Shown: piece after piece, positions 1 through 36,767 of the stretch
Layout: every line of letters begins with the position of its first letter
Numbering within the stretch: position 1 is the first letter of the stretch
NCBI GenBank assembly: GCA_016235085.1
Contig: JACRMA010000007.1
Coordinates: 1 to 36,767 of the forward strand
Source: Candidatus Zixiibacteriota bacterium
GTDB lineage: Bacteria > Zixibacteria > MSB-5A5 > WJJR01
Direction of reading: 5' to 3'
DNA length: 36,767 nucleotides
The notes under the pieces: model-generated
The model's database searches: none
Told to the model about the DNA's origin: nothing
The model's input: the letters and a program-made list of their open reading frames with translations, nothing else
Program-made: the position numbers and the translations under genes

Positions 1-126
1 ATCATCAAAGGCCCCAACGTCGTGGAGGCGGGAGGGAATGCAGCCACTCGCGGTCAGGAGAGCAACCGCCGTCGCCAGAGCCAGGCGACCGGTGCGAATC
101 GTTCTGACAGCGCGGGTGATCATCAT
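1..126 (-). CDS. Lipoprotein, N-terminal part only (runs off the left edge)
   Basis: Forty-two open codons run from ATG at 126 to the window edge. The product starts with Met-Met, has Arg at residues 5, 8, 11 and 14, a hydrophobic stretch at about 15-25, and a lipobox ending ASGC with the lipid-accepting Cys at residue 29. It should therefore be an exported lipoprotein anchored in the inner or outer membrane. Its ATG overlaps the anmK stop by 4 bp (ATGA), so it is probably translationally coupled to anmK. Too little is visible to name a function. The link to nagZ and anmK suggests a cell-wall enzyme or binding protein, but this is inference. Confidence 0.75.
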   Translation of the reverse strand, partial: MMITRAVRTIRTGRLALATAVALLTASGCIPSRLHDVGAFDD

Positions 127-1322
127 GGGAGTGATATCGACCCAAGGACGGCCGGGCTTGCGCCGGTGCCGCCGCCAAGATTGCCAGGCCGGTTGTGCAG
201 GGTCTCGTAGGCGAGGACGGCAAACCCCGCCGGCTCGACATATTGGGCGGGGATTCCAATGTCATCAGACGATTGAACGATCCAACCGGCAAGGCATTCG
301 GAAAGGCGACCCGTGAGGAAGCGATTGCGGGAGCCGCCGCCGACCAAAATCAGCGAGCGGGCAGGCGTGAAGGGTTCGACCCACTTCGTGACCGCACGAG
401 AGATAGCCTGTGCCGTCACTTCGGTTGCCGTGGCCAGAAGATCAGCGACTTGCGCGTGGCTGCGACGGTCTCCCCTGCCGTTACCGAAGAACCAATGCTG
501 GACGGCGCGCGGTCCGAATTGTTCCCGGCCACAAGTCTTGGGCGGTCTTCTTTGGAAATACGCGGATGCCAGAATCCGGCGGATGAGCGATTGATCCGGT
601 GTCCCCTGCGCGGCCATGCGCCCATTGGCATCATAAGGTCTGCCGAGTGCCGTGCGAGCGATGGTATCGAGCATCATATTGGCGGGGCCGATGTCGAATG
701 CGAGAATTTCCATACGATTTCGCGATCCCTGAGTCGCCGAAATGTTTGCGATCCCACCGAGATTCAGGACGACGTGCCTGTCCCCGAACAGCAAATAGTG
801 GTAATACCCCGACAGCGGCGCCCCCATTCCCCCGGCGGCGACATCGGAGGAGCGGAAATCGCCAATCGTAACGACTCTGGTACGGTGGGCGATGGCCGCG
901 GTTGATCCAATTTGCCAGGTGGCGCGAGTGCGCGAACTGGCGGATTGACCGGCATTGGGGAAGTGGCCGATGGTCTGACCATGCGAGGCGATCAAGTCAG
1001 GGAGCCGGCCACCGTTACGCCGGCGCGCGAACTCCAGCACCCTCCCACCCATCCAATCCCCCAGCGCAAAGTGTGCGCGCGCGACCTCCTCCTTGGAAAC
1101 GGAGTCGGCGTCGGCCAGGTGAGCGAGAGTGCGTCGCACCGGCATCGGGAATCGATACGAGGCGGTCTTGAGAATGCGGATCGCCTCGATCTGACCGCCT
1201 CCTTTAATTTCGATCAGGGCGAGGTCAAGACCGTCCATCGATGTGCCTGTATTAATGCCAAGGATGTTGCAGCCTCGTTTCTGCAGCAGGCGAGCGAGTG
1301 GATAGCGATTCGTTGCGGTCAT
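123..1322 (-). CDS. anmK: Anhydro-N-acetylmuramic acid kinase
   Basis: AnmK phosphorylates and opens 1,6-anhydro-MurNAc released from murein turnover, giving MurNAc-6-phosphate in the cytoplasm. The 399-residue length is close to the family norm. The phosphate-binding motif GTSMDGLD lies at residues 26-33, followed by the ASHGQTIGH segment and, further on, the LNLGGIAN and FDIGPANMMLD segments typical of this ASKHA-fold kinase. LVGGGSRN lies near the C-terminus. Its start overlaps the nagZ stop by 4 bp and its stop overlaps the next lipoprotein start by 4 bp, so the three genes look like one translationally coupled unit. NagZ would supply the anhydro-sugar that AnmK consumes. Confidence 0.95.
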   Translation of the reverse strand: MTATNRYPLARLLQKRGCNILGINTGTSMDGLDLALIEIKGGGQIEAIRILKTASYRFPMPVRRTLAHLADADSVSKEEVARAHFALGDWMGGRVLEFARRRNGGRLPDLIASHGQTIGHFPNAGQSASSRTRATWQIGSTAAIAHRTRVVTIGDFRSSDVAAGGMGAPLSGYYHYLLFGDRHVVLNLGGIANISATQGSRNRMEILAFDIGPANMMLDTIARTALGRPYDANGRMAAQGTPDQSLIRRILASAYFQRRPPKTCGREQFGPRAVQHWFFGNGRGDRRSHAQVADLLATATEVTAQAISRAVTKWVEPFTPARSLILVGGGSRNRFLTGRLSECLAGWIVQSSDDIGIPAQYVEPAGFAVLAYETLHNRPGNLGGGTGASPAVLGSISLP

Positions 1323-2266
1323 TGGGAAGGGGATTCCTGATCAGTGAAGGCACGATCGCGCCAATATGACAGGGCGCGACGTTGGAGCAACCGATCCTGA
1401 CATACCAGGATAAGATTGCTGCCGGCGTCGATCGAAGCGCGTACGGCGTCTTCGATGGGATGCTGTTTCGCGATCGCGCCCATGGCCAGGTCGTCAGTCA
1501 GGATTAGGCCGCCGAATCCCAGGCGCTCGCGGAGCAATACAGTTGTGATCAGAGGCGACGTGCACGCGGGTCGGGCGGCGTCGAAGCCGAGCATGCGCTG
1601 GTGGCCAACCATGACCATCTGGACACCGGCGAGGATAGCCGCCCGGAAAGGCGGTGCATCCATCCTGTCCCATTCGGACAGGGGCGTCGGATCGATAGCG
1701 ACGCCGTGGTGAGGATCGGCTTTGACGGCTCGTGTTCCAGGGAAGTGCTTGGCACAAGCGGCGACTCCGGCCGACTGGATGGCAGGGACAACAGTCCGGA
1801 CCATCGCTGCGACTTCGATCGGGTCGTCGGAGAATGTTCTGTCGTGCAGCCATTCGGAATCAGTGGCACCGACGTCCACAACCGGCGCAAGCAAGGTATC
1901 AATACCAAGGTCCACGAGCCGCCGGGCCACGCGCGTGTAGGCCACGGCGACGGCTTGCGGGGTGCCCGCTTGGTAGGACCTGAGTGCAGGCATCGAAGCG
2001 GGACCATCGGGCAGCCGGCGAACACGCCCACCCTCTTCGTCGATCATGATTCTTATGGGGACGGGCGATGCCGCACGGAGTTGACCCACCGCTTCGCGAA
2101 GCTGCTGGTCGGAGCGGGCATTTTTCTGGAACAGGACAACACCTCGGACCAAACCCTCTTTCAGCCATTCGAGAAGTTCGGCATCGGGTGCAAGGCCGTC
2201 GTATGAGAAGACGAGTGGCGATGTCATGATACGGGCCGCATCTTCGCAATCGAAGGACGGCGGCAT
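1319..2266 (-). CDS. nagZ: Beta-N-acetylhexosaminidase, glycoside hydrolase family 3 (NagZ type)
   Basis: NagZ removes GlcNAc from GlcNAc-anhydroMurNAc muropeptides in the cytoplasm. The protein has 315 residues, the size of single-domain NagZ. Visible motifs are IDEEGGRVRRL (substrate-binding strand), KHFPG followed by the loop carrying the acid/base His (here TRAVKADPHH), and ILTDDLAMGAI containing the nucleophile Asp. The loop is unusual because most NagZ proteins have KHFPGHGDT before the D-S-H triad; here the HGDT part is replaced while the D-x-H remains. No strong ribosome site precedes 2266, and an internal ATG at 2227 is a possible start. The gene is coupled to anmK by a 4-bp overlap. 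Confidence 0.92.
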   Translation of the reverse strand: MPPSFDCEDAARIMTSPLVFSYDGLAPDAELLEWLKEGLVRGVVLFQKNARSDQQLREAVGQLRAASPVPIRIMIDEEGGRVRRLPDGPASMPALRSYQAGTPQAVAVAYTRVARRLVDLGIDTLLAPVVDVGATDSEWLHDRTFSDDPIEVAAMVRTVVPAIQSAGVAACAKHFPGTRAVKADPHHGVAIDPTPLSEWDRMDAPPFRAAILAGVQMVMVGHQRMLGFDAARPACTSPLITTVLLRERLGFGGLILTDDLAMGAIAKQHPIEDAVRASIDAGSNLILVCQDRLLQRRALSYWRDRAFTDQESPSQ

Positions 2267-2331
2267 ATGTTAGAGTGAATCTGCGGGTGGCGCAATGGCG
2301 CTTTTTGCGCCGCACCGGTTACGGGCGAAGT

Positions 2332-3897
2332 TCACACTGTGCAGACGGTGTTGCGGCCCTCGCCTTTGGCGCGGTAGAGGGCTTTGTCGACCGTTTCGAC
2401 CAAGTCCTCGGAGGAGCGGCCATTTTCGGGGAAGCTCGTGATACCGATGGACACGGTCATTTTGAGTGGACGTCCGCGTTGGTCGGGGCCGAAGTCGGTC
2501 TGTTCGACGCGTCGGCGGATGCGTTCGCCGATGGTGATGGCTTCCGCGTAGCTGGTCTGCGGCAGGATCACGATGAATTCCTCGCCGCCATAGCGGGCGA
2601 GGATGTCAACGTCGCGAATGCACGAAGCGACCACCTGGGCCAGCCCCCGCAGGGCGACATTTCCGGTTTCGTGGCCGCACTGGTCGTTGAGATGTTTGAA
2701 CCAATCGATATCGACCATGATCAGCGCGAGGGATTGCGTGTAGCGCATGGCGCGGCGTTTTTCGTCCTCAAGACGTCCCCGGAAATACCGGTAGTTGTAC
2801 ACGCCGGTGAGTTCGTCAATGATGGTCAGCTTCTCCATGCGCTGGTGCAAATCGGCATTGACCAGCGCCATGGCGGCGGACGTGGCCAGCACCGACATGA
2901 CACGCTCGTCACGCTCACTGAAGGCATTGACCTTGGGTGACTCGGCGCTGAGCACGCCGACGACCTGTCCCTGGGAGACCATCGGCACCATCAGGCAGGA
3001 TTGATAAACGTGGCGGTCCGTGCCCCAGTGTTCCAGATGACGGTCGACAATCCGGCGGGCTTCACCGGTTTCGATGACCTCCCGCATGGGATCGAGCAGA
3101 GGGGCGAGCTGGGGACGCTCGAAGCGCACTGTGCGCTCGAGGTCGACACGCCCCTTGAGCCACAGGGCCTTGGGAACGGGATCCCAGGTGTAGACTTCAC
3201 AGACCGGGTAATTTAACACGGCCCGCGCGATCAGAAGCACGCGGTCGATGACGTCGTCCTCGGCCAGCAGTTCGGCCAGCGAGTGGGAGGCCTTGTAGAT
3301 CGTTTCGAGGTGATGGTGGGTGCTCTCGAGTTCCGAGGTGCGTTCGTTCAGTTTGTCGAGGGCGTTGAGCAAGCGGTCCTCGGAACGCCGGATATGGGCG
3401 GCGGAGTATCCCATCGCCGCCGTGAACAATGCCAACATGACTCCGCGGAACAGAAGTGACGGGACAGCCATGACACCGGCAGCGGGGAGGCATAAGAACA
3501 GGTAGACCGTTGTCACTACGGTGGCGAGAAACATGCCGACTCGCGGTCCCCGGTAGTACGCGACGAAGGGGATGAGAGCGAAGTAGAACAGGTAATGATT
3601 GCTCGATGCCCCGCCATCGAAGTGGATGGAGAATGCGATGGTAATCAGGTCAAGGCTGGCGACCAGCCAGAATGACGATTCGAAGTGGACCCTGCGGCGC
3701 CGTACCAGCGAAAACGCCACCGCCATCAGAAGCAGGCAAACGAGGGCGATGGCAATCCCCCCGCGTACGGCTCTGATTTCCGACCACGCCGTAGCCACCC
3801 AGAGGGCGAAACCGGACAGAATAAGGCCGTGCACTGCCCAGAAGATGGAATCCACCCCGGGCGCCAGAGACTTATGCGACGACAGCTTCCAGCGCAT
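2332..3897 (-). CDS. Membrane-bound diguanylate cyclase, GAF-GGDEF
   Basis: The enzyme makes cyclic di-GMP from two GTP at the inner membrane. Of 521 residues, the first 170 or so contain about six hydrophobic segments, followed by a short coiled coil (about 170-200), a GAF domain (about 200-355) and a C-terminal GGDEF domain (about 360-521). The active-site loop is GGEEF at 437-441. An intact inhibitory I-site RDVD lies at 428-431, so product inhibition is expected. The GAF domain presumably senses a small ligand or redox state, which cannot be told from sequence. It is divergent from the bactofilin-like gene across a 284-bp gap. No clear ribosome site precedes the chosen ATG. Confidence 0.93.
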   Translation of the reverse strand: MRWKLSSHKSLAPGVDSIFWAVHGLILSGFALWVATAWSEIRAVRGGIAIALVCLLLMAVAFSLVRRRRVHFESSFWLVASLDLITIAFSIHFDGGASSNHYLFYFALIPFVAYYRGPRVGMFLATVVTTVYLFLCLPAAGVMAVPSLLFRGVMLALFTAAMGYSAAHIRRSEDRLLNALDKLNERTSELESTHHHLETIYKASHSLAELLAEDDVIDRVLLIARAVLNYPVCEVYTWDPVPKALWLKGRVDLERTVRFERPQLAPLLDPMREVIETGEARRIVDRHLEHWGTDRHVYQSCLMVPMVSQGQVVGVLSAESPKVNAFSERDERVMSVLATSAAMALVNADLHQRMEKLTIIDELTGVYNYRYFRGRLEDEKRRAMRYTQSLALIMVDIDWFKHLNDQCGHETGNVALRGLAQVVASCIRDVDILARYGGEEFIVILPQTSYAEAITIGERIRRRVEQTDFGPDQRGRPLKMTVSIGITSFPENGRSSEDLVETVDKALYRAKGEGRNTVCTV

Positions 3898-4181
3898 GCT
3901 TACAGCAGGGCATCCGCACCGTCATGGTGCGGTTGTCCTAAATCCTTGTATCGGCTGGGGATATGCAACTCTCCAGCGGGATTGCGGGAAGATGACAGGA
4001 ATCGGGATACAGCCGGTCCGGGGACCGGGCGGGGACCACTGTGAGGCAGCCTGCATCGGGAATTTTGTTGCATTTACCTTGCGACACCCTAACCTGCCAA
4101 AGGGGGAACAATCCCCCTATGACCCACGTACCCCGGACTGTGTTCAAGTTCGGCGGTCAGACATGGGAAGGAGCTCGATCC
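3898..4181. promoter_or_regulatory. Divergent intergenic region between cyclase and bactofilin-like gene
   Basis: This gap must hold the promoters for both divergent genes, but I see no convincing -35/-10 pair. It contains a short hairpin at 4101-4118 (AGGGGG, 6-nt loop, CCCCCT) and the ribosome site GGGAAGGAG at 4165-4173, which fixes the bactofilin-like start at 4182. Confidence 0.4.
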
Positions 4182-5351
4182 ATGAGGAAATCCGACTGGC
4201 TCGCTTCAATCCAACAATTCAGGACCCAGAGGAACTTTGCCGTATTTGCAGGATTGGCGCTGCTGCTGTTGGCGTTCGGGACGGCATGGGGCACGCAGTT
4301 TAAGGGGGGCGAAGCGGTCCATGTCCGGGAGGGTGAGATCCTCGACGATTTCTTTGCGGCGGCGAGCGATGTGGATTTTGATGCCCATCTGGTGGGGGAT
4401 CTGTTTGCCGCGGGGGCAGCGGTCACGGTCGGTGATTCGGCCTTGATTGAGAATTCGGTCATGGGAGCGGCGCGCCGGATTGACATCGGCGGGCATGTTC
4501 TCAACTCGGTGCGCGTCTGCGGGCAGGATATTCTCATCCGCGGCCACGTGGAGCGAAACGTAATGGCGTTCGGCCAATCGGTCACAATCGATGACCGTGG
4601 CTGGATCGAGAAGGATCTCTACCTGGGGTCTGCGGAGGCCATGATCCGGGGCCGGATCGGCGGCGACGTCGGAGGGGGTTGCGGCAAGGTCGTTATTGCG
4701 GGGCAGATCGATGGCAATGTGACGATTGATGCCGATCAGGTGACCGTGATGCAGTCGGCGATTATCGGCGGAAAGCTGAAATACCGTTCCGGGCATGAGG
4801 CCAAAATCGAAGAGGGCGCCCAGTTGTTAGGTGGAGTGGAAAAGATGGCGCCGCGGGCTTCCAAGAGCTCCACGTACGGGCTGGGGAGCTTCTTCTGGGA
4901 CACTTGGTGGTTCCTGGCGGCGTTTGTCGCCGGGCTGGTTTTGTACGCGTTGTTCAAACCGTTCTTCACGAGCGTCAAGCAGTCGATTCTTCTGGCATCT
5001 TGGAGAAGTTTGGGGCTGGGATTCCTCTTCTTAGTCTGCGTGCCGGTTGCGGCTTTCATCGTCGCCATTACGCTGGTGGGATTCTGGCTGGCGGGTCTGA
5101 CGATGTTGGGGTGGGCGATCCTGTTGATTCTCTCGAAGGTCTTTGTCGGCCTTGCCATGGGTGACTGGCTGCTAGGCAGAATGCGTGGCGGACGCGGATT
5201 CCCGGCGGGAGTCTCCATGTTCGTGGGGATGCTGATTCTCACATTCGTAACGAAGATTCCCTACTTCGGGGCGCTGGCTCATGTGATGGTTTTCTCGCTG
5301 GCCCTGGGCGCGTTCATGATCACGGCGTACAAGTACCGGACGCAGACGTAG
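4182..5351 (+). CDS. Bactofilin-like polymer-forming domain fused to C-terminal membrane segments
   Basis: The protein has 389 residues. It has one hydrophobic segment near residues 18-35, then about 200 residues of short repeating beta strands rich in the pattern I-x-G-x-I-x-G-D-V, the right-handed beta-helix style of the bactofilin/polymer-forming family. Three to four transmembrane segments follow from about residue 235 to the end. Bactofilins form cytoskeletal filaments that scaffold cell-shape or envelope proteins; fused versions would assemble at the membrane. The open frame extends upstream to 4041, but GGGAAGGAG at 4165-4173, eight bases before ATG 4182, makes 4182 the likely start. 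Its specific partner is unknown; the divergent neighbour is a diguanylate cyclase. Confidence 0.8.
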   Translation: MRKSDWLASIQQFRTQRNFAVFAGLALLLLAFGTAWGTQFKGGEAVHVREGEILDDFFAAASDVDFDAHLVGDLFAAGAAVTVGDSALIENSVMGAARRIDIGGHVLNSVRVCGQDILIRGHVERNVMAFGQSVTIDDRGWIEKDLYLGSAEAMIRGRIGGDVGGGCGKVVIAGQIDGNVTIDADQVTVMQSAIIGGKLKYRSGHEAKIEEGAQLLGGVEKMAPRASKSSTYGLGSFFWDTWWFLAAFVAGLVLYALFKPFFTSVKQSILLASWRSLGLGFLFLVCVPVAAFIVAITLVGFWLAGLTMLGWAILLILSKVFVGLAMGDWLLGRMRGGRGFPAGVSMFVGMLILTFVTKIPYFGALAHVMVFSLALGAFMITAYKYRTQT

Positions 5352-5638
5352 GGCGGCGGCAATTGCGACTCGACAGGTATTGGATATCGGGGACATCATC
5401 GCATCGTACTCGTCAGCTGCCTTGTGGACCACAGGATCTCAAATAGCGGCGTGAAAGACAATCACCACATTTCCCAAGTACGATAGTTTGATTCTACAGT
5501 AAACTCGTCACCGCGGCTTGAATTTCATCCTTTGAATCGTGGGGCGACGGATATGCCGTTTCCTCAACCACTCTCTTGCAGGACCACCTCCTATCGGAAT
5601 TGGGAAACACCGCTTCGAAATCGCAGCCAACTGACCTC

Positions 5639-5666
5639 TTGCTTTCCGATTCTAAAGTGCTATACT
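5639..5666 (+). promoter_or_regulatory. Sigma-70-like promoter candidate upstream of dockerin remnant
   Basis: TTGCTT at 5639-5644 and TATACT at 5661-5666 are separated by 16 bases. It would drive transcription across the dockerin remnant and possibly into the fibre gene at 6096. The call is by eye against the consensus. Confidence 0.45.
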
Positions 5667-5829
5667 GACATCTGGCGGCATCCCCGCGTAGTTACTGCTC
5701 GGACGTCGTGAACCTCATAACCTCTGGGATTTACAGGAGGCTGGCAACGCAACAGGCGCTGGGGGTGAACTGTATCCTTGCTCTCACCCCACATCGATTC
5801 GGATGCGGTACCGTTTGATCGCTCCATGA

Positions 5830-6018
5830 AAGAGACTGGCGCAACCGCCATTGAGGACTCTTGAGGTGACCAGTGCAATTGAGATCATCTTCGGTGTAGC
5901 ACCGACTCCCGACCCGGCGGAATTGGTGGAGTTGAATTGCGATGGACTCGCCGACGTCTTCGATGTGAATCATCTGATCGACTACTCGTTTGCAGGAGGT
6001 CTCACCCCGAGCCAGTGA
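5830..6018 (+). pseudogene. Dockerin gene remnant
   Basis: A 62-codon open stretch follows an in-frame TGA at 5827-5829 and ends with TGA at 6016-6018. Its last part reads NCDGLADVFDVNHLIDYSFAGG, closely matching the calcium-loop and helix pattern of the second dockerin repeats in the genes at 8090 and 16234 (DVFDVI-LI-x-x-FSGG). There is no signal peptide or carrier domain, and a related SDVVNLITSGI stretch in a different frame lies about 120 bases upstream. The most economical reading is the 3' end of a dockerin-tailed protein that has decayed. A short expressed peptide from GTG 5866 cannot be excluded. Confidence 0.6.
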
Positions 6019-6095
6019 GAGCTCGATCGCCTATGAGAACTGGATGTCAACTTACGAATCAGCTTGTCACCCTATACCCGATCGGAAGGACTCTC

Positions 6096-8072
6096 ATGCG
6101 AAACCGTAATGCCAGATTCTCGGCGATTTTGCTTGCCGGCATGGCGCTGATTGCGCTGACAGCGGGCTCAATGGCGGCCGTGCCGTCCCTGATGAACTAC
6201 CAGGGACGTTTGAACACTCCTGGCGGAACACCTGTGCCTGATGGCAGCTACTCAGTCGTCTTCACCGTGTATGATGCCGCCGTGGGCGGAACGGTCCAGT
6301 GGACGGAGACGCAGTCGATCCTGACTTCCGGTGGGATGTTTGCCGTGCTCCTGGGTGCGTTATCGCCGCTGACTGACGGAGTCTTCAGCGATACGACCCG
6401 CTATCTGGGCGTCGCAGTTGGAACCGATCCGGAGCTGATTCCCCGGACACGCCTGGTGACTGTTCCGTACGCGTATCGTGTCGGCACACTGGATGGTTCC
6501 TCGGGTGGCGCGGTCAGCGGGAATATCAATCTGGAGAATTCCACCGCTACCGTGGGCAACATCTACAAGGGCACCGACTTCTTCATTCACAATTTTGGAA
6601 GCGAGAATACGTTCATCGGCCGAAATGCGGGCAACTTCATAATGAGTGGTGTTGAGAACACCGCCTGTGGCGCCCTCGCGCTGCGCTTTAACTACACAGG
6701 GAGTGCCAACACGGCGACCGGTTATGCCGCACTCGCTGGTAACAACGGCAACAACAACACGGCGACCGGACACCGGGCGCTCGGAGACAATAGCGTTGGC
6801 GCTGAGAACACGGCGAGCGGATCACAAGCACTCCTGAGCAACTACACAGGCAACGCCAACACTGCCACAGGCTATGCTGCACTCAAACAGAACAACGGCA
6901 ACAACAACACGGCGATTGGGCACACAGCACTTGAAGCCAACATAAGCGGCAATGAGAACACCGCCAGCGGAGTCCAGGCCCTTTGGAACAACAAGACCGG
7001 GGGCGCTAACACCGCCACCGGTTACGCCGCGCTCCTCCAGAACAACGGCAGCAAAAACACAGCAACCGGTCACAGGGCGCTGGAAGCCAACACGACCGGC
7101 AACGAGAACACCGCCAGCGGAGTGCAAGCGCTTCAAGCCAATAGCACCGGCAACTTCAACACGTCCGCGGGCTATGGCACTCTCATGATGAATAATGGCG
7201 ACCGCAATACCGCAACCGGGCACATGGCGCTCGGAGCCAACACCCTGGGCGGGTTCAACACGGCCAATGGGGCAGACGCCCTCAACTTCAACAGCACCGG
7301 CAACGAAAATACGGCCAGTGGCTATGGGGCGCTCCAGATGAACGACGGCGACCGCAATACGGCAACCGGGGTTCTGGCGCTCGGAGCCAACACCGCTGGC
7401 ATTGAGAATACTGCCAGCGGGTGGAATGCCCTCCGCACCAACAGCACTGGCAACGCCAACACGGCCACTGGCTTTATGGCACTATTTCTGAGCACTGGCG
7501 GAAACAACACCGCGGTTGGCCGGGCTGCACTCAGCGCAAACACGACTGGCAGCAACAATACGGCGATCGGGTTCCAGGCGAATGTTTCGACAGGCACACT
7601 CACCAATGCCACCGCTATCGGCAATGGCGCGGTCGTCAATGCGAGTGACAAGATTCGGCTGGGCAATGGGGCCGTCACGGTAATTGAAGGCCAGGTGGCA
7701 TACACGTTCGCTTCCGACGCGAACCAGAAAGAGAACTTCCAGCCTGTGAATGGAGACGAAGTGCTCCGCAAGATCCGTGGTCTGAGCCTGACGAGCTGGA
7801 ACTACAAGGCTCAGGATCCGAATCAATTTCGCCATTATGGCCCGGTGGCCCAGGAGTTTTTTGCGGCCTTTGGCCATGACGGTGTGGGGACCAGCGGGAC
7901 ACCCACGACCATCAATTCCGGGGATATGGCAGGCATTCTGATGATCGCCGTTCAGACGCTGGAGAAGAAGAACGAAGCTCTGGAAAAGCGCGCCGAAGAG
8001 GTTGAGGCGTTGAAGGTCCAGATTGGCGAACTGCGCGAGATGATCCGCGCTCAGGCTGGCAACCAGAAGTGA
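6096..8072 (+). CDS. Surface fibre with nested NTA-G-AL repeats and C-terminal S74 self-processing chaperone
   Basis: The product has 658 residues. A signal peptide (about 1-27) leads to a beta-sandwich module (about 30-145) that starts VPSLMNYQGRLN, a domain common in exported proteins of uncultured phyla. From residue 205 to 504 there are six copies of a 50-residue unit, each made of three coils of 16, 17 and 17 residues beginning NTA-x-G; this resembles the YadA-type adhesin head. The tail is an S74 peptidase/intramolecular chaperone domain in which Ser540 and Lys545 (S-D-A-N-Q-K) match the Ser-Lys dyad spacing known from endosialidase tail spikes. A coiled coil covers about 610-655. Trimeric assembly followed by self-cleavage of the tail is expected for the family but not shown here. 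GGAAGGA at 6084-6090 selects ATG 6096 although the frame is open from 5937. Confidence 0.88.
   Translation: MRNRNARFSAILLAGMALIALTAGSMAAVPSLMNYQGRLNTPGGTPVPDGSYSVVFTVYDAAVGGTVQWTETQSILTSGGMFAVLLGALSPLTDGVFSDTTRYLGVAVGTDPELIPRTRLVTVPYAYRVGTLDGSSGGAVSGNINLENSTATVGNIYKGTDFFIHNFGSENTFIGRNAGNFIMSGVENTACGALALRFNYTGSANTATGYAALAGNNGNNNTATGHRALGDNSVGAENTASGSQALLSNYTGNANTATGYAALKQNNGNNNTAIGHTALEANISGNENTASGVQALWNNKTGGANTATGYAALLQNNGSKNTATGHRALEANTTGNENTASGVQALQANSTGNFNTSAGYGTLMMNNGDRNTATGHMALGANTLGGFNTANGADALNFNSTGNENTASGYGALQMNDGDRNTATGVLALGANTAGIENTASGWNALRTNSTGNANTATGFMALFLSTGGNNTAVGRAALSANTTGSNNTAIGFQANVSTGTLTNATAIGNGAVVNASDKIRLGNGAVTVIEGQVAYTFASDANQKENFQPVNGDEVLRKIRGLSLTSWNYKAQDPNQFRHYGPVAQEFFAAFGHDGVGTSGTPTTINSGDMAGILMIAVQTLEKKNEALEKRAEEVEALKVQIGELREMIRAQAGNQK
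6708..7607 (+). repeat. Six tandem 150-bp units (higher-order coding repeat)
   Basis: Units start at 6708, 6858, 7008, 7158, 7308 and 7458, exactly 150 bp apart and always at the Asn codon of an NTA/NTS coil. Each encodes 16+17+17 residues. The sixth unit is degenerate in its third coil. The spacing is exact while the codons have diverged, so selection appears to act on protein register. Confidence 0.93.
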
Positions 8073-8089
8073 CAACCGGGGAGATTGTG

Positions 8090-8719
8090 ATGACAAGGAT
8101 CGCAAAAAGACCAATCGTCCTCCTGCTCCTGGCACCACTTCTTCTAGGCGCGGCCGTGCCGGCGAAGAGGGCGGACAGCAAAGATCCGGCGATACGCCAC
8201 GAGACGGCGAAGGCGATCTCGAGCCTGTCAACAGCACCGGCATCAACGCCGCGTCCGTCGGTAATGACGGCAACTTCGCCCGGCGGCGGCAAAGGCTCAC
8301 CGAGCGCCGCTTCGACGACGTCGACCTACACGATCAATTGGTCTTCCATTAATGGTGGCGGCTTGACCAATTCGTCTTCGCCAAACTACTCCATGGGGAA
8401 CTCGATGGGGCAGTCAGTGGCAGGTTCTGCGACTTCTGCCAGTTACCAAATGGGGACCGGATTCTGGTATGGCGCGGGCGGTGGCTGCTCCTGCCCAAGC
8501 CAGGGGGACATCAACTCCGACGCGGTGATCGACGTCTTCGACGTCATCGGCGTGATCGGCATTGCGTTCAGCGGCGACCCTGACCCACAGGATCCGGGCT
8601 GTCCCAGGATGCGTGGGGATGTCGACAACAACGGTGTCACCGATGTCTTCGACGTGATCTACCTGATCGCGACGGCGTTCAGTGGAGGGGCGAGTCCGGT
8701 CAATCCATGCGGACCGTAG
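8090..8719 (+). CDS. Exported dockerin protein
   Basis: The product has 209 residues. A signal peptide (about 1-25) precedes a low-complexity Ser/Thr/Pro stretch and a module at about 80-130 with the pattern SSPNYSMGNSMGQSVAG and YQMGTGFWYG, seen before C-terminal anchors in many exported proteins. The C-terminal 75 residues are a type I dockerin with two calcium-loop/helix repeats: GDINSDAVIDVFDVIGVIG and GDVDNNGVTDVFDVIYLI. Dockerins bind cohesin modules or anchor proteins by an unknown receptor in non-cellulosomal bacteria. The start lies 17 bp past the fibre stop, with CCGGGGAG at 8076-8083, so the two genes form an operon. A GTG at 8069 in the same frame is less likely. Confidence 0.85.
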   Translation: MTRIAKRPIVLLLLAPLLLGAAVPAKRADSKDPAIRHETAKAISSLSTAPASTPRPSVMTATSPGGGKGSPSAASTTSTYTINWSSINGGGLTNSSSPNYSMGNSMGQSVAGSATSASYQMGTGFWYGAGGGCSCPSQGDINSDAVIDVFDVIGVIGIAFSGDPDPQDPGCPRMRGDVDNNGVTDVFDVIYLIATAFSGGASPVNPCGP

Positions 8720-8828
8720 TCAGGCGAATCAATAGGGCAAGGCGAGGGACGTCACGAATGGCAATTGGGGAATTCATCCAGAGGACCCGTGAATTCCGCC
8801 GCCAAGCGGCTGACGCACGAGCGTGACG

Positions 8829-8847
8829 CATGGGCAGGATGCCCATG
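8829..8847. repeat. REP-like hairpin, GGA loop
   Basis: CATGGGCA, a 3-base loop GGA and TGCCCATG form a perfect 8-bp stem, followed by CTACC. It lies between the convergent dockerin gene and secA and may end secA transcripts, though no T tract follows on either strand. It belongs with similar hairpins at 15106, 25587 and 33302. Confidence 0.6.
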
Positions 8848-8872
8848 CTACCAGCACATTAGACCGCAGAAT

Positions 8873-11800
8873 TCAGCCCGTCACGGCGCCGTGGCACTTC
8901 TTGTATTTCTTGCCGGAGCCGCAGGGACAGGGGTCGTTGCGGCCGACCTTGGTGTCGACGCGGCGAACCGGTTGTTTCTTTCCGGCGGTTCGCGCTTCTT
9001 CGTCGTTGCCGCTGTAGCCCAGGGACGAGGCCTCGGCGTGGATCGCTTCCATGCGCCGGGTCGGGACGGCCTCCGGCATCGGGGGCGGCTGGGAGATCTG
9101 GAGGCGGTAGATCATTTCGACGGTCTCGGTATCGATGGTATCCATCAATTGCGAGAACATCGCGTACGCTTCCTTCTTGTATTCAATCAAGGGATCGCGC
9201 TGGCCGTAGGCACGCAGGCCGATGCCGGTCTTGAGCTGGTCCATTTCGTAAAGATGCTCTTTCCAGCGCTCGTCGATAACGCGCAGCATGGCGAACCGTT
9301 CGAGCTGTCGCATCAATTCGGGGGTCAAGGCGAGTTCTTTATTCGCATGAACCGCCAAGGCCTTGGATTTGACCTTCTCGATCAGACCCGCCTGGTTGAG
9401 TTCTTTGACTTCCGGAGAGTCGAATGGAATATCGACCATCATGTTCTTGATCAGTTCAAGGCGCAGTGCGGTTGTGTCCCAGGCATCGGGCGCTGCGTCG
9501 GCGGGACAATATTGACTAACCAGCCGCTCGGCGACCGCCTCGATGAGCCCGAGGGCTTCCTCGCGCAAATCATCTTGTTCCAGGCACATGGCGCGGCGAT
9601 TGTAGATCACCTCGCGTTGCTGGTTCATGACGTTGTCGTATTCCAGCAGGTGTTTGCGGATGCCGAAGTTCTGGCCCTCGACGCGCTTCTGCGCCCGCTC
9701 GATCGCGCTCGTGACCATCGAGTGCTCAATGACCTCGCCTTCCTGCAGACCGAGGCGGTCCATGATGCCGGCGATGCGTTCGGAGCCGAAGAGGCGCATG
9801 AGATCATCTTCGAGTGACAGATAGAAGCGTGACGAACCCGGATCACCCTGGCGGCCCGCGCGTCCGCGCAACTGGCGGTCGATGCGCCGCGCTTCGTGGC
9901 GTTCGGTGCCAATAATGTGCAGTCCGCAGGGGACGGCATCGGGGCACTTCAGTTCGTCGATCAGGGGGCAGGCTTCATCGATCTTCTCCGTCTTGAGGAC
10001 CAGAGCGCAGTTGTGGTGTTTGACCACGCTGCCACCCAGCTTAATGTCCGTGCCGCGTCCCGCCATGTTGGTGGCGATCGTCACGTGTCCGGGTTCGCCG
10101 GCGCGCGCCACAATCTCGGCCTCCTGCTGGTGGTACTTGGCATTGAGTACCGCATGGGGGATGCCGACGCGTTTCAGCATGCGTGAGAGTGTTTCGGACG
10201 CTTCGACCGAGACAGTTCCCACGAGCACCGGGCGGCCGGCGTTGTGCTGCGCCGCGATTTCCTCGATGATGGCGTTGTACTTCTCCCGGCGCGTGCGGTA
10301 GATGACGTCCTCGTAGTCAATGCGGCGTACCGGATCATTGGTCGGGATCGCCGTGACGTCGAGCTTGTAGATTTCGTAAAATTCGCCGGCCTCTGTGACC
10401 GCGGTGCCGGTCATGCCTGCGAGTTTCTTGTAGAGCCGAAAGTAGTTTTGCAGCGTGATCGTCGCCAACGTCTGGGTTTCGGCTTCGATTGTTACTTTTT
10501 CCTTGGCTTCGATGGCTTGATGCAAGCCTTCAGAGTAGCGGCGTCCGGGCATCAGGCGGCCAGTGAACTCATCGACGATGACGACTTTGCCGTCCTGGAC
10601 GACATATTCGACATCCTTCTCATAAAGCGAGTAGGCCTTGAGCAATTGCGAGACGATGTGCACCTTCTCGGATCGCTCAGCGTGGACATTGAAGAGGTCG
10701 TTTTTGGCTTTGGCCTTTTGGATGTCGTCGAGATCCTCGCGCTCGTCGATTTCGGCGACCCCGGTGCCGATGTCGGGAATTTCGAACAACGCCTGTTCGT
10801 CGGGACGCAGGGAATTGAGTCCATTGTCGGTCAGATCGATGGTGTTGTCGCGCTCATCAATGGCGAAAAGGAGATGCTCGTCGATTTCCGGCAGGCGCTT
10901 ATCGCGCATGAAGTCGGCCTCAACGCGCTGGATGGCGCGTTTGACGCCAGCTTCCTTCATGAATTTCATGAAGCGGTTGTTTTTGGGAGCGCCGCGTTTG
11001 ACGGCCAGAAGTTTGACGGCGGCTTCGTACTCCTCCCCAGCTTCAAAGAGCTTCTCGCCTTCTTCGATCAAGCGGCCGGTGATTTCGGCCTGCTTGCGGT
11101 TCAGCCGTTCGACCATCTCCCGCATGTCGGAGAAACGCGACATATCGGTGCGGCCGGTGGGGCCGGCAATGATGAGCGGGGTACGGGCTTCGTCGATTAA
11201 AACAGAGTCGACTTCGTCGACGATGGCGAAATGGAAGCCGCGCTGGACGCGGTCTTCCACACGGACGGCCATGTTGTCGCGCAGGTAATCGAAGCCGAAT
11301 TCGTTGTTGGTGCCGTAGGTGATGTCGCGATTGTACATATCGCGCCGTGTGGGCGGGTCCATGTCGTGCTGAATGCAGCCGACCGTCAGTCCGAGGAAGA
11401 CGTAGATCTGGCCCATCCACTCGGAGTCGCGGAGCGCGAGATAGTCATTCACGGTGACCAGATGAACGCCTTTGCCTTCGAGGGCGTTCAAGTAAATCGG
11501 CATGGTCGCCACGAGGGTCTTGCCTTCGCCGGTGGCCATCTCGGCGATCTTGCCTTCATGCAGGATAGCGCCACCGACGACCTGAACATCGTAGGGGATC
11601 ATGTCCCAGGAGTAATTGATGCCCACGATATCGAAGGTCCGGCCCTTCAGACGGCGGCAGGCGTCTTTGACGGCTGCGAACGCTTCGGGCAACAGATCGT
11701 CGACCGTCTCGCCGTCACTCAAGCGGCGTTTGAATTCCTCGGTCTTGGCGCGCAGTTGCTCGTCGGTCAGCCCCTGATACTCCTCATAGAATTGATTGAC

Positions 11801-11887
11801 CAATTCCACGAGTGGCTGAATCCGCTTCACGTCGCGGTCGTGCTTGGAGCCGAAGATCTTGGTCAGGGCAGATTCAATGAATGTCAT
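8873..11887 (-). CDS. secA: Preprotein translocase ATPase SecA
   Basis: SecA is the motor that pushes unfolded preproteins through SecYEG at the inner membrane. The protein has 1004 residues, longer than the roughly 900 of Escherichia coli. Walker A GEGKT is at 120-124, the Walker B region [13 protein letters not shown] follows at about 223-235, the GTVSVEASE and [13 protein letters not shown] helicase motifs come later, and a C-terminal zinc tail [13 protein letters not shown] has its ligands at 987, 989, 998 and 999. A large insertion after the first nucleotide-binding half (about 260-390) resembles that of Bacteroidetes and other FCB SecA proteins. ATG 11887, with an AGGA ribosome site, is preferred over the upstream ATG at 11932. 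It follows recR by 44 bp. Confidence 0.97.
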
Positions 11888-11931
11888 GGTTTCCTGCTCT
11901 TCACATAATGGTGGGCCGAGCCCACCCTGCA

Positions 11932-12531
11932 TCAGAACTCCGTTCGACCTTCCAGCGCGCGAATGACGGTGTTGGCGTCGGCGTATTCGACGTCGCCACC
12001 CATGGGCAGGCCGCGGGCGATACGCGACACAGTAACACCCAACGGTTTTAGCACCTTGGCGAGATAAAGCGCGGTGGTCTCCCCTTCCGGTGTCGGATTG
12101 GTGGCGATGATGATTTCCGTGACGCCATCATTTTTCACTCGCCCCACCAAATCGGCGATCTTCAGCTCATCCGGGCCAATCCCGTCCAGAGGTGAGAAGA
12201 CACCGCCGAGCACATGGTATACACCCCGGAACGAGCCGGCGCGCTCGAACGCGATGACATCATGCGGTTCCTCGACGACGCAAATCAGCGAATGGTCGCG
12301 GTCGGACGCCTTGCAAATCGGGCACGGGTCATCGTCGGTGACATTGAAACAGCACGAACAGAACTGGATCTTCTCTTTGACGGCGATGATGGCGTCTACC
12401 AGGGCGCGGGCGTTGTCCGCCGGGGCCTGCATGACGTGGTAGGCCAGACGGTACGCGGTCTTCTTGCCGACTCCGGGGAGGCGGGCAAACTGATCGATGA
12501 GGCGTTCCAAAGTTGCTGATGTGTTGGCCAT
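11932..12531 (-). CDS. recR: Recombination mediator RecR
   Basis: RecR acts with RecF/RecO to load RecA on gapped DNA. The 199-residue length is typical. An N-terminal helix-hairpin-helix ([13 protein letters not shown], about 18-30) precedes a zinc finger with CSCC at 58-61 and CPIC at 70-73, and a Toprim domain (about 80-175) that includes the VVEEPHDV strand. It ends 44 bp before secA and lies 27 bp after ybaB, in the widespread dnaX-ybaB-recR order that couples clamp-loader and repair functions. Confidence 0.96.
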
Positions 12532-12558
12532 GGTATCGCGTTACCTCATCCCCGCCGT

Positions 12559-12873
12559 TTAGAACCCCATGCCGGGCATGGGGAGACCACCGGTGAGCTT
12601 GGCCATGCCCTGCGACTGCAGTTCCATGGCGTGTTGTTGCGCCTGATTGATGGCGGCACAGATCAATTCTTCAAGCATTTCGACATCGTCCGGTTTGACG
12701 ACTTCGGGGTCGATCTTGAGTTCCAGGATCTCGCGTTTGCCGTTGAGCACGGCGCGGACCATGCCGCCGCCCGAGGTTCCTTCGACGCGTTCGTTTTCGA
12801 GATTGGCCTGCAACTTCTCCATCTCGGCCTGCATCTTCTGCACCTGTTTGAACAACTGGTCGATGTTTTTCAT
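12559..12873 (-). CDS. ybaB: YbaB/EbfC-family nucleoid-associated protein
   Basis: The protein has 104 residues. Its N-terminal helix is Met- and Gln-rich (KQVQKMQAEMEKLQANLENERVEG begins the family core), followed by the conserved GGGMVRAVLNGKREILELKIDPEVV beta region and a C-terminal helix carrying AAINQAQ. Family members bind DNA as dimers and help structure the nucleoid. It sits 27 bp after dnaX and 27 bp before recR, which suggests one transcript. Confidence 0.95.
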   Translation of the reverse strand: MKNIDQLFKQVQKMQAEMEKLQANLENERVEGTSGGGMVRAVLNGKREILELKIDPEVVKPDDVEMLEELICAAINQAQQHAMELQSQGMAKLTGGLPMPGMGF

Positions 12874-12900
12874 GGTCGCCTGTCCTTGTATGCTGAGTGC

Positions 12901-14649
12901 TCAGCCAACGATTTCACCGTCGAAACGGCGCAAAATCTCCTGCAAATTATGATCCGACCGCACCGAATCGTCGGAGCCGGCCGGTGCGGGTGCTCGCGTG
13001 CCTGCGACGGGCAGATTGGGGCGGACGGTTTTCGCATCTTTCACGTGAATTGTTACGCGGATTCCCGCCCCGAATACGCGAGTTATCTCGGCATTGATCA
13101 GGTCGCGGATGGGTTTCTGCTTTAGTTGTTGCTGATGAAACGGGGACCCATTGTAGACGTTGAGATCGGCCGCACCGGGGCCCGTACGAATCAACTGCGC
13201 CTGTCCCAATATGGCGCGCATCGTGGGCCGAGTCCGGCAGATGGCTTCCAAAATGGGTTCGAAGTCCAAGGCCGTGCCGGGAGCCGTCTCCGGGATTGGC
13301 GGCTCGAGCGTTGCGACAACGGGCTGATTCTCGGACGATAGATGGGACTCGGCTGTGCCGCCAAGATTCGCGCGATCCACTGGCGGCGGATACGACGGTT
13401 CGCTTCGCGGTACAACCGGTCGTGGTGGCGCAGCTTGGGGGCGTTCAAATAGTGTATCGGGACTGGCTGCCCTCGGCGAAGCATCGGGTCTGAGCGCCGG
13501 TGCGCCCCCTCCCCCGCCACGGTTCTCGAGGCTACTGATGACGGTGCGAATATCGATCGAGCGATCCATGCGCGCACAACGCATCATCAGCAGTTCGACT
13601 TCCAGCCGGGGCTGGGCCGCCTTCTTGTAGCGATTTTCCTGGTCGATGGTCATCCGCAGCAGACGGAGCAAGTCATTTTCCTCGAGCGCGGGTGCCGACG
13701 CGGTATAGCGGGCGATCGTATCGTTATTCAGCGACTCGTCGGTGAATTTCGATCCCAGGGAACGGGCGAAGAGCATCCGTTTGAGGTGCTCGGCCAATTG
13801 CTTGAGCAGTTGATGGAAATCGCGTCCGGCTTTTGAAACCTCGGCGAGAACATCGAGCGCCCTGGCGGGATCGTGTGCCGCGAATGCATCGGTGATATCG
13901 AAGAGGACGGAAATGTCGACCAGGCCAAGCGCTTCACGTGCCAAGTCGGCAGTGAGCTTGCCACCGGCATACCCCACGAGCTGGTCGAGCAGCGACTGGG
14001 CATCGCGAAGCGATCCGGCGGCTTCGGTGGCGACAACGTCGAGGGCGCCGCTGTCGATGTTGATCGATTCGGCGGCGGCAATCCGTTCCAGCGTCTGCCG
14101 GAGCCCCTGATGCGAGACGAGATGGAAATCGAAGCGCAGCGTGCGCGAACGAACTGTTGCCGGAACATCGTTGGGTTCAGTCGTGGCCATCATGAAGATG
14201 ACCGACGGTGGCGGCTCTTCCAGCGTCTTCAAGAGGGCATCGAAAGCGCTCCCGGAAAGGCGATGTACTTCATCGATGATGTAGATCTTGTAGCGCGCCG
14301 CCACCGGGACATAGCGGGCGGACTCGCGCAGGTCACGAATGTTGTCAACCCCCGTATTGGAGGCGGCGTCAATTTCCAGCACATCCAGACAGGAACCGTT
14401 GGTGATCCCCATACAGGTCGGACAGGTGTTGCATGGCGTAACGGCCGGGCCCTTGTCACAATTGAGCGCTTTGGCCAAAATCCGTGCCGTGGTGGTCTTT
14501 CCGGTTCCGCGTGGCCCACAGAGGAGGTAGGCATGATGGATACGGCCGGCGGAGATGGCGTTTTGCAGGGTCTGCGTGACCTGTGGCTGCTCGACGACAT
14601 CCTCGAAGGTTTGCGGGCGCCATTTTCGGGCTAGGGCTTCGTAGGTCAT
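12901..14649 (-). CDS. dnaX: DNA polymerase III clamp-loader subunit tau/gamma (DnaX)
   Basis: DnaX is the ATPase of the clamp loader that places the beta clamp on primed DNA. With the start at 14649 the protein has 582 residues and begins MTYEALARKWRPQTF, the usual DnaX N-terminus. Walker A GPRGTGKT is at 45-52, a zinc module has Cys at 64, 73, 76 and 79, Walker B IIDEVHRLS follows at about 120, and ATTEP is the sensor-1 motif. A proline-rich linker (about 380-470) separates the AAA+ core from the tau C-terminal domain. The frame is open to 14691, but the extension is encoded by a 9-bp repeat and looks spurious. No ribosome site is evident before 14649. Confidence 0.96.
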   Translation of the reverse strand: MTYEALARKWRPQTFEDVVEQPQVTQTLQNAISAGRIHHAYLLCGPRGTGKTTTARILAKALNCDKGPAVTPCNTCPTCMGITNGSCLDVLEIDAASNTGVDNIRDLRESARYVPVAARYKIYIIDEVHRLSGSAFDALLKTLEEPPPSVIFMMATTEPNDVPATVRSRTLRFDFHLVSHQGLRQTLERIAAAESINIDSGALDVVATEAAGSLRDAQSLLDQLVGYAGGKLTADLAREALGLVDISVLFDITDAFAAHDPARALDVLAEVSKAGRDFHQLLKQLAEHLKRMLFARSLGSKFTDESLNNDTIARYTASAPALEENDLLRLLRMTIDQENRYKKAAQPRLEVELLMMRCARMDRSIDIRTVISSLENRGGGGGAPALRPDASPRAASPDTLFERPQAAPPRPVVPRSEPSYPPPVDRANLGGTAESHLSSENQPVVATLEPPIPETAPGTALDFEPILEAICRTRPTMRAILGQAQLIRTGPGAADLNVYNGSPFHQQQLKQKPIRDLINAEITRVFGAGIRVTIHVKDAKTVRPNLPVAGTRAPAPAGSDDSVRSDHNLQEILRRFDGEIVG

Positions 14650-14663
14650 GGGGTGGCGAATCG

Positions 14664-14708
14664 ATGGACAAAGTGGACTAAGTGGACCCAATGGATCGAG
14701 TGGACGAA
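14664..14708. repeat. 9-bp tandem array, five copies
   Basis: Five units of the form RTGGAnnnA follow each other without gaps: atggacaaa, gtggactaa, gtggaccca, atggatcga, gtggacgaa. The array lies between dnaX and the SRP RNA gene. Matching arrays occur at 24168, 32316 and 35672. Confidence 0.8.
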
Positions 14709-14723
14709 TAACCCAACAAAATT

Positions 14724-14998
14724 GGGTTCGTGCACCCGCCGTCGACCCCGACTGATGGGGCAGTTCTGATCACCGACTCCGGCCGAGCGACCCTGCGGCA
14801 CACGAAAAATAACGCCGACCGCTGCTACCTTCCGGTCCTGACGGGGTTAAGCATCTTTCCGTTGCGCAAGACCCGGCCCTCAACATCGACTGGTCCGACC
14901 TGCGGTCCACCGTTCTGACAGGCCTCGGGCGGTCTTCAGCCCCGGTATAGCGGGTTCCGGGTACAGGGCACCGCTAACTCCCCGCCTAGCACGAACCC
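14724..14998 (-). ncRNA. ffs: Signal recognition particle RNA, large (Alu-containing) type
   Basis: On the minus strand the conserved domain IV core GTCAGGACCGGAAGGTAGCAG appears at about 14823-14843 (first 20 bases: GTCAGGACCGGAAGGTAGCA). The 5' part carries the Alu-type sequence GGCGGGGAGTTAGCGGTGCC followed by CTATACCGGGGCTGA, as in large bacterial SRP RNAs. The ends pair: GGGTTCGTGC at the 5' end (14989-14998) with GCACGAACCC at the 3' end (14724-14733), giving an RNA of about 275 nt. The RNA joins Ffh to target signal-peptide-bearing ribosomes to the membrane. It has its own promoter at 15004-15032. A short CCCAA/TTGGG hairpin at 14712-14726 overlaps the 3' end. Confidence 0.95.
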
Positions 14999-15003
14999 GG
15001 TGG

Positions 15004-15032
15004 ATTATACGTTTTGACGGAGATTGGAACAA
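15004..15032 (-). promoter_or_regulatory. Promoter of the SRP RNA gene
   Basis: Read on the minus strand, a perfect TATAAT (15004-15009) lies 17 bases downstream of TTGTTC (15027-15032). The -10 box ends 5 bases before the paired 5' end of the SRP RNA at about 14998, the distance expected for a start site there. Confidence 0.8.
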
Positions 15033-15083
15033 GGGCAATGGTCGGCGGGTGGCGATTCCGGCTATCACTTTGAACGACATGTT

Positions 15084-15123
15084 GCTCGGGCTTTTGCCCG
15101 AGCACGCGGCCGAGGGCGGCCGC
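15084..15123. repeat. Two adjacent hairpins (REP-like)
   Basis: GCTCGGGC-TTTT-GCCCGAGC (15084-15103) is a perfect 8-bp stem. Two bases later GCGGCC-GAGGGC-GGCCGC (15106-15123) forms a 6-bp stem followed by GCCACA. Both lie between the SRP promoter and the Cys-rich gene pair and encode nothing visible. Confidence 0.6.
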
Positions 15124-15190
15124 GCCACAATTCCCCGCTCGCTACGTTCCTCGTAACAAAAACGATGTATTCTGAAATCCCGCAATCGCG

Positions 15191-15196
15191 TATAAT
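15191..15196 (+). promoter_or_regulatory. -10 box immediately upstream of a start codon (leaderless transcript candidate)
   Basis: A perfect TATAAT at 15191-15196 is followed after six bases by the ATG at 15203, so transcription would begin at or next to the start codon. No ribosome site is present. The -35 region (15167-15175) matches poorly. Confidence 0.55.
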
Positions 15197-15202
15197 GAAC
15201 GT

Positions 15203-15808
15203 ATGCGACGGCTTGCCACAGTTGGCGCGCTTTTGGTGGCGATATCTTCGTTTCTGGCGTTGCAGGCGATCTGCCGCCCCTATCTGCTTTGCGTCGCACG
15301 CGTCTGTGAGATGGACGGGGCTCAAGCCGGCCTGATACCGGCGTGCGCTGCCGAAGACGATAGCGCACCCAATTGCCCTATGGCATCAGGGTGCCGGGAC
15401 AAGAGACCATGTGACTCCCCATGCAGCGCAGAAGAGACGGACTTCGAGGAGACAGGTTGTTTTGGGACACCTGTCGCGGAGACTGACGCCATGCCATGCC
15501 TGGCAGGCGGTCTCGCCACCGACATGGCCTGTTGCCTCGACGGCAAGCCGTCCGAAGAGCGCGCCCGTTGCCCCAAACGGGTACTCTCCTGTTTCTATTG
15601 CATTCCGGCACGATTTGTCTGGGAGCCGCCGCCGGTGCATGCCACTCGCGATGCCGACCATGCGAATGCGCTGGCAATTGTTGCTTCGGCTGCGCTGGCA
15701 TCGGCGGATTTGATTCGCCAATCGACTCACGCTCATTCTCCGCCGGGTGTCCGGCCCGCCATTGCCGGTACCGACCGGCGCATTTCTATCTGCTCATTTC
15801 TCCTATGA
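15203..15808 (+). CDS. Cys-rich exported protein of unknown function
   Basis: I do not recognise this family. The product has 201 residues with an N-terminal hydrophobic segment (about 5-22, LATVGALLVAISSFLALQ), then a region with about 18 cysteines between residues 24 and 137, often in C-x3-C to C-x7-C spacing, and a hydrophobic patch near 155-170. The C-terminal third contains HATRDADHANA and THAHS, His-rich short segments that could bind metal together with the cysteines. It lies 81 bp before another exported Cys-rich protein, so a shared role in metal or redox handling is plausible but unproven. ATG 15203 follows TATAAT directly, which suggests leaderless translation. Codon usage matches the neighbours. 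Confidence 0.6.
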   Translation: MRRLATVGALLVAISSFLALQAICRPYLLCVARVCEMDGAQAGLIPACAAEDDSAPNCPMASGCRDKRPCDSPCSAEETDFEETGCFGTPVAETDAMPCLAGGLATDMACCLDGKPSEERARCPKRVLSCFYCIPARFVWEPPPVHATRDADHANALAIVASAALASADLIRQSTHAHSPPGVRPAIAGTDRRISICSFLL

Positions 15809-15889
15809 GCCGTTCGACCGCTTTTGTCCGTTAAGCGCCGGGCCGATTTGTCCGGCACAAGAGTCGAACTGTTTATCAGGAGGTATTCA

Positions 15890-16486
15890 GTGAATTTAAG
15901 GAATCTTACCTTGCGTGTACTCATTGCTGCTATCGTGGCGGCATCGTTTCTGACATCGGGTGCGGCCTTCGCGGCCGGAAATTGTGATCCGGCCAACTGC
16001 AAGATGGCCACCAAGGCCGAGTGCAAGGAGAAGTGCAAGACGGGCGACATGAGCAAGTGTACGACGGAGTGCAAAGAGAAGTGCAAATCCGGCGACATGA
16101 GTAAATGCACCGCCGAGTGCAAGGACAAGTGCACGACGGAGTGCAAGGACCAGTGCAAAGCCAACACGGCCTGTGCTCAGAAGTGCACTGAGAGGATCGT
16201 ACGACGAAGGCCGGGCACACTCTGCCCGGCCTTCTATTTTGGCGTGGGGCGAGTTGATGCAGCGCGCGGTGGCTGGCAGGGATTAACCGGGTTGGGGCCG
16301 CTGCTGAAGACCGTTGTGATCAGATCAATCACATCGAAGACGTCAGTCCCCTGGTCGAAATTCACGTCTCCCCTTGGCACGGGGCAGTTGACATCGACTG
16401 TGTCGGGACCGCCGCTGAATGCGGCACCAATGACACCGTTGACGTCGAAGACATCCAGCACTCCGTCACGGTTCAGATCTCCCTGA
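15890..16486 (+). CDS. Exported Cys-repeat protein, metallothionein-like; frame runs past its terminator
   Basis: GTG 15890 follows AGGAGG at 15878-15883. A signal peptide (about residues 1-27, ending AAFAAG) leads to a Cys/Lys-rich region with about 16 cysteines, mostly C-x3-C pairs, built from a 16-residue repeat (ECKEKCKTGDMSKCTT and its copies; DNA units at 16019 and 16067). The pattern suggests metal binding outside the cytoplasm. The last meaningful part ends near 16200 (CAQKC). After that the open frame crosses a perfect 12-bp terminator stem and continues about 80 codons antisense to the dockerin of the neighbouring gene. A lost stop or a one-base frameshift near 16190 (a TGA lies out of frame at 16189-16191) is the likely explanation, so the true protein is probably about 100 residues. 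Confidence 0.65.
   Translation: MNLRNLTLRVLIAAIVAASFLTSGAAFAAGNCDPANCKMATKAECKEKCKTGDMSKCTTECKEKCKSGDMSKCTAECKDKCTTECKDQCKANTACAQKCTERIVRRRPGTLCPAFYFGVGRVDAARGGWQGLTGLGPLLKTVVIRSITSKTSVPWSKFTSPLGTGQLTSTVSGPPLNAAPMTPLTSKTSSTPSRFRSP
16206..16240 (+). terminator. Intrinsic terminator of the Cys-rich gene pair
   Basis: GAAGGCCGGGCA (16206-16217), a 5-base loop and TGCCCGGCCTTC (16223-16234) make a perfect 12-bp stem followed by TATTTT. On the minus strand there is no T tract, so it serves the plus-strand genes although the opposite gene's stop codon lies inside it. Confidence 0.9.
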
Positions 16487-17625
16487 TTCGGACAAATACA
16501 GGCGATGACACGGCAGTTGAGATAAACGGCGCCGTATCCGGTACCGTTCTCGGCGATCGCGATGTCAAGGTCGGTATCGCCGTCGAGATCAGCGGCGGCA
16601 ACGCCGAAGGGACGAGACCCCGTTGGGACAGTAATGGCGGGAGCAAAACCCCCGATCCCGTTGTTCGACAGGATTGAAATATCCTCTGATTGGTAATTGG
16701 CGACGGCGATATCGACGGCACCATCGCCGTCAAGATCGGCTGCCGCAATGGCAGACGGCCACCCCCCGGCGGGGTATTGTACTGCCGTCGCGAATGTCCC
16801 GTCGCCATTGTTGAGCATCACGGAGGCACTGTCGCTCGTCCAATTCCCGGTTGCCAGGTCGGGATGATTGTCGGCGTTGAAATCGGCGGAGACGATAGAA
16901 CTTGGCCCGGTTCCCACTGGGTAATTCACCTGCGCACCGAACGTACCTTCCCCATTGCCGGGGAGAATCGTGACGAAATTGCGGTACGACTTCGAGATCG
17001 CCAAATCGGGATGGCCGTCACCGTCAAAGTCGGCGGCAACCATGCCGCTGGCACTGCTTCCGGCCGTGTCGACAAGGGGAGTGGAGAAGCTGCCAGTGCC
17101 ATTATTTTTCAGAATCGACACACCCATGCCCCCCGCCACAGCGAGGTCCAAATCACCGTCGCCGTCGAAGTCGGCCACGGCGACAGTCGATGGCATGTTT
17201 TGGGTATTAAACGCCCCTGCGGCGGTGAAGTTTCCGCCGCCGTCATTCTTGAAGACCGATACATCGTTGCTGCCCCAGTTTGTGATGGCCAGATCGACAT
17301 CGCCATCGGCGTCGATATCAGCGACACAGAGGGCAGAACTGTAGGTTCCAGTTAAGTACCACTGTGAGGGCGCGAAGCTGCCATCGCCGTAGTTCTTGAA
17401 CACGCTGACCGAACTGAGTGCTTCGCTGGCGTCATTCGCGATAATCATGTCCCTGGCACCATCGCCGTTTATGTCGGCAACGGCAATTGACCGTGGACTG
17501 TACGAGGCGCTGTACAATGCCGGCGGACTGAAACAAGATGTCTGGGCCAGGCTCGTTGACGCGCAAAGACAGAGCCCTGCCAGCAGGACAATCACCATGC
17601 CCCGAAAGATCGTAGCGGTCTTCAT
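16234..17625 (-). CDS. Exported FG-GAP/VCBS beta-propeller protein with C-terminal dockerin
   Basis: The product has 463 residues. A signal peptide (about 1-27) is followed by seven FG-GAP/VCBS blades, each with the calcium-loop pattern ADxDGDGxxDLA (for example VADFDGDGDLDLAVAGG), which together would close a seven-bladed propeller. The C-terminal 80 residues are a two-repeat dockerin (GDLNRDGVLDVFDVNGVIG and GDVNFDQGTDVFDVIDLI), followed by a short Arg/Pro/Thr tail. Such propellers bind ligands or other proteins on the cell surface. AGGGAG at 17632-17637, six bases before ATG 17625, sets the start; the frame is open up to 17691. It converges on the Cys-rich pair and its stop lies within their terminator. 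Confidence 0.88.
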   Translation of the reverse strand: MKTATIFRGMVIVLLAGLCLCASTSLAQTSCFSPPALYSASYSPRSIAVADINGDGARDMIIANDASEALSSVSVFKNYGDGSFAPSQWYLTGTYSSALCVADIDADGDVDLAITNWGSNDVSVFKNDGGGNFTAAGAFNTQNMPSTVAVADFDGDGDLDLAVAGGMGVSILKNNGTGSFSTPLVDTAGSSASGMVAADFDGDGHPDLAISKSYRNFVTILPGNGEGTFGAQVNYPVGTGPSSIVSADFNADNHPDLATGNWTSDSASVMLNNGDGTFATAVQYPAGGWPSAIAAADLDGDGAVDIAVANYQSEDISILSNNGIGGFAPAITVPTGSRPFGVAAADLDGDTDLDIAIAENGTGYGAVYLNCRVIACICPNQGDLNRDGVLDVFDVNGVIGAAFSGGPDTVDVNCPVPRGDVNFDQGTDVFDVIDLITTVFSSGPNPVNPCQPPRAASTRPTPK

Positions 17626-17641
17626 CGCCATCTCCCTGTCA

Positions 17642-17659
17642 CGCCTGGCACGCCAGGCG
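17642..17659. promoter_or_regulatory. Palindrome in the 5' leader of the propeller gene
   Basis: CGCCTGGC-AC-GCCAGGCG has perfect 8-base arms. It sits just upstream of the AGGGAG ribosome site and could be an operator or a translation-controlling hairpin; no function can be assigned. Confidence 0.4.
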
Positions 17660-17788
17660 ACCTTGCCCTGCGAACGCGAAATCGTCTGCAATCAATCTAT
17701 ACAATAATGCAATCTTGGCAAGATTCGGCGACCGTTTTCGGGGAGATCCCGGCCACCACTACCAGGACGTGAAGTCGCCCAAACAATT

Positions 17789-17812
17789 GAGGCCCGGGCT
17801 GGACCGGGCCTC
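17789..17812 (-). terminator. Terminator of the tRNA-Ala gene
   Basis: On the minus strand GAGGCCCGG, a 6-base loop and CCGGGCCTC form a 9-bp stem followed by AATTGTTT. It begins 12 bases past the encoded CCA end. Confidence 0.75.
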
Positions 17813-17824
17813 AGAGTGCAAACT

Positions 17825-17900
17825 TGGTGGAGCAGAGCGGGATCGAACCGCCGACCTGTACGTTGCGAACGTACCGCTCTCCCAGCTGAGCTACTGCCCC
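17825..17900 (-). tRNA. tRNA-Ala (anticodon CGC)
   Basis: The minus strand folds into a full cloverleaf: acceptor GGGGCAG with CTGCTCC, D-arm GCTC/GAGC, anticodon stem GTACG/CGTAC around the loop TTCGCAA, and T-arm GGCGG/CCGCT around TTCGATC. The anticodon at positions 34-36 is CGC, reading Ala codon GCG. The 3' CCA is encoded (17825-17827). A promoter lies at 17945-17974 and a terminator at 17789-17812, so it is a single-gene unit. Confidence 0.97.
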
Positions 17901-17944
17901 ATGGGATCAGGGCGCGACTGCAAGTCTGGCGCCGTGACGGTGCG

Positions 17945-17974
17945 AATATATTGCAGGATGCCCGGTTAAAGCAA
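17945..17974 (-). promoter_or_regulatory. Promoter candidate for tRNA-Ala
   Basis: On the minus strand TTGCTT (17969-17974) and TATATT (17945-17950) are 18 bases apart, giving a 5' leader of about 37 bases before the mature tRNA. Confidence 0.5.
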
Positions 17975-18058
17975 GAGGCTCGGGCGGGGTTTCATCCGCC
18001 AAGAACAATGGCCCCCGCGCACTCGGGCCAGAATCAATCGCAACATGTTCGCGGTTGA

Positions 18059-18609
18059 CTACTTTACGTCCTTCAGGGCCGCCTTGAGAGCGACAAAATC
18101 CGAGTCATTGCCGACGTTGTATTCATTGTCGATGTACGCCAGTTTCCCATCGCGCCCGACCACGAAGACCGTTCGGCGGTTGAAGCCGTTGTCGGCGTTG
18201 TACGTCCCGTACTGTTTGGCCACTGAGTGGTCGTGGTCACTGAGCAATTCGAACGGGAGGTTGTGGTGCATGGCCCATTCGTGGTGCGAGAAGATATAAT
18301 CGCCCGAAATCGCCCAAATACGGACACTCAGTTTCGCCATATCGGCGAAACCATCCCGAAATGTGCAGACTTCCTTCGTACAACCACCGCTCCAGTCGGC
18401 GGGCTAAAACGCAGAATCGGGCTCTTCTTGACCTCGGTCGAGAGGGTCAGCTTGGAGAAGCTGACAGAGTCGCGGGTGGCGAAGCGCAAAACGAAATCGG
18501 GGGCAACGGCACCCACTGTGGGAACAGCCGATTCGGCAGCGCTTGTGGAGCGAACCGAAATCGGAGCGGCAACCAGCAAAACCGTCAAAAGAATCACTCG
18601 TGCAGTCAT
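18059..18609 (-). pseudogene. Exported AhpC/TSA-type peroxiredoxin split by a one-base frameshift
   Basis: ATG 18609 follows GAGGAGG and begins a signal peptide (MTARVILLTVLLVAAP) and the AVPTVGAVAPDFVL start of a peroxiredoxin. The frame breaks near 18398-18403. In the next frame the sequence continues DWSGGCTKEVCTFRDGFADM, which holds the peroxidatic Cys, and then WAISGDYIFSHHEWA to the stop at 18059. Inserting one base restores a single frame of 183 residues: the span is 551 bp, one short of 184 codons. The intact protein would reduce peroxides in the periplasm. Everything past the break reads as a well-preserved family member, so this is either a very recent mutation or a sequencing/assembly error. 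Confidence 0.85.
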
Positions 18610-18648
18610 AGAGCCTCCTCGCCGGGCTTCGATCCGGCAAACATACAC

Positions 18649-18968
18649 GCTTGAACAATCCAGCCGCCTGTGTGTTCACGCTAAATCGGTGAATTTGTGT
18701 GGATTCCCGACTGTCCGGGGGCAGGTGATGGGGCAGGAGCTTTGTCACCGATCGCTCGTTCAGGGGAACAGGATGTCAAAAAGACCCTCGATCTCGGACG
18801 GAAAGTGGGATGTATTGTTGACCGGATGAAATCCTGCCGATTATGTTGGGGAAGTTGGGATTACATTGCCGGGCTTGGCCGGGCCTGGCGAAGTTGTCTC
18901 ACCCACGGTGTTTGACCTGCCTTTTCACCGGATTGATTGCGGCCACAGCAAACTTTCAAAGAGAGCTT
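18649..18968. other. Intergenic region between the peroxiredoxin and the Nfn-type genes
   Basis: This divergent gap of about 320 bp must contain the promoter of the flavoprotein pair. I see only a weak match (TTGACC near 18818 with TATGTT about 19 bases on). No RNA gene, repeat or convincing small ORF was found. Confidence 0.35.
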
Positions 18969-19814
18969 ATGCACCGGATCGTACACAAACGCGTTGTGGC
19001 TCCCGATACAGTGATGTTCCACATCGAGGCGCCGTGGGTAGCCCGCAAGGTCCAGCCGGGACAGTTTGTGATTGTCCGTTTGGATGACAAGGGCGAACGG
19101 ATTCCCCTGTCGCTTTCGGGTTGGGATGAAATCGAAGGGACTCTTCGGATCATCGTGCAGGGAATCGGCTTTACGACCAAGACGTTGATCCGGCTCAACG
19201 AGGGGGACATGATTCGCGACGTGGTCGGACCTCTGGGACGGCGCACCCATCTGCCACAAGACGGGACGCTGGTGGTAATCGGCGGCGGTTATGGCGCCGG
19301 GGCGGTTATGCCAAATGCGCGCGAGGCCAAATCCAAAGGACGGCGGACGATCGGGATTATCGGGGCGCGGACCAGGGAATTGGTCTTGCTCGAGGACGAA
19401 ATGCGCGAAGTCTGCGACGAAGTCTATATCACGACCAATGACGGATCGTACGGCATCGAAGGATTCGTCACGCATGCGCTGACGAAGATTCTTGAAAGGG
19501 AATCGGTGGGAGCAATCCTGGCCATCGGGCCTGTGCCGATGATGAAGGCCGTCAGCGATATGACCAAACCGAAGCAGATCCCGACATTCGTCTCCCTGAA
19601 TGCGATCATGGTGGACGGCACCGGGATGTGCGGCGCCTGCCGGGTGACGGTGGGCGGGCAGACGAAGTTTGCCTGTTATGATGGTCCGGATTTCGACGGA
19701 CACACGGTCAATTATGATGAACTGATGCTCCGCCAAAAGATGTACAAGACCCAGGAGGCACAGGCGATGGACCTGTTCTGCCGGCTGGAAGAACAATTGC
19801 ACGCCAAAGTTTGA
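18969..19814 (+). CDS. FAD/NAD-binding [2Fe-2S] oxidoreductase subunit (NfnA/SudB type)
   Basis: The product has 281 residues and resembles the small subunit of NADH-dependent reduced ferredoxin:NADP oxidoreductase and sulfide dehydrogenase. An FAD-binding barrel (about 1-95, with the flavin motif RIPLSLSGWD) precedes an NAD(P)-binding domain starting VVIGGGYGAGAV (about 100). Near the C-terminus the [2Fe-2S] ligands lie in GTGMCGACRVTV plus KFACYDGP. With the next gene it would move electrons between NAD(P)H, ferredoxin and possibly sulfur compounds in the cytoplasm. The frame is open from 18843, but AAAGAGAG before ATG 18969 and homology to the family start favour 18969. It is 10 bp from its partner. 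Confidence 0.88.
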   Translation: MHRIVHKRVVAPDTVMFHIEAPWVARKVQPGQFVIVRLDDKGERIPLSLSGWDEIEGTLRIIVQGIGFTTKTLIRLNEGDMIRDVVGPLGRRTHLPQDGTLVVIGGGYGAGAVMPNAREAKSKGRRTIGIIGARTRELVLLEDEMREVCDEVYITTNDGSYGIEGFVTHALTKILERESVGAILAIGPVPMMKAVSDMTKPKQIPTFVSLNAIMVDGTGMCGACRVTVGGQTKFACYDGPDFDGHTVNYDELMLRQKMYKTQEAQAMDLFCRLEEQLHAKV

Positions 19815-19824
19815 CCACCTGAGG

Positions 19825-21318
19825 ATGACACGACCGATGGATAAGCCCGACAAACTTCCACTCAAGGAACGGATGAAAATCCCCCGGCAGTTGATGCCGG
19901 AGCAGGCCCCGGAAGAACGCCGCCACAATTTCAGCGAGGTTCCGCTTGGATTGGACCCGGAAGCGGCCATGCGGGAGGCTTCGCGCTGCCTGGAATGCCG
20001 CAAGCCGACATGCGTGGATGGCTGCCCGGTTCGGATCGATATCCCGGCGTTCGTGAAACTTATCGCCGAGGGAAAGTTTGCCGACGCGGCGGAAAAGATC
20101 AAAGAGACGAACGTACTCCCGGCGATTTGCGGCCGGGTGTGTCCCCAGGATGAACAGTGTGAAGCGGTATGCCTGGTGGGCAAAAAGAACAAGCCTCTGG
20201 CGGTCGGCATGCTGGAGCGGTTTGCCGCCGACTGGGAACGCGCCTCCGGACATGTGAAAGATCCGAAAGTAGCGCCACCCACAGGATGCAAAGTGGCCGT
20301 GGTGGGTTCGGGGCCGGCAGGTCTGACCGCGGCGTTCGAACTGGCTAAGCGCGGGCACAAAGTCACGATATTCGAGGCATTGCACCGCCCCGGTGGCGTG
20401 CTGTTCTACGGCATCCCGCGTTTCCGGCTGCCGGGAGAAGTGATCGAATCCGAGATTGCGTACCTGCAGAAGATGGGTGTGGAGATCATTTGCAATGCGC
20501 TGGTGGGGAAGCTCGTCACGGTTGATGAGCTTTTGGAAGAAGAGGGCTTTGATTCGGTCTTTCTGGGGACTGGGGCGGGGTTGCCCTGGTTTACCGGTCT
20601 TCCGGGCGAAAACTTGAATGGCGTGTATTCGGCCAACGAATTCCTGACGCGACTGAATCTGATGCGTTCGGATCTCTTCCCCGATCGCGCGACGCCGGTG
20701 TTCTGCGGCAAGCGGGTGGCGGTGATCGGTGGCGGCAACACGGCGATGGATGCGGCCCGGACGTCACTGCGATTGGGACCGGAGAAGGTCTATCTTTTCT
20801 ATCGCCGGACCCGTGAAGAAGCCCCGGCACGTTCAGAGGAGATCGACCACGCGATTGCGGAAGGGATTGATTTCCGCTGGCTGACCGCACCGACACGGTT
20901 CATTGGCAATGACAACTACTTCGTAAAGCAGGTCGAGATACAGCAGATGAGGCTGGGCGAGCCGGACAGTTCCGGCCGCCGTCGCCCGGAACCGGTACCG
21001 GGTTCGGAAGAACTGTTTGATGTCGACACGGTCGTACTGGCCTTGGGATTCGGAGTCAATGCGCTCATCACAGAAGCGACCCCCGAGATCAAGACCGACC
21101 GGCGCGGGGTGGTGCAAGTCGACAACGGAACCGGGATGACATCCAAGGAAGGCGTCTTTGCCGCCGGCGACGTCATCACCGGTGGTGCGACGGTGATTCT
21201 CGCGATGGGTCAGGCCAAGACAGCGGCACTTGGGTTGCATAACTGGCTGATCCGCCGCAAGGGTTTGGATCTGCCGATTGAAGCGACGGTTTCGCAAGCG
21301 GCCGCCCCGGCTGCTTGA
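19825..21318 (+). CDS. GltD-like flavoprotein large subunit (NfnB/SudA type)
   Basis: The product has 497 residues. Two Cys motifs in the N-terminal domain (CLECRKPTCVDGCP, about 53-66, and ICGRVCPQDEQCEAVC, about 95-110) bind [4Fe-4S] clusters. An FAD-binding GSGPAGLTAA and an NADPH-binding GGGNTAMDAARTSLRLG follow, with a conserved GDVITGGATVILAMGQAK near the end. This is the glutamate synthase small-subunit fold used in NfnB and sulfide dehydrogenase SudA. Alone, it could be mistaken for GltD; the neighbouring NfnA-like gene argues for an electron-bifurcating or sulfide-type pair. ATG 19837, spaced 11 bases from GAGGA, is an alternative start that removes four residues. Confidence 0.88.
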   Translation: MTRPMDKPDKLPLKERMKIPRQLMPEQAPEERRHNFSEVPLGLDPEAAMREASRCLECRKPTCVDGCPVRIDIPAFVKLIAEGKFADAAEKIKETNVLPAICGRVCPQDEQCEAVCLVGKKNKPLAVGMLERFAADWERASGHVKDPKVAPPTGCKVAVVGSGPAGLTAAFELAKRGHKVTIFEALHRPGGVLFYGIPRFRLPGEVIESEIAYLQKMGVEIICNALVGKLVTVDELLEEEGFDSVFLGTGAGLPWFTGLPGENLNGVYSANEFLTRLNLMRSDLFPDRATPVFCGKRVAVIGGGNTAMDAARTSLRLGPEKVYLFYRRTREEAPARSEEIDHAIAEGIDFRWLTAPTRFIGNDNYFVKQVEIQQMRLGEPDSSGRRRPEPVPGSEELFDVDTVVLALGFGVNALITEATPEIKTDRRGVVQVDNGTGMTSKEGVFAAGDVITGGATVILAMGQAKTAALGLHNWLIRRKGLDLPIEATVSQAAAPAA

Positions 21319-21326
21319 GGCGATTC

Positions 21327-21355
21327 GGCGGGTACGCACACTATGCGTACCCGCC
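21327..21355 (+). terminator. Strong hairpin after the Nfn-type pair
   Basis: GGCGGGTACGCA (21327-21338), a 5-base loop and TGCGTACCCGCC (21344-21355) give a perfect 12-bp stem nine bases past the stop codon. The following CTTGGCATTC is a poor T tract, so it may stabilise or only partly terminate the message. Confidence 0.65.
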
Positions 21356-21438
21356 CTTGGCATTCTCCTGAAGTCCGATTAGCTTTTCTGATTGCCTCCT
21401 GCAATAGTGAAATAGAGAAACTTTCCGGTTTGTAGTCC

Positions 21439-21466
21439 TTGACAAACCGTCGGCGCAGTGTATTGT
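21439..21466 (+). promoter_or_regulatory. Promoter candidate for the secreted cohesin-like protein gene
   Basis: A perfect TTGACA (21439-21444) is followed after 16 bases by TATTGT (21461-21466). The expected start near 21473 leaves an untranslated leader of about 335 bases before ATG 21809. Confidence 0.65.
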
Positions 21467-21472
21467 TGCGTC

Positions 21473-21808
21473 AGGGCTGTGACCGTTAAAGGTGGTTCTG
21501 CGTGTGATTCTGGCCATGCCTTGGGCGTCGTAGTTCAGTTGAGTGCCATAGCAGTTTGAAGAGGTCTTGGATATCGGGTCGGTTGTGCCTATGTCCCGTG
21601 ACGGTAAATATTCCAAGCTCGGACTCTGGGGCCGTGCCCCCCCACTAGGGATGGCGCCACGTTTTCCGTGGAAGTGTACCCATGAGGGAATCTGGCGGTG
21701 GGAAACGTGTTTGGCCGGATGTGGAGTGAATGCGCATCCGGCCGCTTGAGCCTTGGTGTTTTCCGCGAATCACAAGTTGCACAATGAGGTGCAGTAACTG
21801 GAGGAGAT
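21473..21808 (+). promoter_or_regulatory. Long 5' untranslated leader
   Basis: About 335 bases separate the predicted transcription start from the ATG at 21809. I see no match to a riboswitch class I know. There is a 9-bp hairpin at 21713-21743 (GGCCGGATG / CATCCGGCC with a 13-base loop) and a GC-rich run at about 21635-21660. A 60-codon ORF at 21567 has no ribosome site and is not called. Confidence 0.45.
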
Positions 21809-24055
21809 ATGTCAGTTCGTAAGGGATTGGTGTTGCTTTCCGTAATTGCCATTCTTGCCATCGCGATGATCGGCGTGGTTGCCCACGCTGAAAATGCACC
21901 GATCGAACCCCCGTTGCCACAGGAGCCAATGTACCCGCTGAGCTGCGGATCGATCAATGACGTGGCCATCATCGGGTCATCCACAATCTGGATGGGCGAA
22001 ACGGCGATCGTGCCCGTCTACATCGGTAGTGACACGATTCAAGCATTTCGCTTCGTGTTCGATCTGCCGGATTCCGTGACATTCGAAGGCGTCACCGCCG
22101 TCGGATGGCAAGGAGGCATCGACACGACCTACTTTGATGAAAACAACAATCTGGTCTTGTGGAAATGGTCTTGCGGTCCGAGGATGAAGCCGAATGTCAG
22201 CGATGTATTTCTGCAACTTAATCTCTCGACGCACTGCCGGAACGTGCACGGAGTAACGCTTCCCGTCTCGTGGGGTCCCGCAGGTGTGGATCCCCAATGG
22301 AATATCTACCTGTCCGACTGTGGGCCGGGAGGCTGCCTGGCGAACCCGATCGAGTCCCGTACCGACGGATCGGTTACAGTCCAGACGATCAACGTGACTT
22401 TCGACATCTCGGAGGAAACAGCACTGGTCGGCGACATCATCGAGGTCACGGTGAATTGCGATAACAACTATCCATTCGACGAGTTCATTCACGCCTGGAT
22501 CCAGTACGACAACAATGTGCTGGCACCGGTGGCACCCTATGTCATCGCGACTGACCGCACCGCAGGGGGATTGGAGGAGCCCTTCCTCTTTGGCCCTCTC
22601 ATCAAAGTCTGGGGCAACAAGGCGGGGGGATACGGAACTTCGGTGGTTGACGGCCCGGCGTTCTACAAATTGAAGTTCCGGGTGATCGCACCAACCGATA
22701 ATGTGACCGGGCTCGTCTTCTGGCACCCCATCCTGATCCGGAACTATGGAATGGATTGTCATCAGAATCTGGATTCACTGGTTCCGGCGGCCGTTCATTA
22801 TACGAACGGGTTGGTGACCGTACCAGCATACCAGGCGCTCTTCGATTTCGGCGACACGGCGTGGAACAATCAGTCGCTGTGCGAAGTGCGCGTGCCGATT
22901 CGCCTGCGGAACAACTACCCCTTGACCAATTTCTCACTCGTCGTCAATTACAGCGACAACTTCCTGGCGCCGCTGGAGTTCGTGCGCGTCGAATCATCAG
23001 ACCCGTTGGTTTCCCTCAGCGGCATCGATCGGAGTTGCGGCCCGAACCAGTATGCCTGGATTCAAACCACGACCCCGGTATCGATCGATACTTCCAGCGC
23101 GCTGCGCACTGTTGGCTGGATGGTCTTTCAAAACCGCTGGGACGTACCGGTGCCGTTGCGACACGTCCTGCAATTGTCCGACTGTGCCGACTACGGAGAC
23201 AGCACCTGGGTCGAAACCCACGATGCGGTCAGGCTCACGACCCGTTATCGTCTGGCCGATCCGCAGGTCGATGGCGACACAGGAGTCATTACCGAGGATA
23301 ACCCGCTGGCGCAGGTGAGCGTCCCCTCGGCTCAAGCACGGTGGCGGAAGATTGGCGGGCGGCCGGGTTACTACGAAGGCTTTGCCTATTCGGGGATTGA
23401 CGTTAAGAGCAACGCCGATGTTGACAGTGTGTGGTTCACTCTGAGCTGGGACGCCGCAAGGTTCTGCGTGAGATTCTCGAATATTTCACCGAGGGCGCTC
23501 ATTGTCTCCAACAACGGAACAGCGTATGTCCGTGTCTCCAATGTCCAGACGTCTTCCCTGTATCAACGGTTCGCCACAATCAGAGTGGACAACAACTATG
23601 GCACCAATCAGTCCGGAGGCTGGACTATCAGCAATGATTCGGCTCAAGGTGCCTGTGCGATCGGCCCTGTGACAACGACCGGAGTGGGTGGAAGCATATT
23701 CGTTGGGCCCGGCGGCTCCACCGCGTGCGCGATCTCACAACCATCGGAGAACCTGTATAAGCTGTCCAACGTGCCCGAGAAGTTCGAGCTTCTGCAGAAT
23801 TACCCGAATCCATTCAACGCCTCGACGGTGATCAATTTCGATCTCGCGGCGCCCGGTCAGACCACACTGGAGATCTACAACATCATGGGCCAGTTGGTGG
23901 CGAAGCCATTCGACGCCTTCACTGAGGCCGGACGTTACAGCATCCGCTGGGATGGACGAGATGAGCGTGGCCAGACCGCCGCATCCGGTGTGTATCTATA
24001 CCGTTTGCAGTCGGGGAGCATGGTCGCCACAAAGAAGATGGTGATTCTAAAATAG
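21809..24055 (+). CDS. Large secreted protein with cohesin-like modules and type IX-style C-terminal sorting domain
   Basis: The product has 748 residues. A signal peptide (about 1-28) is followed by three to four beta-sandwich modules of about 140 residues each. They share the pattern of a strand with G-x-x-x-x-V-P-V, an aromatic F-R-F/F-S-L-V strand and a closing G-x-V-T-V, as in cohesin-like and related adhesion domains; module starts are near residues 50, 195, 345 and 490. The C-terminal 85 residues form a sorting domain: LLQNYPNPFNAST, VTLEIYNIMGQ-like strand, GRYSIRWDGRDERG, ASGVYLYRL and a basic KKMVILK end. Such tails direct outer-membrane passage and surface attachment in FCB bacteria. 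GGAGGAG at 21800-21806 sets the start. The cohesin assignment is by pattern only. Confidence 0.8.
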   Translation: MSVRKGLVLLSVIAILAIAMIGVVAHAENAPIEPPLPQEPMYPLSCGSINDVAIIGSSTIWMGETAIVPVYIGSDTIQAFRFVFDLPDSVTFEGVTAVGWQGGIDTTYFDENNNLVLWKWSCGPRMKPNVSDVFLQLNLSTHCRNVHGVTLPVSWGPAGVDPQWNIYLSDCGPGGCLANPIESRTDGSVTVQTINVTFDISEETALVGDIIEVTVNCDNNYPFDEFIHAWIQYDNNVLAPVAPYVIATDRTAGGLEEPFLFGPLIKVWGNKAGGYGTSVVDGPAFYKLKFRVIAPTDNVTGLVFWHPILIRNYGMDCHQNLDSLVPAAVHYTNGLVTVPAYQALFDFGDTAWNNQSLCEVRVPIRLRNNYPLTNFSLVVNYSDNFLAPLEFVRVESSDPLVSLSGIDRSCGPNQYAWIQTTTPVSIDTSSALRTVGWMVFQNRWDVPVPLRHVLQLSDCADYGDSTWVETHDAVRLTTRYRLADPQVDGDTGVITEDNPLAQVSVPSAQARWRKIGGRPGYYEGFAYSGIDVKSNADVDSVWFTLSWDAARFCVRFSNISPRALIVSNNGTAYVRVSNVQTSSLYQRFATIRVDNNYGTNQSGGWTISNDSAQGACAIGPVTTTGVGGSIFVGPGGSTACAISQPSENLYKLSNVPEKFELLQNYPNPFNASTVINFDLAAPGQTTLEIYNIMGQLVAKPFDAFTEAGRYSIRWDGRDERGQTAASGVYLYRLQSGSMVATKKMVILK

Positions 24056-24105
24056 GCTTGGCTCGCCGCACCGCCGATTGCTGCCAGGCATCAGCGGTTC
24101 GGGAG

Positions 24106-24143
24106 GCCGGGGGACGCAGCCACGCGTCTCCCGGCTATTTTTT
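24106..24143 (+). terminator. Intrinsic terminator of the secreted protein gene
   Basis: GCCGGGGGACGC (24106-24117), a 6-base loop and GCGTCTCCCGGC (24124-24135) form a 12-bp stem with one G-U pair, followed by TATTTTTT. Confidence 0.9.
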
Positions 24144-24167
24144 GGGGAGACGAGTGGGAGGGGATTG

Positions 24168-24194
24168 ATGGGAAGAATGGGACGAATGGCGGGA
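24168..24194. repeat. 9-bp tandem array, three copies
   Basis: atgggaaga, atgggacga and atggcggga follow each other directly between a terminator and ccmA. This is the same 9-base pattern as at 14664, 32316 and 35672. Confidence 0.7.
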
Positions 24195-24241
24195 TTTTTT
24201 GCTTCTGCGGTGAGGCGGTGTCGCCGTAATTGGGAGCATCT

Positions 24242-24877
24242 ATGGTTGGGGAGCAGCCGCATACCTCTTTTGCCCTGCAAATTGAGGGATTGTCCAAGTC
24301 ATTTGGCAAGCGTGTGATCTGCCGGGGGGCTGATCTGCGGTTGGCCACCAGTGAATCGCTGGCGGTTGTGGGGCCCAACGGCTCTGGGAAGAGCACCCTG
24401 GTCAAGATCATTGCCGGGCTGATGCGGCCAGACGCGGGCGCTATTACACATTCATTCGATTCAACCGAAGTTGAGCGGGCGGTGTGGCACCGGCACATCG
24501 GGCTGGTCTCCCCCGAGCTCGCGCTCTACGAGGAGTTAAGCGGCTCAGAGAATTTGGATTTCGGGAATCGGGTTGGTGGTTGGGGGAAGTCCGCGGCGGA
24601 TTACACGGCGGTCCTCGATGAAGTCGGTCTCGGAGGGCGCGGCCACGATCTGGTCTCGACTTATTCCTCGGGGATGAAGCAGCGGTTGAAGTACGCCGCG
24701 GCGTTTCTCAAGGATCCGGCGCTCCTGATTCTCGATGAACCCACCGCCAATCTGGACGAGGATGGTGTCGCGCGGGTGTGGTCGTCGCTGGCGCGGCGGA
24801 CACTGGCGCTTATTATCGCAACCAATGAACCTTCGGAGGCCGAGCGTGCCCAAAGCCGCTTCGTCGTCGGCCGATAG
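24242..24877 (+). CDS. ccmA: Cytochrome c maturation ABC transporter ATPase CcmA
   Basis: CcmA powers the CcmABCD complex that releases heme-loaded CcmE. The protein has 211 residues, the family size. Walker A GPNGSGKST is near residue 43, the signature is YSSGMKQRLKYA (an LSGGQ variant), and Walker B LLILDEPTANLD follows. GGGAG at 24231-24235 supports ATG 24242; a TTG at 24230 in the same frame is less likely. ccmB overlaps its end by 32 bp. A stand-alone multidrug ATPase is the only alternative, and the ccmB-ccmE context rules it out. Confidence 0.93.
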   Translation: MVGEQPHTSFALQIEGLSKSFGKRVICRGADLRLATSESLAVVGPNGSGKSTLVKIIAGLMRPDAGAITHSFDSTEVERAVWHRHIGLVSPELALYEELSGSENLDFGNRVGGWGKSAADYTAVLDEVGLGGRGHDLVSTYSSGMKQRLKYAAAFLKDPALLILDEPTANLDEDGVARVWSSLARRTLALIIATNEPSEAERAQSRFVVGR

Positions 24878-25529
24878 AATCTGGGCGATTTTCGCCAAGG
24901 ATGCGCGTTCGGAGTACCGGACGCGGTTCGCGGTCAATGCCCTGTTTCTCTTCGCGCTGGTGACCTTGACGGCGTTGTCGTTTGCGACCGGGGGGGCGGG
25001 ACTGACTCCGCTTTTGGCCTCCGTGTTCTTCTGGGTGATTGTCTTTTTCTCCGCTCTCTCCTCGCTGGCGCAAACATTCGTCAAGGAGGTCGAGACCAAG
25101 ACCGCGACGTTTCTGCGGCTGACCGCTCCGGATGACGCCGTGTTCTTCGGCAAGTGGGGATTCAATCTGCTTCTGCTTTTGCTCCTCGAGGCAGTGCTCA
25201 CACCATTGTTCATCGTGATGCTGAACATGCCGGTCGCCAACTGGACGGTTTGGATCGCGACGCTGATCCTGGGAGCATTGGGGCTTGTGTCGACAACGAC
25301 GCTGATCGGCGCGTTGATCGCCGTGGCGGGTGTGCGTGGGGCGTTGTTTTCCGTGCTGTCGTTTCCGGTGCTGCTGCCGTTGCTGGTGGTGCTGATCCGG
25401 ACAACTGAAGTGGCTTTCGGCGGCGGGCTGGAGGTGGGGTTGCGAGACGGGTTTCTCGTCTTGGGGACGTACGCGGTGGTCGCCACCACGGCGGGATGGA
25501 TGTTGTTTCCGTTCGTGTGGCGGGAGTGA
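24846..25529 (+). CDS. ccmB: Cytochrome c maturation permease CcmB
   Basis: The product has 227 residues with six hydrophobic segments and the family's FAKDARSEYRTRFAVNA start. The frame is open from 24735, but GGAGG at 24835-24839, six bases before GTG 24846, marks the start inside ccmA, giving a 32-bp overlap and likely coupling. CcmB is the membrane half of the ABC complex that acts with CcmC and CcmD on heme-CcmE at the inner membrane. Confidence 0.93.
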   Translation: MPKAASSSADRIWAIFAKDARSEYRTRFAVNALFLFALVTLTALSFATGGAGLTPLLASVFFWVIVFFSALSSLAQTFVKEVETKTATFLRLTAPDDAVFFGKWGFNLLLLLLLEAVLTPLFIVMLNMPVANWTVWIATLILGALGLVSTTTLIGALIAVAGVRGALFSVLSFPVLLPLLVVLIRTTEVAFGGGLEVGLRDGFLVLGTYAVVATTAGWMLFPFVWRE

Positions 25530-25586
25530 GGGCGGGGATGCTGGGAGGTCCTCCAGATGTGGAGAGTACACCGAGCGGGTGCGCCG

Positions 25587-25609
25587 GGCGGCCACACAGG
25601 GCCGCCTCT
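25587..25609. repeat. REP-like hairpin between ccmB and ccmC
   Basis: GGCGGCC, a short loop (ACACAG) and GGCCGCC form a stem followed by TCTACGGG. It has the same layout (stem, then YTACG) as the hairpin at 33302 and lies within the 228-bp gap that interrupts the ccm operon. Confidence 0.55.
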
Positions 25610-25757
25610 ACGGGATACAGCGCATCCCAATGCGAATCAACGCGTTACATATCGAGGGTGTGTCAAAAACGACTTATTCGGACTTGAATTGGCTTTGGGG
25701 GAACGGTGATGTGTTTAATATTGGGGTTCGGGTTGGCCGACTAAGGGTAGGGCGCCT

Positions 25758-26420
25758 ATGGGTATCGTCAGAATTGCCGCTGTGGTCTTGATAACGATTG
25801 TCATCATCGCTGCGTTTACCATTGCTCCTCCCCTGGCGGCAATGGGAACGAGCGGCGCGGCCTCGCGGATATTCTTTTTCCATGTGCCCATGGCGCAGGT
25901 GTCCTTCCTGTCGTTTGTGGTGGCGGCGGTCTACGCGATCGTCTATTTGCGCACCCGCAAGACCGACCATGATCTGTTCTCATCGGTGTCGGCGGAATTG
26001 GGGCTGGTGTTCTCCATTGTCGCAATGATCACCGGATCGATCTGGGCGAAGCAGGCGTGGGGAGCGTACTGGAACTGGGATCCCCGGCAGTTATTCCTGT
26101 TTGTGCTCGTGCTGTTTTACGGGGCCTTCTTTGCTCTGCGGCAGGCGATTGTCCAGGCCGACGCGCGCCGTCGGCTATCGGCGGTTTATCTGATTTTTGG
26201 CGGAGCGATCTCTCCCCTCTTGTTCTTCGTGCTGCCACGCATGTATCAGTCGCTGCACGAGGACGCGAATCAGGTCGTGGTCGCCACCCAAGGGAAATTC
26301 AACATGTCGGGGCCGGTGGCGACTGTGTTCATCACCTCGATTGCCGGCTTCCTTTGCCTCTATGTTTGGTTGCTCAAACTGGGGGTGGCGGCGGCGCGTA
26401 TGCAGGAGGAGCAGGGCTGA
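25758..26420 (+). CDS. ccmC: Heme handling protein CcmC
   Basis: CcmC loads heme on CcmE at the outer face of the inner membrane. The 220-residue product has six hydrophobic segments. The Trp-rich heme-handling motif is WGAYWNWDPR (about 99-108), and the two flanking heme-ligand His residues lie in FFFHVPMAQ and SLHEDAN. The C-terminal M-x-x-E-Q-G ends just before ccmD. It is separated from ccmB by 228 bp holding a hairpin repeat; no strong ribosome site precedes the ATG (only GGGTAGGG at about 25745). Confidence 0.93.
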   Translation: MGIVRIAAVVLITIVIIAAFTIAPPLAAMGTSGAASRIFFFHVPMAQVSFLSFVVAAVYAIVYLRTRKTDHDLFSSVSAELGLVFSIVAMITGSIWAKQAWGAYWNWDPRQLFLFVLVLFYGAFFALRQAIVQADARRRLSAVYLIFGGAISPLLFFVLPRMYQSLHEDANQVVVATQGKFNMSGPVATVFITSIAGFLCLYVWLLKLGVAAARMQEEQG

Positions 26421-26424
26421 GCTT

Positions 26425-26535
26425 ATGGATGCAAACTACATAGCGATGGTTGCGGTATTGATCACGTGGGCGGGAATCGCCTTCTACCTTTGGCGGGTGG
26501 ACCGCCGGGTGACCCGAGGGAGCAAAGCGGAATGA
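26425..26535 (+). CDS. ccmD: Small membrane protein CcmD
   Basis: Thirty-six codons between ccmC and ccmE encode MDANYIAMVAVLITWAGIAF followed by YLWRVDRR and a basic tail: one transmembrane helix, as in CcmD, which stabilises the CcmABC complex and releases holo-CcmE. The start is 4 bp after the ccmC stop and its stop overlaps the ccmE ATG (ATGA). The size and position make the call although the sequence itself is short. Confidence 0.85.
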   Translation: MDANYIAMVAVLITWAGIAFYLWRVDRRVTRGSKAE

Positions 26536-26948
26536 ACAAACGGTATGTCATTGGGATTGCGCTGATCGTGGTGTGCGGGATTGTCGGATTCACGGCTTTT
26601 CGCGGTTCGCTGACACCGTACGTGGGGTTTGCCGAGGCGCAGCAGTTGACCCGCGCCTGCCAGGTCATGGGTGAGATCGACAAAGACAAGGTGCACTACG
26701 ACTTGACCGCCGGTGAGCTCAGGTTCACTATCGTGGATGAGCAGGGGCACGTCCTGCCGGTGTCGTATCGCGGCGTCAAGCCGGGGAATTTCGACCAGGC
26801 GAAATCCGTGGTCTGCAATGGCCGGGTGGTCGACGGGACATTCCAGGCCGACCGGTTGCTTGTCAAGTGCCCGTCCAAGTACCAGGGACTGGAGCAGGAG
26901 GGCGAGGAGAATCCCCACGAGACAACGCCGGCTACCGGCGGAGTCTGA
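26532..26948 (+). CDS. ccmE: Heme chaperone CcmE, CXXXY variant
   Basis: CcmE carries heme covalently in the periplasm to the cytochrome c ligase. The 138-residue protein has an N-terminal anchor helix (about 6-24) and an OB-fold body (GEIDKDKVHYDL, FTIVDEQGHVLPVSYRG, KSVVCNGRVVDGTFQADRLLVKC). Classical CcmE binds heme through His in an HXXXY motif; here that position is Cys113-P-S-K-Tyr117, the CXXXY type described in archaea and Desulfovibrio. The start overlaps ccmD by 4 bp; the frame is open upstream to 26466, but homology and coupling favour 26532. A terminator follows at 26973. Confidence 0.93.
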   Translation: MNKRYVIGIALIVVCGIVGFTAFRGSLTPYVGFAEAQQLTRACQVMGEIDKDKVHYDLTAGELRFTIVDEQGHVLPVSYRGVKPGNFDQAKSVVCNGRVVDGTFQADRLLVKCPSKYQGLEQEGEENPHETTPATGGV

Positions 26949-26972
26949 GCCAGAGTCAGTTGAGTCTTCGCT

Positions 26973-26998
26973 AAAGGCGCCTTACGGGCGCCTTTTTT
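26973..26998 (+). terminator. Intrinsic terminator closing the ccm operon
   Basis: AAAGGCGCC, a short loop (TTACG) and GGCGCCTTT with the T run TTTTTT lie 25 bases after the ccmE stop. The operon therefore ends with ccmE and no ccmF, ccmG or ccmH follows here. Confidence 0.9.
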
Positions 26999-27234
26999 GT
27001 TGGGCACCGGGCCGTCCCGAGTGGCTGGAACTCGCCGACCCAGGCAGTGCGGCCAGTCAGAGTGCGTCAACCTGCCGGGCGGACACTCCTGTCCCACTTC
27101 TCTGCACCAGCCGTTCATTTTCCCGCCGTATGGGACAGAAGCCATAGGGCGAATCTGCCGATAATCCCAATGAGATGCCCCCGGTATGGGCGCGACTGGA
27201 TTGTCGAGGCAGAGGAATGCGAAGGAACGCGGAC

Positions 27235-28602
27235 ATGACACCGTCCCCCGGACGGGCACGACACCTTCCTGTATCCGGCGAGACGGGTCCCGGCGCCGTG
27301 CAATTGCGCATAGATCTCAAACGGGAGATTTTTGATCTCCATACGCTCTTTGAGATTCTACGGGGATTCAGCGCGGTGCTGGATACCTCTGCCCTCTTGG
27401 ACGGCATCCTGCTGACCACGATCAGCCAGCTGGGCGTTGGGGCGGCGGCGATTGTCATCGAGACGCCGGGCCGGAACAACCATCTGGGCATCAGCAAGTC
27501 GAAGGGTTGGCCGGATGCGGATTCCTCTCTCTGGGAACTCGACTTGAATTCCGGGTTCGCACAGCGGCTGGTGGAGCACGCGCAGCCGGTACTGTTCGAG
27601 GACCTGCGTCGCCGTCTGGATGCGGCCTGGCCGCAGACACGGCTCCTGGAGCGGCTGGGATGCGCGTTGATCGCACCCATGCATCGTCGCGAACGGTTAC
27701 GCGGGGTCCTCTACGTCTCCGGACGGCTGAATGGTCAGCCGTTCAGCGAGACCGATCGCAAATTCCTTGGACTGCTGGTCGAGCAGCTCACCGTCTCGAT
27801 TGAAAACGCGGTGCTGTTCGAATCGGAGCGGCGTTATGCACAGGACCTGATCAGCACGCGAGAGCAACTGGCCGAGAGCGAGCGGATGGCGGCGCTGGGC
27901 CGGCTGTCGGCGGCAATTGCCCATGAAATCAACAACCCGCTCGGCATCATCCGGAACTATCTGCAATTGATCCGTGGCCACGTGCAGGACAACCAGCAGG
28001 CGGTGCGCGAACTCGACCAGGTGTCCTCGGAAGTCGACCGGATCGCGCGCATTGTGCGCCAGTTGCTCGATGCCTACCGTCCGGAGACATCGCGTCCGGC
28101 GGCGGTGGACGTCGGGGAAGTGGTCCTCGAAGTCATTCAGTTTCTGTCGCCGGAATTGCACCAGCGCCGGATCGCAATCCATCACGCAACGCTTGAGAAT
28201 CTTCCGCTGGTGATCGGCAGCACCGATGCGCTGCGCCAGGTCTTCCTCAATCTGACACTGAACGCCCGGGATGCCATGCCCGGCGGCGGCGGGCTGTACA
28301 TTCGCTCCCAAGTCGACGAGCGTTTCGTCGACATCGAGATCGCCGACGAAGGCAAAGGCATCGCATCGGAGAACATGCCGAGGCTGTTCGATCCCTTCTT
28401 TTCGACCAAGCCCTCTGGGCATGGATCGGGACTGGGGCTTTCGATCTGCCGGGGAATTCTGGAAGGATTCGGCGGATCCATCGAGGCCTCCAGCGCCCCG
28501 GGACACGGCGCCACCTTCCGGGTTCGTTTCCGCCGGGTCGACGCAATGCCCGAACTTAAAACAGAACATACTGAAGTTACCGTGGAGAGCGCCACCTCAT
28601 GA
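27235..28602 (+). CDS. GAF-domain sensor histidine kinase
   Basis: The product has 455 residues and no clear membrane segment, so it is a cytoplasmic sensor. A GAF domain covers about 30-195 (with the VGAAAIVIETPG strand), followed by a HisKA dimerisation domain with the H-box AAIAHEINNPL (phospho-accepting His230) and an ATPase domain with N box NLTLNARDAMP, G boxes ADEGKGI and GSGLGLSIC. It is of the NtrB/HydH-like class that often pairs with sigma-54 activators. AAGGA eight bases before ATG 27235 sets the start; an earlier ATG at 27217 is possible. Its stop overlaps the next gene by 4 bp. Confidence 0.9.
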   Translation: MTPSPGRARHLPVSGETGPGAVQLRIDLKREIFDLHTLFEILRGFSAVLDTSALLDGILLTTISQLGVGAAAIVIETPGRNNHLGISKSKGWPDADSSLWELDLNSGFAQRLVEHAQPVLFEDLRRRLDAAWPQTRLLERLGCALIAPMHRRERLRGVLYVSGRLNGQPFSETDRKFLGLLVEQLTVSIENAVLFESERRYAQDLISTREQLAESERMAALGRLSAAIAHEINNPLGIIRNYLQLIRGHVQDNQQAVRELDQVSSEVDRIARIVRQLLDAYRPETSRPAAVDVGEVVLEVIQFLSPELHQRRIAIHHATLENLPLVIGSTDALRQVFLNLTLNARDAMPGGGGLYIRSQVDERFVDIEIADEGKGIASENMPRLFDPFFSTKPSGHGSGLGLSICRGILEGFGGSIEASSAPGHGATFRVRFRRVDAMPELKTEHTEVTVESATS

Positions 28603-30740
28603 ACGCTGCGGCCACCGGACAAACACTGACCGAACGGTCCAAGCGCACCGAGCGTTCCACGGGCCGGATTCTTATTGTGGACGATGAACCACGGATGACC
28701 GCCTCGCTGCGCGCGCTGTTGTCCGAAGAAGGCCATCAAACGGAAGGCGCGCTGTCCGGCGAAGAAGCAATCACGCGGATGCAGAAAACTGCCTACGACG
28801 TGCTGGTGGTTGATGTGCGCATGCCGGGCGTGGATGGGATGGATGTGCTGCGCGCGGCGCGGGCGCAGAATCCCGACCGACCGGTGATTATGATGACGGC
28901 GTACGCGTCGCTGGAATCGGCCGTCAGCGCGATCAACGAGGGTGCCTACGACTATCTCGTCAAACCAATCGATCTGACCGAAATGCGACTGACGGTCCGC
29001 CGGGCGGTGGAGAAGCACCGTCTCAACCTGGCGCGCGCATCGCTGACCGAGGAATTGCAGGAGAAGAACCGGACGCTGTCACGGCGCGTCGTGGAACTCA
29101 ACGCGCTTCATGAGGTCGGCGCGGCGCTGTCGACGACCGGCGAGCTTGACCGTTTGTTGAAATCGATTTTGAATCAGGCGATGGGTGTGATCGGCACGAA
29201 TTATGGTTCGATCATGCTGCTCAATCCGGAGCGGGAAACGCTCTCGGTCGTGGCGTCGAGTGAGTCCGACGTCGACCGGTTCGATCATGTCGAGGTGGCG
29301 GTTGGTGATTCCATTGCCGGGCATGTGACATCGACGGGCGACCCGCTGATGATCGAGGACGTGGAAAGCGATCCCCGTTTCCGTCGCCGCAACCGGCCCC
29401 AATTCGAGACGAAATCGCTGATTTGCGCACCACTGCGGACCCCGAATTCCATTCTGGGAGTAATCAATCTTTCGGACAAATGCGATCATCTGCCGTTCAC
29501 GCGTGAGGATTTGCGCCTGCTGGTGACGCTGGCGGCGCAGGCCGCGATGGCGATTGAAGACGCGCGTCATTTCCAGCAAGTACGCCGGCAACTGGACGAA
29601 GTGACGGCGCTGCATGAGCTCACCAACCGCCTGGCGGAGGTCGAACGCACCGATCAGATGGTGGATGCGGTGTTCGACACTCTGGCCCGTCTGACGAGCG
29701 GCGATAAGGTCCAATGGTGGGAATGGCGGACTGACCGGGAGGGGATCGCCCTCGTCGCCTGTCGCGCGGGAACAGAGGGGAAGACCGCGGTTCAGCCGTT
29801 GTTTGCGGCGGTTACGCAGGCGGAGTTGATGGATGAGGGTTGCTGTGGCAAGGCGGTGCTGAGCCAGTTGCGCACGGCGGAACCGCGTTGCTCGGTAGAG
29901 ACCGTGCTGACCGTTCCGGTTCGGTCCTCGGAGCATCCGCTGGGGGTCTTTGTCGTGGGCCGCTGCCGGAAGTCAACGTTCTCCGACCATGAGCGCCATC
30001 TGGTGGGTCTGGCCTGTTCGCAGGCTGAGCGGATTTTTGAGCGTCAACGCGCACTGCTCAATGCGACGCGTCTGGTGACGATGGGGAAGATGATTTCGGA
30101 GATTTCGCACGATTTGCGCAAACCGCTGACAAATATCCGGGGGAGCCTGCAGGTTTTGCGCGGGAAATCGGGATTGAGCGCGGAGACCGGCGGGATTCTC
30201 GAGTCGGCCGATCACGAGATTGTCCGGTTGGCGACACTCGTGACCGAGCTGGTGGATTTCGCCAATCCGAAGCGCTACCGGACTGAGCGGCGCGACCTGG
30301 GGCCGATTTTGCGCCGGGCAGTGAGCCTGATCGACCGCGCGGCCACCAAGCATGGGGTCACGGTGACGGTCGACTTCCCCGAGCGGCTGCCGTCGATCTT
30401 TTGCGATGAGAATCAGATCATCGAGGCGATGCTCAATGTCCTGTCCAACGCGATCGATGCGATGGGCAAGGGCGGCAGCCTCACGGTTGCGGCCTCGGTC
30501 GATTCGGCCGGCACCGATGGCGGGCAAAAACTGGTCATCTCGATCCGTGATACCGGACAGGGCATGCAGAAGAGTGAACTGAACCGGATCTTCGAACGCT
30601 ACTACACGACGAAGGCATCGGGCACCGGGCTGGGGCTGGCTATCGTCCAACGGATTATCCGGGCGCACGCAGGGGAAGTGCGGGCGGACAGCATACCGGG
30701 GAAGGGCACGACGTTCTACCTGGAACTGCCGGTACGATAA
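28599..30740 (+). CDS. Hybrid sensor: receiver-GAF-GAF-histidine kinase
   Basis: The 713-residue product starts with a receiver domain (about 22-140; phospho-acceptor Asp72 in VVDVRMPG, with Thr/Lys partners in MMTAY and LVKP), then a short coiled coil, a GAF domain (about 170-330), a second GAF-like domain (about 340-480), and a kinase core with H-box SEISHDLRKPL (His504), N box NVLSNAIDAM and G boxes DTGQGM and GTGLGLAIV. It has no membrane segment. The receiver at the front of a kinase suggests it accepts phosphate from, or is tuned by, the upstream kinase. It overlaps that gene by 4 bp (ATGA) and precedes the sigma-54 regulator by 94 bp. Confidence 0.9.
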   Translation: MNAAATGQTLTERSKRTERSTGRILIVDDEPRMTASLRALLSEEGHQTEGALSGEEAITRMQKTAYDVLVVDVRMPGVDGMDVLRAARAQNPDRPVIMMTAYASLESAVSAINEGAYDYLVKPIDLTEMRLTVRRAVEKHRLNLARASLTEELQEKNRTLSRRVVELNALHEVGAALSTTGELDRLLKSILNQAMGVIGTNYGSIMLLNPERETLSVVASSESDVDRFDHVEVAVGDSIAGHVTSTGDPLMIEDVESDPRFRRRNRPQFETKSLICAPLRTPNSILGVINLSDKCDHLPFTREDLRLLVTLAAQAAMAIEDARHFQQVRRQLDEVTALHELTNRLAEVERTDQMVDAVFDTLARLTSGDKVQWWEWRTDREGIALVACRAGTEGKTAVQPLFAAVTQAELMDEGCCGKAVLSQLRTAEPRCSVETVLTVPVRSSEHPLGVFVVGRCRKSTFSDHERHLVGLACSQAERIFERQRALLNATRLVTMGKMISEISHDLRKPLTNIRGSLQVLRGKSGLSAETGGILESADHEIVRLATLVTELVDFANPKRYRTERRDLGPILRRAVSLIDRAATKHGVTVTVDFPERLPSIFCDENQIIEAMLNVLSNAIDAMGKGGSLTVAASVDSAGTDGGQKLVISIRDTGQGMQKSELNRIFERYYTTKASGTGLGLAIVQRIIRAHAGEVRADSIPGKGTTFYLELPVR

Positions 30741-30834
30741 CCTGCACCGATCCGCCAGTATGCCGCAATTTGCAGGTTTTGGCTTAAGGCTTTCACAGGA
30801 TGACCGATAGTGCAACTAGGGAGACTTTTCGATC

Positions 30835-32262
30835 ATGTCTGGAAAAAACGTTTCAGGTGAGCCGGCTGTAAAGCTACTGGTCATCGATGATGACCCCAAG
30901 GTTCCGTGGATCCTGTCCGAGCGGCTGCCGCACCAGTATGAGGTGATTTCGGCGTCGGACGGCTATGAGGGGATTCAACTCGCGTCCACCGAGCAGCCTC
31001 CGCTCATTCTCCTGGATATCATGATGCCCGGCATGTCCGGGCTTGAAGTTCTCGAACGGCTCCGGCACGCGCAGACGTCGAGCGATATCATCATGCTCTC
31101 GGGCCACGGTGACACCGAAAATGTGGTGAAGTCAATCCAGCTCGGCGCGGCCGAGTTTATCAGCAAGCCATTTGATCCGGCCGAAGTGGAAATCCACTTG
31201 CGCAAGGTTCTCGAATCGCGGGCATTGCGCGACGAGAACGCCCAGTTGCGCGAATCGCTCAAGTCGCGGTTTGAGACGTTGATCGGTGATTCCGTGGCGA
31301 TGCAACGGGTCAAGGGGATTTTAGAAGAGATCGCCGACAGTGATCTGACCGTCTTGATCCGGGGTGAAAGCGGCACCGGCAAGGAAGTCGTGGCGCGCTT
31401 GCTCCATGCCGGATCGGCGCGGGCGAAAGAGGCGTTCACTAAAGTGAATTGCGCCGCCATTCCACGCGAATTGCTCGAAGCCGAGTTGTTCGGCTACGAA
31501 CGAGGGGCGTTTACCGGCGCGAACAAGATGAAGCCGGGACGGTTCGAGGCGGCCACCAAGGGTACGATCTTCCTCGACGAAATTGGCGAGATGCCGCTGG
31601 AATTGCAGTCGAAACTCCTTCAGGTATTGGAGCAGCAGGAATTTGTGCGTGTCGGTGGGTTGCAAACAATCAAAGTCGACGTGCGCATCGTTTGCGCTAC
31701 CAACCGAGATCTCGAAGTGGCCATCGCCGAGCGGCAGATGCGCGATGATCTCTATTACCGACTGAACGAAATTACCGTAACGCTGCCTTCCCTGCGTGAA
31801 CGGACCGAGGATATTCCGTTGCTGGTCTCCCACTTCATCCAGAAGTACAATGCCGCCTACTCAAAGTCGTTCGCCGGGCTGAGCGCGGAGACGATGCAAA
31901 AGCTGGTGTCTTATCCGTGGCCGGGAAACGTGCGGCAGTTGGAGAATCTGGTAAAGCAGATTGTCGTCCGTCAGGACGAGGCGGTCATCGACGAGATCCT
32001 GCGGCGTCCGCAACCGGCGGTGCGTCTCGCGGGCGCGGCCGTGAATGTACCGGAGCCAGTGGCGGCATCACCCGAGGGGAACGGTTATTCTCTGAAGGAC
32101 CGGGTGGGCGCGGCGGTGGCGCGCGAAGAGCGCAATCTGATTGCCGATGTGCTGCGCAAGACGAACTGGAATCGCCGCAAAGCCGCCGATGTGCTGGAGA
32201 TCAGCTATCGGTCGCTGCTTTATAAGATCAAAGAGTACGGGCTGTCGAAGTCGGAGCTGTAG
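30835..32262 (+). CDS. NtrC-family sigma-54-dependent response regulator
   Basis: The 475-residue protein has a receiver domain (about 15-130; Asp61 in LLDIMMPG), an AAA+ domain (about 145-370) with Walker A GESGTGKE near 177, the sigma-54 contact loop GAFTGA at 224-229 and a [13 protein letters not shown] segment, and a Fis-type helix-turn-helix at the C-terminus ([20 protein letters not shown]). It opens promoters bound by sigma-54 RNA polymerase. As the third gene of a kinase-kinase-regulator cassette it is the likely output. The target genes are not visible; I found no convincing -24/-12 element nearby. The Walker and GAFTGA motifs are intact. Confidence 0.95.
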
Positions 32263-32289
32263 GACCGCCGCCCATGGCAGGACATCACT

Positions 32290-32315
32290 GGCCCCGAGAT
32301 TCGGGGCCTTTTTTT
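32290..32315 (+). terminator. Intrinsic terminator after the sigma-54 regulator
   Basis: GGCCCCGA, a 3-base loop and TCGGGGCC form an 8-bp stem followed by seven T, 27 bases past the stop codon. Confidence 0.93.
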
Positions 32316-32360
32316 ATGGACGGAGTGGACGGAGTAGACTTGGTGGACGAGGTGGACACA
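32316..32360. repeat. 9-bp tandem array, five copies
   Basis: atggacgga, gtggacgga, gtagacttg, gtggacgag and gtggacaca lie end to end between two convergent terminators. This is the same pattern as at 14664. Confidence 0.8.
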
Positions 32361-32391
32361 AAAGAAGGAGGCCCTGTGTTAACAGGGCCTC
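32360..32391 (-). terminator. Intrinsic terminator of lepB
   Basis: On the minus strand GAGGCCCTGT, a 4-base loop and ACAGGGCCTC make a perfect 10-bp stem (32368-32391), followed by CTTCTTTT. It begins 25 bases past the lepB stop. Confidence 0.85.
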
Positions 32392-32415
32392 GTGAGTTCC
32401 TCTGTTCGAATCTCG

Positions 32416-33189
32416 TTAGTGGATCACGCTTGCCAGGCGCTTCCAGCGGACGCGGTCGGCGAAGTGAGCGACGTTGTAGGCGACGGCTTGCGCCATCCCG
32501 ACAGGGTCAGACCAAGTCCACGGGGGGGCGTGTTCGTCGGTGCCCCACGACCAGTGTATGACCATGGCCTTACCCTGGATCAGATCGTAAGGAACCGGGC
32601 CCCAGAATCGGGAGTCGTAGGAGTTGTCCCGATTGTCACCCATCATGAAAAAGCAATTCGAAGGCACCTTGTACGGCCCATAATTGTCGCGCTGGCTGCG
32701 CGATGCCGGTTCAATCTGGTCGGGCGCGGTGTATTTCCCGGTTTGCGGTAGTGGCATGGGATTGCCATCGACGAAGAGCTGCTTGTTTTTGACTTCGACG
32801 ACCTGCCCGCCAACGGCCACGCAACGCTTGATGTAATTCACCGAGGGATTGCCGGGGAACTTGAAGATCACAATGTCGCCGGGGCGCGGGTCACGAACCT
32901 TGGGCAGGCGGTAGTCGATCAGCGGCAACTTGGAGCCGTAGACAAACTTGTTGGCCAGAAGGAAATCACCGACCAACAGGGTGTCCTCCATCGAGCCGGA
33001 GGGGATTTTGTAGGCCTCGACAATTGACGTCTTGATGATGATCGCCAGGATAAGAGCGATACCGAGCGATTTGGTGTACTCCCAAAGGACCTGGGTAACT
33101 GGCGTCTTCTGGGCGGACCGACTGCCCGTGACGTCCGATGTTGATTGCCGTCTGCTCACTGGTATCATCCTTCCTGACTGGTCAGCCAT
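32416..33189 (-). CDS. lepB: Signal peptidase I
   Basis: LepB cleaves signal peptides from exported proteins at the outer face of the inner membrane. The protein has 257 residues with one transmembrane helix (about 42-58, SLGIALILAIIIK). Box B contains the nucleophile in PSGSMEDTL (Ser66), box D the general base in YIKRCVAVGG (Lys121), and box E is GDNRDNSYDSRFWGP. ATG 33189 is preceded by GAGG at 33195-33198 with five bases spacing; a second ATG at 33168 lies right after AGGAAGG. It is the last gene of the minus-strand group, separated from rseP by 182 bp of hairpin-rich sequence, and would process the many exported proteins in this window. Confidence 0.96.
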   Translation of the reverse strand: MADQSGRMIPVSRRQSTSDVTGSRSAQKTPVTQVLWEYTKSLGIALILAIIIKTSIVEAYKIPSGSMEDTLLVGDFLLANKFVYGSKLPLIDYRLPKVRDPRPGDIVIFKFPGNPSVNYIKRCVAVGGQVVEVKNKQLFVDGNPMPLPQTGKYTAPDQIEPASRSQRDNYGPYKVPSNCFFMMGDNRDNSYDSRFWGPVPYDLIQGKAMVIHWSWGTDEHAPPWTWSDPVGMAQAVAYNVAHFADRVRWKRLASVIH

Positions 33190-33270
33190 GGGAACCTCAA
33201 GTCCGTATACGTGGGCCGGTCACCAAACGATTCAGCGAATTTTCGGAGGCTTCGGGCGGCCAACCATGTC

Positions 33271-33296
33271 CGCAGGGTCTTTGAAGCTCCCCTGCG
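33271..33296. repeat. Inverted repeat in the rseP-lepB gap
   Basis: CGCAGGG and CCCTGCG are separated by 12 bases. There is no T tract on either strand; it lies 5 bases before the REP-like hairpin at 33302. Confidence 0.4.
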
Positions 33297-33301
33297 TGAA
33301 C

Positions 33302-33320
33302 GGGCGTATGCAATACGCCC
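33302..33320. repeat. REP-like hairpin, GCA loop
   Basis: GGGCGTAT, loop GCA and ATACGCCC form a perfect 8-bp stem followed by CTACGCC. It lies between rseP and lepB and shares its layout with the hairpin at 25587. Confidence 0.6.
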
Positions 33321-33371
33321 CTACGCCCCTCCCGGACATTCGCGACCGGTAGGCTCATCGTCGCGCGTTCC

Positions 33372-34436
33372 TTATCCCGAAATGAAGCGTGCAATGTCAT
33401 GGTAGGTGACCGTGACGATCAGGAGCACCAGAAGGAGCATCCCGACCTGCTGGGCAACGGCGCGCTGTTTCATCGACAGGGGCCTGCCCCGCAGTTTCTC
33501 GATCAACAGAAAGACCAGATGGCCGCCGTCCAGAATCGGGACGGGCAGAATGTTCAGAAGGGCCAGATTGAGCGAGAGAACGGCCATGAAGTTCATGAGC
33601 ACGGCCCAGCCTTCGCGGGCGACTTTGCCGGCAATTTGGGCAATCCCGACCGGGCCGGAGACGTTTTTGATCGAAACGCTTCCGCTGAACAGACCCCACA
33701 GGAATTTGAGCATTTCCCCACAGAAATCGAAAGTCTGGCTAATCCCGCCGCTGACCGCAGCGGTGAATCCAACGGTTTCGGTCACATAGCCCATGCCGAT
33801 ACCGATCACGCCGACCACCGTGTCGGCGCCGTCAGTTTTCTTGGCGGTGTCGATGCGGGTGCGGACACGCGCGGAGTAGAGATCGCCGTCGTGTTTCCAG
33901 AGAATCTCGACGGTGTCTCCAGGACGCGAATGGATCAGCTTGGCCATGGAGTCGAAATCGGCAACCCGGTTATGGTCGACGGCCTGGATGATGTCACCGG
34001 TCTTGATTCCAATCTTGTCGGCAGGTCCGTCGGCGACGACGGGACCGACGACGACTTGAGTCTTATCAATCGTGTCGCGGCCATGCAGCCAGAGCACCGC
34101 GATGAAGATCAGCGCGGCGGCAATGAAATTCATAAGGGGACCGGCCAGGATGACCAAGGTGCGCGTGCCCACCGACTTGGACATGAATTCGCGGGGGTCA
34201 CCGGTCGAAGGCTCGTCCGGGTTCTCCCCGACCATCTTGACGTAGCCGCCGAGGGGTACCCAGGAAATGCAGTAGTCGGTTTCGCCGATTTGTTTCCCGA
34301 TCATCTTGGGAGGGAAACCCAGCGAAAACCGTTCGACTTTGATCCCCGCCCACTTGGCCACAAGAAAGTGACCCAGTTCATGAATGAAAATCAGAACCCC
34401 AAGGACGAAGACTGTTGCCCAGATCGTGGTTGTCAC
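33372..34436 (-). CDS. rseP: Site-2 membrane metalloprotease RseP
   Basis: RseP cuts transmembrane segments within the membrane: it activates envelope-stress sigma factors and clears leftover signal peptides. The product has 354 residues, shorter than the 450 of E. coli because it has one PDZ domain (about 115-185, GPVVADGPADKIGIKTGDII) instead of two. The zinc-binding HELGH is at 19-23 in the first helix. The third-ligand region NLALLNILPVPILDGGH lies near 300. The start codon is GTG at 34436. Gap to dxr is 37 bp, the order dxr-rseP being widespread. Loss of the second PDZ is common outside Proteobacteria. Confidence 0.95.
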   Translation of the reverse strand: MTTTIWATVFVLGVLIFIHELGHFLVAKWAGIKVERFSLGFPPKMIGKQIGETDYCISWVPLGGYVKMVGENPDEPSTGDPREFMSKSVGTRTLVILAGPLMNFIAAALIFIAVLWLHGRDTIDKTQVVVGPVVADGPADKIGIKTGDIIQAVDHNRVADFDSMAKLIHSRPGDTVEILWKHDGDLYSARVRTRIDTAKKTDGADTVVGVIGIGMGYVTETVGFTAAVSGGISQTFDFCGEMLKFLWGLFSGSVSIKNVSGPVGIAQIAGKVAREGWAVLMNFMAVLSLNLALLNILPVPILDGGHLVFLLIEKLRGRPLSMKQRAVAQQVGMLLLVLLIVTVTYHDIARFISG

Positions 34437-34473
34437 ATCCGACTCGCTTTCATCTGCTCTCTATATCGCCAAC

Positions 34474-35673
34474 CTAGCGGGTGGACGCAACAGCCTTTGC
34501 AGGGGTTCCCGGCAGGTGGCCGGATACGTAGTCGCGTGCCCATTGGTCGGCCGCCACGATATCCTCAAAATTGGGATCGGAGACAGGCTTGTGGGCCGTG
34601 AGGGTCTTCCCTATCTGATCCACGATTCCGGTAAAAGGCAGACGGCCATCGAGGAATGCAGCCACAGCGATTTCATCGGCGGCATTGAGGACGGCACAGG
34701 CCGTTGGTCCCATCGCCAAGGCACGCCGGGCCAGATCCAGAGCTGGGTATCGAGCGGGGTCCGGCGGAGCGAAATCGAGTGTGTTTGCCCTTGATAGATC
34801 CAACGCTTGCGGACCCGTCACACCCTTCGGGCGTTCGGGGGCGAGCAGCGCATAGGCGATTGGGAGAGTCATGTCGGGAGAGCCGAGCTGGGCGATCACG
34901 GAGCCATCCTGGTACTCCACCATCGAGTGCACCACAGACTGGGGATGGATGACGACATCGATTTGGTCCGGAGTCAGGTCGAACAGCCAGGTCGCTTCGA
35001 TGATCTCGAATGCCTTGTTCATCATTGTCGCCGAGTCGATCGTGATCCGAGGGCCCATCCGCCATGTCGGGTGATCGAGCGCTTCGGCTGGAGTGATGGT
35101 TGCGAATGTCTCCAGCGGACGGTTGCGGAATGGTCCTCCTGAGGCGGTCAGGATGATCCGCCGCACCTCCTGATGTGCTCCAGCCCGTAAACACTGCCAG
35201 ATCGCTGAGTGTTCCGAATCAATCGGAGCGATGGTGACACTCCGCTGCCGGGCACGGGGCATGACAACAGCGCCAGCCGCGACGAGTGTTTCCTTATTGG
35301 CGAGGGCGATATTCTTGCCGGCGTCGATGGCAGCTAATGTGGGCGCCGCGCCGGCAAAACCGACCACCGCGACGACGAGGGTCTGGATTGAGGGCCAGGC
35401 GGCGATTTCGCAGAGGCTGTCGGCGCCAATGAGGATTCGCCCGGAGTAATCGCCGAGCTGAGCCCGCAGAGCATCCCCGTGAGTGGCATCAACCACGGCG
35501 ACAACCTCGGGGTGGTACTTGCGCACCTGGGGCGCGAGTTCATCGACATTACGGGAGGCTGCGAGAGCGGTGACGCGGAACCGGCCGGGGAAGCGGTCAA
35601 TCACACGGAGAGTGTTCTGGCCTATTGAGCCCGTGCTTCCCAGGATACCGATTTGAAGGGGGATGGGTGTCAT
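34474..35673 (-). CDS. dxr: 1-Deoxy-D-xylulose 5-phosphate reductoisomerase
   Basis: Dxr converts DXP to 2-C-methylerythritol 4-phosphate with NADPH, the committed step of the MEP isoprenoid pathway. The 399-residue length is typical. NADPH-binding GILGSTGSIGQNTL is at about 7-20, the metal-binding PIDSEHSAIWQ near 155, the LTASGGPFR loop after it, and HPTWRMGPRITIDSATMMNK and HPQSVVHSMVEYQDGS complete the active site. The frame is open up to 35760, but that 29-residue extension (IGPIGPIRP) is encoded by the 9-bp array, so ATG 35673 is preferred; there is no ribosome site. It lies between the cyclophilin gene and rseP. Confidence 0.96.
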   Translation of the reverse strand: MTPIPLQIGILGSTGSIGQNTLRVIDRFPGRFRVTALAASRNVDELAPQVRKYHPEVVAVVDATHGDALRAQLGDYSGRILIGADSLCEIAAWPSIQTLVVAVVGFAGAAPTLAAIDAGKNIALANKETLVAAGAVVMPRARQRSVTIAPIDSEHSAIWQCLRAGAHQEVRRIILTASGGPFRNRPLETFATITPAEALDHPTWRMGPRITIDSATMMNKAFEIIEATWLFDLTPDQIDVVIHPQSVVHSMVEYQDGSVIAQLGSPDMTLPIAYALLAPERPKGVTGPQALDLSRANTLDFAPPDPARYPALDLARRALAMGPTACAVLNAADEIAVAAFLDGRLPFTGIVDQIGKTLTAHKPVSDPNFEDIVAADQWARDYVSGHLPGTPAKAVASTR

Positions 35674-35698
35674 AGGACGAATAGGACCAATGGGACCA
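35672..35698. repeat. 9-bp tandem array, three copies, abutting the dxr start
   Basis: ataggacga, ataggacca and atgggacca run into the dxr start codon, which lies in the first unit (ATG at 35673-35671 on the minus strand). Same pattern as the arrays at 14664, 24168 and 32316. Confidence 0.7.
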
Positions 35699-35774
35699 AT
35701 CATGGGTGCCGGGACAGCATGAGGGCGTCCCGGTGTGCCACCAGGACGCCCCAAATTCACAGACTTGATTCGCG

Positions 35775-36605
35775 TTAGTTGGCTTTCTCAGTCTTCTCGA
35801 TGGTCACCTTGGTCATCTTGACTGGTTCCGCCGGGCGTTCGCCGTTACACTTGACCTTCTCGATCTTGTGGACGACATCCAGCCCCTCAATGACTTTGCC
35901 GAAAACAGTGTACTTGTTATCCAGCGAGGTCAGACGTCCCAGGCAGATGAAAAACTGCGAACCGGCCGAATTGGGATCTGCCGCCCGCGCCATCGACAGG
36001 ACGCCGTCTTCGTGCAGCTTGTCGTTGAATTCGGCAGGGACATTGTATCCCGGGACACCGGTGCCGTTGCCGAGCGGATCGCCGCCCTGGATCACAAAGC
36101 CGGGGACGATGCGGTGGAACTGAAGAGAATCATAGAATCCCTTGTTGATCAGGTGTACGAAGCTCTGGCAATGCTTGAGAGCAACGTCGGGCCACAGTTC
36201 GATTACGATCTTCCCCATGGACGTTTCCATGACGACCTTCGGCTTTTCGCCTTTGGCGAACGTGACGCTCTTATACGGTGCTTTGGGATCGACGGCCTCG
36301 GTCACGGCCTTACTCCCTTCCTTGGCTTTCGTGGCGGCCTTGGCCTCGGTGTCCTGAGTTGTGGCCTTGGGTTTTGGCTGAGGCTTCTTTGTGGTGTCAG
36401 CAGGTGCGGCCTCGGTGGACTTGGCGTTCGCGGTGTCCGGGCGTGTCGTTGGCGGGACCACGGCTTTGGGCTTGGTCGTGTCCTGCGCTGAGGCCGCAGG
36501 AGCCTTGGTCGAATCTTGAGCTAGAGCGTTGGTGGCAACCGCAAGACTGAGCGCACCAGTGATGGTGAGTGTCAGTAAGGCTGCCCGTACAGTTAGTTTT
36601 CGCAT
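35775..36605 (-). CDS. Exported peptidyl-prolyl cis-trans isomerase, cyclophilin type
   Basis: The 276-residue product has a signal peptide (about 1-29, ending ALAQ), a long Ala/Lys/Thr/Pro-rich linker (about 30-110) and a cyclophilin domain (about 118-272). The catalytic Arg lies in FHRIVPGFVIQGGDP, with GSQFFI and the closing KYTVFGKVIEGLDVV motif. The position of the Trp that binds cyclosporin in eukaryotes is Leu, as in most bacterial forms. It should fold proteins in the periplasm; the flexible linker may span the cell wall or tether it. AAGGAGG at 36613-36619 sets the start. A 101-bp gap separates it from dxr. Confidence 0.93.
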   Translation of the reverse strand: MRKLTVRAALLTLTITGALSLAVATNALAQDSTKAPAASAQDTTKPKAVVPPTTRPDTANAKSTEAAPADTTKKPQPKPKATTQDTEAKAATKAKEGSKAVTEAVDPKAPYKSVTFAKGEKPKVVMETSMGKIVIELWPDVALKHCQSFVHLINKGFYDSLQFHRIVPGFVIQGGDPLGNGTGVPGYNVPAEFNDKLHEDGVLSMARAADPNSAGSQFFICLGRLTSLDNKYTVFGKVIEGLDVVHKIEKVKCNGERPAEPVKMTKVTIEKTEKAN

Positions 36606-36732
36606 TGAACTTCCTCCTTGGAGAACCTTTTAGTTTCAAGCGGCACAATAAGTTCCTGAATAATCCTCATGGCAAGACAATTCGACCCGGCTAATACCCT
36701 GTAAGGCAATCACTTACTGGTCGGCGGTGGGC

Positions 36733-36767
36733 CTAATGACCTGTGGCCAGGATTTCGTCGGCGATGC
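36733..36767 (-). CDS. Possible C-terminal end of a gene beyond the right edge
   Basis: On the minus strand the last complete codons read IADEILATGH followed by TAG at 36733-36735. Codon choice matches the neighbours and the direction matches the cyclophilin-dxr-rseP-lepB group. Only eleven codons are visible, so this is a weak call and no product can be named. Confidence 0.3.
   Translation of the reverse strand, partial: IADEILATGH

Follow-up and report, generated by a model that had tools for sequence, protein, structure and literature searches.

The window analysed here is a 36,767-nucleotide stretch of the genome of Candidatus Zixiibacteriota bacterium (contig JACRMA010000007.1), and it holds a gene, P0001, in which a long and exactly periodic tandem repeat precedes an S74 domain. 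The locus raises the question of what kind of fibre this gene encodes, and whether its 50-residue repeat marks a new architecture or a local elaboration of a known one. P0001 very probably encodes a bacterial surface fibre that is exported by Sec and belongs to the MAT-like/S74 kind, with a base, a 20-coil shaft and an S74 chaperone, and the repeat register is a local elaboration, not a new architecture.

A fibre gene among housekeeping genes

The features of P0001 are as follows.

6096..8072, + strand: P0001, S74 fibre protein, 658 aa, stop codon included (translation)
6096..6179, + strand: signal peptide, residues 1-28 (identified by eye; MRNRNARFSAILLAGMALIALTAGSMAA)
6150..6560, + strand: MAT_N-like N-terminal base domain, about residues 19-155 (NCBIfam Bdello_MAT_N on the N-terminal piece)
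6606..6707, + strand: two leading 17-residue coils, residues 171-204 (coil spacing)
6708..6857, + strand: higher-order unit 1, 16+17+17 residues (coil spacing, unit comparison)
6858..7007, + strand: higher-order unit 2 (coil spacing, unit comparison)
7008..7157, + strand: higher-order unit 3 (coil spacing, unit comparison)
7158..7307, + strand: higher-order unit 4 (79% of codons shared with unit 5)
7308..7457, + strand: higher-order unit 5 (79% of codons shared with unit 4)
7458..7607, + strand: higher-order unit 6, more divergent than the others and continuing into the cap (unit comparison, dS)
7605..7670, + strand: YadA-head-like closing turn and neck-like strand (TNATAIGNGAVVNASDKIRLGN; sequence, weak local similarity in fold to 3laa, the BpaA head)
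7713..7871, + strand: Peptidase_S74/ICA domain with Ser540 and Lys545, SDANQK (Pfam; fold match to the MyRF ICA, 7dc3)
7917..8066, + strand: predicted C-terminal helix, residues 608-657 (AF2 models)

The first-pass annotation, made from the letters of the window, placed the gene in a bacterial operon and not in a phage. Both statements hold: the neighbours of P0001 are the housekeeping genes for bactofilin, SecA, RecR, YbaB and DnaX, with no prophage, and the operon is a two-gene unit with the frame at 8069-8719. A tail fibre from a phage or prophage that had landed in the contig would share its shaft and S74 domain with P0001, as both occur in phage fibres, but the neighbourhood contains no phage structural genes, P0001 begins with a signal peptide and a MAT_N-like base, and its partner gene encodes a secreted dockerin-like protein. 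Furthermore, MAT_N and the GQ domain of the partner were found in none of 75 viral loci with the same coils. On the housekeeping neighbours and the lack of MAT_N in these viral loci we reject a phage origin of the locus, which we regard as highly improbable, and take P0001 for a fibre of bacteria whose shaft and chaperone are also those of phages. Elsewhere in the window, positions 15824-16486 form an open frame with a signal-like start followed by a cysteine-rich tandem repeat of 24/48-bp units, ECKEKCKTGDMSKCT-like.

An exact three-coil register in the shaft

The P0001 array consists of 20 N-T-A-x-G coils, 18 of which fall into six 50-residue units (nt 6708-7607). Coils start at residues 171, 188, 205, 221, 238, 255 and so on to 488, with spacings of 17, 17, 16, 17, 17, 16, 17, 17, 16, 17, 17, 16, 17, 17, 16, 17, 17, 16 and 17 (no exceptions over 19 spacings). 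Translation and coil spacing thus bear out the earlier description of six units of exactly 150 bp, each encoding coils of 16, 17 and 17 residues, and Tandem Repeats Finder likewise reports a period of 150 for the repeat region. That this is not a simple array of one motif is confirmed by coil identity, which peaks at lag 3 (0.66, versus 0.53 at lags 1 and 2; z 5.7, and p 0.0025 by coil-order shuffling, the floor of 400 shuffles). The order of the coils is beyond chance.

The residue signatures assigned earlier to the three coil classes are kept in four to five of the six units, and none of them extends to all six. First-coil G-Y occurs in five units, with GFMAL in unit 6. Second-coil G-H-x-A-L is confined to units 1-4, the H being replaced by V in unit 5 and R in unit 6, and third-coil A-S-G-x-x-A-L is found in units 1, 2, 3 and 5, with ANG in unit 4 and AIG without AL in unit 6. 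The first of the two leading coils, NTFIGRNAGN, also occurs in a same-genome paralogue. At position x of NTAxG, 76% of coils elsewhere carry I, V or L, and most P0001 coils carry T, S or N; if this position faces inward, the shaft core of P0001 is polar, as reported for BpaC. The Thr-rich NTATG coils prompt the speculative idea that the shaft binds ice.

Coil arrays outside P0001

It had been proposed that the 50-residue register sets the fold apart, a view that would require homologues to keep it. The nearest relatives do not: the same-genome paralogue (contig C30, 579 aa, L002/L253) has 14 coils, all of 17 residues, and a relative from the same class (G016), 49% identical over its length, has only 17-residue coils. 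In 171 arrays of bacterial and viral-contig origin, spacings of 17 account for 87% of the 2558 counted and spacings of 16 for 7%. Coils of 17 residues are the usual building block of a large family, found in bacterial, phage and giant-virus fibres, and 16-residue coils are sporadic. Among the 98 arrays of at least nine coils, P0001 alone has six 16s in strict periodicity, and its lag signal is the strongest; the 16/17/17 register was not found in the other 97, some of which show weaker signals at lags 2, 4 or 5. With no other long array carrying it and the nearest relatives using only 17s, the register is ruled out as a family trait. Together, the weaker lags elsewhere and the restriction of the register to P0001 indicate that arrays of this family habitually amplify blocks of several coils, while the exact 16/17/17 register is P0001's alone within this sample. 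Five-coil or four-coil block amplification is seen in the NTAxG arrays L045, L145, L166, L177 and L043.

Origin of the register and selection on its units

Units compared in register are 42-76% identical in amino acids. They use the same codon at a frequency of about 0.5-0.6, versus 0.42 with shuffled codons, and, with the exception of pair 4-5, unit pairs have dS of about 0.9-1.5 and dN/dS of 0.14-0.43, figures compatible with selection on the register itself or on each coil only. Silent sites between units are thus mostly randomised. Pair 4-5 stands apart, with a same-codon frequency of 0.79 (z 4.6) and a dS of 0.66, and units 4 and 5 are the youngest duplication in P0001. Codon sharing and dS rule out a purely recent duplication for every other pair. 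Taken together, codon sharing, dS and dN/dS fit an old amplification of the three-coil block with a single later duplication, the protein being under purifying selection, and the register is best read as an old duplication of this block held by purifying selection. The 150-bp block would have been duplicated repeatedly in P0001 only, and the register would add shaft length and a repeating lateral surface, with no new fold.

One alternative is that the register is a neutral by-product, in which any multi-coil block can be amplified and the block copied here happened to hold one 16-residue coil. Higher-order signals at other lags and the sporadic recurrence of 16s in other arrays agree with this, as do the younger duplication of units 4 and 5 and the block expansion described for BpaC (PMC9543794). 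However, dS is above 1 in most unit pairs while the spacing remains exact and most class features are kept, which argues that the pattern is not merely recent; we therefore consider a neutral register a possibility to be taken seriously, but somewhat doubtful. A second alternative holds that the exact period itself was selected, the three coil classes placing a ligand-binding or lattice-matching surface at every third layer, for example as a ladder for glycans or as a face that binds ice or minerals. The exceptional strength of the lag-3 signal, the in-register identity that persists with silent sites near saturation, and the unusual T, S or N at position x all speak for such a function. Against it, the register is not kept in homologues and the same-genome paralogue works with uniform 17s, dN/dS below 0.5 also follows from general coil constraints and common descent, and the two coils ahead of the units belong to none of them. 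A functional register is, in our judgement, unlikely. Under the preferred reading, an old amplification held by purifying selection, the 16/17/17 register offers a clean natural case of higher-order amplification in a beta-solenoid, for which the uniform-17 paralogue provides a built-in control.

Predicted fold of the shaft

A single-chain AF2 model built with 19 homologues predicts a regular solenoid with strands in every coil and pLDDT of about 76-93 over most of residues 171-490, in agreement with the proposed beta-solenoid shaft; the N-terminal and S74 parts of the same model have pLDDT below 50. A search of the PDB with the whole P0001 model gave no significant structural neighbours, the best (E 0.009) being weak parallel beta-helices. 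The shaft model does match predicted viral fibres, the best being an FhaB-like protein of Bodo saltans virus, and this match to giant-virus fibres indicates that P0001-type coils also occur in viruses of eukaryotes. The identity between the Bodo saltans virus fibre and the shaft model is about 41%.

Both the NTAxG coils and the NATAIGNGA closing turn look like YadA-type head repeats, and over 25 residues the closing turn and neck weakly match the fold of the BpaA head (3laa, E 4.8), as might be expected if P0001 were a YadA-type trimeric autotransporter adhesin with longer head repeats. Yet Pfam identifies S74 only, with neither a YadA_anchor nor a YadA head domain, the C-terminus consists of S74 and a helix, and the coils have 16 or 17 residues instead of 14. 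A YadA-type autotransporter, for which we see very little room, is rejected for lack of a C-terminal YadA_anchor barrel in Pfam.

The C-terminal S74 domain

Pfam Peptidase_S74 matches residues 540-592 with 45.8 bits (cut-off 22; E 7.4e-12), and the Ser-Lys dyad lies at the start of the domain (S540-D-A-N-Q-K545, pattern SDxxxK). The earlier assignment of Ser540 and Lys545 to an S74 domain is thus upheld, and is further corroborated by profile and fold matches to the MyRF ICA. A profile search with the S74 part retrieved the S16 tail fibre (6f45) and the MyRF ICA (7dc3). A second AF2 model of this part, with 50 sequences, reached a pLDDT of 76 and matched 7dc3 with E 7e-4 and probability 1.00 (TM about 0.5 as a single chain); fold matches to the phage chaperones 3gud and 3gw6 were weaker.

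S74 genes are present in 40 of 58 genomes of relatives, with up to 12 per genome (phylum-level and class-level searches covered the same 133 genomes). The Ser-Lys dyad is found in 68 of 72 S74 genes of relatives, picked without regard to the dyad, and Cys-Lys in three; the invariant Ser, Asp and Lys of alignments A1 and A2 are not evidence, as both were picked by the SDxxxK pattern. The three domains with cysteine in place of the catalytic serine (CDxxxK) are L070/L252 (G001), L124 (G050) and L080 (G005), the first of which belongs to a same-genus neighbour of the source genome. Such domains are possibly active with a cysteine nucleophile.

By homology to the S74 family, P0001 is probably self-cutting, as the first-pass annotation had proposed. 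The S74 domain and the long helix would bring three chains together, after which the shaft would fold; Ser540 with Lys545 would then cut the chain just ahead of Ser540 and release the chaperone. From knowledge of the S74 family we infer a trimer, the models themselves being single chains, and the C-terminal helix probably forms a trimeric coiled coil in the released chaperone part.

The N-terminal base and an adjoining partner gene

The N-terminus of P0001 matches NCBIfam Bdello_MAT_N (NF053851) with 31 bits and E 1.7e-7, well under the curated cut-off of 60, and 34 of 36 comparable N-terminal domains of relatives match the same model at E <= 0.01. It is thus plausibly a distant relative of the base of Bdellovibrio MAT fibres, and the fibre may stand on the cell by this base and act as an adhesin. 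The genome also encodes further MAT_N-like proteins without S74, the C-terminal tip being exchangeable as in the MAT family.

Three features lie in the partner gene directly downstream, and a fourth upstream of P0001.

8069..8719, + strand: P0002, secreted partner protein (orthologue directly downstream of an S74 gene in G001)
8309..8482, + strand: GQ module of P0002, W...NGGG...Y.M..S.GQ..AG..SSA.Y.M..GFW (homologue comparison)
8498..8716, + strand: dockerin-like tandem at the P0002 C-terminus (GDxNxDxxxDVFD motif)
5829..6018, + strand: fragment similar to the P0002 dockerin-like tail (phmmer search with P0002, E 3e-4)

A better start for P0002 is the ATG at 8090, 17 nt past the fibre stop and preceded by GGAG at 8080-8083. 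The orthologue in the same-genus genome G001 is 57% identical. The GQ module, whose motif can also be given as W...GGG...Y.L..S.GQ..AG..SS..Y.L..GFW, was not found in Pfam; its similarity to the CPR pilus protein PamT (NCBIfam CPR_pilus_PamT), in the N-terminal part of that model, stays below threshold. The P0002 tail gave no Pfam Dockerin_1 match at E <= 0.5; the homologous partners L316 and L303 score above the Dockerin_1 cut-off. The upstream fragment may well be the remnant of an earlier, decayed fibre/partner pair.

A P0002-like gene lies downstream of 19 of 67 S74 genes in relatives, and no GQ gene was recognised downstream of about two thirds of them, which indicates that a fibre gene need not have the partner at its own locus. 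Conversely, about half of the GQ domains sampled across the phylum, 24 of 47 in 40 stretches chosen by GQ alone, have a MAT_N gene directly upstream, with or without S74. In a second lineage (G133, the genome of L061), each of the four GQ genes is found 250-700 bp behind an S74 gene; nine further genomes contained no GQ genes. The tails of GQ proteins vary between a Pfam dockerin, a T9SS sorting domain and others, and the partner of the C30 paralogue has a T9SS sorting tail in place of the dockerin. In the genome of P0001, at least 23 proteins carry dockerin-like tails and there are five cohesin matches, which suggests a genome-wide cohesin-dockerin surface system.

A constant module beside the fibre base, joined to exchangeable tails, is the expected look of an anchoring adaptor. 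We tentatively suggest that the GQ protein is a dedicated adaptor, which would grip the N-terminal base of the fibre and be fixed to the cell by its exchangeable tail. For P0002, gene order and domains hint at such an anchoring role, in which the base of the fibre would be held by the GQ module and the dockerin-like tail would dock to genome-encoded, cohesin-bearing surface proteins. The surface partner of the MAT fibre N-terminal domain is said to await identification (PMC10769870), and the partner gene is a testable candidate for this element. If the adaptor role is true, fibre and adaptor are a two-gene surface-display module shared by two or more lineages of bacteria, which may explain how cells retain MAT-type fibres. 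The gene pair with P0002, on which the first-pass annotation was silent, is the part of the locus most worth testing.

Comparison with known fibres

Several known systems share parts of this design. Bacterial ice-nucleation proteins (PMC9418140) are beta-solenoids of 16-residue coils for which a three-coil, 48-residue segment was used for modelling; they have no S74, and as no sequence relation to P0001 was found, the analogy is structural only. BpaC (PMC9543794) offers a published case of a higher-order repeat of three layers in a trimeric fibre: its head is a left-handed, 14-residue beta-roll whose repeat is attributed to expansion of a three-layer motif. Unlike P0001, every BpaC layer has 14 residues, and its architecture is that of a TAA instead of an S74 fibre.

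Phage fibres and spikes with a chaperone (PF13884; SPO1 gp2.52-like, S16 6f45, endosialidase 3gw6/3gud) have the same Ser/Lys S74 domain, and many have the same 17-residue coils, whereas P0001 is a bacterial chromosomal gene with a signal peptide and a MAT_N-like base. The C30 paralogue has the base, capping coil, S74 domain and adjoining GQ partner gene of P0001, and differs in its uniform coils and in the T9SS ending of its partner.

A further close system is the S74 subgroup of MAT (mosaic adhesive trimer) fibres of Bdellovibrio bacteriovorus, represented by Bd3182, for which self-cleavage at the catalytic serine has been shown (Caulton et al. 2024, PMC10769870). Like P0001, these fibres have a signal peptide, a beta-rich base of ~130 residues, to which that of P0001 is a distant match, a beta-solenoid shaft and a C-terminal S74 domain with SDxxxK, with several members per genome. 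P0001 differs in that its base match is under the cut-off, its NTAxG coils are arranged in a 50-residue register, a GQ/dockerin-like partner gene lies alongside, and there is no sign of predation. In its order of signal peptide, MAT_N-like base, shaft and S74 domain, P0001 has the architecture of the S74 subgroup, and this architecture, described for predatory Bdellovibrio, is common across a phylum of uncultured bacteria.
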